Assembly: GCF_030530745.1 (NCBI RefSeq)
Contig: NZ_JAUMUI010000002.1
Coordinates: 3,729 to 67,728, forward strand
Source of the DNA: Neisseria sp.
GTDB taxonomy: Bacteria > Pseudomonadota > Gammaproteobacteria > Burkholderiales > Neisseriaceae
Direction of reading: 5' to 3'
DNA: 64,000 nucleotides
Part shown: one piece after another, positions 1 to 64,000 of the stretch
How the letters are laid out: each line of letters starts with the position of its first letter
Position numbering within the stretch: position 1 is the first letter of the stretch
Notes under the pieces: model-generated
What the model saw: only the letters and a program-made list of their open reading frames with translations
The model's database searches: none
Told to the model about the DNA's origin: nothing
Position numbers and translations under genes: made by a program

Positions 1-7
1 TCCCACT

Positions 8-19
8 CCCCCCCCCCCC
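8..19. repeat. Poly-C tract (C12)
   Basis: Twelve consecutive C on the + strand at the window edge, 70 bp beyond the end of trpF. Mononucleotide tracts of this length are classic slipped-strand phase-variation sites in Neisseria. The gene it might control lies outside the window, so the role is unknown. Confidence 0.8.
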
Positions 20-90
20 AAACACCCGCGCCTGGCGTTAAAAAACACTTTTTTTGCAGACGGCCTGCCGCTTTTCTTGCGGGATGCGGT

Positions 91-714
91 TCAGAACCGG
101 GCGGTTTTTGCGTTTTCGATAAAGCGGGCGGTTTTTTCAGAATCTTTCCGCCCCGGGGCTTCTTCCACGCCGCTGGAAACGTCAACGGCCTGTGCGCCCG
201 TTACCGCAACGGCCTGCGCCACATTTTCGGGCGTGAGGCCGCCTGAAAGTATCCAGCGGCCGTTTAGGTTAGGGGGCAGCATCCGCCAGTCGAAGCTGCG
301 GCCGGTGCCGCCGTATTCTCCCTCAATATGGGCGTCGAACAGCACGGCGCGGGCATCGGGGTAGGTTTCGACCGCCGCTATGATGTCGGCACTGCTTCGC
401 ACGCGCACGGCTTTGATATAGGGGCGCGCAAAACGTCGGCAGAATTCGGGCGGCTCGTCGCCGTGAAACTGGATAATGTCTATCGGCACCTGCGCGAGGA
501 TTTCTTCGATGCGCGCCGCTTCTTCGTTAACAAACAGCGCCACCGCGCCGACAAACGGCGGCAGCGCCCTCACGATGCGCTGCGCCGTTTCTATACTCAC
601 GGCGCGTTTGCTTTTTCCGTAAAACACCAGTCCCACCGCGTCTGCGCCCGACTCGGCGGCGGCGGCGGCATCTTCGGGGCGGGTGAGGCCGCAGATTTTG
701 ATACGGGGTGTCAT
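91..714 (-). CDS. trpF: Phosphoribosylanthranilate isomerase
   Basis: 207-residue single-domain TIM barrel that isomerises N-(5-phosphoribosyl)anthranilate to CdRP in cytosolic tryptophan synthesis. The N-terminal motif [11 protein letters not shown] (catalytic Cys), the segment [10 protein letters not shown], the conserved Asp of VLFDAH and the phosphate-binding [11 protein letters not shown] all fit TrpF. Length is normal for the family. The start at 714 has GGAAA about 7 nt upstream. The gene stands alone, without trpB or trpA beside it. The Ala run near the N-terminus comes from a short GCC-repeat stretch around 655-672. Confidence 0.95.
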
Positions 715-746
715 GCTTTATTTCCGGTAGGTATGAGAGTTATGGT

Positions 747-776
747 TTGACTGTTTATACAATAGTTCCCTAATAT
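747..776 (+). promoter_or_regulatory. Candidate sigma70 promoter for the RNA at 783-903
   Basis: TTGACT (747-752), an 18-nt spacer, then TAATAT (771-776). An alternative -10 (TATACA) lies just inside the spacer. It points rightwards, away from trpF, and would start transcription near 783, exactly upstream of a run of stem-loops. Confidence 0.45.
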
Positions 777-782
777 CTGCAA

Positions 783-903
783 AGTTTCAGACGGCCTTTG
801 CAGTGATGGTTTTAATCAGGAAAAACCGTGTTAAGCCTCATTGCCATAACCTCCTTATGGCTTTTAAGATAAAACCGCACAGCACCACTGTGCTGTTTTT
901 TTT
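783..903 (+). ncRNA. Candidate small RNA or attenuated leader
   Basis: A predicted transcript of about 120 nt made almost only of hairpins. CTGCAAAG/CTTTGCAG (777-784/796-803) encloses an uptake sequence. GGTTTT/AAAACC spans 808-827. GCCATAA-CCTCC-TTATGGC (843-861) exposes an anti-Shine-Dalgarno CCUCC loop. The 3' end is an intrinsic terminator. C/U-rich loops plus a Rho-independent end are hallmarks of Hfq-dependent sRNAs, and the layout recalls the sibling sRNAs of pathogenic Neisseria, though I cannot align to them. The next gene starts only 24 nt after the U-run and has no room for its own promoter, so this could instead be an attenuator leader of that lipoprotein gene. Confidence 0.5.
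879..903 (+). terminator. Intrinsic terminator
   Basis: ACAGCAC (879-885), a 4-nt loop CACT, then GTGCTGT (890-896) followed by a run of eight T. It ends the candidate RNA and lies directly before the ribosome binding site of the lipoprotein gene at 927. Confidence 0.75.
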
Positions 904-926
904 CAAATTTCAAAGGATAAACCATT

Positions 927-1097
927 ATGAAACATATCAAAGTTTTGCTGCTCTCAGCCGTTGTTGCCTTAACTGCCGCCGCCTGCGGTTCGTCTTCAAC
1001 CGAAACCCCCGTTGTCGACACCACTGCCGGCCAAGTTCAGGACAGCGTGCCTGCCGCAGCTACCGGCACCGATGCGGCAGATACCATGCAGCAATAA
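927..1097 (+). CDS. Small putative lipoprotein (56 aa)
   Basis: Encodes 56 residues. A basic start (MKHIK) is followed by a hydrophobic stretch and the motif LTAAAC at residues 15-20, a plausible but not ideal lipobox with Ala at -3. The mature peptide of about 37 residues is Ser/Thr/Ala/Asp/Gln-rich, acidic and without a recognisable domain. AAAGGAT precedes the ATG by 6-7 nt. It sits immediately behind an intrinsic terminator, so its expression should depend on read-through. I do not recognise the family. The signal-peptide architecture and RBS make it a real gene; function is unknown. Confidence 0.65.
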   Translation: MKHIKVLLLSAVVALTAAACGSSSTETPVVDTTAGQVQDSVPAAATGTDAADTMQQ

Positions 1098-1118
1098 CAC
1101 GGCCTTGTCCGGCTGTTT

Positions 1119-1156
1119 CAGGCCGTCTGAAAACTTTTTCGGTTTCAGACGGCCTG
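1119..1156. terminator. Inverted DUS pair, likely terminator
   Basis: CAGGCCGTCTGAAA and its inverted copy form a 14-bp stem after the 56-aa lipoprotein gene. Inverted DNA uptake sequences commonly double as terminators in Neisseria. Confidence 0.7.
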
Positions 1157-1206
1157 TTCCATAACAAGGCTGCCGCCGAAACACCTGTTTGAAAAGGACG
1201 ATGATG

Positions 1207-1362
1207 ATGAAACTCAAAACCTTATTATTCCCCTCTGCCGCCGCCCTGCTGCTGGCCGCCTGCATCGCACCCCACCACGGCGGCCATGACCGCGGCCCCG
1301 AGCGCGAACACAATATGCAGGATCACGGCCACAGCCACGGCGAACACGGCCACGCGCATTAA
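1207..1362 (+). CDS. Small histidine-rich lipoprotein (51 aa)
   Basis: Three ATGs in a row occur at 1201, 1204 and 1207. The third gives the best spacing (8 nt) from AGGA and is chosen here. The product begins MKLKTLL, has a hydrophobic segment and a strong lipobox LLAAC. The mature part is only about 34 residues and unusually rich in His (roughly nine), Gly, Asp and Glu, ending GEHGHAH. Such tails bind Zn, Ni or Cu in other small periplasmic proteins, so a metal-binding role is inferred. It follows another tiny lipoprotein gene but is separated from it by a DUS terminator. The family is not recognised. Confidence 0.7.
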   Translation: MKLKTLLFPSAAALLLAACIAPHHGGHDRGPEREHNMQDHGHSHGEHGHAH

Positions 1363-1443
1363 AACCGCCACCGTGTTCGGGTTCGGTCCGAACACGGCAA
1401 CAACGGTATAAAAAACAGATTGAGGCTTTTGCAAAATGCCTCA

Positions 1444-1489
1444 AGGCCGTCTGAAAAGGTTCATGCGGCAATATCTTTTCAGACGGCCT
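1444..1489. terminator. Inverted DUS pair downstream of gntK
   Basis: AGGCCGTCTGAAAAG (1444-1458) and its inverted copy (1475-1489) form a stem between the convergent small lipoprotein gene and gntK. Confidence 0.65.
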
Positions 1490-1506
1490 GATTGTTTGTT
1501 CAACGG

Positions 1507-2031
1507 TTATTTAGGCTCGAAACCCTGCGCCTTCACCCAAGCCATCATTTCGGCCTGCACTTCGTCGGCTTCGCCTGCGCTGCCGATGCGCACGCCGGCT
1601 TCGTCTGCGCCCAATTCTTCGAGAATCGCCATTTGCGAATCGAGCATATCCGCTTTCATATAGTGCCCTTTGCGCGCCATCATGCGCGCGAGGTTCACTT
1701 CATACGGCGGGGCGAGGTGGATAAACACCACCCTGCCCTCGGCTTCGCGCAGAATGTCGCGGTATTGGCGTTTGAGCGCCGAGCAGGTAACGATGCTGTA
1801 GGGCTTGCCCGCACGCGCCTGCGCGGTCATCCAATCGCGCAGGTTGCGCAGCCACGGGTAGCGGTCTTCGTCGGTGAGCGGAATGCCTGCGCCCATTTTG
1901 TCGCGGTTTTCCTGCGTGTGGAACTCGTCGCCCTCGGCATAAGGGCATTGGAAATACTGTTGCAGGGTCAGGGCGGCGGTGGTTTTGCCACAGCCGCACA
2001 CGCCCATCAGCACGAAATGTACGGTATCCAT
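1507..2031 (-). CDS. gntK: Gluconokinase
   Basis: 174-residue P-loop kinase that phosphorylates D-gluconate to 6-phosphogluconate. The Walker A motif GVCGCGKTT is at residues 10-18. The family segments EGDEFH, DEDRYPWL and CSALKRQYRD follow, and the lid region HYMKADMLDSQ is present. Length and motifs match the GntK family of E. coli. It lies 16 nt behind the gluconate permease gene with AAAGGAG before its ATG, so the two form one operon for gluconate uptake and entry into the Entner-Doudoroff or pentose phosphate routes. A DUS hairpin follows the gene. Confidence 0.93.
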   Translation of the reverse strand: MDTVHFVLMGVCGCGKTTAALTLQQYFQCPYAEGDEFHTQENRDKMGAGIPLTDEDRYPWLRNLRDWMTAQARAGKPYSIVTCSALKRQYRDILREAEGRVVFIHLAPPYEVNLARMMARKGHYMKADMLDSQMAILEELGADEAGVRIGSAGEADEVQAEMMAWVKAQGFEPK

Positions 2032-2047
2032 GATATTGCTCCTTTAC

Positions 2048-3433
2048 TTATAAGATGCTGAACGCAAGGGCGGAAAGTGCGAAGCCGATGGCGGCAATCA
2101 GGGTTTGGTTAACCGTCCAGGTTTTCAGCGTGGTGGGCACGTCCATATCGAGCAGACGGCCGACCAGCCAGAAACCGGAATCGTTGAAATGGCTCACGCC
2201 CACAGAGCCGGCGGCAGTGGCCAAAACAATGCAGGCAAGCTGCCAGTCGCTGTATCCGGCGGCGGCAACGGCGGGCGCCATCAGCGCGGCGGCGGTGGTT
2301 AAGGCAACCGTGGCCGAGCCTTGCGCGATACGCAGCGCCAGCGCCACTAAAAAGCAGCCCAACAGCACGGGAATACCCAAATGGCCCATACTGTCGGCCA
2401 ATGCCTGACCGATGCCCGAAGCACGCAATACGCCGCCGAACATACCGCCGGCACCGGTAATCAGAATCACCGAGCAAACGGGGCCGAGCGCGCCGTCAAC
2501 GGTTTTTTCAAGCGCGCTGGCTTTTGCACCGCGTTTGCGGCCGAGCACAAACATGGCCACCAACACCGAAATCAGCAATGCGATGGGCGTGGAACCGATC
2601 ATGCGCAGGGTCTGCACCCAACCTTCATCGGCGCTCACCACTTTTTCGGCAATCAGCGTGGCCAAACCAGTGTTTAAGAAAATCAGCAGCATGGGAATCA
2701 GCATGATGCCGATAACCGTGCCGGCTTTGGCCGGCTCTTGCGGCGGGTCGTCGTCTTGTTTGCCGCCGCTCAAAATATCAGGCACGGGCACGGCGAATTT
2801 GCGGTCGAGCACTTGGCCCAGCAGGTAGCCGCTGAAATACCAGGTAATCACCGCCAGCGGCAGGCCGAGCAGCAGCACATGGCCGATGTTGGCGCCGTAA
2901 AACTCGGAAGCGGCAATCGGGCCGGGGTGCGGCGGCAGAAAAACGTGCATCACCGAAAACGCGCCGATAGAGGCCATGCCGTAAGCCAAAACGTTGGCTT
3001 TCATGCGGCGGGCGGTGGCGAACACAATCGGCAGCATCACCACCAAACCGGCATCGAAGAAAATCGGAAAGCCGAAAATCAGCGAAGCCACGCCCAGCGC
3101 GAACGGTGCGCGTTTTTCGCCGAAAGCGCGTATCAGTGCATCGGCCAGCGATTGCGCGCCGCCGGAAGTTTCCACCAGGCGCCCGAGCATCGCGCCCAAG
3201 CCCACCAATAGCGCCACGCTGCCGAGCGTGCCGCCGAAGTTTTTTACCAGCACATCGTTCACGATGCTGCCCATCGGCAGCCCGGTGGCAATGGCGGTAA
3301 GCAGGCTGGCAATCATCAGCGTCAGCAGCGCGTGCACGCGGAATTTGATGATTAATATCAAAATCAGCAGGATGGCGCCCGCCGCAATAGCGAGCAGCGT
3401 GCCCGTGCTTAAAGTTTGCGTCCAGTTTTCCAT
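2048..3433 (-). CDS. gntP: Gluconate:H+ symporter, GntP family
   Basis: 461-residue inner-membrane permease with about 12-14 hydrophobic segments. GntP family hallmarks include the N-terminal run of small hydrophobic residues, GFPIFFDAGLVVMLPIVF, FLPPHPGPIAAS and the C-terminal HFNDSGFWLVGRLLDM. It takes up gluconate or a related sugar acid using the proton gradient. An AAGGG element lies about 8 nt before the ATG. It is first in the operon with gntK and is divergent from trkA. The exact substrate (gluconate, idonate, other aldonate) is inferred from the gntK neighbour. Confidence 0.92.
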   Translation of the reverse strand: MENWTQTLSTGTLLAIAAGAILLILILIIKFRVHALLTLMIASLLTAIATGLPMGSIVNDVLVKNFGGTLGSVALLVGLGAMLGRLVETSGGAQSLADALIRAFGEKRAPFALGVASLIFGFPIFFDAGLVVMLPIVFATARRMKANVLAYGMASIGAFSVMHVFLPPHPGPIAASEFYGANIGHVLLLGLPLAVITWYFSGYLLGQVLDRKFAVPVPDILSGGKQDDDPPQEPAKAGTVIGIMLIPMLLIFLNTGLATLIAEKVVSADEGWVQTLRMIGSTPIALLISVLVAMFVLGRKRGAKASALEKTVDGALGPVCSVILITGAGGMFGGVLRASGIGQALADSMGHLGIPVLLGCFLVALALRIAQGSATVALTTAAALMAPAVAAAGYSDWQLACIVLATAAGSVGVSHFNDSGFWLVGRLLDMDVPTTLKTWTVNQTLIAAIGFALSALAFSIL

Positions 3434-3565
3434 GTGAAGCCCTTTTTAGTAGCAGAAATAATGTGTTGAGGTTTGCCGCCATTCTAATACATCATACCGC
3501 CGCGCGTATGACTTATATCAAAATAAGCAGTTTACATATCCGCACAAGCCGGCTGGCCCGGTTTG

Positions 3566-3614
3566 AGGCCGTCTGAAACCTTTTGCCAAGCCGAAAAATG
3601 CTTTCAGACGGCCT
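3566..3614. repeat. Inverted DUS pair in a divergent intergenic region
   Basis: AGGCCGTCTGAAA (3566-3578) and its inverted copy (3602-3614) lie between the divergent gntP and trkA starts. It ends 45 nt before trkA, so it is probably an uptake or structural element rather than a terminator of either gene. Confidence 0.7.
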
Positions 3615-3659
3615 TTGGGCTAAAATAGCGCTTCCCACAGCAAACCACGGCAGAACAAC

Positions 3660-5054
3660 GTGAAAATACTGATACTCGGCAGCGGCCAGGTAGGTTCCAC
3701 CGTTGCCCAAGAGCTGGCCTCGCTGCCCGGCAACGACGTAACCATCATCGACATTAACGAAACCGCGCTGCAAAACATCGGCAGCAAACTTGATGTGCGC
3801 ACCCTTTTGGGCAACGGCGCCTCGCCGTTTATGCTCAAACGCGCAGGCGCGGAAGACGCCGATTTGCTGCTGGCGCTCACCCGCAGCGACGAAACCAACA
3901 TCGTGGCCTGCAAAATCGCCGCCGACGTGTTCAACATTCCCGGCCGCATCGCCCGCGTGCGCTCCACCGATTATCCAGACTACCGCACCGGAGAAGACAA
4001 AAACAGCCTCGATGTGTTCGACATCACCGAATCGATCAGCCCCGAAGAGCTGGTAACCGAGCGGTTGGCCGGCCTGCTCAGCTACACCAGCGCCCTGCAG
4101 GTTTTGCGCTTTGCCGGCGACAAAGCCCGCATGGTGGTGGTGCAGGCACGCAAAGGCGGTCTGTTGGTCGATAAAGAAATCTCCCAAATCAACCAACACC
4201 TGCCCGAAGGGGTCGACTGCCAAATCTGCGCCATCTACCGCAACAACCGCCTGATTGTGCCCTCCGCCCGAACCGTGATTATCGAAGGCGACGAAGTGTT
4301 TTTCGTGGCCGGCACCGAAAACGTGAAAATCATGATGCGCGAGCTGCGCCCCAGCGAACAGCGCAACAGGCGCATTATGATTGCCGGCGGCGGCAACATC
4401 GGCTACCGGCTGGCCAAACAGCTTGAAAACGAGATGGACATCAAAATCATCGAATACAGCAAAAACCGCGCCGACTGGCTGGCCGAACACCTCGACAACA
4501 CCTTGGTGCTGTTTGGCTCAGGCACAGACGAAACCCTGCTCGAGCAGGAATATATCGACGAAATCGACGTTTTCTGCGCCCTCACCAACGACGATGAAAA
4601 CAACATTATGGCCAGCCTTCTGGCCAAAAACCTCGGTGCCAAACGCGTTATCACCATCGTCAACCGCTCGCGCTATGTCGATCTGCTCGAAGGCAACAAA
4701 ATCGACATCGTGGTATCGCCGCATCTGATTACCATAGGATCGATTCTCGCCCACATCCGCCGCGGCGACGTGGTGGCCGTGCACCCGCTGCGGCGCGGCA
4801 CGGCCGAAGCCATCGAAGTGGTGGTGCACGGCGACAGGCAAACCTCCGCACTGGTCGGCCGCCGCGTATCCGAAATCAGATGGCCGCAGGGCTGCCACTT
4901 CGCCGCCCTCGTTCGCGGCGACGAAGTGGTGATGGGCCACAAAGAAGACGTGGAAATGGCCGACGGCGACCATATCATTTTCTTCGTATCCCGCCGCCGC
5001 GTATTGCGCGAACTGGAAAAGCTGATTGCCGTGAAAATGGGCTTTTTCGGCTAG
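3660..5054 (+). CDS. trkA: Trk potassium uptake system NAD-binding regulator TrkA
   Basis: 464-residue cytoplasmic gating subunit of Trk/Ktr K+ uptake, with two tandem RCK units. Each has a Rossmann NAD(H) site: ILGSGQVGSTVAQELA near residues 3-18 and IAGGGNIGYRLAKQLE near 240-255. Each is followed by a TrkA-C ligand domain. Length is typical (E. coli 458). The start is GTG at 3660, the position that gives the canonical MKILILGSGQVG N-terminus. The membrane partner (TrkH) is not in the window. It converges with ileS across a DUS hairpin. Confidence 0.94.
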   Translation: MKILILGSGQVGSTVAQELASLPGNDVTIIDINETALQNIGSKLDVRTLLGNGASPFMLKRAGAEDADLLLALTRSDETNIVACKIAADVFNIPGRIARVRSTDYPDYRTGEDKNSLDVFDITESISPEELVTERLAGLLSYTSALQVLRFAGDKARMVVVQARKGGLLVDKEISQINQHLPEGVDCQICAIYRNNRLIVPSARTVIIEGDEVFFVAGTENVKIMMRELRPSEQRNRRIMIAGGGNIGYRLAKQLENEMDIKIIEYSKNRADWLAEHLDNTLVLFGSGTDETLLEQEYIDEIDVFCALTNDDENNIMASLLAKNLGAKRVITIVNRSRYVDLLEGNKIDIVVSPHLITIGSILAHIRRGDVVAVHPLRRGTAEAIEVVVHGDRQTSALVGRRVSEIRWPQGCHFAALVRGDEVVMGHKEDVEMADGDHIIFFVSRRRVLRELEKLIAVKMGFFG

Positions 5055-5094
5055 ATCCTGCAGGTTACAAAACATTTGAATACACCGCATATAA

Positions 5095-5147
5095 AACGGG
5101 CCGTCTGAAAAGTTTGTTTAAATACAAACCGTTTCAGACGGCCCGTT
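5095..5147. terminator. Bidirectional DUS terminator between trkA and ileS
   Basis: A 16-bp stem (5095-5110 with 5132-5147) containing the uptake core GCCGTCTGAAA lies between convergent genes. Confidence 0.75.
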
Positions 5148-5168
5148 ACCTTACAACATAACCCGTTG

Positions 5169-7955
5169 TCAGGCGTAATGGCGTTCTTCGCCTTTTCCTC
5201 CGATGTTTTCCGCGCAGCGTTTGCAGATACCGGGGTGGGCGGAAACGGCACCGATGTCGTCGGTGTAATGCCAGCAGCGTTCGCATTTTTCGCCGCCGCT
5301 CACTTTGGCGGTTACGGCCAGCCCGCTGCCTTTGGCAACCGTGGCTTTAGACACCAAGAGGGCGAAACGTAATTCGTCGCCGAGCATTTTCAGGTAGCCT
5401 GCCAATTCTTCGGGGGCGGTGATTTCCGCTTCGGCCTGCAAGGAAGAGCCTACGGTTTTATCGGCGCGCAAAGGCTCTATGGCGGCGGTAACGGCTTCGC
5501 GCACTTGGCGCACGGCCTGCCATTTTTCCATCAGGGCGGCTTCGCTCTTTTCGTTGATGGGCGGGAATTCGTGCCAAGTGTGGAACAGCACGCTGTCTTC
5601 TTCGCCGCCGCCGATGATGTCCCACGCTTCTTCGGCGGTGAAACACAGTATCGGCGAAATCAGCAGCACCAGGCTGCGGGTGATGTGGTAGAGCGCGGTT
5701 TGGGCGCTGCGGCGGGCGTGGCTGTCGGTTTGGGTGGTGTAGAGGCGGTCTTTCAGAATATCGAGATAAAACGCGCCCAAATCTTCCGAGCAGAAGGCGA
5801 CGATGTCTTTCACGGCGAAGTGGAAGGCGTAGCGCGGGTAGTAGTCGCCCGCCAAACGTTCTTGCAGGCGGCGCGCCAGCACGAGGGCGTAGCGGTCGAT
5901 TTCCACCATCTGGTCTTGCGGCACGGCGTGTTCGATGGGGCGGAAGTCGCTCAGGTTGGCGAATAAGAAGCTCAGGGTGTTGCGGATGCGGCGGTAGCTT
6001 TCGGTAACGCGCTTGAGGATTTCTTTGGATATCGCCAGCTCGCCGCTGTAATCGGTGGAAGCCGTCCACAGGCGCAGGATGTCGGCGCCGAATTCGTTAT
6101 ACACTTCTTGCGGGGCGACAACGTTGCCCAGCGATTTCGACATTTTTCTGCCGTTTTGGTCGACCACGAAGCCGTGGGTGAGCAGTTGTTTGTAGGGTGC
6201 GCGCTCCATCGAGGCGCAGCCGGTAAGCATGGACGATTGGAACCAGCCGCGGTGCTGGTCGCTGCCTTCGAGATAGAGGTCGGCGGGCCAGGCCAATTCT
6301 TCGCGCTGTTTGAGCACGGAAAAGTGGGTGCTGCCCGAATCGAACCATACGTCCATGGTGTCTTTCAGTTTTTCGTATTGTGCGGCTTCTGCGCCCAGCA
6401 GTTCGGCGGCATCGAGCGCGAACCAGGCTTCGATGCCTTTTTGCTCGATGCGCTGCGCCACTTCTTCCAGCAATTCGGCGGTGCGCGGGTGCAGCTCGCC
6501 GGTTTCTTTGTGCACGAAGAAGGTCATCGGGGTGCCCCAATAACGCTGGCGCGACACTACCCAGTCGGGGCGGCCTTCTATCATGGCCTGCAGGCGGGCG
6601 CGGCCCCACGAGGGGAAGAATTCGGTGTCGTCCACCGCTTTGAGGGCGTTGTTGCGCAGGGTTTTGCCGTTGGTGCCGGCTTTGTCCATGCCGATAAACC
6701 ATTGGCCGGTGGCGCGGTAAATCAGCGGGGTTTTGTGGCGCCAGCAGTGGGCGTAGCTGTGTTCGATTTTGTTGTGCGCCAAGAGTTTGCCTTCTTCTTG
6801 CAGCCATTCGATGATAACGGGGTTGGCTTCCCACACGGTCAACCCGGCCACGCGCGGCACTTCTGCGGTGTAGCGGCCTTCGCCGTTAACGGGGTTGTAG
6901 AGTTTGATGCCGTATTTGAGGCAGACGAAATAGTCTTCCAAACCGTGTGCAGGCGCGCTGTGCACGAGGCCTGTACCGGCATCGGTGGTAACGTGATCGC
7001 CGTTGAGCATCAGAATGTCGCGCTCGATAAAGGGGTGGGCGAGATGCAGGTTTTCGAGCCTGCTGCCGGCGGCTTCGGCCAGCACGGTTGTTTGGCCGTC
7101 TGAAAAGCCGTAGCGTTTCAAGGCGTCTGCGGCCAGCTCTTTGGCCAGCACCAGCTTGCCTTTTGGCGTGCCGATGAGTTGATAGGCCACGTCTGCTCCG
7201 GCGGCGATGGCCTGGCTGGCGGGCAGCGTCCACGGAGTAGTCGTCCAAATCACGGCAAAGGCCGGGCCTTCGATTTGCGGCAGGCCGAAGGCAGCGGCCA
7301 GTGCGGCATTGTCTTTAAACAAATAGGCTGCGTCGATGGCATCGGAAATTTTGTCTTTGTATTCCACTTCGGCTTCGGCCAGCGACGAACCGCAGTCCAG
7401 ACAGAACTGCACGGGTTTTTCGCCGCGGTAGAGATAGCCTGCTTTGTAGATTTCGCCCAGCGTGCGCACGGTGTCGGCTTCGGTTTTGAAGTCCATGGTG
7501 AGGTAGGGGTTACCCCAGTCGCCCAGCACACCCAGGCGGATGAAGTCTTTTTTCTGGCGCGCGATCTGCTCGGCAGCGTATTCGCGGCAGAGTTCGCGGA
7601 ACTTGGCATCGGGCATGTTTTTGCCGTGCAGTTTTTCCACCATCACTTCAATCGGCAGGCCGTGGCAGTCCCAGCCCGGCACATAAGGGGCGTCGAAACC
7701 GGCCAGCGTTTTGCTGCGGATAATGATGTCTTTGAGAATTTTGTTGACCGCATGGCCGATATGGATGTCGCCGTTGGCATAGGGCGGGCCGTCGTGCAGC
7801 ACGAATTTGGGGCGGCCTTTGGCTTGGGCGCGCAGTTTTTGGTAGCGTTGCTGCTCCTGCCAGCTTTTCACCCAGGCCGGTTCGCGCTTGGCCAGGTTGC
7901 CGCGCATGGGAAAGGGCGATTCGTAGAGATTGACGGTTTTGCTGTAATCGGTCAT
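5169..7955 (-). CDS. ileS: Isoleucyl-tRNA synthetase
   Basis: 928-residue class Ia synthetase that charges tRNA-Ile and edits valine. The HIGH-type motif [16 protein letters not shown] is near residue 58. The CP1 editing domain includes the threonine-rich [11 protein letters not shown]. The KMSKS motif is present as [13 protein letters not shown]-terminal zinc knuckle [10 protein letters not shown] plus CKRCAENI is intact, marking the bacterial-type enzyme. Length matches E. coli (938). A DUS hairpin lies in the leader upstream and a weak promoter (TTATAA, 17 nt, TACAAT; 8080 to 8052 on the minus strand) precedes it. Confidence 0.97.
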
Positions 7956-7980
7956 GGGTTTTCTCGTGGTTGCGGATTTT

Positions 7981-8024
7981 TTCAGACGGCCTCAGAAGCG
8001 TTGTGGATTCTGAGGCCGTCTGAA
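7981..8024. repeat. Extended inverted DUS hairpin in the ileS leader
   Basis: A perfect 17-bp stem (7981-7997 with 8008-8024) around inverted AG-DUS cores sits about 26 nt upstream of the ileS start. On the minus strand it is followed by A rather than U residues, so it does not look like an ileS terminator. Confidence 0.7.
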
Positions 8025-8113
8025 TAAAAATAGAGATTCTTTAGAAATGCTATTGTAGCCTAATTACGTTGCTTTTATAAGGGGAACGGGCGGTTTGGCC
8101 GTCTGAAACCCGT

Positions 8114-8350
8114 TATAGTGAATCCACTTAGCTGCGCCTTGCCGTACTATCTGAAACCTTTGCAAAACCCTCAGATGTGGATGCAGTTCAAGGCGTAGCA
8201 GCGCAGCGGGCGCAGACATATCAAGTAGAGTAGATAGGCAGGCGAGCGGGCAGCGCACAACGCAGAAATACGCCACAGATGGGGTTTTGCAAAGGTCTCT
8301 ATCTGTACTGTCTGCGGCTTGCTGCCTTGTACCGGAGTAAGTGGATTCAC
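8114..8350. repeat. Correia-type repeat (CREE), interrupted
   Basis: The left end TATAGTGAATCCACTTA and right end TAAGTGGATTCAC form terminal inverted repeats of the Correia type. The internal parts GCCTTGCCGTACTAT and TACTGTCTGCGGCTTG match the Correia core. The element is split by a 147-bp insertion, and its right terminus (expected CACTATA) is cut off where the next repeat begins at 8352. Confidence 0.75.
8153..8299. mobile_element. Non-autonomous IS-derived insertion in the Correia repeat
   Basis: 147 bp bounded by inverted repeats GAAACCTTTGCAAAACC and its complement ending GGTCTC. It is flanked by the direct repeat TATCT (8148-8152 and 8300-8304), so removing one copy restores an uninterrupted Correia core. 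The ends resemble the GAGACCTTTGCAAAA termini of IS1106/IS5-type elements in Neisseria (recalled, not aligned). No transposase is encoded. Confidence 0.65.
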
Positions 8351-8351
8351 C

Positions 8352-8517
8352 AGGGTCTGTTGACAATTAACGCAACGGCGGTGTTTTTGGCCAAAACACC
8401 CCGTCTGCGGCGTTAAAATGCTCGCAAGGTGTCCAACCTTGCTGCGCTTTTTGCCTTGCATACGCGGATTTTTGCCTCAAAAAACCGCTTCGCCGGCCAA
8501 TTGTCAACAGACCCTAG
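8352..8517. mobile_element. 166-bp palindromic repeat element, copy A
   Basis: Starts AGGGTCTGTTGACAATT and ends with its complement, ACAGACCCT followed by AG. The interior is GC-rich and itself partly palindromic. It has no coding capacity, which suggests a MITE. Its right edge CTAG overlaps the rbsK stop codon (minus strand TAG at 8514-8516). It is inverted relative to the copies at 25080 and 61834. Confidence 0.8.
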
Positions 8518-9419
8518 AGTTTTTGCGCAGCCAGAAACGCTTCCAACTCGGCCGACACGGGCATACCGCCCTGCGCGCCCGCTTTGGTTACCGACAATGC
8601 GGCGGCGGCGTTGGCCTTGCGCACGGCTGTTTCCATACCTTCGGCACAGAACACGGCGAAGGCTCCGTTAAACGTGTCGCCCGCACCGGTTGTGTCCACG
8701 GGGGTAACTTTGAAGCCGCCCTGCCGGTGCAGCACGCCCTGCCCGTCGTTATACAGCGCGCCTTCGCTGCCGCGCGTCATCAGCACTTGGCAAGGGGAGC
8801 GGGCGATTAATTCTTCCGCCGGCGTGTTTTCGGGCAAACCCAAGCTGATGGCCAGCTCGTGGGCGTTGGGCGTGAGCAGCGTAACCAAATCGAGCAGCTC
8901 GGCCGGCAGCTTCTGCGCGGGCGCGGGGTTAAGTACGAAAGGTTTGCCGTGTTTGCGCGCCAGCTTGGCGGCGGCAATCACGCACTCCATGGGGATTTCC
9001 AATTGTGCCAGCACCACGTCGGCACCGGCGATTTGCTTTTCGCAGGCTTCGATATACTCGGGCGTGATGCCGAAATTGGCACCGGAAACCACGATGATGT
9101 GGTTGTCGCCTTCGGCTACGGTGATATTGGCCATACCGGTCGGCTCATCTTCCAACACGCGCACACCCGCAATATCGATGCCTTCACGCTTCAGGTTTTC
9201 CAGAGCTTCGCTGCCGAAACCGTCGTTGCCCACTGCGCCCACCATGCTTACATCGGCCCCCAAACGTGCCGCCGCCACCGCCTGATTGGCACCTTTGCCG
9301 CCCATAAAACGCCGGAACGATGTGCCCAGCAGGGTTTCGCCCGGCTGCGGAAACCGGGGCGACGATGTAACCAAATCCATATTGATGCTGCCGACTACGG
9401 CGATTTTCGGTGTTTGCAT
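8514..9419 (-). CDS. rbsK: Ribokinase
   Basis: 301-residue PfkB-family sugar kinase converting ribose to ribose-5-phosphate. The N-terminal signature GSINMDLVTS, the GGKGANQAVAAARLG motif, the anion hole/catalytic DTTGAGDTFNGAF with its catalytic Asp and the C-terminal ASLS-type K+ site region (AALSVTKAGAQ) are all present. Length is typical. No ribose transporter or rbsR lies nearby, so it probably salvages ribose from nucleosides. The last codon and stop sit at the edge of the 166-bp repeat, whose terminal TAG is used as the stop. Confidence 0.92.
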   Translation of the reverse strand: MQTPKIAVVGSINMDLVTSSPRFPQPGETLLGTSFRRFMGGKGANQAVAAARLGADVSMVGAVGNDGFGSEALENLKREGIDIAGVRVLEDEPTGMANITVAEGDNHIIVVSGANFGITPEYIEACEKQIAGADVVLAQLEIPMECVIAAAKLARKHGKPFVLNPAPAQKLPAELLDLVTLLTPNAHELAISLGLPENTPAEELIARSPCQVLMTRGSEGALYNDGQGVLHRQGGFKVTPVDTTGAGDTFNGAFAVFCAEGMETAVRKANAAAALSVTKAGAQGGMPVSAELEAFLAAQKL

Positions 9420-9510
9420 GGCGGGTTTCCTTTAACGGGTTGTTCCATCGGAATCGGGTTGTTTTTTCAGACGGCCTACGGTTTGAACGGAAAGGCCGTC
9501 TGAAAATGCC

Positions 9511-9590
9511 GGGGTCTGTTGACAATTAACGCAATGGCAGTGTTTTTGGTCAAAAGACCGCTTCGCCGGCCAATTGTCAACAGACCCTAG
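9511..9590. mobile_element. Short (80-bp) internally deleted repeat element, copy B
   Basis: Has the same ends as the 166-bp element (GGGGTCTGTTGACAATT and TTGTCAACAGACCCTAG) but lacks about half of the centre. Its right CTAG edge provides the stop codon of the GNAT gene (9587-9589). Confidence 0.75.
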
Positions 9591-9847
9591 GGCTGTCGTT
9601 TGGCCAACACCGCCGCCGCATAATCGCAGCTGGCGGTTAAGGCAACGTTTTGCTTGGCCGCTTCGGTTGCGGCGGCTTCCACCAACACCCGCGCCAGCCC
9701 CTTGCCGCGATGGGCCGGGTTAATAACGGTGTGGTCGATATCCCATGCGCCGTTTTTGATACGGTAGGTCAAATAACCCGCTTCATCGAAATCTTGCAAC
9801 AGGGAGAATTTCTGCTGATCGGGAAAATATTCCACAGTACTCATCAT
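9587..9847 (-). CDS. Small GNAT-fold N-acetyltransferase (YjdJ/COG2388-like)
   Basis: 86-residue minimal acetyltransferase of the single-domain type related to human GTLF3B/NATD1. The acetyl-CoA pyrophosphate loop is visible in VINPAHRGKGLARVLVEAA, followed by the CDYAAAVL segment where the family has a conserved Cys-x-Tyr. AAAGGA precedes two adjacent ATGs at 9847 and 9844; either is possible. The substrate is unknown. The stop codon is contributed by the repeat at 9511-9590, so the C-terminus (AKRQP) may differ by a few residues from relatives. Confidence 0.8.
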   Translation of the reverse strand: MMSTVEYFPDQQKFSLLQDFDEAGYLTYRIKNGAWDIDHTVINPAHRGKGLARVLVEAAATEAAKQNVALTASCDYAAAVLAKRQP

Positions 9848-10197
9848 AATATCCTTTGAAAACAGTAAATAGTATGACCCGTATCAGGGTTTCCGACATT
9901 CAGTACAACAGAGGTATTTTAATTGGAAATCCGCGCCTGCCGAATCCAACAACACCCTCAAAACACCCCGGCTCCCTGCGTCTTCCCTCATACGCAGCTC
10001 TTGCGAGCCTTATATTTTTATTGTACCTGCAAGCAGGCCTGCCGACGGTTTTTAAAGCGGCTGTAAGCGGCAACAGACCGATGCGCCACAGCCGCAAACC
10101 TCTTCGCAGATGGCAGTATCCGAATCCCAATTCAACCGAATCACCGGCATAAAGACAGCTGTACACAGGGTTGATACGGCACAAATACAGGTTCCGT
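9848..10197. other. Intergenic region, no supported gene
   Basis: About 345 bp between the GNAT gene and the repressor gene. Open frames on both strands lack ribosome binding sites and have compositions unlike real proteins. No hairpin terminator with a T-run is obvious. It may hold a decayed repeat; nothing more can be supported. Confidence 0.5.
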
Positions 10198-10887
10198 TCA
10201 AATACTCCGCCCGAACCACTCCACCCTGCCGATAACAGCCACATCGTCGGTCATATTGTTGAGATTGATTTCAAACGTGGGGTAGGCCTCATTGGCGGAA
10301 ATCACGTTCACGATTCCGCCCGGCATCAACTGCAAACGCTTAACTAATAAGTTTTCATTCAGGCGCAACACATAAAGACCGTCGCGCGGGGTGGTTTCAC
10401 CGTGGTTGATCAGAATCGAATCGCCGTCGTTCAACACGCCCTCCATCGAATCGCCTTTTACCGAAATCACCGAAAGGTTTTTGGTGTCGCGGGTTACATA
10501 ATTTTCTATCCAATACCGGCGGAAAGCCATGGTAAACACAGGCGTTTCGTCACCCACCAAACGGCCGTGCCCCGCCGCCGCCTGAATATCGTAACGGGGC
10601 ACGAACACAAATTCGTCGATGTCCACAGGATTGCCCAGTGTATCTTCCGCCGTTACTGCCGGAGGTGCGGCAGTGTTTGGAAACGGTTCGCCTTCGCCCG
10701 TTAGCAGCCAATCGATGCTGCAACCTTTCAATTGTTTGATTTTCTTCAGTGTTTCTGCCTTCGGCAAACCGCCTTCGTTCCAAATGCGGCTGAAACCCGC
10801 AATCGTCATGTCGATATCCGCCGCGATTTTTGCCTGCCTGGCTTCATTTTTCCAAAGAAAAGCCAACCTGTCTTTAAACGTGTTCAT
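10198..10887 (-). CDS. LexA-like XRE/S24 transcriptional repressor
   Basis: 229 residues. An N-terminal helix-turn-helix of about 65 residues is followed by a linker and a C-terminal S24 (LexA/CI) peptidase domain. A candidate Ala-Gly cleavage site lies in IQAAAGHGRLV. The catalytic Ser is in GDSMEGVLNDGD and the catalytic Lys in NENLLVKRLQ. Only one Cys (residue 56, in KGCSIDW) was seen. The start at 10887 has AAGGAAG just upstream. The size, the lone Cys and a divergent small gene recall the gonococcal LexA-like regulator NG1427, which represses itself and its neighbour and responds to oxidation; this parallel is from memory. No prophage genes surround it. Confidence 0.85.
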   Translation of the reverse strand: MNTFKDRLAFLWKNEARQAKIAADIDMTIAGFSRIWNEGGLPKAETLKKIKQLKGCSIDWLLTGEGEPFPNTAAPPAVTAEDTLGNPVDIDEFVFVPRYDIQAAAGHGRLVGDETPVFTMAFRRYWIENYVTRDTKNLSVISVKGDSMEGVLNDGDSILINHGETTPRDGLYVLRLNENLLVKRLQLMPGGIVNVISANEAYPTFEINLNNMTDDVAVIGRVEWFGRSI

Positions 10888-10942
10888 GTATCTTCCTTTT
10901 TCAGGTGTGGTTTTGCATACCATCCTGCCATTTGTCTTTATT

Positions 10943-10968
10943 TTACTTTAGTTTTATTCAAAAAGTAA
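10943..10968. promoter_or_regulatory. Candidate repressor operator
   Basis: Inverted repeat TTACTTT (10943-10949) and AAAGTAA (10962-10968), 19 bp centre to centre, lies in the AT-rich divergent region 56 bp upstream of the LexA-like gene. The position fits autoregulation; no binding evidence exists. Confidence 0.35.
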
Positions 10969-11191
10969 GATAAATTTTAAAAATAAATAAGAAAAAGTAT
11001 TGCAATTTCAGATTTAGATAAGTAATATTCGCTCAAGCTTAGATTTACATTATATTTTTTTATTTCAACAAAACATTGTCTTATGATTTAAAACAGCCAT
11101 TCGGTTTTACTCAGCCGCCTTGATATGGAAGCATAAAGCGGCTAAATAAAATCTTAGCAAAACCGGCTAACTGAGAAAAAAGGAAAGAATC

Positions 11192-11467
11192 ATGCAAAGC
11201 AAGCAACGCAAAGGGTTGGTGTTATTCAGCACATTAACTGTAATGGCAGTGGTGTTTTCTTCCGGCTACACCGAAGCCCAATCGGCTGAAATGCCGCTGT
11301 CAGAATTGGGCTGCGACAAACTGAATACGCTGCGGATTACGCAAATGAGCGGCAAACAACAGGCCTTTGCACGCGAATGCGCCGCCGCAGAGGCTGCCCA
11401 AGCGTGGGAGCAGTCTTACGGCACATTGAATTCCGAAAACCTGATTGCAGGTGTGGTGTATGAATAA
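11192..11467 (+). CDS. Small secreted protein of unknown function
   Basis: 91 residues. The N-terminus (MQSKQRKGLVLFSTL...) has a basic n-region and hydrophobic core. A signal-peptidase site is plausible near SSGYTEAQSA, leaving about 58 residues with two Cys (ELGCDK and RECAAA) that could form a disulfide. AAAGGAAAG lies 6-9 nt before the ATG. It is divergent from the LexA-like repressor, so it may be the repressor's target gene, as inferred for the gonococcal NG1427/NG1428 pair. No domain is recognised. The upstream region is strongly AT-rich compared with the rest of the window. Confidence 0.7.
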   Translation: MQSKQRKGLVLFSTLTVMAVVFSSGYTEAQSAEMPLSELGCDKLNTLRITQMSGKQQAFARECAAAEAAQAWEQSYGTLNSENLIAGVVYE

Positions 11468-11562
11468 CAGATAAGACCGCCGGACTGGAACGATACCTGG
11501 CGGTTGTCGGAAATATCCGCAAAAGCAAAAATCAGGGATGCAGCCAAAACTGCTGTGGCGGA

Positions 11563-12087
11563 TTATAATTTATTCAATGCCAGCCATTTTTCCAAATCTT
11601 CGGCGCTGATGCCTTTGTTATCCTCAAAATCCAGCTTGTTGACCTGACGGCCTTTTGCATATTTAGCCAACACCGGCGTGCCGCTCAAACCGTATTGCTG
11701 TTTGAATGCCGCCCAGGCGGATTTATCTTGGTGCAAACGGTGCACGTTTACAAAATAAATTTTGCCGCCCAGCTTGTGCGAAGCGATATACCGTTTGAAC
11801 ATCGGTTCGAACACATTGCAGTCGCCGCAGCTCGGCCGGCCGATATAGGCGTAAAACGTATCGCCGCCCGCCACTTTGGCTTTAAAATTTTCAACGGTTA
11901 AACTGTTGAGTTCAAAATAAATATCGGAATACGTGTTTTCCAAACGCCTGCTGTTTTCGGCAGAAAGCCTCACCGCCGTTTCCGCCTCGGCCAATTTATC
12001 CTGCAACGTTTGCGTTCCACGGCTTGGGCTGCCGCAGGCTGCCAGCAGACAAACCAATGAAGCGGAAATTAAAATTTTGGCAGGCAT
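11563..12087 (-). CDS. Thioredoxin-fold lipoprotein (bacteriocin-accessory-protein-like)
   Basis: 174 residues from the ATG at 12087, which has AAGGAG 6 nt upstream; an ORF start further upstream is unlikely. The signal peptide ends at lipobox LLAAC (Cys18). A helical, heptad-rich stretch (residues 27-55) follows. A thioredoxin-like domain then carries the CGDC active site at residues 87-90 and the cis-Pro loop GTPVLAKYAKGR. The pattern IGRPSCGDC resembles Bta/pediocin-accessory thioredoxins, implying disulfide chemistry at the outer or inner membrane surface. No bacteriocin gene is adjacent. Reductant and substrate are unknown. Confidence 0.8.
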   Translation of the reverse strand: MPAKILISASLVCLLAACGSPSRGTQTLQDKLAEAETAVRLSAENSRRLENTYSDIYFELNSLTVENFKAKVAGGDTFYAYIGRPSCGDCNVFEPMFKRYIASHKLGGKIYFVNVHRLHQDKSAWAAFKQQYGLSGTPVLAKYAKGRQVNKLDFEDNKGISAEDLEKWLALNKL

Positions 12088-12311
12088 CGCAAACTCCTTT
12101 ATTTTAAAGATTGGCAATAGTCGGATTATAAAACCACCGGTTCAAACCAAAGCAGCCAACCCGCCCTTTATTTGCTTATGCTCAAACCATTTAGGATACC
12201 GCCAAACCAAACAAGGCGCCGGCGCAGCCCGAATTTGCCGAAAAACCGACCTATCCTACTGAATCGAAAAACTTTAGTTTTCACCTTTGCCTCTATCGGC
12301 ATTTACAAAAC

Positions 12312-12340
12312 TTGACCCTGAAAACGGTTTGCAGTATATT
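12312..12340 (+). promoter_or_regulatory. Promoter of metNI
   Basis: TTGACC (12312-12317), a 17-nt spacer and TATATT (12335-12340). Predicted transcription start is near 12347, leaving a leader of about 135 nt before metN. Confidence 0.6.
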
Positions 12341-12346
12341 TACGCG

Positions 12347-12473
12347 CTAAATTTACCGCCGATTTGACACAGCTTGCGGGCGTTAAACAGCTAAAGCGTA
12401 GGTTGCACTTTGTTTGCAGCCCCATCCGTTTGCATTCCGGCCCGCTGTGTTACACATCGGGCTTTGTTGTTTT
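12347..12473 (+). promoter_or_regulatory. Candidate transcription attenuator/riboswitch leader of metNI
   Basis: A terminator-like hairpin GCCCG/CGGGC (12440-12444 with 12458-12462; inner TGTG/CACA) is followed by TTTGTTGTTTT immediately before the metN RBS. The 5' arm GCCCGCTGTGT is also complementary to ACACAGC...GGGC at 12367-12381 (11 pairs around a 4-nt bulge), giving a mutually exclusive antiterminator. It matches no SAM riboswitch consensus I know. Confidence 0.5.
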
Positions 12474-12482
12474 GGATAAACT

Positions 12483-13220
12483 ATGATTACTTTGGACAAT
12501 GTTTCCAAGCGCTATCAAAACCGCGATAAAACGTGGTTTACCGCCGTGGAGCCGACCTCGCTGCAAATCGAAGCGGGCGAGATTTTCGGCCTGATGGGCT
12601 ATTCGGGCGCAGGCAAATCCACGCTGCTGCGCCTGATCAACCTGCTCGAGCGACCCGACACCGGCACGGTAACGGTAGCCGGGCAGGAGCTGACTTCGTT
12701 AAACGCCGCCCAACTGCGCCGTGCGCGGCAAAACATCGGCATGGTATTCCAGCAGTTTAACCTGCTTTCCAACCGCACCGTGGCCGGCAATGTGGCATTT
12801 CCGCTGGAAATCGCCGGCTGGCCGTCTGAAAAAATCCAAGCGCGGGTGGCGGAATGTCTGGAAATCGTGGAGCTGGAAAACCGTGCCGCCCACTACCCGG
12901 CCCAGCTTTCGGGCGGCCAAAAACAGCGTGTGGGCATCGCCCGCGCCCTCGCCCCCAACCCGCAAGTGATACTGGCCGACGAGCCGACCTCCGCACTCGA
13001 TCCGGCCACCACCCGCAGCGTGTTGGAATGTTTGGAAGACATCAACAAACGCTTCAACGTAACCATCGTTATCGTTACCCACGAGATGAGCGTACTGCGC
13101 CGCCTGTGCAACCGCGCCGCCCTGCTGCATCACGGCAGGTTGGTGGAAACCGTTTGCGTAGAAAACAACCAAATCCGCGCCCAATCCGAAATCGGGCGCG
13201 AGCTGGTTCGGGAGGATTGA
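12483..13220 (+). CDS. metN: Methionine ABC transporter ATP-binding protein
   Basis: 245-residue ABC ATPase that energises D/L-methionine uptake. Walker [11 protein letters not shown]-loop QQFNLLS, signature [15 protein letters not shown], Walker [13 protein letters not shown] and H-loop VTHEMS are intact. It is about 100 residues shorter than E. coli MetN and lacks the C-terminal ACT-like NIL domain, so the allosteric methionine inhibition seen in E. coli should be absent. It is the first gene of metN-metI with a 1-nt gap to metI, preceded by the candidate attenuator leader. GGATAAACT serves as the RBS. Confidence 0.93.
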
Positions 13221-13221
13221 T

Positions 13222-13908
13222 ATGGCAGGCTTAACCCTTTCGCAAGCCTTGGAAACCATCGGCCGTATGCGCGGCGAAATCGTGCAGGCTTTATGGGAAA
13301 CTTTCGTGATGGTGGGTTTGTCGACCGCATCCGCCACCGTGTTCGGCACCCTGCTGGGCGTACTGCTGTTCGTTACCGCCACCCGCCAACTGCACTACAA
13401 CCGCCCCGTCAATCTGGTGTTGGACAACCTGGTTAACCTGATGCGCGCATTTCCGTTTGTGATTCTGATGATTGCGATGATTCCCGCCACCCGCGCCATT
13501 GTCGGCAGCACCATCGGCCCGGTTGCCGCCTCACTGGTGCTGAGCGTTTCCGGCCTGTTTTACTTTGCCCGCCTGGTCGAACAAAACCTGCGCGAGGTGC
13601 CGCGCGGCGTGATCGAAGCCGCCATCAGCATGGGGGCTTCCCCTATGACAGTTATCCGCAAAATATTATTAAACGAAGCCCGCGCGGGCATGGTGTCGAG
13701 CATTACCGTGCTGGCCATCGGCCTGCTTTCATACAGCGCGGCGGCCGGCATGATCGGCGGCGGCGGCTTGGGCGATTTGGCCGTCCGCTACGGCTATTAC
13801 CGCTACCAAACCGAAGTAATCATTTTTATCGTGGCCATTTTGGTTTTGCTGGTGGTGGCGATTCAGAGTTTGGGCAATTTTATTTCACGCAAATTGGATA
13901 AACGCTGA
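13222..13908 (+). CDS. metI: Methionine ABC transporter permease
   Basis: 228-residue inner-membrane permease with about five hydrophobic segments. The EAA loop that contacts the ATPase is visible as GVIEAAISMGASPMTVIRKI, followed by ARAGMVSSIT and the terminal helices. It begins 1 nt after metN, so the two are translationally coupled. Length matches E. coli MetI (217). An inverted DUS terminator follows directly, so metQ, 318 bp downstream, may be transcribed separately. Confidence 0.94.
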   Translation: MAGLTLSQALETIGRMRGEIVQALWETFVMVGLSTASATVFGTLLGVLLFVTATRQLHYNRPVNLVLDNLVNLMRAFPFVILMIAMIPATRAIVGSTIGPVAASLVLSVSGLFYFARLVEQNLREVPRGVIEAAISMGASPMTVIRKILLNEARAGMVSSITVLAIGLLSYSAAAGMIGGGGLGDLAVRYGYYRYQTEVIIFIVAILVLLVVAIQSLGNFISRKLDKR

Positions 13909-13912
13909 TAAA

Positions 13913-13951
13913 CTTTCAGACGGCCTTTTGTGATGAAAGGCCGTCTGAAAG
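13913..13951. terminator. Inverted DUS terminator after metI
   Basis: 16-bp stem CTTTCAGACGGCCTTT (13913-13928) with its complement at 13936-13951, just after the metI stop. Confidence 0.75.
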
Positions 13952-13987
13952 CCCAGAAACATTACCTAAAGTATGCAGAAGTACATA

Positions 13988-14062
13988 CGTCATACTCGGG
14001 CTTAACCCGAGTATCCCATGTTACTGAAATTCAAGATACTCGGGTCAAGCCCGAATATGACG
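13988..14062. repeat. dRS3-like paired palindromic repeat, copy 1
   Basis: A 75-bp block bounded by CGTCATACTCGGG and CCCGAATATGACG. Each end is itself a hairpin (ATACTCGGG/CCCGAGTAT), separated by about 20 bp of spacer. The design resembles Neisseria dRS3-flanked intergenic mosaic elements but with a different sequence. A second copy lies at 29662-29739. Confidence 0.75.
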
Positions 14063-14226
14063 AAGCTGTTTCGGGTTATCTTGCTTGCAGCTATCTATCG
14101 AAATAACCAAAAGATTAATCAAACTGCTTCAACAAACCGTTACATCAGGCTGGTTTTAACAGGTGTTTTATACCCGGTAAGGCCGTCTGAAATTTTTAAA
14201 CCCACTTAATTTTCGGAGTTACCAAC

Positions 14227-15144
14227 ATGCAAACATCCGCTTTATTTAGAACCTTCTCGGCAGGCGCGCTGGCGCTGGCGCTGGCAGCCTGCGGCGGCCA
14301 GAAAGAAACTGCCCCCGCAGCCGCTTCCGCCGCATCGCAACCTGCCGCCGCCGGCGCTGAAAAACAAGAAATCGTATTCGGCACCACCGTCGGTGATTTC
14401 GGCGATATGGTCAAAGACCAAATCAAACCCGAATTGGAAAAAAAAGGCTATAAAGTCAAACTGATCGAATTCACCGATTATGTGCGTCCCAATCTGGCGC
14501 TGGCCGAAGGAGAACTGGACATCAATATCTTCCAGCACAAACCTTATCTGGACGACTTCAAAAAAGAACACAAACTCGACATTACCGAAGTGTTCCAAGT
14601 GCCGACCGCACCGTTGGGCCTCTACCCCGGCAAGCTGAAATCGCTGGATGAAGTAAAAGACGGCAGCAGCGTTTCGGCCCCCAACGACCCTTCCAACTTC
14701 GCCCGCGCCTTGGTAATGCTCGACGAATTGGGCTGGATTAAACTGAAAGACGGCATCAACCCGCTCACCGCATCTAAAAACGACATCGCCGAAAACCTGA
14801 AAAACATTAAAATCGTCGAGTTAGAGGCTGCCCAACTGCCGCGCAGCCGCGCCGATGTCGACTTTGCCGTTGTCAACGGCAACTACGCCATGAGCAGCGG
14901 CATGAAGCTGACCGAGACCCTGTTCCAAGAGCCGAGCTTCGCTTATGTGAACTGGTCTGCCGTGAAAACTGCCGATAAAGACAGCCAATGGGTAAAAGAC
15001 GTAACCGACGCGTATAACTCAGACGGATTCAAAACCTACGCCAAACAGCGTTTCGAGGGCTACAAATACCCCGCATCATGGGGAGAACAGGCCGCCGCCG
15101 GCGCCAAAGCCGAAGCAGCTTCTGCCGCATCGGCAGCCAAATAG
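14227..15144 (+). CDS. metQ: Methionine-binding lipoprotein MetQ
   Basis: 305-residue substrate-binding protein of the NlpA/MetQ family. The signal peptide ends at the lipobox ALAAC. An Ala/Pro/Gln-rich tether follows, then the bilobed binding domain beginning KQEIVFGTTVGDF. Typical segments are PNLALAEGELDINIFQHKPYLD, SVSAPNDPSNFARAL, VELEAAQLPRS and DFAVVNGNYA. The C-terminus has an extra low-complexity Ala/Glu/Lys tail (AGAKAEAASAASAAK). In meningococci and gonococci the homologue is a surface-exposed vaccine candidate. It follows metNI but after a terminator and repeat, so it probably has its own promoter. Confidence 0.93.
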   Translation: MQTSALFRTFSAGALALALAACGGQKETAPAAASAASQPAAAGAEKQEIVFGTTVGDFGDMVKDQIKPELEKKGYKVKLIEFTDYVRPNLALAEGELDINIFQHKPYLDDFKKEHKLDITEVFQVPTAPLGLYPGKLKSLDEVKDGSSVSAPNDPSNFARALVMLDELGWIKLKDGINPLTASKNDIAENLKNIKIVELEAAQLPRSRADVDFAVVNGNYAMSSGMKLTETLFQEPSFAYVNWSAVKTADKDSQWVKDVTDAYNSDGFKTYAKQRFEGYKYPASWGEQAAAGAKAEAASAASAAK

Positions 15145-15163
15145 CCCGAAATTTGAAATACCG

Positions 15164-15196
15164 AACGCCTTTCCTGTTTTGGAAAGGCGTTTTTTT
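15164..15196 (+). terminator. metQ intrinsic terminator
   Basis: AACGCCTTTCC (15164-15174), a 6-nt loop, then GGAAAGGCGTT and a T7 run. Confidence 0.9.
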
Positions 15197-15428
15197 ACAG
15201 ACAAAATAAACAATAAAGCACCGTTTTTTCCTTATTTTATTTGCGCAAACCACATACCGTACGGTTATGCCGTCTGAAACAGCCTGCCGGACGGAATGTT
15301 TGAGAGTTACGCTACCGAAGAAAATCATGATATAAACCGACAGACAGGCCGCTGTTTCGCAGCGGTGCCAATGCAGCGCAAACACTCCGGGCCCACTGTT
15401 TTCTGCCCGCCATCCCGAAAGGAGCATT

Positions 15429-18278
15429 ATGCTGACCCTCTCTCCCGAACACATCCGTATGCACCGGCAAGCCGCCGGCAAAGACGAAGCCTTGCAGATT
15501 CTGGCCGATATTCTGTCTTCAGACGGCCTGGCCATGCCCGAATACCTCAACGGCCTCAAAGCGCGCGAAGCGCAATCCGGCACCTATCTCGGGCAGGGCA
15601 TCGCCATTCCCCACGGCACGCCCGAATCGCGCAACACCATACTCAACACCGGCGTGCGGCTGGTGCATTTTCCCGACGGCGTGGTGTGGGACGGCACAAA
15701 CAAAGCCTATCTTGCCGTTGCGATTGCCGCCAAGTCAGACGAGCATTTGCAGATTTTGCAACTGCTCACCCGCGCGCTGTCGGAAGACATCGGCGACAAA
15801 CTGCGCCTGGCACAAACCCCCGAAGAAATCCTCGCCCTGCTCAATGCTTCGGCCGAAACATTGGCGCTGCATGAAAACCTGATTGCCGCCGACACCGATG
15901 CGGCCGACATCGACGATGCGTTTTATCAGGCCGCCGCACTTTTGAAAAAGCAGAAAATGGCCGGTGCGGGTTTTCTGAGCGGTTTGAGGCCGTCTGAAAC
16001 CGTCTGCCTGCAAGAAGGCGTATGGTGCGTAACCGGCACTCAAAACGTATTGCAGCCTGCCGTGGCGATTGTGAAACCCAAAAAACCGTTTGCCTTTCAA
16101 AACGGCCGGCTGTCGGTTTTGGTATGCGTGGCCGACAACGGCAGCACCGACACGGCGCGGCTTTCCCAACTGATGGAAATTTTGTTCGCCCCGCCCTCGC
16201 TCGGCACCAAACACACGCGCCGCGAAATTGCGGAAGCGGTGGGTGCGGAAACCCTGCCCGACTGGCCGTCTGAAAGCGTGGTGCTGGCAAACGCCCACGG
16301 CCTTCATGCCCGTCCTGCCACTGCCTTGTCGAACGTGTGCAAAGAGTTTCAGGGCGAGGTGAAAGTATCGGCCGACGGCGGGGTTTATGTATCGGCCAAG
16401 AGCCTGACCAAATTATTGTCGCTGGGCGCGGAACGAGGTCAAACCCTCACCTTTGCCGCCGAACCCGGCACCGATGCAGAGCAAGGGCTTCCGCAGATTA
16501 TCCTGGCGGTGAAAAACGGCTTGGGTGAAGAAGTGGCCGCTATCACAAACCATAACGCCAAAGCCGCCCAAACCGTACTGTCGGCCGAACGCGTAACTCT
16601 GCAAAACGATTTGCGCAATCAGGGTGTAGCGGCCTCTGCCGGCCTGGCTGCAGGTAAAGCACACATAGTCAAGCCCCAACAGTTTGACTATGTGCGCACG
16701 GCAAACGATGAAACGCTTGAGCGCGCCAGACTGCACGAGGCCGTTGCCCAAGTGAAAGACGATTTGGCCAAAGTGGTGGCACAGGCCGAATCTAAAGACA
16801 TACGCCAGATTTTTACCGCCCATGCCGCCCTCTTAGACGACCCGGAACTCTTACGGCAAACCGAAGAAGGTTTGAAAGAAGGGCTGAGCGCAGCCGCCGC
16901 CTGGCACAGCCGTATCGAAGCCTTGGCCAAAGAGCAGGAATCGCTCGGCAACACACTGCTGGCCGAACGCGCGGCAGACTTACGCGACGTGGGCAACAAA
17001 GTAATGGCCGTACTCTGCGGCGTGAAAGCGCCCGAAGAACCCGGCGGGCCGTATATTCTGGTAATGGAAGACGTTGTTCCCGGCGTGGTGGCGCGTTTGG
17101 ACAAAAACCGCGTCGGCGGCATCCTCACAGCCTTCGGCGGCGCATCTTCGCACAGCGCGATTGTTGCACGCGCCTTGGGCATTCCGGCCGTGGTGGGCGC
17201 GGGAGAGGCCGTGTTGGATCTGCTGGAAAACAGCACGCTGCTGATTAACGGCGAAGACGGCGCGTTCTACCTCAACCCCGCCGAAGAGCGCGTGGCCGAA
17301 GCCGTGCGCCAACGCGAAATCATGCGGCAGCAGCGCGAAGCCGCCGAAGCGCATTGTTTGGAACCCGCCGTTACTTCAGACGGCCGCCGTATCGAAGTGG
17401 CCGCAAATCTGGGCAAAGTTCAAGATGCAGCCGCCGCCGTGGCGCGCGGTGCGGAGGCGGTGGGGCTGCTGCGCACGGAACTGGTTTTCATGGCGCATCC
17501 TTCCGTTCCCGACGAAAGCGTTCAGGAACAAGACTACCGCACGGTGTTCGACGCTTTCGGCAACCGCCCCGTTGTGGTGCGTACGCTTGATGTGGGCGGC
17601 GACAAGCCGCTGCCCTACCTGCCGATGCCGAAAGAAGACAACCCGTTTTTGGGCGAGCGCGGTATCCGCTTAACCCTGCGCCGTCCGCAACTGCTGCGTA
17701 TGCAGCTGGCCGCACTGTTTAAAGCGGCGGACGGCCGCCCGTTGCGGGTGATGTTCCCCATGATCGGACGTTTGGAGGAGTGGCAGGCCGCCAAAGCCAT
17801 ACTTGATGATGTGCTGAAACAGCATCCATGCCCCAATCTCGAAACCGGCATTATGATAGAAGTACCCTCCGCCGCACTGATTGCGCCCCATCTGGCCAAA
17901 GAAGTGGATTTCTTCAGCATCGGCACCAACGACCTGACCCAATACACACTGGCCATCGACCGCGGCCATTCCACCCTTTCTGCCGAAGCCGACGGCCTGC
18001 ACCCTGCCGTGCTGGCTTTAATCGGCCAAACCGTAAAAGCCGCACACGCACACGGCAAATGGGTAGGTGTATGCGGCGAATTGGCGGCCGACAGCAAAGC
18101 GGTTCCTATCCTGATCGGTTTGGGGGTGGACGAATTGAGCCTCTCGGCAGGCAGCATTCCTTTGGTGAAGGCACAGGTGCGCACGCTGAATCAGGCAGAC
18201 TGCCACCATATGGCCGAACAGGCCCTTGCCTGCACTACCGCCGCCGAAGTGCGCGCCCTCAGCGGCGGAAAAGGATGA
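15429..18278 (+). CDS. fruB: PTS multiphosphoryl transfer protein (EIIA-HPr-EI fusion) for fructose
   Basis: 949 residues joining three phosphocarriers. A fructose/mannitol-type EIIA domain (about 1-150) has the phospho-His62 in GIAIPHGTPE. An HPr domain (about 280-370) has His293 in HGLHARPA. A full enzyme I (about 395-949) has His575 in GGASSHSAIVARALG, the PEP-binding site segments and the C-terminal GTNDLTQYTLAIDR. It accepts phosphate from PEP and passes it to FruA. It opens the fruB-fruK-fruA operon (4-nt gap to fruK) with AAAGGAG before the ATG. Because it carries its own EI and HPr, the fructose system can work without a general PTS. Confidence 0.95.
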   Translation: MLTLSPEHIRMHRQAAGKDEALQILADILSSDGLAMPEYLNGLKAREAQSGTYLGQGIAIPHGTPESRNTILNTGVRLVHFPDGVVWDGTNKAYLAVAIAAKSDEHLQILQLLTRALSEDIGDKLRLAQTPEEILALLNASAETLALHENLIAADTDAADIDDAFYQAAALLKKQKMAGAGFLSGLRPSETVCLQEGVWCVTGTQNVLQPAVAIVKPKKPFAFQNGRLSVLVCVADNGSTDTARLSQLMEILFAPPSLGTKHTRREIAEAVGAETLPDWPSESVVLANAHGLHARPATALSNVCKEFQGEVKVSADGGVYVSAKSLTKLLSLGAERGQTLTFAAEPGTDAEQGLPQIILAVKNGLGEEVAAITNHNAKAAQTVLSAERVTLQNDLRNQGVAASAGLAAGKAHIVKPQQFDYVRTANDETLERARLHEAVAQVKDDLAKVVAQAESKDIRQIFTAHAALLDDPELLRQTEEGLKEGLSAAAAWHSRIEALAKEQESLGNTLLAERAADLRDVGNKVMAVLCGVKAPEEPGGPYILVMEDVVPGVVARLDKNRVGGILTAFGGASSHSAIVARALGIPAVVGAGEAVLDLLENSTLLINGEDGAFYLNPAEERVAEAVRQREIMRQQREAAEAHCLEPAVTSDGRRIEVAANLGKVQDAAAAVARGAEAVGLLRTELVFMAHPSVPDESVQEQDYRTVFDAFGNRPVVVRTLDVGGDKPLPYLPMPKEDNPFLGERGIRLTLRRPQLLRMQLAALFKAADGRPLRVMFPMIGRLEEWQAAKAILDDVLKQHPCPNLETGIMIEVPSAALIAPHLAKEVDFFSIGTNDLTQYTLAIDRGHSTLSAEADGLHPAVLALIGQTVKAAHAHGKWVGVCGELAADSKAVPILIGLGVDELSLSAGSIPLVKAQVRTLNQADCHHMAEQALACTTAAEVRALSGGKG

Positions 18279-18282
18279 CGTT

Positions 18283-19224
18283 ATGGCAAAATTTTTATGT
18301 ATCACGCTCAATCCGGCCATTGATTTCACCGTCGGCCTGGATACTTTGAACATCGGTAATGTCAACCGCCAGCAATTTGCCCAAACCCATGCGGCCGGCA
18401 AAGGCCTTAATGTGGCGCAAGTGTTGCGTGATTTGGGGCATGAAGTGATGGTGTCGGGCTTTTTGGGGCGCACCAATGCGGCTGTGTTTCAAGCGCATTT
18501 TGCCGAACAGGGCTTTGCCGACCATTTTGTCTACGTTGACGGCGAAACCCGCCAAAACGTGAAAATCGCCGAAGCCTGCGGCCGCATGACCGACATCAAC
18601 GGCAAAGGTTTCAGCGTGTGCGAAGCCGATAAAGCCGCCCTCACGGAAAAGGCGGTGGTTTTGGCTGCCGAAGCGGACTTTACGGTTGTGTCGGGCAGTT
18701 TGCCGCAGCAGTTTAACGCAGGAGATTTCCAAACGCTGTTAGGCCGTCTGAAAACCGCCAACCCGCGTTTGGCGGTCGACACCAGCGGCGAAGCATTGAA
18801 AGCGGCACTGGCCTGCAAACCGTTTCTGATTAAGCCCAACACCGACGAGCTGCACGAAATTTCCGACCTGCCTGCCGACACGGCGGCACAACAGGCCGCC
18901 CTGCTCGCACAATGGGGCGGCGGCATCGAACACGCGGTCGTGTCTATGGGTTCAGACGGCCTCAACTGGCTGCACGGCGGCATCTGCCTGCATGCTTCGG
19001 CTGCCGAAGTCGAGGTGAAGAGCACCGTGGGCGCGGGCGACACGCTCACCGCCGGTATGCTGCACGGGCTGGCTTCGGGCTTCACGCCTGAAGAAACCCT
19101 TCGTACCGCCGCCGCGCTGGCCGCCAATGCGGTGGCGCAAATCGGTTTCCGCATTCCGAATCCGCAACGTTTAAACGAATTGAAACAGTCTATTACCATT
19201 CAAACCGAGAGGCTCGTTCCATGA
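18283..19224 (+). CDS. fruK: 1-phosphofructokinase
   Basis: 313-residue PfkB-family kinase converting fructose-1-phosphate to fructose-1,6-bisphosphate. The N-terminus MAKFLCITLNPAIDFTV, the GGKGLNVAQVL-type motif (here AGKGLNVAQVLRDLG), KPNTDELHE and the catalytic VGAGDTLTAGM are all present. The start at 18283 has AAAGGATG upstream; an upstream extension is not homologous. It overlaps fruA by 4 nt (ATGA), showing tight coupling in the fructose operon. Confidence 0.95.
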   Translation: MAKFLCITLNPAIDFTVGLDTLNIGNVNRQQFAQTHAAGKGLNVAQVLRDLGHEVMVSGFLGRTNAAVFQAHFAEQGFADHFVYVDGETRQNVKIAEACGRMTDINGKGFSVCEADKAALTEKAVVLAAEADFTVVSGSLPQQFNAGDFQTLLGRLKTANPRLAVDTSGEALKAALACKPFLIKPNTDELHEISDLPADTAAQQAALLAQWGGGIEHAVVSMGSDGLNWLHGGICLHASAAEVEVKSTVGAGDTLTAGMLHGLASGFTPEETLRTAAALAANAVAQIGFRIPNPQRLNELKQSITIQTERLVP

Positions 19225-20927
19225 ATATTTCATCTGTTTTACTGATTCCCAACGCTTCGGGCGAAGCCGCACGGGCTTTGGTTTTGGCGCACAAACTGGC
19301 CGCCTCTGCGCAGGCGCGCGGCCTGAAGGCGCAAGTGGCGCAATCTGCCGCCGCCCTGCCCGCCGGCACTTTCGACCGCGTGATTTTTGTCGGCAACGCC
19401 GCCGATGTTCAGCTTGATGCCGTCCACGGCAGCCGCACCGTCAGCCTCGCCGACGCGGCAAATGATGCCGATGCCGCGCTGGCAGACGCTTTGGCGGAAA
19501 AGGCCGCAGAAGCACCCGCCGCACCCGCACAAGGCAGCCGCCCGCTGCACTTCGTCGCCATCACCGCCTGCCCCACCGGCGTGGCGCACACCTTTATGGC
19601 CGCCGACGCGCTAAAACTGGGGGCGACCAAACTAGGCTACACGATCGACGTGGAAACGCAAGGATCAGTGGGCGCGAAAAGCATACTTACGCCCGAATCC
19701 ATCGAACGTGCCGATTATGTGATCCTCGCCACCGATATTGAAGTGGACGCTTCCCGTTTTGCCGGCAAAAAAGTCTACCGCTGCCCCACGGGCTTTGCCT
19801 TAAAGCAAACCGACAAAGCCTTTGCCCAAGCCGTTGCCCAAGCGCGCACGCAGGGGGCGGCCGCCGCCACGTCCGACACCGCCGTGAAAGGCAAAGAAAA
19901 AGCAGGAGTTTACAAACACCTGCTCACGGGCGTGTCGTTTATGCTGCCGCTGGTAGTGGCGGGCGGCCTCCTGATTGCCTTATCTTTCGTGTTCGGTATC
20001 AATGCCTTCGAACAGAAAGGCTCACTGGCCGCCGCGCTGATGGGCACGGGCAAGGCCGCCTTCGGCCTGATGGTACCCGTGCTGGCGGGTTACATCGCCT
20101 ATTCCATCGCCGACCGCCCCGGCCTCGCTCCCGGCCTGATCGGAGGCGCATTGGCCGTGGAACTGCAATCGGGTTTCCTCGGCGGCATTGTGGCGGGTTT
20201 TCTGGCGGGCTATCTGGCTTTGTTCCTCGTTAAAAGTATCAAACTGCCCGTTACGATGGAAGCCCTCAAACCGATTCTGATTGTGCCGCTCTTAAGCACA
20301 CTGGCCGTGGGGCTGATTATGTTCTACATCGTCGGCGGACCCGTGGCGCAGCTCTTTGCCGCCATGAACAGCTTCCTCACCGGCATGGGCACGGCCAATG
20401 CGGTTTTGCTCGGCGTGATTATCGGCGCGATGATGTGTGTGGACCTGGGCGGCCCCGTCAACAAAGCGGCCTATACCTTTTCGGTCGGCCTCTTAACCAC
20501 GCAGAATTATTTTCCGATGGCCGCCGCCATGGCTGCGGGCATGGTTCCCGCCGTCGGCATTGCGCTGGCGACCATGTTTGCCAAACGCAAGTTCAACGAA
20601 AACGAAATCAGCGCGGGCAAAGCCTCGTTTGTATTGGGGCTGTGCTTTATTTCCGAAGGCGCGATTCCTTTCGCCGCGCGCGACCCGATGCGCGTGATTC
20701 CCTGCTGCATTGCGGGCGGCGCACTCACCGGCGCGCTGGTCGCCCTGTTCCAAAACGAGTTGCGCGCACCGCACGGCGGCATTTTCGTGATGCTGATTCC
20801 CAACGCCATCAGCAAGCCGCTGATGTATCTTTTGGCCATCGCTGCCGGCAGCCTGCTCACGGGCATACTGTATGCGGCATTGAAACGCAAAGAGGCAACA
20901 GCAGGCAATACCGTTCAGGCCGTCTGA
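19221..20927 (+). CDS. fruA: Fructose PTS permease, EIIBC component
   Basis: 568-residue membrane permease importing and phosphorylating fructose to fructose-1-phosphate. The first 95 or so residues form a degenerate EIIB' domain without the active Cys. The functional EIIB domain follows with Cys117 in CPTGVAHTFMAADAL. A linker leads to the EIIC membrane domain (about residue 225 onward) with the conserved GGPVNKAAY and ISEGAIPFAARDP motifs. The duplicated EIIB' is usual for FruA. It is the last gene of the fructose operon and is followed by a terminator. Confidence 0.95.
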   Translation: MNISSVLLIPNASGEAARALVLAHKLAASAQARGLKAQVAQSAAALPAGTFDRVIFVGNAADVQLDAVHGSRTVSLADAANDADAALADALAEKAAEAPAAPAQGSRPLHFVAITACPTGVAHTFMAADALKLGATKLGYTIDVETQGSVGAKSILTPESIERADYVILATDIEVDASRFAGKKVYRCPTGFALKQTDKAFAQAVAQARTQGAAAATSDTAVKGKEKAGVYKHLLTGVSFMLPLVVAGGLLIALSFVFGINAFEQKGSLAAALMGTGKAAFGLMVPVLAGYIAYSIADRPGLAPGLIGGALAVELQSGFLGGIVAGFLAGYLALFLVKSIKLPVTMEALKPILIVPLLSTLAVGLIMFYIVGGPVAQLFAAMNSFLTGMGTANAVLLGVIIGAMMCVDLGGPVNKAAYTFSVGLLTTQNYFPMAAAMAAGMVPAVGIALATMFAKRKFNENEISAGKASFVLGLCFISEGAIPFAARDPMRVIPCCIAGGALTGALVALFQNELRAPHGGIFVMLIPNAISKPLMYLLAIAAGSLLTGILYAALKRKEATAGNTVQAV

Positions 20928-20939
20928 AAACCGCCTGCA

Positions 20940-20975
20940 ACCGCCGCCCTGCCCGATTGCAGGGCGCGGTTTTCA
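20940..20975 (+). terminator. fru operon terminator
   Basis: CGCCCTG/CAGGGCG core extended by AACCG/CGGTT arms with one bulged C, followed by TTTT. It lies 12 nt after fruA. Confidence 0.75.
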
Positions 20976-21103
20976 ACACCCTTAGCCAAAAAACCGCCGT
21001 ACGGCCGTTTTAATAAAATACGGGCTCCGCTCCGGAGAGAGAATCACAACGGGCCTACAAAGCCAATAACGGCATTTCGATATTGCGGTTCTTACAAAAA
21101 TCT

Positions 21104-21132
21104 CAGGCCGTCTGAATTTTTCAGACGGCCTG
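21104..21132. terminator. Inverted DUS terminator downstream of dnaN
   Basis: CAGGCCGTCTGAA (21104-21116) and complement (21120-21132) with a 3-nt T loop, between convergent fruA and dnaN. The preceding 125 bp hold no gene. Confidence 0.75.
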
Positions 21133-21157
21133 TTTGCAACTTGAGATTGAAACGCGC

Positions 21158-22261
21158 TTAAATACGCATCGGCATCACAATATATTTGAAATTCGGGTTG
21201 TTCGGAACGGTAAACAGCGTCGAACGGTTGGCATCGCCGAACGCCAGCTGCATATCGTCGGCATGAACGTTGCGCAGCACGTCCATAAGATAACCGATAT
21301 TGAATCCCACTTCCAACTCTTCGCCCTGATAGGCGATTTCCAATTCTTCGCGCGCCTCTTCCTGCTCGTTGTTGCTGCACACCACGCTCAGCAGGCCGGG
21401 GCGCAGCAGCAGGCGGGCGCCGCGGAATTTTTCGTTGGCCAAAATGGCGGCACGCTCCAGCGCACCGAGCAGCTGGGTGCGGCCCACCAAAAAGATTTTG
21501 TCGTTGTCCAGCGGAATCACACGGTTGAAATCGGGGAACTTGCCGTCCACCACTTTGCTTACGATAACGGTGTCGTTGCAGCGGAAGCGCACCTGGTTAT
21601 TAAGCAGCTCTACGGTAATCGGTTCGGCCGGGTGGTTCAGCAGCTTGAACAGTTCCAGCACGGTTTTGCGCGGCAGGATCACTTCGGCCTTGGACAGATC
21701 GGCGTCGATGGTGGTGCAGGAATAGGCCAAGCGGTGGCCGTCGGTGGCAACGAGGCGCAGCTGGTCGCCTTCCACCTGCATCAGGAGGCCGTTGAGATAA
21801 TAGCGGATATCCTGCACGGCCATGCTGTATTGCACTTGCGAGAGCATGTTTTTAAAGGCTTCCTGCGGCAGTGAGAAAGCGGCGCTCACGTCTTCGCCCA
21901 CGCTCATCAGCGGAAAATCTTCGGCAGGCAGGGTTTGCAGGGCGAAGCGGGATTTGCCGGCTTTGAGGGTGAGGCGGTTCTGCGCCCAATCCAGCGCCAC
22001 CAGCGAGCCTTCGGGCAGCGCGCGCAAAATATCCTGCAATTTTTTGGCATTGGTGGTAACGCGGAAATCTTCGGCCTCGCTGTGGGGGCCGGAGGTGTTA
22101 ATCTGGATTTCCAAATCGGTTGCCAAAATATTGGTTTGCCCGTGCACGTTTTCGAGCAATACGTTCGACAGAATCGGCAGTGTGTGGCGGCGTTCGACGA
22201 TGCCGGTTACCGCTTGCAGCGGTTTGAGCAAGGCATCGCGTTCGGCTTGTAAAATCAACAT
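21158..22261 (-). CDS. dnaN: DNA polymerase III beta subunit (sliding clamp)
   Basis: 367-residue processivity clamp with three repeated domains. The N-terminus MLILQAERDALLKPLQAVTGIVERRHTLPILSN is diagnostic; the C-terminus ending YIVMPMRI is the conserved clamp tail. Length equals the family norm. It follows dnaA on the same strand after a 19-nt gap, the ancestral dnaA-dnaN order. It binds replicative and repair polymerases and Hda-type factors in the cytosol. Confidence 0.96.
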   Translation of the reverse strand: MLILQAERDALLKPLQAVTGIVERRHTLPILSNVLLENVHGQTNILATDLEIQINTSGPHSEAEDFRVTTNAKKLQDILRALPEGSLVALDWAQNRLTLKAGKSRFALQTLPAEDFPLMSVGEDVSAAFSLPQEAFKNMLSQVQYSMAVQDIRYYLNGLLMQVEGDQLRLVATDGHRLAYSCTTIDADLSKAEVILPRKTVLELFKLLNHPAEPITVELLNNQVRFRCNDTVIVSKVVDGKFPDFNRVIPLDNDKIFLVGRTQLLGALERAAILANEKFRGARLLLRPGLLSVVCSNNEQEEAREELEIAYQGEELEVGFNIGYLMDVLRNVHADDMQLAFGDANRSTLFTVPNNPNFKYIVMPMRI

Positions 22262-22280
22262 GGTTATCCCTTCAGGCTAT

Positions 22281-23801
22281 TTAGTTTTGGATAATGATCA
22301 ACAGTTTTTCGTAATCTTGGGCTAATTCAGGGTCTTCTTCGCGCAGCTTGGCCACCGCCTTCACGCCGTGCATCACGGTGGTGTGGTCGCGCCCGCCGAA
22401 CGCATCGCCGATATTGGGCAGGCTCAGGTTGGTAAGCTCTTTGGTCAGGCTCATCGCCACCTGGCGCGGCCGGGCGATGTTGCGTGTGCGCTTCTTGCCG
22501 AGTATATCACTGATTTTTATACGGTAATATTTCGCTGTGGCATCAATAATCAAATCGGCGGTAATCACTTTATACGAGCTGGCCACGATGTCTTGCAGGG
22601 CGTGGCGCGCCAGATCGATGTCAACCGGTTTTTTCAGGAAGCGGCTGCTGGCGCTCACACGGTTGAACGCGCCTTCGAGTTCGCGCACATTCGACCTGAT
22701 CAGGTTGGCGATAAAAAAAGCGGCATCTTCATTGAGACCCACGCCTGCGGCTTCGGCTTTTTTCTGCAAAATCGCCACGCGCATTTCCAGTTCGGGCGGT
22801 TCCAATTCCAAGGTAAGCCCCCATGAAAAACGCGATTTCAGGCGCGCGTCCATATCTTCGATTTGGGTGGGCAGCACGTCGCAGGTTAAAATCAGCTGCT
22901 TTTTCTTATTATGGAAGTGGTTGTAAAGATAGAAGAATTCTTCCATCGTACGGTCTTTGCCCTTGATAAACTGAATATCGTCGATAATCAGCAGGTCATA
23001 TTGCCTGTATTGCTGTTTGAATACATCATAGCTGTTGGTACGCACGGCGTTCATAAAGCTGCGCACATAATCGTCGGAATGCATGTAGCGCACTTTGGCA
23101 TCAGGTTTGTTTTTCAGCAGTTCGTTACCGATGGCCTGCACCAGGTGGGTTTTGCCCAACCCCGTGCTGCCGTAAAGGAAAAACGGGTTGTAGCCTTGGC
23201 CCGGGTTTTCGGCTATCGACTGGGCGGCGGCAGCGGCAATGCGGTTACCTTTGCCTTCCACCAGCGTATCGAAAGTATAGTCGGGCGACAGATTGGTTTG
23301 GCTGTGCTGCGTTTCGCCCTGCGTCCGAACGGGCTGGCTTTGTGCCGTTTCTCTCTTGGGTTTGGCCGCCGGTTTGGCTTCCGCTTCGGCGGCAGGCTTG
23401 GATTGCCCGCCGTCGGGCGGCAGCTGCTTCATGCGTTCTGCCACAATGTCGCGCGCGCTTTTTTTCGGTGTGGCTTTGGCGGCCGCCGCTTCTTTTTCAG
23501 ACGGCCTTTCTTCTTCGCTTTGGCCGTCTGAAACGCTTTGCGCCATCGCATAAGCCTGCCCTTTGCCGGTTTTAAACAGCAGCGCGGGCATTTCGGGCGC
23601 CAGATCGGCGCGGACAGTTTCAATGGCGGCGGCAAAACTGTTTTTCAACATATTGACGGCAAACTGGTTTTTGCCATACACCACCCATACGCCGTTTTCC
23701 TCGCCCACGGTTAACGGCACAACCCAGGTTTGAAACTGCTGCACCGGTAAAGTGTCGTGTAGGCGGCGCAAACATTGCGGCCAAAATTCTGCAAGCGTCA
23801 T
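22281..23801 (-). CDS. dnaA: Chromosomal replication initiator DnaA
   Basis: 506 residues. Domain I at the N-terminus (MTLAEFWPQCLRRLH...) is followed by a long variable domain II rich in Lys/Ala/Glu (about 95-175). The AAA+ domain carries Walker A GSTGLGKTHL and Walker B LLIIDDIQFI. The DNA-binding domain IV has the signature ending GGRDHTTVMHGVKAV. Within domain II the DNA holds two oppositely oriented uptake sequences (around 23496 and 23522), so part of this linker is encoded by DUS. It opens the dnaA-dnaN operon and is divergent from rpmH. Confidence 0.97.
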   Translation of the reverse strand: MTLAEFWPQCLRRLHDTLPVQQFQTWVVPLTVGEENGVWVVYGKNQFAVNMLKNSFAAAIETVRADLAPEMPALLFKTGKGQAYAMAQSVSDGQSEEERPSEKEAAAAKATPKKSARDIVAERMKQLPPDGGQSKPAAEAEAKPAAKPKRETAQSQPVRTQGETQHSQTNLSPDYTFDTLVEGKGNRIAAAAAQSIAENPGQGYNPFFLYGSTGLGKTHLVQAIGNELLKNKPDAKVRYMHSDDYVRSFMNAVRTNSYDVFKQQYRQYDLLIIDDIQFIKGKDRTMEEFFYLYNHFHNKKKQLILTCDVLPTQIEDMDARLKSRFSWGLTLELEPPELEMRVAILQKKAEAAGVGLNEDAAFFIANLIRSNVRELEGAFNRVSASSRFLKKPVDIDLARHALQDIVASSYKVITADLIIDATAKYYRIKISDILGKKRTRNIARPRQVAMSLTKELTNLSLPNIGDAFGGRDHTTVMHGVKAVAKLREEDPELAQDYEKLLIIIQN

Positions 23802-23988
23802 GTCAGGTGCCCGATTATAGCGGTTTTATACAAAACAAATAATGAAAGCGTTCCCAAAAAATACCGCATTTCCCGACACGGCTCTGCAAACGGAACACTT
23901 CCGAACCAACGAAATTAAAAACAGCAGGCCGTTGTTTTTCAGACGGCCTGTTGCATTGTTGCAAAGATTCGGTAGATTATACCGAAAA

Positions 23989-23997
23989 TTATCCACA
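23989..23997 (+). promoter_or_regulatory. DnaA box (perfect consensus)
   Basis: TTATCCACA is present exactly once in the 400-bp dnaA-rpmH spacer. Other weak matches are not convincing. One box suggests autoregulation of dnaA more than a full replication origin. Confidence 0.6.
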
Positions 23998-24140
23998 ACC
24001 GCCATCAGCCGCAACAGTTAAAGCACGCTCCGACCCATACCGTCCGGAAACCGTATACCCTCCCGCAAAGGCCGTCTGAAAACAAACCCGCCGACAAACG
24101 AAGGTAAAACAGGGCTCAGTCGGATCAAACTGTTTATTAA

Positions 24141-24169
24141 TTGACAAAACCCTAAATTTAGGGTGTAAT
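24141..24169 (+). promoter_or_regulatory. rpmH promoter with palindromic spacer
   Basis: TTGACA (24141-24146), exactly 17 nt, then TGTAAT (24164-24169). The spacer contains the perfect 14-bp palindrome CCCTAAATTTAGGG (24150-24163), an operator-like feature lying under RNA polymerase. Confidence 0.7.
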
Positions 24170-24204
24170 CCAAAGTTTAATTTTCTGCCATTTAGGAAAC
24201 AGAC

Positions 24205-24339
24205 ATGAAACGCACTTACCAACCCTCAGTAACCAAACGCAAACGCACCCACGGCTTTCTGGTACGCTCCAAAACCCGCGGCGGCCGTGCCGTTTTGGCC
24301 GCACGCCGTGCCAAAGGCCGCAAACGCCTGGCCGTGTAA
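24205..24339 (+). CDS. rpmH: 50S ribosomal protein L34
   Basis: 44-residue ribosomal protein beginning [18 protein letters not shown] and ending [10 protein letters not shown], almost identical in pattern to bacterial L34. AGGAAAC lies 6 nt upstream. It heads the rpmH-rnpA-yidD-yidC cluster and is transcribed divergently from dnaA, the widely conserved order in proteobacteria. A strong promoter precedes it. Confidence 0.97.
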
Positions 24340-24340
24340 C

Positions 24341-24682
24341 TTGAAACAAGGCTTCGCCAAGCGCTACCGCTTGCTGAAAACGGATGACTTTTCATCCGTT
24401 TTTGCATTTAAAAAACAGCACGGCTCGGCGCTCATGCAGGTTTTCTACCTGTCCGGCAACGGCTTGGGCCATGCCCGCTTGGGCTTGGTGGTGAGTAAAA
24501 AAACCGCCAAACGCGCGCACGAGCGCAACTATATGAAACGGGTGGTGCGCGAATGGTTCCGCTGCCATAAAGAAACGCTGCCGCCCAACGATTTCATCGT
24601 ACGCGTGCGCCGCCCTTTCAACCGAAAAACCGCCGCCGAAGCCCGCTCGCAGCTGGCACGGCTGATACGCAAAGCATCCTGA
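24341..24682 (+). CDS. rnpA: Ribonuclease P protein component
   Basis: 113 residues from a TTG start directly after the rpmH stop (1-nt gap), giving [21 protein letters not shown], which fits neisserial RnpA. The RNR-type motif [14 protein letters not shown], which binds RNase P RNA, is intact. The protein assists 5' maturation of tRNA precursors. An ATG further upstream would lie inside rpmH in another frame and is unlikely. The gene overlaps yidD (TGATG). The start codon is less certain than the gene. Confidence 0.9.
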
Positions 24683-24894
24683 TGGCCGCCAAACTGCTGC
24701 TGTGGCTGATACGGTTTTACCGATATGCCGTCAGCCCGCTGATCCCCCCCCGCTGCCGCTACACCCCCACCTGCTCGCAATATGCCGTAGAGGCGGTGAA
24801 AAAATACGGCGCACTCAAAGGCGGCTGGCTGGCCGCCAAGCGCATCGCCCGCTGCCATCCTTGGGGCGGCTGCGGCCACGATCCCGTGCCTTAG
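24682..24894 (+). CDS. yidD: Membrane protein insertion efficiency factor YidD
   Basis: 70 residues with the diagnostic core [27 protein letters not shown] and the terminal [13 protein letters not shown], including the conserved Cys residues. It is an amphipathic inner-face membrane protein thought to help YidC-dependent insertion. Its ATG overlaps the rnpA stop. A 166-bp repeat element separates it from yidC, so the usual tight yidD-yidC coupling has been opened. Confidence 0.95.
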
Positions 24895-25079
24895 CCCCGA
24901 ACGCCGGCAATGAGCGCGATGCATTTCAGACGACCTGCCGCCAGCGGCATATTTTTCCACCGTAAGCAGGCACTTTCTATATAATGCCGCCTGAAACCGC
25001 CGGACGGATATTTCCGGCAAAATCCGCATGAAAACCGGCACCCCGGCCCCGGCAACCAACTTTTCTACACCCGAACCTT

Positions 25080-25245
25080 AGGGGCTGTTGACAATTGGCC
25101 GGCGAAGCGGTTTTTTGAGGCAAAAACCGCGTATGCAAGGCAAAAAGCGCAGCAAGGTTGAACACCTTGCGAGCATTTTTAACGCCGCAGACGGGGATTT
25201 TTGACCAAAAATACCGCCGTTGCGCTAATTGTCAACAGACCCTAG
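25080..25245. mobile_element. 166-bp palindromic repeat element, copy C
   Basis: AGGGGCTGTTGACAATT at the left and AATTGTCAACAGACCCTAG at the right, exactly 166 bp like copies A and D. It lies between yidD and yidC and ends 22 nt before the yidC ATG. A TTG within it opens an in-frame but spurious 5' extension of yidC. Confidence 0.8.
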
Positions 25246-25267
25246 TAAGTATCACCAGGAAGATTCT

Positions 25268-26917
25268 ATGGACTTCAAACGATTAATGATTTTTTTTGCT
25301 GTGGCTGCGGCAATCCTGTTCGGCTGGGAACAAATGTTCCCCTCGCCCAAACCCAGCCCCGCGCAACAGCAGGCGGCGCAAACCGCGCAGCAAAGCGCCG
25401 CGCTGCAGGCAGGTCATGCCGCCGAGCTTACCCCTACTGTTCCGGTTACCGTTACCACCGACATGGTTAAAGCCGTTATCGACGAAAAAACCGGCGACCT
25501 GCGCGGCCTGACCCTGCTGAAATACAACTCGAACAGCGACGAAAGCAAAGACTTCGTGCTGTTTAACGACAGCAAGGCCCACACCTATATCGCCCAATCC
25601 GAATTATTGGATTCAGACGGCCAAAACGTGCTGAAAGGCCTCGCGTTTACCGCCCCGCAGAAACAATACACCCTCAGCGGCGATAAAACCGAAGTGCGCT
25701 TGAGCGCGCCTGAAACCGCCGGTTTGAAAATCGACAAAGTTTACACCTTCACCAAAGGCAGCTACGTTATCAACATGCGTTACGACGTAACCAACGCCAG
25801 CGGTGCGCCGGTTAAACTTGATGCCGTTTACCGCCTGCTGCGCGACAGCAGCAAGCCCGAAGGGGAAGGCTATTTCAACCAAACCTACGCAGGCCCCGTG
25901 GTTTACACCCCCGCCGGCGAGTTTGAAAAAGTACCGTTCGGCGATTTGGACGACGATTACAATTCCGGCAAAGACCGTGCCGAATACGTGCGCAAAACCG
26001 ACAGCGGCTGGCTGGGCATGATCCAACACTACTTCATGGCCACGTGGATTCTGCAACCCAAAGACGGCCAAACCGTCTGCGCCGCCGGCGCCTGCCGGAT
26101 TGACTTAAAACGCCGCAGCGACAACCTCTATTCTGCAGCCGTGCGCGTGCCCTTGGCCGCCGTACCCGCAGGCGGCAAACTCGATACAGGCATCGGACTG
26201 TATGCCGGACCGCAAACCACCGACGTTATCAGCAAAGTGGCCGACAACCTGCAGCTTGCCAAAGATTACGGCAAAGTGCACATCTTCGCCTCGCCGCTCT
26301 TCTGGCTCCTGAACAAACTGCACGACTTCACCGGCAACTGGGGCTGGGCGATTGTTTTGCTGACCATTATCGTCAAAGCCGTCTTCTATCCGCTCACCAA
26401 CGCCTCCTACCGTTCGATGGCGAAAATGCGCGCCGTCGCCCCGCGCCTGCAGGCATTGAAAGAGAAATACGGCGACGACCGCATGGCCATGCAGCAGGCC
26501 ATGATGCAAATGTATAAAGACGAAAAAATCAACCCGCTCGGCGGCTGCCTGCCGATGCTGCTGCAAATCCCCGTGTTCATCGGATTGTATTGGGCGATTT
26601 TCTCTTCGGTAGAACTGCGCCAGGCGCCGTGGTTGGGCTGGATTACCGACTTGAGCCGCCCCGACCCGTGGTTTATCCTGCCCGTGATTATGGCGGCCAC
26701 CATGTTCATCCAAACCTATCTGAACCCGCCGCCCACCGATCCGATGCAGGCCAAAATGATGAAAATCATGCCGGTGATTTTCTCGGTGATGTTCTTCTTC
26801 TTCCCCGCAGGTTTGGTGCTTTACTGGGTGGTCAACAACATCCTCACCATCGCTCAGCAGTGGTATATCAACAAGAGTATTGAAAAACAGCGAGCCGCCG
26901 GCGAAGTGGTATCGTAA
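25268..26917 (+). CDS. yidC: Membrane protein insertase YidC
   Basis: 549 residues. An N-terminal signal-anchor (MDFKRLMIFFAVAAAILFGW) is followed by a large periplasmic beta-sandwich domain (about 50-330). The conserved five-helix insertase core has NWGWAIVLLTIIVKAVFYPLT, GGCLPMLLQIPVFIGLYWAI and the terminal LYWVVNNILTIAQQW. The hydrophilic-groove Arg lies in ASYRSMAKMR. It inserts membrane proteins alone or with SecYEG. The ATG at 25268 has AGGA upstream; a TTG at 25229 inside the repeat is rejected. A DUS terminator follows. Confidence 0.96.
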   Translation: MDFKRLMIFFAVAAAILFGWEQMFPSPKPSPAQQQAAQTAQQSAALQAGHAAELTPTVPVTVTTDMVKAVIDEKTGDLRGLTLLKYNSNSDESKDFVLFNDSKAHTYIAQSELLDSDGQNVLKGLAFTAPQKQYTLSGDKTEVRLSAPETAGLKIDKVYTFTKGSYVINMRYDVTNASGAPVKLDAVYRLLRDSSKPEGEGYFNQTYAGPVVYTPAGEFEKVPFGDLDDDYNSGKDRAEYVRKTDSGWLGMIQHYFMATWILQPKDGQTVCAAGACRIDLKRRSDNLYSAAVRVPLAAVPAGGKLDTGIGLYAGPQTTDVISKVADNLQLAKDYGKVHIFASPLFWLLNKLHDFTGNWGWAIVLLTIIVKAVFYPLTNASYRSMAKMRAVAPRLQALKEKYGDDRMAMQQAMMQMYKDEKINPLGGCLPMLLQIPVFIGLYWAIFSSVELRQAPWLGWITDLSRPDPWFILPVIMAATMFIQTYLNPPPTDPMQAKMMKIMPVIFSVMFFFFPAGLVLYWVVNNILTIAQQWYINKSIEKQRAAGEVVS

Positions 26918-26927
26918 CCGGCAGGCA

Positions 26928-29509
<2,582 letters not shown>

Positions 29510-29520
29510 AAACTTGCGCC

Positions 29521-29537
29521 GAAACCTTTGCAAAACC
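29521..29537. repeat. Solo IS-end-like sequence
   Basis: GAAACCTTTGCAAAACC is identical to the left end of the insertion at 8153. A near copy, GCCTTTGCAAAACCG, lies at 29761-29775 in the same orientation, flanking the dRS3-like repeat. Confidence 0.5.
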
Positions 29538-29541
29538 CGAT

Positions 29542-29593
29542 CAGGCCGTCTGAAAATGCCGATGCAACCGCCCCGCGCTTTTCAGACGGCCTG
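29542..29593. terminator. Inverted DUS terminator after gyrB
   Basis: CAGGCCGTCTGAAAA (29542-29556) and complement (29579-29593). Confidence 0.7.
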
Positions 29594-29661
29594 AGACTTT
29601 TGCGAAATTGTTTAGGGCTTCTGAAACAAATACAGTTAAACCGCTTATTTAATAACCGATC

Positions 29662-29739
29662 CGTCATACTCGGGCTTGACCCGAGTATCTGTTATTCCTT
29701 CTAAACAAAAAGATACTCGGGTCTAACCCGAGTATGACG
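29662..29739. repeat. dRS3-like paired palindromic repeat, copy 2
   Basis: 78 bp bounded by CGTCATACTCGGG and CCCGAGTATGACG, again with two internal hairpins ATACTCGGG/CCCGAGTAT and a short unrelated spacer. Same family as 13988-14062. It sits in the gyrB-rsmJ gap. Confidence 0.8.
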
Positions 29740-29797
29740 CAGATGTTTTATTATATAAAGGCCTTTGCAAAACCGCCTTCAGGCCGTCTGAACAACC

Positions 29798-30535
29798 ATG
29801 ATCCCCGTTTATCTCACCGAATCCGCAACCGAATCCGCGCGCAGCCTGATCAGCCGCTTCAGTTTAACCGTATGCGGCAGCCTGCCGCAGCAGGGCGAAT
29901 ATCTGCTGGCCGATTCAGACGGCCTTTCGTTGTGCTGCGCCGGCGAAAAAGGGCGCGTGCGGGCAGACTTCACCGGCGGCACAGCGCAATACCGCCGCAC
30001 CAAAGGCGGTGGCGAACTGATTGCCAAAGCCGTCAACCATACCGCCTCCGCTACCGTTTGGGACGGCACCGGCGGCTTGGGGCGCGACACATTCGTGCTG
30101 GCCTCGCTGGGGCTGCAAGTGCACACGTTCGAGCAAAACCCCGCCGTAGCCGCCCTGCTTTCAGACGGCCTGAAACGCGCGCTCGAATGCCCCGAAACCG
30201 CCGCCATCGCCAACCGCATCACCCTGCATTTCGGCGACACTTGCGCACTGCTGCCCCAGCTGGCTGCCGCCACCGGCCGCCCCGATGTGGTGTATCTCGA
30301 CCCGATGTATCCCGAAAGCCGCAAAACCGCCGCTGTGAAAAAGGAAATGGCTTATTTCCACAGTTTGGTGGGCACGGCGCAAAACGAAGGAGGACTGCTT
30401 GCCGCCGCCCGTGCGGCCGCAAAAAAGCGCGTCGTCGTCAAACGTCCGCGCTTGGGGGAGTTCCTCAACCGTGAACCGCCCGCCTATCAATATACAGGCA
30501 AAAGCACGCGGTTTGATGTCTATCTGCCGCTATAG
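29798..30535 (+). CDS. rsmJ: 16S rRNA (guanine1516-N2)-methyltransferase
   Basis: 245-residue SAM-dependent methyltransferase (YhiQ/RsmJ family). It carries the SAM-binding DGTGGLGRDTFVLASLG, the acidic FEQNPAVAALL and the catalytic-type VYLDPMYPESRK. The C-terminal VVVKRPRLGEFL is also typical. It methylates G1516 of 16S rRNA in the small-subunit head. Length fits the family. The upstream gap is filled with repeats. A very long perfect hairpin follows the stop. Confidence 0.93.
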   Translation: MIPVYLTESATESARSLISRFSLTVCGSLPQQGEYLLADSDGLSLCCAGEKGRVRADFTGGTAQYRRTKGGGELIAKAVNHTASATVWDGTGGLGRDTFVLASLGLQVHTFEQNPAVAALLSDGLKRALECPETAAIANRITLHFGDTCALLPQLAAATGRPDVVYLDPMYPESRKTAAVKKEMAYFHSLVGTAQNEGGLLAAARAAAKKRVVVKRPRLGEFLNREPPAYQYTGKSTRFDVYLPL

Positions 30536-30567
30536 CCGGTAAATCTGCTTTTTCTACCGGCGAAAAG

Positions 30568-30616
30568 AAGTTTTTTAAAGGGGGCCGTCCTAAGGACGGC
30601 CCCCTTTAAAAAACTT
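30568..30616. terminator. Perfect 23-bp hairpin, probable bidirectional terminator
   Basis: 23-nt arms (30568-30590 and 30594-30616) with a TAA loop and no mismatch. The core GGGGGCCGTCC/GGACGGCCCCC is flanked by AAA/TTT and T6/A6 arms, so it has a U-run in both directions. Unlike most hairpins here it does not contain a DUS. Confidence 0.8.
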
Positions 30617-30655
30617 GGAGCTAATCTGTTTAAGCCCTTTTATATGTGATTTTTC

Positions 30656-30761
30656 TATAGCGAAAAAACTTCATTTCTGCCACGGCGTTGCCATGCCTTG
30701 CCGTACGACTGTACTACCTGCGGCTTGCTGCCTTGTGGTAAAAATAAGTTTTTCCACTATA
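30656..30761. repeat. Correia-type repeat (CREE), intact
   Basis: 106 bp. The left end TATAGCGAAAAAACTT and right end AAGTTTTTCCACTATA are the terminal inverted repeats. The internal GCCTTGCCGTAC, GTACTACCTGCGGCTTGCTG and CTTGT match the Correia core. It lies between rsmJ and secA. Correia ends can carry outward promoters and IHF or RNase III sites. Confidence 0.8.
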
Positions 30762-30795
30762 TCGCGCTGCGTTATATTGACTGTAGCCGCTGTGT

Positions 30796-30828
30796 AAAAA
30801 AGCCCGCTTCATTAAAAAGCAGGCTTTT
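30796..30828 (-). terminator. secA intrinsic terminator
   Basis: AAAAGCCCGCTT (30798-30809) and AAGCAGGCTTTT (30817-30828) form a stem with one mismatch. On the minus strand it is followed by T6, directly after the secA stop. Confidence 0.8.
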
Positions 30829-30832
30829 GCGC

Positions 30833-33589
30833 TTAATCCAGTTTGCCGTGGCAGTGTTTGTATTTTCGGCCGCTGCCGCACGGGCAGAGGTCGTTGCGGT
30901 GGACGATTCGGCCTTGTTTGGCGAGCGCTTCGGGAGCAAAATCGTTACCGGCAGGGTCGAATGCTTCGGTGGCAAGATCATCGCGCGACTCGCCCAATAC
31001 GTCTTCCATGGAAGGAGCACCGGAGTGGATGGCATGCATGGCAGAAGGTTCCTGCGGTTCGCTGTCGGCAATCATATCGTCGGCCTGTTCAATCTGCACC
31101 GAAGTCAGCAGGGAGGCAACGTTTTGTTTGATGCCGTTCCATAAATGCTGGAACATGATAAAGGCTTCGCGTTTGTATTCCTGTTTGGGGTTTTTCTGGG
31201 CGTAGCTGCGCAAGTGGATGCCTTGGCGCAGATAGTCCATGGCGGCGAGGTGTTCGCGCCAGTTGTTGTCGATTACCTGCAGCAATACGTTGCGTTCGAA
31301 GTTGGTCATGTTTTGCTTGCCGACCAGTTCGGTTTTGTCGGCATATTCTTGTTCCACTTGGGCAATCAAACGTTCTTTTACGTCTTGGTTGTCGAGTGTG
31401 TTGTTTTCCTTCAACCAGCCGCGCACATCGGCATGAACGCGGAATTCGCCCGCCAATTGTGATTCGAGTGCGGGCAGGTCCCATTGTTCTTCCATGCTGT
31501 CGGGCGGCATGTGGTTATCTACCAAATCGCCGATAACTTCTTCGCGGATGCTCTTGGCCAAACCGCTCACGTCTTGGTTGGTGAGGATTTCGTTGCGGTA
31601 GTGGTAAATCACTTTGCGCTGGTCGTTGGCCACATCGTCGTATTCCAAAACCTGTTTGCGCATATCGAAGTTACGGCCTTCCACTTTGCGTTGCGCACCT
31701 TCGATTTGACGGGTGAGCATGCCGTGTTCGATGGCAACGCCGCGCTCCGGCGCAAGGCGGTTGAGGATGGCCGCGGCGCGGTCGAGGGCGAACAGGCGCA
31801 GGAGCGGGTCTTCAAACGAGAGGTAGAAACGGCTGGAACCGGGGTCGCCCTGACGCCCGGCGCGGCCGCGCAGCTGGTTGTCGATACGGCGGCTTTCGTG
31901 GCGTTCGGTGCCGATAATGTGCAGGCCGCCTGCATTCAGTACGCGCCGGTGATCGGCTTCCCAGCTGTTTTCGAGTTTGGAAATGCGGTCTTGCTTTTCA
32001 TCGTCGCTCAAGGTTTCGTCGGCACGGACGGCGTCGCTCTGGTGTTTGACGTTGCCGCCCAAAACGATGTCGGTGCCGCGGCCGGCCATGTTGGTGGCCA
32101 CGGTAATCATGCTGGGTTTGCCCGCCTGTGCCACAATCAGGGCTTCGCGCTCGTGTTCTTTAGCATTGAGCACGTTATGGGGCAGACCGGCCTGGGTGAG
32201 CAGGCGCGATACCAGCTCTGAGTTTTCAATGCTGGTGGTGCCTACCAAAACAGGCTGGCCTTTGTCGAAACAGGCTTGGATATCGTTAATGACAGCTTCG
32301 TATTTTTCTTCGGCGGTGCGGAAGATTTGGTCGTTGAAGTCTTTGCGCTGCATCGGGCGGTTGGTGGGGATAATTACTGTTTCCAACCCGTAAATGCTTT
32401 GGAATTCGAAGGCTTCGGTGTCAGCCGTGCCGGTCATGCCGGAGAGTTTTTTATACAGGCGGAAGTAGTTTTGGAAGGTAATCGACGCCAGTGTCTGGTT
32501 TTCGCGTTTGATTTCAACGCCTTCTTTGGCTTCCACTGCCTGGTGCAGGCCTTCTGACCAGCGGCGGCCCGCCATCAGACGGCCTGTGAATTCGTCGACA
32601 ATTACAATTTCGCCCTCCTGAATCACATAGTGCTGGTCTTTGTGGAACAGGGTATGGGCGCGCAGTGCTGCCATCAGGTGGTGCATCAGCATGATGTTGG
32701 CGGCAGAATAGAGCGAATCTCCTTCTTGCAACAGGCCCATTTCGGCCAGAATTTCTTCGGCGTGTTCATGACCCGCTTCGCTCAAAATTACTTGGTGCGC
32801 TTTTTCGTCGACCCAATAGTCGCCTTCTCCTTCTTCGGTTTCTTGGCGGATAAGGCGTGCGGGCACTTTGTCCATCACTTGGTAGAGCTGCACGTTGTCG
32901 TCGGCCTGGCCGGAAATAATCAGCGGGGTGCGTGCTTCGTCAATCAGAATCGAATCGACTTCGTCGACCACGGCGAAATTCAAACCGCGCTGCACTTTGT
33001 CGTATTGGTCGGTTACCATGTTGTCGCGCAGGTAATCGAAGCCGAATTCGTTGTTGGTGCCGTAGGTGATGTCGGCGTTGTAGGCGGTTTGGCGGAAGAA
33101 AGGCTGCATATCGCTCACGATCACGCCCACGGTCAGGCCGAGGAAGTTATACAGCGGTTCCATAATGCCCGCATCGCGTGCGGCCAGATAATCGTTGACG
33201 GTAACCACGTGCACGCCTTTGCCGGCCAGTGCATTGAGGTAAACGGCCAGTGTGGCCACCAGGGTTTTTCCCTCGCCGGTGCGCATTTCGGCGATTTTAC
33301 CGTTGTGCAGCACCATGCCACCGATCAGCTGCACGTCGAAATGGCGCATGTTCAGCACACGGCGGCCGGCTTCGCGGCAGACGGCGAAAGCTTCGGGAAG
33401 AATGTCGTTTAAGCTTGCGCCTTCGGCAAGGCGCTGTTTGAATTCCGGGGTTTTGGCTTGCAGTTCTTCGTCGCTCAGAGCCTGCATCTGCGGCTCTAAT
33501 TCATTGATTTTGTCTACGGTTTTACGGTATTGTTTGAGCAGGCGGTCGTTGCGGCTGCCAAATATTTTTTTGGCTAAGTTGGTAAGCAT
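30833..33589 (-). CDS. secA: Protein translocase ATPase SecA
   Basis: 918 residues from the ATG at 33589 (AGGAAA upstream); a longer in-frame extension lacks homology. The start [16 protein letters not shown], the NBD1 Walker A region [20 protein letters not shown], the DEAD-like [18 protein letters not shown] and the preprotein cross-linking domain are intact. NBD2 has [13 protein letters not shown] and [18 protein letters not shown]. The C-terminus ends with the zinc/SecB-binding motif [14 protein letters not shown]. It drives Sec export. It is divergent from the dciA-like gene, a common proteobacterial arrangement. Confidence 0.97.
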
Positions 33590-33932
33590 GAGATTTCCTG
33601 TGGCGGAATGTGTTTGCGGCATTCCGGCTGAAACAGACGGATCGTAAAAATCAAACCCGAATTTTAACACAAGCCGTTTGGCAGGGTTACAATGCCGTCT
33701 GAAATGGCGGCAGTTTGACCAAATTTCAACTTCCCTTACTTTGCGGGCATTTTTGAAAATACGGCAAATTTGGTTTTTTGCGGATTTTTTATGCCAAATT
33801 TTTCGAGAATTTTTAGCCGGACAGGTAGAGGTTGCATGCAAAACGGTTATATGTGGCATAAAATGCTTAAAAGAAATATGCGCTGCAGAAATTACGGACA
33901 CTATTACTAAAACAACACTCAAGGCAGTTACT

Positions 33933-34355
33933 ATGGATTTGAACCGGCTGGGCGGGCGCGACGGGCATTTGCAGGTCCTGTTGCATCACTCGCAGCAATG
34001 GCTCAGGCTGGATGCCGAAATCAAGCAGATGATGCCCGCCAACCTGCGCGCGCATTTTCAGACGGCCTGTGTGGAAAACGGCGTATTGGTTTTGCTGGCC
34101 GGCAACAATATGGTTTCTTCGCGCCTGCGCATGATCGCCCCGGGGCTGCTGCCGCGTTTGCAGGCGCTGCACCCCGACATCGCCGGTGTGCGCGTGAAGG
34201 TTTTACCCAAGCAGCCGCAAACGCCCCGGGCCAACAGCTTGAAGTTGAGTGCGGCTGCGCTGGAAGGCTTCAGGCACGCTGCCGGGCAGCTGCAGCACCA
34301 CCCCGAGCTGGCGCAGGCACTGCAACGGCTGGCGGAAAAACACGGAAAAGACTGA
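33933..34355 (+). CDS. DciA-like DUF721 protein (putative helicase loader)
   Basis: 140 residues from the ATG at 33933. The N-terminal half (about 10-95) has the KH-like DUF721 pattern: [41 protein letters not shown] and [19 protein letters not shown]. The C-terminal half is helical, with Leu/Ala/Gln-rich stretches and [18 protein letters not shown]721 proteins next to secA have been shown in other bacteria to be DciA, the loader of DnaB helicase in genomes lacking DnaC. This identity is inferred from domain and context. A long DUS-type terminator follows at once. Confidence 0.75.
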
Positions 34356-34356
34356 G

Positions 34357-34402
34357 AAAGGCCGGAGCCGTCTGAAAACATGTTCAGACGGCTCCGGCCT
34401 TT
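34357..34402. terminator. 20-bp terminator hairpin with variant DUS
   Basis: AAAGGCCGGAGCCGTCTGAA (34357-34376) pairs perfectly with 34383-34402 and ends in TTT. The uptake core is preceded by AG rather than the usual AGG context. Confidence 0.85.
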
Positions 34403-34493
34403 TACATGCAATGCCGATAATGCTAACATCAAAAGCCGTTTACGAAGCCTTTGGCAAAGGCTGCAATCCAAACAATTAAAGGAGAAAAGCACG

Positions 34494-35618
34494 ATGAGTA
34501 TCTTGCCCCGCCCCGAAATCGATTCAGACGGCCTGTTGGAATATTCGGTGGTTTACACCGACCGCGCGCTGAACCATATGTCGCAAAAATTTCAGACGGC
34601 CTTGCGCTATATTTCGGCCACGTTGAAAAAAGTTTACGGCGCACAACACGCCGCCGTGATTCCCGGCAGCGGCACATCGGGCATGGAAGCCGTGGCGCGC
34701 CAGCTTGCGCGGGGCGAGAAATGCCTGATTGTGCGCAACGGCTTTTTCAGCTACCGCTGGACGCAGATTCTCGAAAAAGGCGCCATCGCCGCCGACAGCA
34801 AAGTGTTTACCGCCCGCCAGGCCGATGAGGCGCAAGCCCCGTTTGCGCCTGCGCCGATTGAAGAAGTATGCGCCGAAATCGCCGCCTACCGCCCCGCCGT
34901 AGTGTTTGCGCCGCACGTGGAAACCGCATCAGGTATCATGCTGCCCGACGGCTATATCCGACAACTGGCCGAAGCCGTGCACGCTGTCGGCGGCCTGCTG
35001 GTCATCGACGGCATCGCTTCGGGCTGCATTTGGTTGGATATGGAAAAACTCGGCATCGACGTGTTGGTTTCCGCCCCGCAAAAAGGCTGGAGCGGCTCGC
35101 CCTGCTGCGGTTTGGTGATGCTGAACGACGCGGCTTACCAAAAGGTGCAGCAAACCGAATCCGACAGCTTCGCGCTCGATTTGAAAAAATGGCTGCAAAT
35201 CATGGAAGCCTTTGAAAACGGCGGCCATGCCTATCACGCCACGCCGCCCACCGATGCGTTGATGAAGCTGCACGATATGATGAAAGAGGCCGAAGCCGTC
35301 GGTTTCGGGCATTTGCGGGCTGCACAAACCGAGTTGGGCGCGAAAATCCGCGCGCTGCTGGCCGATGCGGGCTACCCCAGCGTGGCTGCGGCAGGCTTTG
35401 AAGCCCCCGGGGTGGTGGTTTCCTACACGGTTAACCCCGATATCCAAAACGGCAAAGCCTTTATCGCGCAAGGAATGCAGATTGCCGCCGGCGTGCCACT
35501 GCAATGCGGCGAACGCAGTGATTTCCAAACCTTCCGCCTCGGCCTGTTCGGTTTGGACAAACTGCAAAATACCGACCGCACGGTGGAAGCGTTCGCCCGG
35601 GTGTTAGGCAGGGTATAG
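34494..35618 (+). CDS. Class V PLP-dependent aminotransferase
   Basis: 374 residues from the ATG at 34494 (AAAGGAG upstream). Fold-type I aminotransferase of the serine-glyoxylate/alanine-glyoxylate group. GSGTSGMEAVARQL matches the PLP phosphate-binding turn. Asp in LLVIDGIASG binds the pyridine nitrogen, and the Schiff-base Lys is in SAPQKGWSGSP. A C-terminal domain follows. The substrate is not determined by the sequence. It precedes panD across a DUS hairpin, so a link to beta-alanine or aspartate chemistry is conceivable but unproven. Confidence 0.88.
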   Translation: MSILPRPEIDSDGLLEYSVVYTDRALNHMSQKFQTALRYISATLKKVYGAQHAAVIPGSGTSGMEAVARQLARGEKCLIVRNGFFSYRWTQILEKGAIAADSKVFTARQADEAQAPFAPAPIEEVCAEIAAYRPAVVFAPHVETASGIMLPDGYIRQLAEAVHAVGGLLVIDGIASGCIWLDMEKLGIDVLVSAPQKGWSGSPCCGLVMLNDAAYQKVQQTESDSFALDLKKWLQIMEAFENGGHAYHATPPTDALMKLHDMMKEAEAVGFGHLRAAQTELGAKIRALLADAGYPSVAAAGFEAPGVVVSYTVNPDIQNGKAFIAQGMQIAAGVPLQCGERSDFQTFRLGLFGLDKLQNTDRTVEAFARVLGRV

Positions 35619-35666
35619 CCGGCAGTTAAGGTTCGGCAAAGCGGCAAAAGGTGTACAATAACGCCT

Positions 35667-35715
35667 TTTTCAGACGGCCTGCCGTTTGCGTCTGCTGCGG
35701 CAGGCCGTCTGAAAA
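35667..35715. terminator. Inverted DUS hairpin upstream of panD
   Basis: TTTTCAGACGGCCTGCCG (35667-35684) and complement (35698-35715), an 18-bp stem between the aminotransferase gene and panD. Confidence 0.75.
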
Positions 35716-35740
35716 CGCTTAACCGGAATTGGAGGCCTTA

Positions 35741-36124
35741 ATGTTCCGCACCATGCTCGGCGGCAAAATCCACCGTGCCACCGTTACCGAAGCCGACTTG
35801 AACTACGTCGGCAGCATCACCATCGACCAAGACCTGCTCGACGCGGCGGGTATCTGCGTTAACGAAAAAGTGCAAATCGTCAACAACAACAACGGCGAGC
35901 GCTTTGAAACCTACACCATTCCCGGCGAACGCGGCAGCGGCGTGGTGTGCCTCAACGGCGCCGCCGCGAGGCTGGTGCAGAAAGGCGACATCGTGATTAT
36001 TATGTCTTACGTGATGCTCTCCGAGCCGGAAATTGCCGCCCACGAGCCGAAAGTGGTGCTGGTGGACGGGCAAAACAAAATCTGCGACGTTATCCGTTAC
36101 GAACCGCCGCACACCGTTTTATAA
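35741..36124 (+). CDS. panD: Aspartate 1-decarboxylase (pro-enzyme)
   Basis: 127-residue pyruvoyl enzyme making beta-alanine for pantothenate/CoA. Self-cleavage occurs at Gly24-Ser25 in NYVGSITID, generating the pyruvoyl group. The conserved Tyr58-type [23 protein letters not shown] and the C-terminal Asp/Asn-rich strand are present. The ATG at 35741 gives the canonical [20 protein letters not shown]. Neisserial PanD normally lies apart from panB/panC, as here. A DUS terminator follows. Confidence 0.96.
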
Positions 36125-37030
<906 letters not shown>

Positions 37031-37049
37031 ACAGTTAACAGCATGGCAG

Positions 37050-37080
37050 CAGGCCGTCTGAAAATTTTTCAGACGGCCTG
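37050..37080. terminator. Bidirectional DUS terminator, kdsA/guaA
   Basis: CAGGCCGTCTGAAAA (37050-37064) and complement (37066-37080) between convergent genes. Confidence 0.8.
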
Positions 37081-37102
37081 TTTTCTATTTTAAACCAAAA
37101 GG

Positions 37103-38668
37103 TTATTCCCACTCGATCGTAGAAGGCGGTTTGCCGCTCACATCGTACACCACGCGATTGATGCCGCGCACTTCGTTGATGATGCGGTTGGACACTTTGC
37201 CCAGCAGCGAATAGGGCAGCTCCGCCCAATGCGCGGTCATAAAGTCGCTGGTAATTACGGCGCGCAGGGCGACTACGTATTCGTAAGTGCGGCCGTCGCC
37301 CATCACGCCCACGGATTTCACGGGCAGGAACACGGCAAAAGCCTGGCTGGTGAGGTCGTACCACGAAGTACCGTTTTCATCGAAGGTGTTGCGCAGCTCT
37401 TGAATGAAAATATCGTCGGCCCGGCGCAAGAGGTCGGCGTAATTTTTCTTCACTTCGCCCAAAATGCGCACACCCAGGCCCGGGCCGGGGAAGGGGTGGC
37501 GGTACACCATTTCGCGCGGCAGGCCGAGCGCCACACCCAGTTCGCGCACTTCGTCTTTAAACAGGTCGCGCAAAGGCTCGAGCAGTTTCAGATTCATGTT
37601 TTCAGGCAGGCCGCCGACGTTGTGGTGGCTTTTGATGGCGTGCGCTTTTTTGGTTTTTGCGCCCGCGCTCTCAATAACGTCGGGGTAAATCGTGCCCTGT
37701 GCCAGCCATTTGGCGTTGACGCGTTTTTTGGCTTCGGCATCAAACACTTCCACAAACTCGCCGCCGATGATTTTGCGCTTTTGCTCGGGGTCGGTAACGC
37801 CGGCGAGTTTGCCCATAAACTGTTCGGTGGCGTCCACATGAATCACGTTTACGCCCAGATTGCGCGCAAACATATCCATTACCATTTTGCCTTCGTTGAG
37901 GCGCAACAGGCCGTGATCGACGAACACGCAGGTGAGCTGGTCGCCGATGGCACGGTGAATCAGCGCGGCAGCCACGCTGGAATCGACGCCGCCCGACAAG
38001 CCCAAAATTACTTCGTCGCCGCCCACTTGTTCGCGGATTTTGGCGACGGCTTCGTCGATGTAGTTGGGCATGGTCCAGCCCGGTTTGGCGCCGGCGATGT
38101 CCAAAACGAAGCGGTTAAGCAGGGCACGGCCTTGTTTGGTGTGGGTAACTTCGGGGTGGAACTGGATGCCGTAGAATTGTTTTTCGGCGTGTTCCATCAT
38201 CGCAATAGGGCAGCTCGGCGTGTCGCCGATGACCACGAAACCTTCGGGCAGTTTCGACACTTTGTCGCCGTGGCTCATCCACACATCGAGCGTGTTGGCC
38301 TGGCCGTCTGAAATGCCGCGCGTTAATTCGCAATCAATGGTTTTCACTTGCGCATAGCCGAATTCTCGCTGGTCGCCTGGCGACACTTCGCCGCCCAGAT
38401 GGTGCGCCATAAACTGCATGCCGTAGCAGATGCCGAGCACGGGCACGCCTAAATCGAAGATGCCGGTGTCGGCCTGATAATCGGAGTTGTAAACCGAGTT
38501 GGGGCCGCCGGAAAGGATAATCGCTTTGGGGTTGAAGGCTTTGATGTCGGCCAAAGGCATATCGAAAGAATGCAGTTCGCAGTAAACATGGGCTTCGCGC
38601 ACGCGGCGGGCGATGAGCTGGGTTACTTGCGAGCCGAAATCGAGAATGAGGATTTTGTCTTGGGTCAT
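37103..38668 (-). CDS. guaA: GMP synthase (glutamine-hydrolysing)
   Basis: 521 residues. The N-terminal class I glutamine amidotransferase has nucleophilic Cys in GICYGMQFM, the oxyanion segment [10 protein letters not shown] and catalytic His/Glu in [10 protein letters not shown]. The ATP pyrophosphatase domain has PP-loop [15 protein letters not shown]. The C-terminal dimerisation domain ends KPPSTIEWE, the standard GuaA tail. It converts XMP to GMP. Length is typical (E. coli 525). Confidence 0.97.
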
Positions 38669-38810
38669 GATGGTTTTTGGTGGAGAATGTGAAACGGCAG
38701 GCCGTTTGAAGAAAGTGTTATTGTATCATTTTTTGGTAGAGAGGAATCCGGCCTGATTATCAGGCGGACTCTGATTTCACTACAGGCGGCACGGGGCCGC
38801 CTGAAAACAA

Positions 38811-38844
38811 AAAAACCTGTTTGAATGCACCCAAACAGGTTTTT
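38811..38844 (-). terminator. Intrinsic terminator of the cytochrome c' gene
   Basis: AAAAACCTGTTTG (38811-38823) and CAAACAGGTTTTT, giving a U-run on the minus strand 17 nt beyond the stop. Confidence 0.85.
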
Positions 38845-38860
38845 CATGTTAACGGACGGT

Positions 38861-39388
38861 TTAGTCTGCCCGGAAGGTGTCGTGGCAGGATTTGCAGCTT
38901 TGCCCCACCCCGCCGAACGGCTTTTTCACATCGTCGGGCTTGCCGGAGGCGGCGGCGGTTTTCAGCGCTGCAGTGGCGGCGGTGAATTTTTCGATTTCTT
39001 TTTTGAATTCGTCGGGTTTGCTCCACACTTCGGGCTTGGCATCCGATTCTTCGTTGGCGCTTTCGGGCGTGTAGTGTACCCACGGTTTGTCGGCGTCGGC
39101 GGCGAGATTGTCGGCAGCGGCTTGGAAGGCTGCTGCATCATACGGGGTTTCGCCTTTCACCATTTTGCCCATGATGCCGAAGTCTTCTTTAAACGATTTC
39201 ATCAGTTTTTCACGTTCTTTCACGGCTTCTTTCGGGCTTAATGCCGAAGTTGGGGAAGCGGCAGGAGCAGAGGCAGAAGCCGGTGCGGGTTCCGAAGCGG
39301 CGGGGGCGGTGCCGTTGCTTTGTCCGCCGCAGGCGGCCAGCAGGGTGAGGGCGGCTAAGGCGCCCAGGCTGAGTATGGTTTTTTTCAT
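38861..39388 (-). CDS. Cytochrome c' (class II c-type cytochrome) lipoprotein
   Basis: 175 residues from the ATG at 39388 (GAGGACA upstream). The signal peptide ends at lipobox LLAAC, followed by a Ala/Pro/Ser-rich tether of about 30 residues. A four-helix bundle domain ends with the haem-attachment motif CKSCH (165-169), placed close to the C-terminus as in class II cytochromes. Neisserial cytochrome c' is reported to protect against nitric oxide; the same role is inferred. It is membrane anchored in the periplasm. It is not in an operon. Confidence 0.9.
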   Translation of the reverse strand: MKKTILSLGALAALTLLAACGGQSNGTAPAASEPAPASASAPAASPTSALSPKEAVKEREKLMKSFKEDFGIMGKMVKGETPYDAAAFQAAADNLAADADKPWVHYTPESANEESDAKPEVWSKPDEFKKEIEKFTAATAALKTAAASGKPDDVKKPFGGVGQSCKSCHDTFRAD

Positions 39389-39612
39389 GGTTGTGTCCTC
39401 AAATGGTTTATGGTTGTATAACGGCCGGCTCCGGCCGTTGTTTTTATTTATAGCGGGGCGGTCTGTTTCCTGCCGGTTTGACACCCGGGCCGGAACAAGC
39501 CTGTTTGCTATATGGCAAACAGGCCGTCTGAAAGTTTTGCCGGATTGATTCAGACGGCCTGTTAAGTTGCTATCTTAACGCGATATTGCCCACAAAAGAG
39601 CATTCAATTGCG

Positions 39613-39618
39613 TATAAT
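39613..39618 (+). promoter_or_regulatory. -10 hexamer of the Nramp-like gene
   Basis: Perfect TATAAT in GCGTATAATCGC, 53 bp before the chosen start. No good -35 at 17 nt. Confidence 0.4.
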
Positions 39619-39670
39619 CGCGCCTGCTTACAGATATTTACATCAAAACAACGAAATGAAAGGTTTGATT

Positions 39671-40933
39671 ATGAACGAGCAAACGGTAAACGGCCGCTCG
39701 CGCCGGCGCGAGCGGCTGCGGGCGTTGGGCCCGGGTATTATGATGGCCTCGGCGGCGGTGGGCGGTTCGCACATTATCGCCTCCACCCAGGCGGGGGCTT
39801 TATATGGTTGGCAGCTGGCGCTGATCATCGTGCTGGCCAATCTGTTCAAATACCCGTTTTTCCGTTTCGGCCCGCAATATACGCTGGAAACAGGCAAAAG
39901 CCTGCTGGAGGGCTATGCTGAAAAAAGCCGCGTGTATTTGTGGGTTTTTTTTGTGCTCAACCTGTTTGCAACGGTGATTAACACTGCAGCGGTGAGTATG
40001 CTGTGCGCGGCGATTCTGGGCTTTGCCCTGCCGGGAGACTTGCCGGTTAATATGCTTTCGGCTGCAGTATTGGCTTCTGCCGTGCTGATGCTGTTAATCG
40101 GCCCTTACCGCACGGTGGACGGTATGTCGAAAATCATCATGGCCAGCCTTACCGTTACCACGGTGGCGGCGGTGGCTGCGGCAGCCGTCAAAGGTGCCCA
40201 AATGCAGCCGGACTTTATCGAACCCAGTCCGTGGAATCTTGGTGCATTGGCATTTATTGTGGCGCTGATGGGCTGGATGCCGGCACCAATCGAGATTTCG
40301 GTTATCAATTCACTGTGGGTGGCGGCTAAGCGCAAACTTGAAAAAGTGAGCTATGAAGACGGCCTGTTCGACTTTAATGTCGGCTACATCGGCACAGCGG
40401 CTTTGGCGGTTGTGTTTTTGGCGCTGGGTGCGCTGGTGCAGTACGGTTCGGGCGCCGAAGTGCAGATGACGGGCGGCGCCTATATCGGCCAGCTTATCGA
40501 TATGTATGCCAAAACCATCGGCGAGTGGTCGCGCTGGCTGGTAACGTTTATTGCTTTTGCCTGTATGTACGGCACGACCATCACGGTAATCGACGGCTAT
40601 TCGCGCACCAATATGGAGTCGTTCCGCCTGATTCTGCGCCGCCCAGAAAGCGAGAGGAGCAACCGCATATTGGCAGTATGGATTACCTTGGCTGCGGTTG
40701 CAGGCCTGTGCGTAATCGTATTTTTCAAAGGTGCGGTGATGCCGATGCTGAAATTTGCCATGATTGCCTCGTTTGTGGGCACACCAGTTTTCGCCTATCT
40801 GAACCTGGCACTGGTCCGTCGGGGCGGGCACAAGCTGCAGCCGTGGCTGATGTGGCTGGCTTGGGCGGGGCTGCTTTACCTGAGCGGGTTTGCGGTTCTG
40901 TTTTTGCTCAACCAAACGGGAGTTATCGCCTGA
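39671..40933 (+). CDS. Nramp-superfamily transporter with atypical metal site
   Basis: 420-residue membrane protein with about 11 hydrophobic helices in the LeuT-like Nramp arrangement. The start ALGPGIMMASAAVGGSHI aligns with Nramp TM1, but the metal-coordinating DPGN is absent: the region reads SAAVGGSH (26-34). In TM6 the usual MPH motif appears as MGWMPAPIE, so the His is also lost. It therefore belongs to a divergent Nramp-related branch of unknown substrate rather than a standard Mn/Fe MntH. The ATG at 39671 has AAAGG upstream; an in-frame ATG 15 nt earlier is possible. Nothing nearby hints at the ligand. Confidence 0.8.
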   Translation: MNEQTVNGRSRRRERLRALGPGIMMASAAVGGSHIIASTQAGALYGWQLALIIVLANLFKYPFFRFGPQYTLETGKSLLEGYAEKSRVYLWVFFVLNLFATVINTAAVSMLCAAILGFALPGDLPVNMLSAAVLASAVLMLLIGPYRTVDGMSKIIMASLTVTTVAAVAAAAVKGAQMQPDFIEPSPWNLGALAFIVALMGWMPAPIEISVINSLWVAAKRKLEKVSYEDGLFDFNVGYIGTAALAVVFLALGALVQYGSGAEVQMTGGAYIGQLIDMYAKTIGEWSRWLVTFIAFACMYGTTITVIDGYSRTNMESFRLILRRPESERSNRILAVWITLAAVAGLCVIVFFKGAVMPMLKFAMIASFVGTPVFAYLNLALVRRGGHKLQPWLMWLAWAGLLYLSGFAVLFLLNQTGVIA

Positions 40934-40962
40934 TCGGGGGATGACATAAAGGGTAAAACATC

Positions 40963-40994
40963 AGGCCGTCTGAAACAATGGTTTCAGACGGCCT
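40963..40994. terminator. Bidirectional DUS terminator
   Basis: AGGCCGTCTGAAAC (40963-40976) and complement (40981-40994) between convergent genes. Confidence 0.8.
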
Positions 40995-41013
40995 TCACCA
41001 TATCGGGCACAGG

Positions 41014-42540
41014 CTATTTCAGCATATTCTTAATCACACCCATCACACTGCGGGAAATTGCGCGGGTTACCTGACGGTTAATCTGACTGCCCACCGAATC
41101 GGCCAAATCATAAGCAATGCCTTGATTGGCTTTTTTGCGGCCGCCGAACAGGCCGCCTAAAAATCCGCCGACCACACCGTCTTTCTGCGGTTGTGCCGCC
41201 GCTGTGGCCTTTCCTGCCTTGGCCTGTTCTTTGGCAGCGGCTTCCGCTGCTTTGGCTTCGGATTGTTGTGCCTCCAATTCGGCCAGCGCCTCATAGGCAG
41301 AATAATTGTCTACCATATCTTTATAGTGGCGGTACAAAATATCGCTTTGGTATTTGGCATTACGTTCTGCTCCGGTCAGCGGGGTGAGGCCGGATTGCGG
41401 CGGCAGCACAATGGCGCGTTCCACCGGTGCAGGCATACCTTTTTCGTCGAGAAACGATACCAATGCTTCACCCACACCCAATTCGGCAATAGCCTCCACC
41501 ACGTTGATACCGGGATTGGTGCGGAAGGTTTCGGCAGCGGCCTTCACGGCCTTTTGGTCGCGGGGCGTAAATGCACGCAGTGCGTGCTGAACACGGTTGC
41601 CCAACTGGCCGAGAATTGTGTCGGGCAGATCGAGCGGATTCTGGGTAACGAAATACACGCCCACACCTTTGGAGCGGATAAGCCGCACCACCTGCTCAAT
41701 TTGTGCTACCAGCGCGGCGGGGGCATTGTCGAACAACAGATGCGCCTCATCGAAAAACATCACGAATTTGGGCTGCTCCAAATCCCCCACCTCAGGCAGG
41801 GTTTCAAACAGCTTGGCCAGCATCCACAACAGAAATGCACTGTACATCCGCGGCGAACGCATCAGTTTTTCCGAATTGAGGATATTGACCACACCTTTGC
41901 CGCCTTCGGCCTGCATCCAGTCTTCAAGATTAAGATCAGGTTCTCCGAACAGGTTTTCGGCACCTTCGTTTTCGAGTGTGAGCAGCTGCCGCTGCACCGC
42001 ACCCACACTGGCAGGCGATATATTGCCGTATTTGGCGCGGTATTCGGCAGCATTGTCGGCAACGTGTTTGAGCATGCCGCGCAGATCTTTCAGGTCGATT
42101 AAGTGCCAGCCGTTATCGTCGGCCACCTTGAATACCAGATTAAGCAGTCCTTCCTGCGTGTCGTTCAGATTCATCAGGCGTGCCAGCAGCATCGGCCCCA
42201 TTTCGGAAATAGTAACGCGCACAGGGATACCGGTTTCGCCGTAAACATCCCAAAAACGCACCGGAAAACTTTGCAGCCAGCCCTCACCCAAACCGAATTC
42301 GGCAATGCGTTCGCCTACTTTGCCGCTGTCGGCACCGGCTTGGGCAATGCCCGACAAATCGCCTTTCACATCAGACAGAAATACGGGAATGCCCGCACTG
42401 CTGAAAGCCTCGGCCATACGCCGCAAGGTAACGGTTTTACCCGTGCCCGTGGCGCCGGCAACCAAACCGTGGCGGTTGGCCATTTTTCCTGGAATTTCAA
42501 GCATTTTGCCGCCCGCACGGGCGATGGGGAAAGCAGTCAT
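41014..42540 (-). CDS. HerA/FtsK-like ATPase, DUF853 (YjgR) family
   Basis: 508-residue cytoplasmic ATPase. Walker A GLVAGATGTGKTVTLRR starts near residue 25. Walker B is FVMFFDEAHLLFD. The arginine/sensor region VGVYFVTQNPLDLPDTILGQLGNRVQHAL is conserved. A C-terminal Ala/Glu/Lys coiled stretch leads to a Gly-rich FLGGLFGGRKK segment and a final helix. E. coli YjgR has the same organisation; its function is not established. It is a lone gene, converging on the Nramp-like gene. Confidence 0.88.
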   Translation of the reverse strand: MTAFPIARAGGKMLEIPGKMANRHGLVAGATGTGKTVTLRRMAEAFSSAGIPVFLSDVKGDLSGIAQAGADSGKVGERIAEFGLGEGWLQSFPVRFWDVYGETGIPVRVTISEMGPMLLARLMNLNDTQEGLLNLVFKVADDNGWHLIDLKDLRGMLKHVADNAAEYRAKYGNISPASVGAVQRQLLTLENEGAENLFGEPDLNLEDWMQAEGGKGVVNILNSEKLMRSPRMYSAFLLWMLAKLFETLPEVGDLEQPKFVMFFDEAHLLFDNAPAALVAQIEQVVRLIRSKGVGVYFVTQNPLDLPDTILGQLGNRVQHALRAFTPRDQKAVKAAAETFRTNPGINVVEAIAELGVGEALVSFLDEKGMPAPVERAIVLPPQSGLTPLTGAERNAKYQSDILYRHYKDMVDNYSAYEALAELEAQQSEAKAAEAAAKEQAKAGKATAAAQPQKDGVVGGFLGGLFGGRKKANQGIAYDLADSVGSQINRQVTRAISRSVMGVIKNMLK

Positions 42541-43042
42541 AAAATTTCCTTACTGAATAATGTGACGGATACGCCGTATTTTCTTATGTTTCAACACACA
42601 GGACGACACATAAAGCGCCGCCCTACGTGTTGCCCTGATTGGGAAGGGGTTACACCCCTACCCGATAAACCCAAATTCTACCGCCATAAACGGCGGGGTC
42701 TCAACCGAAAAGGAAACTTGATGAAACACGGCCGCACGCAAATATGAAAAAAACCGTAGGGTCTGTCGACATTTAACCGACGAAACTACCGCTGTTTCGG
42801 AAGAGGCGGGAAATAGAAAGGAGGCCGTCTGAAAAGGGTTCAGACGGCCTTAAAAAAATAAAATCGATGAAAAGGAATGTAAACCAGCTGAAACTGTTGC
42901 CTTGTTTACATAACGAATATTAACAATATTTGCGTATATTGCGCAAGTGTTTTTTACAAAAAAGAATTAACTTGTTAAAAACAATATGAAAATAATTTCC
43001 CTGTTTGCAAGTTTGTGTAAATTTTTATTTACCGATGTCATA
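42541..43042. other. Intergenic region with degenerate repeat remnants
   Basis: About 500 bp between the starts of the DUF853 ATPase gene and the end of prfA. A degenerate half of the 166-bp element begins TAGGGTCTGTCGACATTTAA near 42757. An inverted DUS pair lies at 42822-42850. The last 190 bp before prfA are very AT-rich. A nine-codon ORF at 42721 was judged meaningless. No gene is supported. Confidence 0.6.
42822..42850. terminator. Inverted DUS pair
   Basis: AGGCCGTCTGAA (42822-42833) and complement (42839-42850), in the long gap downstream of prfA. Confidence 0.65.
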
Positions 43043-44119
43043 TCACCCTCCCATTTCAGCCAACAGCTCAGCCTGATGTTCGGCTGTCAGCGCAGCCGTT
43101 AATTCTTCCAAATCGCCATCCATAATAAAATCCAGCTTGTGCAGGGTCAAGTTGATGCGGTGGTCGGTAACGCGGCCTTGCGGGTAATTGTAGGTGCGGA
43201 TGCGCTCACTACGGTCGCCGCTGCCGATCAGGCTTTTGCGCTCCTCCGCTTCTTTAGCCTGCGCTTCGCGCTTTTGTGCGTCGTTCAGCCGTGCCGCCAA
43301 AACTTTCATCGCCTGCGCTTTGTTGCTGTGTTGCGAGCGGCCGTCTTGGCATTCGACCACCATGCCGGTGGGCAGGTGGGTGATGCGCACGGCGGAATCT
43401 GTTTTATTGATATGCTGGCCGCCCGCGCCGGATGCGCGGAAGGTGTCGATGCGCAAATCGGCGGGGTTGAGTTGGATTTCTTCCAACTCGTCGGCCTCGG
43501 GCATCACAGCCACGGTGCAGGCCGAGGTGTGAATACGCCCCTGGCTTTCGGTAGCGGGCACACGCTGCACGCGGTGGCCGCCCGACTCGAATTTCAACTT
43601 ACTATATGCGCCCAAACCGACGATGCGGGCGATTACTTCTTTATAACCGCCCAAGTCGCTCTCGTTAGCCGATACGATTTCCACCTGCCAGCGGTTGCGC
43701 TCGGCGTAACGGCTGTACATACGCAGCAAGTCGCCGGCGAACAGCGCCGCTTCGTCGCCGCCGGTGCCGGCGCGCACTTCGATAAAAATATTTTTATCGT
43801 CGTCGGCGTCTTTGGGCAGCAGCAGTTTTTGCAGCTCGTTTTCCAGCGTTTCGATTTGCGCTTTGGCCGTTTCGATTTCTTCGGCGGCAAAGGCTTTCAT
43901 TTCGGGGTCGGCCAGCATTTCCTGCGCATCGGCCAGATCGCTTTGCGCCAAGCGGTATTGCCGGAACACTTCCACCACCGGCGTAATCTCCGCGTGTTCG
44001 CGCGTGAGCTTGCGGTAATTATCCATATCGTCGGCGGCTTCGGGCTGGCCCAGCAGGTGGGTTACCTCTTCCAAACGTTCGGCCAATTGTTGCAGTTTTT
44101 CTAGAATAGACGGTTTCAT
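43043..44119 (-). CDS. prfA: Peptide chain release factor 1
   Basis: 358-residue class I release factor reading UAA and UAG. The GGQ catalytic loop is present in [20 protein letters not shown], and the anticodon-like PxT tripeptide region lies in [18 protein letters not shown]. The N-terminal helical domain and the C-terminal [20 protein letters not shown] are standard. Length matches E. coli (360). No hemK/prmC gene follows, unlike in enterics. Confidence 0.97.
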
Positions 44120-44134
44120 GATTTTTTTCCGTTA

Positions 44135-44162
44135 AGGCCGTCTGAAACATTTCAGACGGCCT
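44135..44162. repeat. Inverted DUS pair upstream of prfA
   Basis: AGGCCGTCTGAAA (44135-44147) and complement (44150-44162) between the tRNA and prfA. Confidence 0.65.
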
Positions 44163-44180
44163 CAAGTCAAACAGCAAAGA

Positions 44181-44210
44181 AAAAAGCCAGCTAATGCGTA
44201 GCTGACTTTT
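44181..44210 (-). terminator. tRNA-Pro terminator
   Basis: On the minus strand AAGTCAGCT pairs with AGCTGGCTT (one G-U) and is followed by T6, 13 nt beyond the tRNA CCA end. Confidence 0.8.
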
Positions 44211-44222
44211 CAATTGTTTTTT

Positions 44223-44299
44223 TGGTCGGAGTGAAAGGATTCGAACCTTCGACCCCTTGCACCCCATGCAAGTGCGCTACCAGACTGCGCCACACTCCG
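44223..44299 (-). tRNA. tRNA-Pro (anticodon GGG)
   Basis: 77 nt including an encoded CCA. The acceptor stem is CGGAGTG/CACTCCG with discriminator A. The D arm is GCGC/GCGC. The anticodon stem CTTGC/GCAAG has loop ATGGGGT, placing U33 before GGG. The T arm holds TTCGAAT. It closely resembles the proline GGG isoacceptor of E. coli. Confidence 0.95.
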
Positions 44300-44325
44300 A
44301 CTCTGAAGAGAACGGGATTATAGAA

Positions 44326-44658
44326 TCATGCAGCTTGGCTGGCAAGCGTTTTCTCAACTTCGCCCAACATTTTTTTCAGCTCTTCGCGCATTTCTTCGGC
44401 CTGAATCGCCGGATTGCCCGAAGCATCTAAAGCATTGTGGTTGAACGTATCAATAAACGGTGCAAACGTATCTTTCAATTTCAAAACCTTAAGCACATCC
44501 GCACGGGTATAGTTATTGCCGCCGTAGCCGACCACCACACCGTTTTCGTGCTGCCATTGGGCAAATTGGGCGGTGCTGATCTGCGCCAGTTCGCACATTT
44601 CGTTGAGGCTGAAATAACGTTTGGCGGGGATGCCGGGAAGGTTAGCGCTGCTTGTCAT
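44326..44658 (-). CDS. MerR-type helix-turn-helix protein downstream of ihfA
   Basis: 110 residues. A MerR-like DNA-binding segment occupies about residues 13-60 ([20 protein letters not shown]... [14 protein letters not shown]). A helical C-terminal part ([18 protein letters not shown]) is probably for dimerisation. It overlaps the end of ihfA by 17 nt, so it is translationally coupled. The pheS-pheT-ihfA-merR order is common in betaproteobacteria. The regulated genes and any effector are unknown; no metal-binding Cys is seen. Confidence 0.8.
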
Positions 44659-44944
44659 AATAATGCTCCACCATACCTTTGAGTTTTTGGCTGGCGTGGA
44701 AGGTTACCACGCGGCGGGCGGAAATCGGCACTTCTTCGCCGGTTTTCGGATTGCGGCCGGGGCGCTGGGGCTTGTCGCGCAATTGGAAGTTGCCGAAACC
44801 GGAAATTTTAATTTCTTCGCCGCGCTCCAAAGTAGAACGGATTTCTTCAAAAAAGAGTTCGACAATTTCTTTGGCATCGTTTTTGGTTACGCTGCTCACC
44901 TTTTCTACCAAAATATCGGCCAAATCGGCTTTAGTTAGTGTCAT
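44642..44944 (-). CDS. ihfA: Integration host factor subunit alpha
   Basis: 100-residue HU-family protein beginning [16 protein letters not shown]. The DNA-intercalating beta-arm [20 protein letters not shown] with its apical Pro is intact. It pairs with IhfB (not here) to bend DNA at specific sites, including Correia elements and pilin promoters in Neisseria. It lies 77 nt after pheT in the conserved pheT-ihfA-merR series. Confidence 0.96.
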
Positions 44945-45021
44945 TTTATTACCTTCGTTTTTTCATACAGATGCGGATTATCACTAATTTTTTTTTAGAA
45001 TTCAAGAGAATATCGAAAATT

Positions 45022-47388
45022 TTAACGCCTCAGTTGCGCACCTGCACTTTCAGCGGCGTATTCCACCAGTTTTTCGATTAAAGGCTCCACCGCATCATCG
45101 GTCAGCGTGGCCTCATGATCTTGCAGCACCACCTTCACCGCCATGCTTTTCGTCCCTTCCGGCAGCCCTGCCCCGCGGTAAACGTCGAACACGCTGATTT
45201 CTTGAACCAATTTGCTCTTCATCCCCCACAAAGCGGCCAGCAGCGTATCATGCGTTACCTCTTCGGGCAGCACAAACGCCAGATCGCGGCGTACGGGCTG
45301 GAATTTGGATACGGGGCGGTAAACGGTTTTTTTCCTGCCCAGCACGGCGGCCATGTCGATTTCAAACACCAGCGCGGCTTGCGGCAGGCCGTATTTTTGC
45401 AGCCATTGCGGGTGCAGCTCGCCGATAAAGCCGACGGCATGGCCGTCCATCACGATTTCGGCGGTACGGCCGGGGTGCAGCGCGGGATGTTCGGCCTTTA
45501 CGAACGACACGTTTTTACCGCCCAGCAGGGCTTCGACATCGCCTTTCACATCGTAAAAATCGGCCGCACGGATTTTCCCGCCCCATTGCTCGGGATCGGC
45601 GGAGCCGTAAACCAGGCCGCCGATGTGTTCGTTTTGCACGAAACGGCCGTCCGAACCTTTGTTGAACACGCGGGCGATTTCAAACACGCGCACGCGGTTT
45701 TGTTTGCGGTTGAGGTTGTTTTGCAGGATTTCCACCAAACCGCCGATCAGGGTGGAACGCATCACACTGTATTGCGCCGCCAGCGGGTTTTTCAGGCGGA
45801 CGGGGTCTTCGTTGGCGGCGAAATCGCGCTCCCATTGCTCGTCAACGAAGGCATAGCTCACCACCTCCTGATAGCCGCGCGCCGCCATTTGATTGTAAAC
45901 AGCGAAGCGGCTGCGGCGGGTTTCGGGCAGCGCCAACATTTTCAGACGGCCTGAGGTGTGGTCATCGGGAATGTTGTCATAGCCGTAGACGCGGGCGATT
46001 TCTTCGATTAAATCGGCTTCGATTTCGATGTCGTAACGGAAGCTCGGCGACGTGGTTTGCAGGCCGTCTGAAACTTTTTTCGGTTGCAGACCCAAGGCGG
46101 CCAGAATAGTTTTTATCCGTTCTTCATCAATTTTCACGCCCAGCAGCTTTTCCACCCGCGCCGTGCGCACGGCTACGGTTTTGCGTTCGGGCAGCCTGCC
46201 TGCCGCTTCAACGATTTCGCCTGCCGCGCCGCCGCAAATCTGCAATACCAGTTCGCTGGCGCGCTCGACGGCGTCGCGCTGCAATTCAAAGTCCACGCCG
46301 CGCTCGAAGCGGAAGGAAGAGTCCGAACCGAAGCCGTATTGGCGCGATTTGCCGGCGATGATTTCCGGCGCGAACCAAGCCGCTTCCAGCACGATGTTTT
46401 TGGTGCCGTCTGAAACCGCGCTGGCCGCGCCGCCCATCAGCCCGGCCATGCTCAATGTGCCTTGTTCGTCGGCCACCACCAAGGTGTTGTCGGCCAGGGT
46501 AACGGTTTTTTCGTTCAGGCATTCCAGCGTTTCGCCGTTTTCGGCGCGGCGCACAATCAGGCTGCCTGAAAGTTTGTCGGCATCAAAAACGTGCATCGGC
46601 TGGCCGAGTTCCAGCATCACATAATTGCCGATGTCCACCAGCGCGGAAATGCTGCGCACGCCGCTGCGTTCCAGCCGCTGCTTCATCCACGCGGGCGTGG
46701 CCGCCTGCGCGTCCACGTTTTCAATCACGCGGCTGATAAAGCGGCCGCAGTCGGCAGGCGCGTCAATGCGTACGGGCTGTATTTTCGCGCTGCCCACCGA
46801 GGCCGTCTGAATGTCAGGCTGCCTGAACGCGCAGCCCGTGAGTGCCGCTACTTCGCGCGCCAAACCCTTGATGCTCAAACAGTCGGCACGGTTGGGCGTG
46901 ATTTTCAGGGTAAAAACGGTGTCGTCCAAATCCAGATAGTCGCGCAGGTTTTGCCCCACGGGCGCATCGGCGCTCAGGATGTGCAGGCCGTCCACGCCGT
47001 CGTCGGGCAGGCCCAACTCGTCGGTGGAACACAGCATACCGCCCGATTCCACGCCGCGCATTTTGGTGGGCTTGATTTTGAAACCGCCCGGCAACACCGC
47101 ACCCGGCAAGGCACACGGCACTTTGATGCCGGCACGCACATTCGGTGCACCGCAAACGATTTGAATCAGCCCGCCGGTGCCGGCATCGACTTGGGTAACG
47201 TTCAGGCGGTCTGCATCGGGGTGTTTTTCCACCGATTTCACTTCCGCCACCACTACATTAGAGAAAGCAGGCGCGGCGGGTTCGGTTTCTTCCACCTCCA
47301 AACCGGCCATGGTTAACAGGTGCGCCAGTTCGTCGGCGGAAAGATTGGGATGGGCTTGGGTGTTCAGCCAGGAATAGGGGAATTGCAT
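45022..47388 (-). CDS. pheT: Phenylalanyl-tRNA synthetase beta subunit
   Basis: 788 residues. It begins MQFPYSWLNTQAHPNLSADEL, with an EMAP/tRNA-binding fold, the B3/B4 editing domain, B5 (KVSDGLQTTSPSFRYDIEIEADLIEEIARVYGYDNIP), the catalytic-like core and the C-terminal anticodon-binding ferredoxin domain. It forms the alpha2-beta2 enzyme with PheS, yet pheS lies 3.5 kb upstream because accessory genes are inserted between them. The gene contains both AG-DUS and two exact copies of the foreign dialect AGGCTGCCTGAA (46559-46570 and 46816-46827). Confidence 0.97.
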   Translation of the reverse strand: MQFPYSWLNTQAHPNLSADELAHLLTMAGLEVEETEPAAPAFSNVVVAEVKSVEKHPDADRLNVTQVDAGTGGLIQIVCGAPNVRAGIKVPCALPGAVLPGGFKIKPTKMRGVESGGMLCSTDELGLPDDGVDGLHILSADAPVGQNLRDYLDLDDTVFTLKITPNRADCLSIKGLAREVAALTGCAFRQPDIQTASVGSAKIQPVRIDAPADCGRFISRVIENVDAQAATPAWMKQRLERSGVRSISALVDIGNYVMLELGQPMHVFDADKLSGSLIVRRAENGETLECLNEKTVTLADNTLVVADEQGTLSMAGLMGGAASAVSDGTKNIVLEAAWFAPEIIAGKSRQYGFGSDSSFRFERGVDFELQRDAVERASELVLQICGGAAGEIVEAAGRLPERKTVAVRTARVEKLLGVKIDEERIKTILAALGLQPKKVSDGLQTTSPSFRYDIEIEADLIEEIARVYGYDNIPDDHTSGRLKMLALPETRRSRFAVYNQMAARGYQEVVSYAFVDEQWERDFAANEDPVRLKNPLAAQYSVMRSTLIGGLVEILQNNLNRKQNRVRVFEIARVFNKGSDGRFVQNEHIGGLVYGSADPEQWGGKIRAADFYDVKGDVEALLGGKNVSFVKAEHPALHPGRTAEIVMDGHAVGFIGELHPQWLQKYGLPQAALVFEIDMAAVLGRKKTVYRPVSKFQPVRRDLAFVLPEEVTHDTLLAALWGMKSKLVQEISVFDVYRGAGLPEGTKSMAVKVVLQDHEATLTDDAVEPLIEKLVEYAAESAGAQLRR

Positions 47389-47472
47389 GGTTATTGATCT
47401 ATCAAAATTAAAGGTTATTCACAGGTAATCAACCAGTTTCTAGGAAATTTGAGTTAAGAGGATAATGGCAGT

Positions 47473-47808
47473 CTATTTATATATTTTTAATATATTTTTC
47501 AACGCCATAATGGAATGGAAAATATGGTTTCTCGGAAAGCTATTACTTTCGTAATCCTTTAATTCATCTTTTTCAAGATAATCTATAACTAATTTTAAAT
47601 GTTCTACATATTCATCAGGTAATGAAATCTTGGACATTAAACCATTGTAAGGAAAGAAACCTTGGAAAATCAAATCATCGGAGTCAAGCACTATTTCCCC
47701 ATGCTTACACATTTCTTTTGCTTTATCAATTGCACTAGATACAGTTTCCGCTTCGATGATTATGTTACGACTCAGGATCTCTTTAACTTCAACTTCAAAC
47801 AATTCCAT
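47473..47808 (-). CDS. dpnD: DpnD/PcfM-like protein
   Basis: 111 residues from the ATG at 47808; a TTG 21 nt earlier overlaps the end of drg. The N-terminal 45 residues (MELFEVEVKEILSRNIIIEAETVSSAIDKA...) match the DpnD-PcfM pattern. DpnD is the partner gene of DpnI in pneumococcus, of unknown function. The remaining 65 residues are not recognised. The gene is distinctly AT-rich against its neighbours, a sign of foreign origin. It lies directly behind the DpnI-like gene, repeating the dpnC-dpnD order. Confidence 0.75.
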   Translation of the reverse strand: MELFEVEVKEILSRNIIIEAETVSSAIDKAKEMCKHGEIVLDSDDLIFQGFFPYNGLMSKISLPDEYVEHLKLVIDYLEKDELKDYESNSFPRNHIFHSIMALKNILKIYK

Positions 47809-47825
47809 TTTCACTTTCTCTTTTA

Positions 47826-48599
47826 TCAAATGGCCAGTTTCCGATACTGCCCACGGGCGGAAAACTCGATTACATTTTGATCACGCAAAATCTGCAACTG
47901 CTGGCGGATTTTATCCTTAACATGATTATTTTCAGGAAATTGAATCGACAATTGTTTTTCAAATCCATATACCTGTTGCAAATTAAATTGCTCAGGTAGC
48001 CTTTCGATGCATTTCATAATGGCTAGCAGCCATCCTTTATTGGCTGCTTTTTGCTTTCTTAAAAACAGGCTCGTTTTCCATTGTTCGTGTACCCGTTCGG
48101 GTTCAATCATCCGGGCTTGCTCAACCAATAAGATTTTACCGCTTTCAGGCAGTGTGCCGATGTTTATCGTGCAACCAACCCAGCCTGCCCGTTTTGCGGT
48201 TTCAGGCAAAGGTTTGCGGCGGGCAATCATATCGGCGGTCATAAAATGCTTGGGTACCAGCATGAGCTGCTGCACGGAATAATCGGCTTTGCTGTACGAC
48301 AGGAAAAAGAAATTGGGGTTGTCGTCGGCCTGAATCCGCTCCATCATGGTTTGGTATGCGCCATCATTAACGGTTTTCCCTGTTGATTTCCCCTGTTTGC
48401 TTTTCAGTTCGAATTGTTCGTTGCAGTGGGAACACAGAAAATCTTGTACGGGGCGGTTGTTCGGTGCTTTACTTATCGGTTTGCAGCCGCAATTCGGACA
48501 ATACACATTTGCCCCCATCCAGTTTTCAGTCAAAACACGGACAATTTGAGCAGCATTTTTATAACCCTCTGCCAAGCATGTATCGAAATACAAGTTCAC
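47826..48599 (-). CDS. drg: DpnI-like restriction endonuclease (dam-replacing gene product)
   Basis: 257 residues from a GTG start at 48599, giving MNLYFDTCLAEGYKN and an alignment in register with DpnI. The PD-(D/E)xK catalytic residues fall at Asp53, Glu64 and Lys66 (ELK). A zinc site is formed by Cys34, Cys37, Cys56 and Cys59. The C-terminal winged helix (DKIRQQLQILRDQNVIEFSARGQYRKL) senses methyl-adenine in the family. The enzyme should cleave GATC methylated on A, so the cell must lack active Dam. It overlaps the truncated dam gene by 4 nt (GTGA). It is the 'dam-replacing gene' known from meningococci and gonococci. Confidence 0.92.
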   Translation of the reverse strand: MNLYFDTCLAEGYKNAAQIVRVLTENWMGANVYCPNCGCKPISKAPNNRPVQDFLCSHCNEQFELKSKQGKSTGKTVNDGAYQTMMERIQADDNPNFFFLSYSKADYSVQQLMLVPKHFMTADMIARRKPLPETAKRAGWVGCTINIGTLPESGKILLVEQARMIEPERVHEQWKTSLFLRKQKAANKGWLLAIMKCIERLPEQFNLQQVYGFEKQLSIQFPENNHVKDKIRQQLQILRDQNVIEFSARGQYRKLAI

Positions 48600-49207
48600 T
48601 GCACGAAACCTTTCGCATACGACGTAAACGATGCGGTTTCGCTCAGCGGCACATAAGGCGGATCGCAATAGACCACATCGTCATCACCTGCCTGATTTAA
48701 GGCTGCCTGAAAATCACCGCACATCAATTCGATGCGCTCGGACTTGTCAGCAAAGGCTTGCATTTCCGTTGCGGGAAAATAAGGGGCGCTGTAACGGCCA
48801 AAGGGAACGTTAAACATGCCTTTGCTGTTGTAGCGGCACAAGCCGTTAAAGGCATGTCGGTTCAAATAAACAAACAAGGCAGAACGCTCGGCAATATTGC
48901 GGCTGTGGTTGAATTGTTCGCGCAGCTCGTAAAAGCGGGCTTCCTGATTATTTTCAGAAATAAAAAACGAACGGGCATATTCTATGAACGATTGCTTTTC
49001 CTGTTTTAATGTCCGGAAAAGGCCAATCAAATCAGGATTGGTGTCGTTTAACAGATAGGCATCAAAGTCCAAAGCCAGCGATAAGGCAGCTGATCCCGCA
49101 AACGGCTCAATCAAGCGCTTGCAGGGATTTTGGGGCATATGGGCGGCAATAAACGGCGCCAGTTTGGCTTTGCCGCCTGCCCATTTCAGAAAAGGTTTAT
49201 TTGACAT
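48596..49207 (-). pseudogene. dam: Dam adenine methyltransferase, C-terminally truncated
   Basis: 203 codons against about 270 in full Dam. The N-terminal FLKWAGGKAKL (SAM motif X), IEPFAGSAAL (motif I) and catalytic DPPY (182-185) are intact and in frame. Translation stops 18 residues after DPPY, exactly where drg begins, so motifs V-VIII of the alpha-class enzyme are missing. It is probably inactive. It overlaps the MNT gene by 22 nt at its 5' end and drg by 4 nt at its 3' end. An AGGCTGCCTGAA uptake sequence lies inside it (48700-48711). The open frame may be recent or retained for another use. Confidence 0.8.
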
Positions 49208-49539
49208 GGTGGGTACTTTATTTTCAGGCAGCCTGAAAGGTTTCTGGCCGTCTGTATCACGTAATGCTGTTGTTGGATGATTTTCCTAAACTCTTCACTG
49301 ATCAACTGCCAGTCGGCAATATCCACTTTCCAAGGCAGGTCGGATTCGGAAAAGGCTTCCGTCAAAGCGGCGTGTTCGGCCAGGGTCAGGGCTTGCGGTG
49401 CGATAACGGCCAGATCCAAATCGGAATAGGGTTTGGCCGTGCCCGTTACCCGCGAGCCGAATGCCCATACGGTGTAATCGGGGATGTGTCGGCGCAGAAT
49501 CTGTTTGACGGTCTGCAAATGTCCGGCTGCAATATCCAT
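49186..49539 (-). CDS. MNT-type nucleotidyltransferase (antitoxin)
   Basis: 117 residues. The minimal nucleotidyltransferase signature GSRVTGTAKPYSDLDLAV (GS-x10-DxD) lies at about residues 28-45, and the third carboxylate is in VDIADWQ. In MntA/HepT-type systems the enzyme AMPylates and neutralises the HEPN toxin. It starts directly after the HEPN stop codon (TGAATG). The last 20 or so residues (after YVIQTARN) look like run-on sequence through an uptake-sequence hairpin into the start of dam, so the C-terminus is probably altered by insertion. Confidence 0.85.
   Translation of the reverse strand: MDIAAGHLQTVKQILRRHIPDYTVWAFGSRVTGTAKPYSDLDLAVIAPQALTLAEHAALTEAFSESDLPWKVDIADWQLISEEFRKIIQQQHYVIQTARNLSGCLKIKYPPCQINLF
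49223..49237. repeat. Foreign-dialect uptake sequence palindrome
   Basis: TTCAGGCAGCCTGAA contains AGGCAGCCTGAA (Kingella-type dialect) on one strand and AGGCTGCCTGAA (Simonsiella-type) on the other. It lies within the 3' end of the MNT gene. Confidence 0.7.
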
Positions 49540-49950
49540 TCAGTTTCCCAGTCTGCGGTTAAGCATATCCCGTAAAAACACGGCTTCGGCGAGAAATTGT
49601 TCAATGCCGCCCACCACGGCCAGAACGGTTTTTTCGTCATAAGTATGGCTGGTGCGGCTGCGCATATCGCAATACTGCCGCCAATCCGACCAGTCGCCGC
49701 GCAGCAAGCCCTGCTCGTTGGCAGTGCGGATCAGGTCTTGGAAGGTCATCGCATCAATCTCGGCAGGATTGGCGGAAGCGTGTTCCAAATACCGCTTCAA
49801 TATTTTATGGGCGATTTCGTAGGTAAATTCAAAACGCTGAATCAGGCCGTCGCGGATTTGGGTGTCGGAAACGTCTTTCAGGTAGCGTTCCCAACCCTCC
49901 TGCAAACGGGCAACGGCATTGGTCAGGGGCTGGATGGATAATGTCTGCAT
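49540..49950 (-). CDS. HEPN-domain protein (toxin), HI0074/HepT-like
   Basis: 136-residue all-helical protein of the nucleotidyltransferase substrate-binding/HEPN family. The RNase-type motif R-x4-H is in MRSRTSHTYDE. Typical segments are RDGLIQRFEFTYEIAHKILKRYLE and FQDLIRTANEQGLL. Together with the adjoining MNT gene it forms a two-gene toxin-antitoxin or AMPylation-controlled defence pair. The toxin-like gene comes first, as in HI0074-HI0073. A foreign-dialect uptake palindrome lies just upstream of it. Confidence 0.87.
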   Translation of the reverse strand: MQTLSIQPLTNAVARLQEGWERYLKDVSDTQIRDGLIQRFEFTYEIAHKILKRYLEHASANPAEIDAMTFQDLIRTANEQGLLRGDWSDWRQYCDMRSRTSHTYDEKTVLAVVGGIEQFLAEAVFLRDMLNRRLGN

Positions 49951-49963
49951 GGGAATTCCGGTT

Positions 49964-49978
49964 TTCAGGCAGCCTGAA
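49964..49978. repeat. Foreign-dialect uptake sequence palindrome
   Basis: A second exact TTCAGGCAGCCTGAA, between the HEPN gene and the frameshifted gene. The MNT-HEPN pair is thus bracketed by two identical palindromes about 740 bp apart. Confidence 0.75.
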
Positions 49979-49980
49979 CA

Positions 49981-50270
49981 TTAAAAGAAGATTGAAATCA
50001 AACCATAAGCACACAGCGTGCAGACTAGCAAAACAACATTTTCCCATTTGTTGCGGAATGGCGCGCAGCCGCTGCCGGTTACCGTGCAGGCCAACCCGCC
50101 CAAAAAGCGTATTGCGCGCGCTCCAGCCATCTTTCTGCCAAAACCAAGTATCCGCCATTGCCCGATTTAAAATCAAAATACTGCGCGGCACGGGTTTCAA
50201 AACAAGCCTGCAATATCAGGCAGGCTAAGGCGGTACCGTAACCGATCAGCATGAAATGTGTTCTGTTCAC
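49981..50270 (-). pseudogene. Frameshifted small membrane protein
   Basis: The first frame (GTG at 50270, or ATG at 50252) encodes a hydrophobic start MLIGYGTALACLILQACF and ends prematurely at 50079. Shifting one frame at the run CTTTTTGGG (about 50098-50107) continues as LGGLACTVTGSGCAPFRNK and a second hydrophobic helix to a stop at 49981. One extra T would give a two-helix protein of about 96 residues. It may be a mutation, a phase-variable tract or an assembly error. The family is not recognised. Confidence 0.5.
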
Positions 50271-50367
50271 CGTTCAGGCCGTCTGAAAACTGATTCATAT
50301 TGCTTCAAAACCCGCATCATGATTAAAACAGCCGTCAAAAATATTGATGCGGTTCCATTTTCAGCCG

Positions 50368-50907
50368 TCAGCAGCCTGCTTCACCAAACAGGCCGCCGGA
50401 GTGCGGATTCATGCCGCGCTCATGTTCCAGCAGCCATTGTTTGCGCTGCAAACCGCCGCCGTAACCCATGAGGCTGCCGTCCGCACCGATTACGCGGTGG
50501 CACGGGATAATGACCGATACGCGGTTCTGCCCGTTGGCATTGGCGACCGCCCGCACGGCGGAAGGTTTGCCGATCCGTTCGGCCTGCTCTTGATAGCTGA
50601 CGGTTGTGCCGTACGGAATCTGTTGCAGTGCCGCCCAAACGGCTGCCTGAAACGGCGTGGACGGCGTATGCAGCGCCACCTCAAACTGCCGCCGTATTCC
50701 GGCAAAATATTCGCGCAGCTCGGCTTCTGCCTGTTCCAGATGCCGGTTTGTTCCGGCAGCCAACCGCCGCTTGAGCAAACGCTGCAAATCCCGCTGTTCC
50801 CGCTCAACCCGCCTGCTGCCGACAAATTCCAGCAGACACAAGCCCTGCTCGGTGGCACAGGCAACCATACCGCCCAAAGGGCTGTGAAAACAGTGGGTGT
50901 AAATCAT
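50368..50907 (-). CDS. ogt: Methylated-DNA-protein-cysteine methyltransferase
   Basis: 179 residues from the ATG at 50907; a TTG at 50937 is also possible, and neither has a strong RBS. The active-site PCHRVI with nucleophilic Cys, the helix-turn-helix GTTVSYQEQAERIGKPSAVRAV with the Arg finger, and GSLMGYGGGLQRKQWLL are all present. The N-terminal domain is the short Ogt-type. It removes alkyl groups from O6-guanine and O4-thymine. It lies just downstream of pheS and may be part of the pheS-pheT accessory island. Confidence 0.92.
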   Translation of the reverse strand: MIYTHCFHSPLGGMVACATEQGLCLLEFVGSRRVEREQRDLQRLLKRRLAAGTNRHLEQAEAELREYFAGIRRQFEVALHTPSTPFQAAVWAALQQIPYGTTVSYQEQAERIGKPSAVRAVANANGQNRVSVIIPCHRVIGADGSLMGYGGGLQRKQWLLEHERGMNPHSGGLFGEAGC

Positions 50908-50939
50908 TTTGGCGGGACGTCCGAAGGCCGTCTGCAAAC

Positions 50940-52645
<1,706 letters not shown>

Positions 52646-55600
52646 ATGTCAAACCAAATCATCCTCACCGTTATCCCGACGAAAGGTGCATCAACTGCCG
52701 GACGGACCGCCCGTTTCAATGTAAATGCCGGTTCCGGCCAAGCCTTGCACATACAGGCAGCCGCACTCTCTGATTACCAGCTTGCCGACGCCGCCACCGG
52801 CCTTGCCCCTGAAAATCTGGAATTTACCCGTATGGGCGACAATCTGCATATCCGCAGCAAAGCTTCTGCTTCCGGCCGTCCCGATATCGTAATCGAAAAC
52901 TACTATGCCCATAACGGCAATATCAAAGGTTTGCAGGCAGACGGATCGTCGGCCGCCTATGACGGAAAAATCCCTGCCAAGCCCTTGGCAGCCGAACAAG
53001 TAACCGTACACCAAAGCGGCGCCGGCAACGGCGTAAACAAACTGGCCGTAACTTTGGGCGGCTTGGCGGGAGTGGGCCTGCTCGGCGCATTGGCAGGCGG
53101 CGGAGGCGGGGGCGGAAGCAGCACCAACCCGTCTCCGACCGCTGTGGCAACCCAAAGCAATGCATCTTCGACAGCCGCACAAACTGCCGCTTCGTCTGCC
53201 AATACAGCCACCACTCCCAAAACCACGGCAACAGCCGCTCAAACCGCATCTTCAAACTCTGCCGTACAAACAAATACTGCAACAGAAACTGCTTCCGTTT
53301 CTATTGCAGAAGAAGCCGAGGAAACAGCAGATGCCGCACCCGTCAGCACAACTGATCCCGAATCCGCAGGCACGCCGTCTGAAACCGTTTCCGCTGCCGC
53401 CAAAGACAGCGGACAAAAAACGGCTGATACTGCAACTGCAATCTCATCCGGCGGCACTACCGTATCCGATGCGCAAAGCACCGCACCCGGCAGCACAACT
53501 GTGCCCGAACCCGCAGGCATGCCGTCTGAAACCGTTTCCGCTTCCGGCAAAGAAAGCGGACAAAAAACGGCTGATACGGCAACCTCATCCGGCAACACTG
53601 CCGTAACGGCAGATACCGTTGCAAACAACAATAATCCGGCAAATGATTCAACAGCAGCAACCTCCCCGACCGGGGCTGTTTCAACAAACTCTGCCGCCAC
53701 AGTTTCAGACGGCCCAACCGCAACGCAAAACGGCTACCGTGTATATGAACACCCGCAATACGGAAAATATATCGATGCCACCGAATTCGGCACCGATCCG
53801 AGCGGCCAAACCGACAGCCTTGCCGCTATCAACGCCGCTTTGGCTGCGGCCCATCTGGAAAACGCCGCCGTATATTTGAGCGGCAGCCTGTATATTTCAG
53901 ATCAAATTATATTGAACGAAACCAATTCCGGCGTAACCGGCCTGTTTGGCGACGGCATGGGTAAAACCACTATTTCGTTCGACAAAGAGCAAACCGGCGT
54001 GTTCAACCCCAACAGCAACGAAGACGACATCCGTGCTTTCGCCGGCATCCTTATCGACGGCCAAAGCAACAAAACCATTGCCGAGCTGTCGGTGAAATAT
54101 ACCAATCCCGATTTTTACCGTAAGGGTCTGAGCTATTTCGGCAAGGTTAGCGGTATTCTGGTAAACGATGCCGACAATACCCTCATCAGCAAAGTAGAAG
54201 TATCCGGAGCCAACCGTGCCGGTGTGTATTTCACCTCTACCAAAACCCTGACATCCGATCCCGAAAGCCCCCAAGGCCGTACCTATAAAGCCCGCCTGAT
54301 CCGCGGCGAAGTAGATGAAACCTACGAAAGCCTGCCCTTGGGTGAAAACAACCGCATCGTCGACAGCAATCTGCACCACAACCGTGTGGCCGGTGTATTG
54401 GTTTCTTACCAGAAAAACTTTGTGGCCGACAACAACACCATGTCGTGGAACGGCCACGAAGCCGACGGCGGCACCGGTTACGGCATCGCCAGCATGGCAG
54501 GCAGCTACAACTTCGGCATCACCTTTACCAACAACAAAACCGATCACAACTACCGCAAAGGTTTGGATGTGCACGACGGCGACAACATCGTGATTGAAAA
54601 CAACACCTCAAACGGCGACCGCCTCAACGGCATTGCCGTGTATAACCGCCAATTCACGATGGATACGGTGAAAATCAGCAATAACACCATCATTGCCGAT
54701 CCGAACTTCCGCTTGGAACAAGACGACGATTTGGGAAGCCGCTACCACGGTTATGCGGGCATTCAAATCCAAACCAACACCATGAACCGCGATTTGCGCA
54801 GCAGCGATACCGGCCATTTTGAAATCAGCAACAACACTGTTTCAAATCTGGATGTTTACCAAAATGCCATACAGACATACGGCATCGAGTTCCGCAACCA
54901 TGAACCGCACATGCACTACACGCTCGACATTACCGGCAACACTATCGAAGGCGAATCCTCGAAATATGCCATTGCTATTATCAACAACACAAAAAACAAT
55001 ACCTTAGGCACAAACGGCGAAGGATCGGGCACCATCAACATTCTGAACAACAACATCGACATCGGCAGCATCCTCAAAGGCGCCATGCCCATCTTTATTA
55101 TCGAAGAGAGCAACAGCGGCCAACTGCGCGGCGAAGTTACCGTATCGGGCAACAGTCTGACCATTCGCGAAGCATCCGACGGCACCATTGAAGGCGTTCA
55201 AATGGTGGGCAATGCCGAAACCTACCGCGTTACCGACAACACCTTTGAAATCCACGGCACCATGGACAAACCCGTTGTCAGCTTGCTCGGCCGCGCAGGC
55301 GGAGAGATTCCCGAACTGATTGTCAGCGGCAACGACATCACTACAGACTTGACCGGCAACCTCTACCGCAGCTGGATCGAACGCAATGCTGTTGTCGATG
55401 TTTATGCCGACAACAATACCCACAACGGTAAAGAGCTGGCAGAAGTGAAACATATCGTTTCTACTCCTGCTGCAGGCTATGCACCCGAAACTGCCGAAAC
55501 GGTTGAAACCGCCGAAACCGCCCACGTTTTAGATTTGGGCATCGGCAGCAACACCATATCGGGTACCGACTCCTACCAAACGGCATCCAAACAAACGGCA

Positions 55601-55819
55601 ACAGCCTCGGAAAATGCAGCAGAACTTTCCGGCCCGGCTTCAGGCAGCCTGTCGGCCCTGAACGATTTGCTTGCCGCTACCGAGTTGGATTTATCCTCCC
55701 TTTTAGGCAAAGAGAGTGGAGCGGGATTAGCCGTCGGCACTGCAGACACAAAATACGCACAATCTCTGAACATCAGTGAAGAACAGTGGCAAAGTGAAGT
55801 TTCCGCCCATATTGTGTAA
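52646..55819 (+). CDS. BapA-like N-terminus, right-handed beta-helix surface/secreted protein
   Basis: 1057 residues. Residues 1-105 resemble the BapA-type prefix of large type I-secreted adhesins (FTRMGDNLHIRSK ... DIVIENYYAHNGNIKGLQADG). A hydrophobic segment ending in seven Gly (132-157) follows. A Ser/Thr/Ala/Pro-rich linker (about 160-360) contains two direct repeats. Residues about 365-935 form a beta-helix of the pectate-lyase-3/C5-epimerase type, starting YIDATEFGTDPSGQTDSLAA and with repeated N-N-T ladders. GLDVHDG (639-645) recalls the DPHE catalytic motif of alginate epimerases. The C-terminus has Leu/Asp-rich text but no RTX repeats. I saw no cysteine. Function is unproven: adhesin or polysaccharide epimerase/lyase. 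Confidence 0.75.
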   Translation: MSNQIILTVIPTKGASTAGRTARFNVNAGSGQALHIQAAALSDYQLADAATGLAPENLEFTRMGDNLHIRSKASASGRPDIVIENYYAHNGNIKGLQADGSSAAYDGKIPAKPLAAEQVTVHQSGAGNGVNKLAVTLGGLAGVGLLGALAGGGGGGGSSTNPSPTAVATQSNASSTAAQTAASSANTATTPKTTATAAQTASSNSAVQTNTATETASVSIAEEAEETADAAPVSTTDPESAGTPSETVSAAAKDSGQKTADTATAISSGGTTVSDAQSTAPGSTTVPEPAGMPSETVSASGKESGQKTADTATSSGNTAVTADTVANNNNPANDSTAATSPTGAVSTNSAATVSDGPTATQNGYRVYEHPQYGKYIDATEFGTDPSGQTDSLAAINAALAAAHLENAAVYLSGSLYISDQIILNETNSGVTGLFGDGMGKTTISFDKEQTGVFNPNSNEDDIRAFAGILIDGQSNKTIAELSVKYTNPDFYRKGLSYFGKVSGILVNDADNTLISKVEVSGANRAGVYFTSTKTLTSDPESPQGRTYKARLIRGEVDETYESLPLGENNRIVDSNLHHNRVAGVLVSYQKNFVADNNTMSWNGHEADGGTGYGIASMAGSYNFGITFTNNKTDHNYRKGLDVHDGDNIVIENNTSNGDRLNGIAVYNRQFTMDTVKISNNTIIADPNFRLEQDDDLGSRYHGYAGIQIQTNTMNRDLRSSDTGHFEISNNTVSNLDVYQNAIQTYGIEFRNHEPHMHYTLDITGNTIEGESSKYAIAIINNTKNNTLGTNGEGSGTINILNNNIDIGSILKGAMPIFIIEESNSGQLRGEVTVSGNSLTIREASDGTIEGVQMVGNAETYRVTDNTFEIHGTMDKPVVSLLGRAGGEIPELIVSGNDITTDLTGNLYRSWIERNAVVDVYADNNTHNGKELAEVKHIVSTPAAGYAPETAETVETAETAHVLDLGIGSNTISGTDSYQTASKQTATASENAAELSGPASGSLSALNDLLAATELDLSSLLGKESGAGLAVGTADTKYAQSLNISEEQWQSEVSAHIV
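53344..53582 (+). repeat. Direct repeat in the linker of the beta-helix protein
   Basis: Two units of about 92 bp (53344-53435 and 53491-53582), 147 bp apart and in frame, each encode a variant of AG-PSETVSA-K-SGQKTADTAT. Each unit contains a GCCGTCTGAA uptake core, which encodes the PSE residues. Confidence 0.8.
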
Positions 55820-55840
55820 CAAGAAGGTTTCAAGCCCGTA

Positions 55841-55885
55841 AGCCGCAGGCCGTCTGAAAATCAAGTTTTCAGACGGCCTGCGGCT
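55841..55885. terminator. 20-bp DUS terminator hairpin
   Basis: AGCCGCAGGCCGTCTGAAAA (55841-55860) pairs perfectly with 55866-55885, between the convergent beta-helix gene and cysS. Confidence 0.85.
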
Positions 55886-55936
55886 TTATAGTGAGTGGAA
55901 TTTACCCCGGCATCAAACAACATCAGGCCGGAGAAA

Positions 55937-57346
55937 CTATCCGCGCCGCCAAGTGGTGCCGCCGGCACCATCTTCCAGAATAATGTTTTCGGCGTTGAGC
56001 AGGTCGCGGATGCGGTCTGATTCGGCCCAGTTTTTTGCCTCACGCGCCTGTTTGCGCTGTTCGATTAAGGCGTCAATGTCTGCATTGGAAAGGCCGTCTG
56101 AAACGCCGCCACCTTGCAAAAACGCCTGCGGGTCGCGCTGCAGCAGGCCGATGATACCGGCGAGCGCTTTCAAACAACCGGCCAATTCGGCGCTGTTGGT
56201 TTTGTTGACTTCGCCTGCCAGCTCGAACAACACCGCCATCGCTTCCACCGTGCCGAAATCATCGTTCATGGCGGCATAAAAACGGCGGGTGTAGTCGTTG
56301 CTGTCTTCACGCACGGCCACTTCGGCGGGCGGGGTGTTCTTCAGGGCGGTATAGAGGCGGGTGAGCGCACCTTTGGCATCATCGAGATGCGCATCGGAAT
56401 AATTCAGCGGGCTGCGGTAGTGGGCGCGCAGAATAAAAAAGCGCACCACTTCGGGATCGTATTGCTTGAGCACGTCGCGGATGGTGAAAAAATTGCCCAG
56501 CGATTTCGACATTTTTTCGCCGTCCACGCGGATAAAGCCGTTGTGCAGCCAGTATTTCACATGGCTGGCTATGGTTTTGCCGTGCGCCTCGTGGTGCAGG
56601 CAGGTACCGTGCGCACCCACGCTTTGGGCGATTTCGTTTTCGTGGTGCGGAAACTGCAAATCGGCGCCGCCTCCGTGAATGTCGAAGGTGTCGCCGAACA
56701 GGTTTTCGCTCATGGCCGAGCATTCGATGTGCCAGCCCGGGCGGCCTTGCCCCCACGGGCTTTCCCACGCAGGCTCGCCCGCTTTGGCGGCTTTCCACAG
56801 CACAAAATCCAGCGGATCGCGCTTGAAGCCGTCAACTTCCACGCGCTCGCCCGCGCGCAAATCGTCGAGCGATTTGCCCGAAAGCTGGCCGTATTCGGGA
56901 AACTCGCGCACGGCGTAATACACATCGCCGTTGGCTGCGGCATAGGCTTTGCCGTTGGCAATCAGGCGCTCAATCATCGCCAGCATTTGCGGAATGTTTT
57001 CAGTGGCCTTAGGCTCGGCATCGGGACGCAACACGCCCAGCGCGTCGGCGTCTTCGTTCATGGCCTGAATAAAGCGTGCGGTCAGCTCGCCGATGGTTTC
57101 GCCGTTTTCGGCGGCGCGGGCAATGATTTTGTCGTCGATGTCGGTGATGTTGCGCACGTAAGTGAGCGGATAGCCGCACTCGCGCAGCCAGCGCGCAATC
57201 ATGTCGAACACCACCATCACACGCGCATGGCCGAGGTGGCAGTAATCGTAAACAGTCATGCCGCAAACGTACATACGCACGTTTTCGGGGTTGATCGAAG
57301 TAAAGGTTTCTTTTTGGCGGGTAAGGGTGTTGTAGATGGTCAGCAT
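55937..57346 (-). CDS. cysS: Cysteinyl-tRNA synthetase
   Basis: 469-residue class Ia synthetase. Zinc-binding Cys in [20 protein letters not shown] overlaps the HIGH motif (HLGH). The zinc ligands continue in WHIECSAMS and [17 protein letters not shown]. The KMSKS motif is [14 protein letters not shown]. The C-terminal DALR-type domain ends in a short basic tail. Length is typical (E. coli 461). Confidence 0.97.
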
Positions 57347-57383
57347 GATCGGTTGTAAAGATTAAAATGGGTTTCAGACGGCC

Positions 57384-59398
<2,015 letters not shown>

Positions 59399-59436
59399 GG
59401 TGAGTAAAACAGATTTATGTTGCGGTATTTTTACCG

Positions 59437-59480
59437 AGGCCGTCTGAAAGGCTTCGGCTCCGCTCGTTTTCAGACGGCCT
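59437..59480. terminator. Inverted DUS hairpin between acyltransferase genes
   Basis: AGGCCGTCTGAAA (59437-59449) and complement (59467-59480), directly after the OlsB-like stop. It may uncouple the two genes. Confidence 0.65.
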
Positions 59481-60251
59481 TTATTCAGAACCATCAATAA
59501 GGTTTTTAGGTGCGAAACGCTGCAAGTATCGGTCGTTGAGCCGGGTGATGTCCATCAGGATCAGCACGTCTGCGCAGTTGAAGCCTTCATCCACGCACGG
59601 CTCGCCGCAAAACCAGGCGCCGGCTTTGAGATAACCTTTGATCAGCGACGGACATTCAGGATCCGCTACAGGGGTAAGCACATTCCATTTCAGCGGATTG
59701 AGCGGGCGCACGCGCCATTGTTCGGGCGCCAGGTGTTTTTCTTTCAGCGCATGATACAGCCCGGCCGCTTCATGGCCGCCGTCGGCGGTGCTGATGCTGC
59801 CGCAGCCTATCATAAAGCGCAGGTTTTCGTCGCGCATAAATTTCACAAGGCCCGTCCACAGCAGCATAATCAGGCCGCCGTTGCGGTAGGCGGGGTGGAT
59901 GCAGGCGCGGCCCAGCTCCACGGTTTGCGGCAGAATGTTTTGCAGCGGGGAGAGGTCGAATTCGTGTTCGCTGTACCACGAGCCGACGGCACGGGCGGTT
60001 TCTTCGGTAATCAGGCGGTAGCAGCCCACTACTTCGCCGGTGGCTTCGTCGAAAGCGAGCAGGTGGTGGCAGTGCCGGTCGTATTCGTCGGTATCCAAAC
60101 CGTTGCTGCTTTGGATATCTGCACCCAACTCGCCGGCGAACACTTGGTAGCGCAAGCGTTGCGCAGCTTCGATTTCCTGCCGGTTTTCGGCTAGGCGCAC
60201 GCTCAGGCCGATTTTGGGGCCGGTGGTGTTAAAACGGCTGGTTTGCGGCAT
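59481..60251 (-). CDS. GNAT-fold N-acyltransferase, OlsB-like (hemolysin/PF13444 family)
   Basis: 256 residues. The acetyltransferase-5 domain covers about residues 15-200: RLAENRQEIEAAQRLRYQVFAGELGA, DEYDRHCHHLLAFD, VELGRACIHPAYRNGG and FMIGCGSISTADG. OlsB enzymes join a 3-hydroxyacyl chain to the alpha-amino group of ornithine, the first step of ornithine lipid synthesis. The adjacent PlsC-like gene would then act as OlsA. The role is inferred from family and pairing; a hemolysin-type misannotation is common for this family. Confidence 0.75.
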   Translation of the reverse strand: MPQTSRFNTTGPKIGLSVRLAENRQEIEAAQRLRYQVFAGELGADIQSSNGLDTDEYDRHCHHLLAFDEATGEVVGCYRLITEETARAVGSWYSEHEFDLSPLQNILPQTVELGRACIHPAYRNGGLIMLLWTGLVKFMRDENLRFMIGCGSISTADGGHEAAGLYHALKEKHLAPEQWRVRPLNPLKWNVLTPVADPECPSLIKGYLKAGAWFCGEPCVDEGFNCADVLILMDITRLNDRYLQRFAPKNLIDGSE

Positions 60252-60520
60252 AAAAAAACCCGTATGGCAAAAATAAGGCGCAAAGTATAGCAGAGGGCAT
60301 AAATTAAGTAACCGATTAATTTAACCGTAAGGCCGGCATCTGTGGCGGCAACAACCGGCACAGAACCTGTTGTTTCTGCCGCCGATTGGTGCTATTTTCG
60401 CACTTCTTGGTGTTGCGCCGGTTTTTCCGCAGCCGTTTTACCGTACGGCAGGCGCGTTACCGGCAGCGCGTTTGGAAGAAAAACGCCGCCCGCAGGCTGT
60501 TTCAAAGGAGACCTTATTAA

Positions 60521-61741
60521 ATGGCAGTGAATTTAAAAGAAAAAAGTGCAGAAGAATTGCTCAGCGTCGACGGCGTACAAGTGTTCGTCGGCCGGGCGGG
60601 CGTGAAAAAACCCGACCACGACGACTTAACCCTGATTGTGCTCAACCGCAGCAATACCGTCGGCGCCGTGTTCACCCAAAACCGTTTCTGCGCCGCACCC
60701 GTTTATGTTGCCAAAGAACACCTGGCCAACGAGAACGGCATCCGCGCGCTGGTTATCAACACCGGCAACGCCAACGCCGGCACCGGCGCGCAAGGCCGCG
60801 AAGACGCGCTGGCCGTGTGTCGTGCCGCCGCAGAACAAGTCGGCTGCGCACCCGGACAAGTGCTGCCGTTTTCCACCGGCGTGATTCTCGAACCGCTGCC
60901 CGTACAGAAAATCACCGCCGCCCTGCCCGATGTGAAACCCGTGCACTGGGATCGCGCCGCCCGCGCCATCATGACTACCGACACCGTGCCCAAAGCCGCC
61001 AGCCGCGAAGGAAAAGTGGGCAACAGCCACACCGTGCGCGCCACCGGCATCGCCAAAGGCTCCGGCATGATCTGCCCCAACATGGCCACCATGCTCGGCT
61101 TCATCGTGTGCGACGCCAAAGTTTCCCAACCCGTTTTACAGATGCTCACGCAAGAAATAGCCGACTCATCGTTCAACGCCATCACCGTTGACGGCGACAC
61201 CAGCACCAACGACAGCTTCGTAGTGGTAGCCACCGGCAAAAACGGCCAAAACGAAATCGACAATATCGCCGACCCGCGCTACGACCAACTGAAAGCCCTG
61301 CTTGCCGGCCTCGCGCTCGAGCTGGCGCAGGCTATCGTGCGCGACGGCGAAGGCGCCACCAAGTTCATCACTATTCGGGTGGAAAACGCTGCCGGCCGCA
61401 CCGAAGCCCGCCAAGTTGCCTACGCCGTCGCCCACTCGCCTCTGGTGAAAACCGCCTTTTTCGCCTCCGATCCCAACCTCGGCCGCCTGCTCGCCGCCAT
61501 CGGCTATTCGGGGCTGGAAAATTTCGACACCGACAAAGTGCGCCTGTGGCTCGACGATGTTTTGGTTGCCGAAAACGGCGGCCGCGCCGCCGGCTACACT
61601 GAAGAACAGGGTCAGGCCGTGATGGACCGCGCCGAAATCACCGTGCGCATCGACTTGCAGCGCGGCCGCGGACACGCCGCCGTTTACACCTGCGATTTGT
61701 CGCACGAATATGTGTCGATTAATGCCGACTACCGCAGCTGA
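60521..61741 (+). CDS. argJ: Bifunctional ornithine acetyltransferase/N-acetylglutamate synthase
   Basis: 406 residues. The protein self-cleaves at the conserved Ala-Thr bond in [12 protein letters not shown], and the new N-terminal Thr is the nucleophile. Other signatures are [43 protein letters not shown] and [26 protein letters not shown]. It recycles acetyl groups in arginine synthesis and may also acetylate glutamate. AAAGGAG precedes the ATG. It converges on dsbD across a repeat element. Confidence 0.96.
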
Positions 61742-61777
61742 TGCAAATCAAACCCATCGTGCCGAATGCTTGAAAAG

Positions 61778-61802
61778 CCGTCTGAAAAGGTTTTCAGACG
61801 GC
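61778..61802. terminator. DUS hairpin terminator after argJ
   Basis: GCCGTCTGAAAA (61778-61789) and complement (61791-61802) with a 1-nt loop. Confidence 0.7.
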
Positions 61803-61833
61803 CTATTTGTTATTTCCGGCCAAGCATAAGGCC

Positions 61834-61999
61834 AGGGTCTGTTGACAATTGACCGGCGAAGCGGTTTTTTGAGGCAAAAACCGCATATGCAAGGCAAAAA
61901 GCGCAGCAAGGTTGGACACCTTGCGGGCATTTTTAACGCCGCAGACGGGGATTTTTGACCAAAAACACCGCCGTTGCGTTGAATGTCGACAGACCCTAG
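61834..61999. mobile_element. 166-bp palindromic repeat element, copy D
   Basis: AGGGTCTGTTGACAATT at the left and TGTCGACAGACCCTAG at the right, exactly 166 bp, same orientation as copy C. The right CTAG edge supplies the dsbD stop codon (minus strand TAG at 61996-61998). Confidence 0.8.
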
Positions 62000-63786
62000 C
62001 GCTCATTCTGCCGGTACCACTCGATAAACGCATCGGGCTTCACAAATCCCAGCAGGGCTTCGCTGCGGCTGCCGTCGGCGCGCACAACAAACACACCGGG
62101 CGGCCCGAACAGGCCGTATTCTTTCAGCAGCGCCTGATGCTCGGGCGTGTTGGCGGTAACGTCGATTTGGAAAAAGCGTTCCATATCCACCGCTTCGTGC
62201 ACCTGCGGCTGGTTGAGCGTATAGGCCGCCATTTCTTTGCACGAGATACACCAGTCGGCATAAAAATCAAGCAGCACCGGCTTGGCGGGGTTTTGCTGCA
62301 AAGCCTGCTGCATGGCGGCTTTCAATTGCGCCGTATCGGTGTAAACCTGCCCGTGTGCGCCCTCCGATCCGGCCGCGGGCGGAATCAGGATGAGAAAATG
62401 GTGCAACGCGGTGGTTTGCCGGTTGGCACTCTGATAGGCGAACCACGAACCGCCCGCCAACAACAACGCCCCCAGCAGCACGCACACGCTTTTCAGACGG
62501 CCTGCCGTTTTCGGCACGTTGGCCAGCAGCAGGCCGGCGGGAATCACCATCAATAAAGTGTAAAGCGCGGCAACCAGCGGATAAGGCAGGAAAGGCGTGG
62601 CCAGATACACCGCCACTGCCAGCAGGATAAAGCCGAACGCATATTTGATGCCGTTCATCCACTCACCCGCTCTCGGCAGGATGTGGCCGCCGAACGTGCC
62701 CACGGCAACCAGCGGCACACCCGTACCGACGGCCAGCGCATACAATGCCAAACCGCCGAGGGCGGCATCGCCGGTTTGGCCGATATAGCCCAGAGCGAAC
62801 GCCAGTGGCGGTGCCACGCAGGGGCCGACAATCAGCGCGGAAAGCATACCCATCACAAACACCGAAGCGATTTTGCCGCCCGAAAGCCTGCTGCTTCGGT
62901 TTTGGAAATAGCCCTGCACCGAAGCGGGCAGCTGCACGGTAAACACGCCGAACATCGACAAGGCCAGCGCCACCATCACCGCCGCCGCCGCCAGCACCAC
63001 CCACGGCTGCTGCAGCCACACGGTCAAGAGCGCGCCCGTCAGACCCGCAACCACGCCCACGGCGGTATAAGTGAGCGCCAAGCCCTGCACATACACCATC
63101 GACAGCACAAACGCACGGCCCTTGCCGGTGTTTTTATCGCCCACCACAATGCCCGACACAATCGGCAGCAGCGGATACATACAGGCGGTAAAACTCAACC
63201 CCAGACCCGCGAGAAAAAACGCCAACAGATTGGCGTTCAAATTATCCCAAGAAAGTTTGAAGCCACCGTCGTCCGAACGTGCGGCGGGTTTTGATGCAGA
63301 ACCGTTTGGAGACGGCGCAGACTGTAGGAAAGGGTTGCTGCCGGTTGCCGCAGCGGGTTGATACAGCCCTTCGCCTTTAATCTCAAACGTGGTTTCGGTG
63401 GGCGGATAACACACACCCACCTCCGCACATCCTTGATAACGCAATGTTAATTTATAGTTTTGCACGCTCTTGGCATACGGCCAGTTGACTTGCGCCGCAC
63501 GGTGGTAAACCGTTTGCCGGCCGAAAAACTCGTCTTCTTTTTCCTCGCCCTTGCTGAATTTCGGCGCCGACAGCAAACCGGCCGGGTCGGTGTCGGCCAT
63601 CATTTTCGATTGATACAGGTAATAACCGTCGGCTACGGCAAACTGCACGTTGATGCCTTCTGCAGTGGCATTCACCTGCGGCACAAACGCCTCTTCGGGC
63701 GGCAGCAGCTTGGAAGCGTCGATTTCCGCGTGCGCCGCACCGCATAAAGAGAATAATGCAACCAGAAAATAAAGCAGTTTTTTCAT
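61996..63786 (-). CDS. dsbD: Thiol:disulfide interchange protein DsbD
   Basis: 596 residues from the ATG at 63786. A cleavable signal peptide ends at GAAHA. The periplasmic alpha domain has its Cys pair in GCAEVGVCYPP. Eight transmembrane helices carry the redox Cys in TACMYPLLP and GPCVAPPLAFALGY. The C-terminal gamma thioredoxin domain has DFYADWCISCKEM. It passes electrons from cytoplasmic thioredoxin to periplasmic DsbC/DsbG and cytochrome c maturation. Length is as in E. coli. Its stop codon lies in the edge of repeat copy D. Confidence 0.96.
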   Translation of the reverse strand: MKKLLYFLVALFSLCGAAHAEIDASKLLPPEEAFVPQVNATAEGINVQFAVADGYYLYQSKMMADTDPAGLLSAPKFSKGEEKEDEFFGRQTVYHRAAQVNWPYAKSVQNYKLTLRYQGCAEVGVCYPPTETTFEIKGEGLYQPAAATGSNPFLQSAPSPNGSASKPAARSDDGGFKLSWDNLNANLLAFFLAGLGLSFTACMYPLLPIVSGIVVGDKNTGKGRAFVLSMVYVQGLALTYTAVGVVAGLTGALLTVWLQQPWVVLAAAAVMVALALSMFGVFTVQLPASVQGYFQNRSSRLSGGKIASVFVMGMLSALIVGPCVAPPLAFALGYIGQTGDAALGGLALYALAVGTGVPLVAVGTFGGHILPRAGEWMNGIKYAFGFILLAVAVYLATPFLPYPLVAALYTLLMVIPAGLLLANVPKTAGRLKSVCVLLGALLLAGGSWFAYQSANRQTTALHHFLILIPPAAGSEGAHGQVYTDTAQLKAAMQQALQQNPAKPVLLDFYADWCISCKEMAAYTLNQPQVHEAVDMERFFQIDVTANTPEHQALLKEYGLFGPPGVFVVRADGSRSEALLGFVKPDAFIEWYRQNER

Positions 63787-63865
63787 CTTTTCTCCTTTCA
63801 GACGGTCTGAAAAACACATAGCCTTTCAGACGGCCTCATTCCCCTTTTCCTTACACGCCCGCGGC

Positions 63866-64000
63866 TCAATGTTTCATCACCTGCTGCAAAAACTGCTTCG
63901 CACGCTCATGCTTCGGGTTGGTGAAAAATTCTTCGGGTGCGCCCTCTTCGAGAATCTGCCCGTGGTCGATAAAAATCACGCGGTCGGCCACTTCGCGGGC
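63866..64000 (-). CDS. Amino-acid ABC transporter ATP-binding protein (3' end, partial)
   Basis: The final 44 residues of an ABC ATPase run in from the window edge: AREVADRVIFIDHGQILEEG just after the H-loop, then the polar-amino-acid signature PEEFFTNPKHERAKQFLQQV. This tail is typical of GlnQ/HisP/ArtP-type ATPases that import polar amino acids. The rest of the gene and its permease lie beyond the window, so the substrate cannot be assigned. A DUS lies between it and dsbD. Confidence 0.85.
   Translation of the reverse strand, partial: AREVADRVIFIDHGQILEEGAPEEFFTNPKHERAKQFLQQVMKH

Follow-up and report, generated by a model that had tools for sequence, protein, structure and literature searches.

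Foreign-dialect DNA uptake sequences at pheS/pheT in a Neisseria genome: a probable mosaic minimal mobile element with DNA-restriction cargo

A minimal mobile element carries no mobility genes of its own. In Neisseria meningitidis an element of this kind, with NmeDI among its type II restriction systems, has been described at pheS/pheT, the same site as the locus presented here (PMC7973814, PMC3082526). DNA uptake sequences (DUS) exist in dialects, described as efficient barriers to between-species recombination (PMC3630211), and dialect mismatch reduced transformation, not always to zero (Table 1 of that paper). According to PMC7371117, no DUS arrangement is commoner in Simonsiella muelleri than the king/sim dyad, which Alysiella crassa and Kingella negevensis also have at high prevalence. 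PMC516771 describes drg, the dam replacing gene of N. meningitidis, as inactivating dam, with intact dam and drg mutually exclusive.

The window, that is, the whole stretch of 64,000 nucleotides of Neisseria sp. that was analysed, was compared with 84 genomes of the family, including a sister genome (G019), Neisseria dentiae (G020), Alysiella crassa (G066) and the congeners G012 and G016. In the window, exact search places simDUS AGGCTGCCTGAA at 46559, 46816 and 48700 on the forward strand and at 49223, 49964 and 55639 on the reverse strand, kingDUS AGGCAGCCTGAA at 49226, 49967 and 51719 (forward strand), and the palindromic dyad TTCAGGCAGCCTGAA at 49223 and 49964. No further exact sim or king site occurs in the window. 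The window also holds 64 copies of AGGCCGTCTGAA, three AT-DUS, and one copy each of AGGCTACCTGAA (5389) and AGGTCGTCTGAA (24925), the dialects named eik and muc. A candidate undescribed dialect, AGTCTGCCGGAA, was seen in two other genomes (G061 and G063).

The motif positions given in an earlier note on this DNA are all exact, and its attribution to Simonsiella- and Kingella-type dialects agrees with the sim- and kingDUS of Frye et al. The 2.28-Mb genome abounds in AG-DUS (2134 sites), whose uptake function is putative, and contains 23 sim and 23 king sites and no reversed sim/king patterns. With each of its 11 sim/king dyads counted once, the 46 foreign sites make 35 loci, and the interval of 9,092 bp holds nine of the sites and seven of the loci. 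The cluster that the note had pointed out is therefore real, and the genome-wide density is not uniform. The single-window Poisson probability is 1.8e-10 under uniform placement, and no interval of such size held more than five loci in 20,000 random draws, under a null that disregards a possible coding origin of the sim/king 12-mers (Gly-Ser-Leu); beyond the window, several of the scattered sites have the look of such coding. The features of the locus are as follows.

45022..47388, minus: pheT (Pfam B3_4, tRNA_synthFbeta, FDX-ACB; DNA windows, trees)
46559..46570, plus: simDUS AGGCTGCCTGAA inside pheT (exact search, relatives aligned)
46800..46827, plus: AG-DUS and simDUS in tandem, 4 bp apart (exact search, DNA windows)
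47473..47829, minus: DpnD/PcfM-like ORF, 118 aa (PF14207, E 8.4e-11)
47826..48599, minus: drg, 257 aa, DpnI-like enzyme of methyl-directed restriction (PF06044, PF17726, PADLOC mREase_II)
48596..49207, minus: dam′, D12 N6-adenine methyltransferase (PF02086 1-199 of 253, TIGR00571)
48700..48711, plus: simDUS in dam′ (alignment of 19 relatives)
49186-49539, minus: minimal nucleotidyltransferase (PF01909)
49223..49237, no strand: king/sim dyad TTCAGGCAGCCTGAA (exact search)
49540-49950, minus: HI0074/HEPN-type partner (PF08780, TIGR01987; with PF01909, the basis for the pair jointly)
49964..49978, no strand: king/sim dyad, flanked by the HEPN-type gene and the broken small gene (exact search)
49979..50270, minus: small gene of a kind that adjoins pheS, here a frameshifted remnant (family search)
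50276..50287, plus: AG-DUS (exact search)
50368..50937, minus: ogt-like methylated-DNA--protein-cysteine methyltransferase (TIGR00589, PF01035)
50940..51929, minus: pheS, mostly native (Pfam, protein search, DNA windows)
51719..51730, plus: kingDUS in pheS (exact search, relatives aligned)
52646..55819, plus: right-handed beta-helix protein gene (PF13229)
55639..55650, minus: simDUS in the beta-helix gene (exact search, relatives aligned)

The cargo varies among relatives, both in the pheT-pheS spacing and in content. The GTG start of drg overlaps the dam′ stop (GTGA), and in the longer version of the ORF many drg homologues align only from residue 24 onward. The dam′ product ends early, after YAKGF, with 203 aa vs about 270 in most relatives. 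Among the 84 genomes, drg is found in 21 (E below 1e-80) and a close dam in 22 (E below 1e-50), and the two occur together in the window's genome and G082 only, where dam is shortened and adjoins drg. The window locus thus has drg and no intact dam, the arrangement of a dam::drg replacement. In G040 and G065, dam is also found next to pheS or between pheT and pheS. The DpnD-like ORF is AT-rich (30% GC) and has no family in PADLOC or NCBIfam; blastn gave no match to it, or to the ogt-like gene, at the other pheS/pheT loci compared. The nucleotidyltransferase/HEPN pair is present at the same place in G019, G020, G037 and others. Identities among the sampled genomes reach at most 78% (drg, amino acids), 80% (dam′, amino acids) and 83% (nucleotidyltransferase pair, DNA, over at least 170 bp).

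The broken small gene is closest to the version in Alysiella crassa, G067 and G083, which also lies beside pheS. A match at 49962-50185 was at first taken for an Alysiella-type-only gene, and this was dropped: the family occurs in 12 of the 84 genomes, with divergent versions beside pheS in G019, G020, G022, G027, G032, G037 and G054 and a weak match elsewhere in G012. The claim is accordingly limited to closest resemblance.

In several cases the foreign DUS occupy conserved DUS slots. Both the 51719 slot in pheS and the 55639 slot in the beta-helix gene are AG-DUS in G019, G020 and G029, all three of the relatives aligned. By comparison, five of the six AG-DUS of 42.8-46.1 kb are exact AG-DUS in at least two of these three genomes, and that at 42822 is so in G019 alone. 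Of 19 relatives, seven have AG-DUS at the 48700 slot in dam′, three have kingDUS (G066, G083 and G012, the last an AG-dialect congener) and nine have neither. The nine without either dialect, and the AG that G016 has there, weigh against the reading preferred below. For the two dyads, G019 and G020 have AG-DUS at the 49964 intergenic slot and, for 49223, at the same 80 bp offset from the aligned nucleotidyltransferase; the surroundings of 49223 and 49964 are not alignable, so these slots are matched by position only. The dyad of 49964 recurs at the small gene's end in G066, G067 and G083, and the slot of the AG-DUS at 50276 is a sim dyad in G067.

It is important to note that the genes flanking the island are not foreign as wholes. 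The note had suggested that pheT, pheS, the island and perhaps part of the beta-helix gene were acquired from a Simonsiella- or Kingella-type relative by transformation. That the cluster marks imported DNA holds, with the dyad TTCAGGCAGCCTGAA typical of such genera and the broken gene closest to G066/G067/G083, but the import of whole pheT and pheS from a sim/king-rich genome was rejected because of protein and DNA identity. PheT is 88-89% and PheS 96% identical to G019 and N. dentiae, vs 63-74% for PheT in genomes rich in sim/king motifs (73-74% in G066, G067, G083 and two Conchiformibius-group genomes) and, for PheS, 87% in G002, G066, G067 and G083, 90% in G055 and 93% in G001 (a partial match); the family genomes searched may not include Kingella or Simonsiella. 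The pheT and pheS trees, for which 28 of 58 rows were chosen by hand in pheT and the partial G001 and G051 were left out of the pheS set, largely agree with kinship, one of the two outcomes that the note had named as refuting its reading.

Within pheT, the 3′ part (45022-46380) is native as judged from identity and trees. From 45.3 to 46.37 kb it is 91-96% identical to G019 in DNA, save at 46.07-46.22 kb (78%), and it groups with G019, G020, G037 and G029 (support 98/97), the pairing of window and G016 being rejected (AU p 1.4e-6). Dips without any foreign DUS occur at 45.0-45.3 and 46.07-46.22 kb. The 5′ part (about 46380-47388) is suggested by its sequence to be mosaic and more divergent: it is at most 84% identical to any sampled genome, the best matches shift at 46.5-46.95 kb from G019/G020/G037 to G012/G016, and the 5′ tree joins the window with G016 as its sister (71/92, not starred). 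G016, whose genome has 3068 AG sites and 34 dyads, shares an identical AG and sim tandem at the position equivalent to 46800-46827. Constraining the window with G019/G020/G037/G029 gave AU p 0.23, a placement that survives, and the 5′ tract is for this reason suggestive only. Fitted breakpoints varied with the comparison genome, partly reflecting variable regions, so no precise breakpoint is claimed. The simDUS at 46559, missing in G019, G020 and G029, recurs at the corresponding position in G002, G066, G067 and G083. In pheS the DNA windows are 85-96% identical, with a local dip at 51.64-51.84 kb.

The locus is best explained as a small DNA-restriction island swapped repeatedly between species, not by wholesale gene replacement, and it is probably a mosaic minimal mobile element built by several imports through mixed-dialect intermediates. 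At such a hot spot whole-gene cassettes would be exchanged by natural transformation, through homologous recombination in the conserved flanking genes. DNA with sim/king-dialect DUS would have been imported more than once, the crossovers falling within 5′ pheT, within pheS and, probably, within the beta-helix gene; identity switches within pheT and pheS. The carriers were probably AG-dialect Neisseria of the kind of G012 or G016, in which some king/sim DUS were already present, because the AG-DUS of mixed DNA can allow uptake. Once in place, Drg would be expected to cut incoming Dam-methylated DNA, and with Dam truncated the host's GATC sites would stay unmethylated. None of the intact interval genes best matches a sim/king-rich genome in the searches made. 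Against this reading, none of the sampled genomes closely matches the imported pieces, whose donor is unsampled, identity also dips away from any foreign DUS, a native placement of the 5′ tract survives, and 46559 can be read as coding.

The foreign sites could instead have arisen in place, by drift or selection turning host AG-DUS into sim/king forms, for example under a ComP tolerating them. Two base changes suffice per site, the pheS and beta-helix swaps sit in otherwise alignable native genes, and among the sampled genomes no donor was found for these tracts. The intermediates, however, are too few: the single-step AGGCTGTCTGAA and AGGCAGTCTGAA number 16 and 2 genome-wide, so that position-5 single-step forms (18) fall below the double forms (46), and AGGCCGCCTGAA numbers at most 95 (141 AGGCNNCCTGAA minus 46, an upper bound). 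Independent change from AG-DUS would yield no more than 0.7 sim and 0.1 king sites, and the sim/king sites are therefore not AG-DUS mutated twice; their mutational decay from AG-DUS was rejected because of these counts. Besides, the sites gather in one hot spot with altered gene content, and one-mismatch sim/king variants are not enriched there (4 of the window's 11 lie in the interval, three of the four being offset readings of exact sites). Change in place is therefore unlikely.

Delivery by an ICE or phage, as in the published gonococcal and meningococcal islands that bear the same dyads (PMC7371117), is very improbable. No integrase, transposase, conjugation or phage family was found by Pfam in ten proteins of 43.0-58.6 kb or in two further island ORFs, and content varies gene by gene among relatives. 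The islands, as that paper describes them, are about 30 kb long and lie just downstream of tRNA-Asn genes, and the sole tRNA gene of 42-60 kb is tRNA-Pro (44223-44299), 2.3 kb outside the interval. No more credit can be given to the reading in which a Kingella-, Simonsiella- or Alysiella-type cell supplied the entire 9-kb block, with pheT and pheS, in one transfer. Such genomes are rich in dyads, 12 of the 84 having 201 to 2067 copies, and the remnant gene is of the Alysiella/G083 type. However, congeners have the nearest PheT and PheS, identity to G019/G020 exceeds 90% over much of 45.3-46.4 kb and of pheS, only the congeners G019, G020, G029 and G054 among the loci compared showed the beta-helix gene here, and two AG-DUS lie within the interval. 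Finally, clustered chance coincidences of Gly-Ser-Leu coding, as which several single sites elsewhere can be read and from which 46559 is likewise obtainable, are scarcely credible against two full dyads, slots common to relatives and the clustering statistics.

Returning to the mosaic element, native slots with another group's tag indicate that the dialect barrier leaks at a gene-exchange hot spot, one that carries restriction genes, themselves limiters of gene flow. Of the 28 foreign loci outside the window, six overlap a restriction, methylase/nuclease or CRISPR gene or lie no more than 50 bp from one, in a tally of loci picked for holding foreign DUS and excluding the C28 locus (in uvrB). 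Another gene with foreign-dialect DUS, a type III res gene, is most similar to a relative in G016 (81%); G016 and G025 likewise have an exact dyad at its first dyad slot. We tentatively suggest that defence and restriction genes may circulate through AG-dialect Neisseria while keeping the tag dialect of their genera of origin, with mixed-dialect congeners as relays. If so, foreign DUS would be a sensitive tracer of very short cross-dialect imports, even of single core-gene slots. The locus also points to a simple way of testing for relay species and for short import tracts.

Compared with known systems, the locus resembles the N. meningitidis pheS/pheT element in having variable cassettes between conserved genes and restriction-related cargo. 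It differs in the cargo itself (dam′-drg, DpnD-like ORF, nucleotidyltransferase pair, broken gene, ogt) and in bearing foreign-dialect DUS in cargo and flanks. With the AG-king/simDUS dyad islands of N. gonorrhoeae and N. meningitidis (PMC7371117) it shares TTCAGGCAGCCTGAA as an import footprint across dialects; those islands are conjugative elements of about 30 kb by tRNA genes, whereas the window has a 9-kb mosaic in and between core genes, with switched-dialect slots, and neither conjugative machinery, among the proteins scanned, nor an adjacent tRNA gene. As in N. meningitidis (PMC516771), drg occurs without an intact dam, but here drg lies at pheS/pheT, dam keeps its first three quarters and overlaps drg by the GTGA junction, and a DpnD-like ORF follows. 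Finally, the AG-, sim- and kingDUS described by Frye et al. (PMC3630211) all have exact matches in the window, but here they occur together at a single locus in a genome of the AG dialect.

An exact search of the window recovered all of the foreign-dialect motifs, simDUS and kingDUS, that the earlier note had placed around the pheT-island-pheS-beta-helix gene region (46559 to 55650), each at its reported position. The claim that none lies beyond this interval holds for the window and fails for the genome, in which 28 more foreign loci are found elsewhere. The host genome (2,276,341 bp, 53 contigs) carries 2134 copies of its own uptake-tag dialect, AG-DUS, together with 23 simDUS, 23 kingDUS and 11 copies of the dyad TTCAGGCAGCCTGAA, a palindrome holding both. 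Nine of the 46 foreign sites, or seven of 35 loci when dyads are counted once, fall within the 9,092 bp of the interval, compared with a maximum of five loci per interval of that length under uniform placement (20,000 draws). The window also has single sites of AGGCTACCTGAA (5389) and AGGTCGTCTGAA (24925) and three AT-DUS (15267, 33692 and 53519). Decay of AG-DUS is ruled out as the source of the sim and king sites because the one-step forms (18 with a change at position 5, at most 95 at position 8) are too few for two independent changes, which predict at most 0.7 simDUS and 0.1 kingDUS sites against 23 of each observed.

The genes of the interval, read leftwards from pheS, are the following:
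50940-51929, pheS
ogt-like gene
broken small gene
HI0074/HEPN-type gene and minimal nucleotidyltransferase gene
truncated dam (dam')
DpnI-like gene (drg)
AT-rich ORF with DpnD/PcfM match
pheT

The nucleotidyltransferase pair is also found between pheT and pheS in G019, G020 (Neisseria dentiae) and G037, among others. An intergenic, AT-rich segment (28.8% GC) separates pheS from the beta-helix gene at 52100-52645.

Among 84 Neisseriaceae genomes, the dyad reaches 201 to 2067 copies in 12 (G001, G055, G058, G059, G060, G062, G064, G065, G066, G067, G082 and G083). Members of the host genus have 0 to 34, with the highest numbers in the congeners G016 (34) and G012 (32), both AG-dialect genomes (3068 and 3951 AG-DUS, respectively). 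Slot by slot, five of the six AG-DUS in 42.8-46.1 kb are exact AG-DUS in at least two of the relatives G019, G020 and G029, and the sixth in G019 only. The kingDUS at 51719 (pheS) and the simDUS at 55639 (beta-helix gene) are AG-DUS in all three of these relatives. The slot of the simDUS at 48700, in dam, is AG-DUS in seven of 19 relatives, kingDUS in three (G066, G083, G012) and neither in nine; the kingDUS of G012 (L193) sits in an AG-dialect congener, at a slot that is AG-DUS in seven others. The simDUS at 46816, four bases past an AG-DUS, is shared with G016. The dyad at 49964 flanks the broken small gene in the same arrangement as in G066 (Alysiella crassa), G067 and G083, and 21 bases are identical in G083. 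The two readable pieces of this gene share 27/59 and 18/35 residues with G083, 24/59 and 15/25 with G067, and 14/43 and 13/30 with N. dentiae. At the gene's other border, the slot at 50276 is AG-DUS in the window and a sim dyad in G067.

The nearest relatives of the PheT and PheS proteins are those of G020 and G019. Measured in 300-base windows, DNA identity to the best of these two is 91-99% at 43.05-45.15 kb, 92-95% at 45.3-46.05 kb and 90-96% in pheS (51.0 to 51.75 kb), with identity falling to 82-89% at 45.0-45.45 and 45.9-46.35 kb. Between 46.5 and 46.95 kb, the N. dentiae clade is equalled or surpassed by G012 and G016, and matches at 47.23-47.39 kb likewise lean away from that clade; at 46.95-47.25 kb the closest are once more G037, G019 and G020. 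In trees of 28 rows, built separately for the two parts of pheT, the 3' part groups with G019, G020, G037 and G029 (support 98/97) and the 5' part lies outside this clade and pairs weakly with G016 (71/92); the AU test does not reject a native placement of the 5' part (p 0.23). For 47.4-48.6 kb, blastn gave zero matches at other pheS/pheT loci (60 stretches from 59 genomes, some ending near the genes).

In N. meningitidis, the transformation rate reported for a kingDUS plasmid was 0.0002 of that with AT-DUS (PMC3630211), from which poor direct uptake of pure king or sim DNA would be expected in an AG-type cell. DNA with both dialects, as in G016, would enter such a cell, and import through mixed-dialect congeners is therefore favoured. 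Repeated imports by this route would have involved crossing over within pheT, within pheS and within the beta-helix gene; we infer that tracts of the flanks were imported, from a donor outside the genomes sampled. In-place change could be behind part of the DUS swaps.

Six of the 28 foreign loci outside the window lie in or near defence genes of the host genome:
type I-C CRISPR operon, one foreign DUS in cas4
YhcG-type nuclease gene, one foreign DUS at its overlap with a DNA methylase ORF
C5-methylase system, one dyad immediately ahead of vsr and one foreign site within the HpaII-type endonuclease gene
type III res gene (L077), two dyads

The remaining loci fall within or close to ordinary genes (among them purL, valS, gcvP, carB, uvrB and alaS) or in ORFs lacking a Pfam match. 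The closest homologue of the res gene (81%) is in G016, where it sits about 5 kb from pheS. Its first dyad slot holds the exact dyad in the AG-dialect genomes G016 and G025 and a near-dyad in G064; the second holds it in none of the nine relatives. A defence island at C7:162000-181000 (L069), with type I-C cas genes, a type III-like restriction gene, YhcG-type nuclease and DNA methylase, contains one kingDUS and one simDUS. This distribution suggests, and does not prove, that restriction genes move with foreign tags.

Another motif, AGTCTGCCGGAA, looks like an undescribed uptake-sequence dialect in G061 and G063, which belong to a genus group (g8) with G059, G060, G062, G064 and G065. In 20 stretches (L262-L281; 68,270 and 103,638 unmasked bp), the two most frequent 12-mers are this motif and the same motif shifted by one base. 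It has 46 and 72 exact sites, on both strands, a density of about 0.7 per kb where base composition predicts 0.003-0.004. The sites form 9 and 14 inverted pairs spaced by no more than 60 bp, and 32 of the 118 sites lie inside ORFs of at least 100 codons, which span 86% of the sequence. The same stretches contain 2 and 2, and 7 and 7, simDUS and kingDUS sites, and none of the other six published motifs tested; eight stretches checked in other genomes lack AGTCTGCCGGAA, as does, in the one orientation looked up, the literature searched. Relative to simDUS the motif has two changed positions, one within the CTG core, so that the aligned core is CGG; the CTG core is described as conserved across all eight DUS dialects (PMC3630211).

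Within the island, dam' ends at residue 203, shortly past the DPPY motif, compared with about 270 residues in most relatives. Its stop TGA shares bases with the GTG start of drg (GTGA junction), and the DpnD-like ORF comes next, the three together spanning 47473-49207; the junction raises the possibility that translation of drg is coupled to that of dam'. In the pneumococcal DpnI locus, a DpnD-type gene adjoins DpnI too. Among the 84 genomes, drg is present in 21 (E below 1e-80) and a close dam in 22 (E below 1e-50), the two occurring together only in the host genome and G082 (Stenoxybacter acetivorans), in both of which dam is cut short beside drg. In meningococci, dam and drg are reported to be mutually exclusive, with drg at the dam locus (PMC516771). 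The pattern of the host genome and G082 agrees with this exclusion; in the window, drg lies at pheS/pheT.
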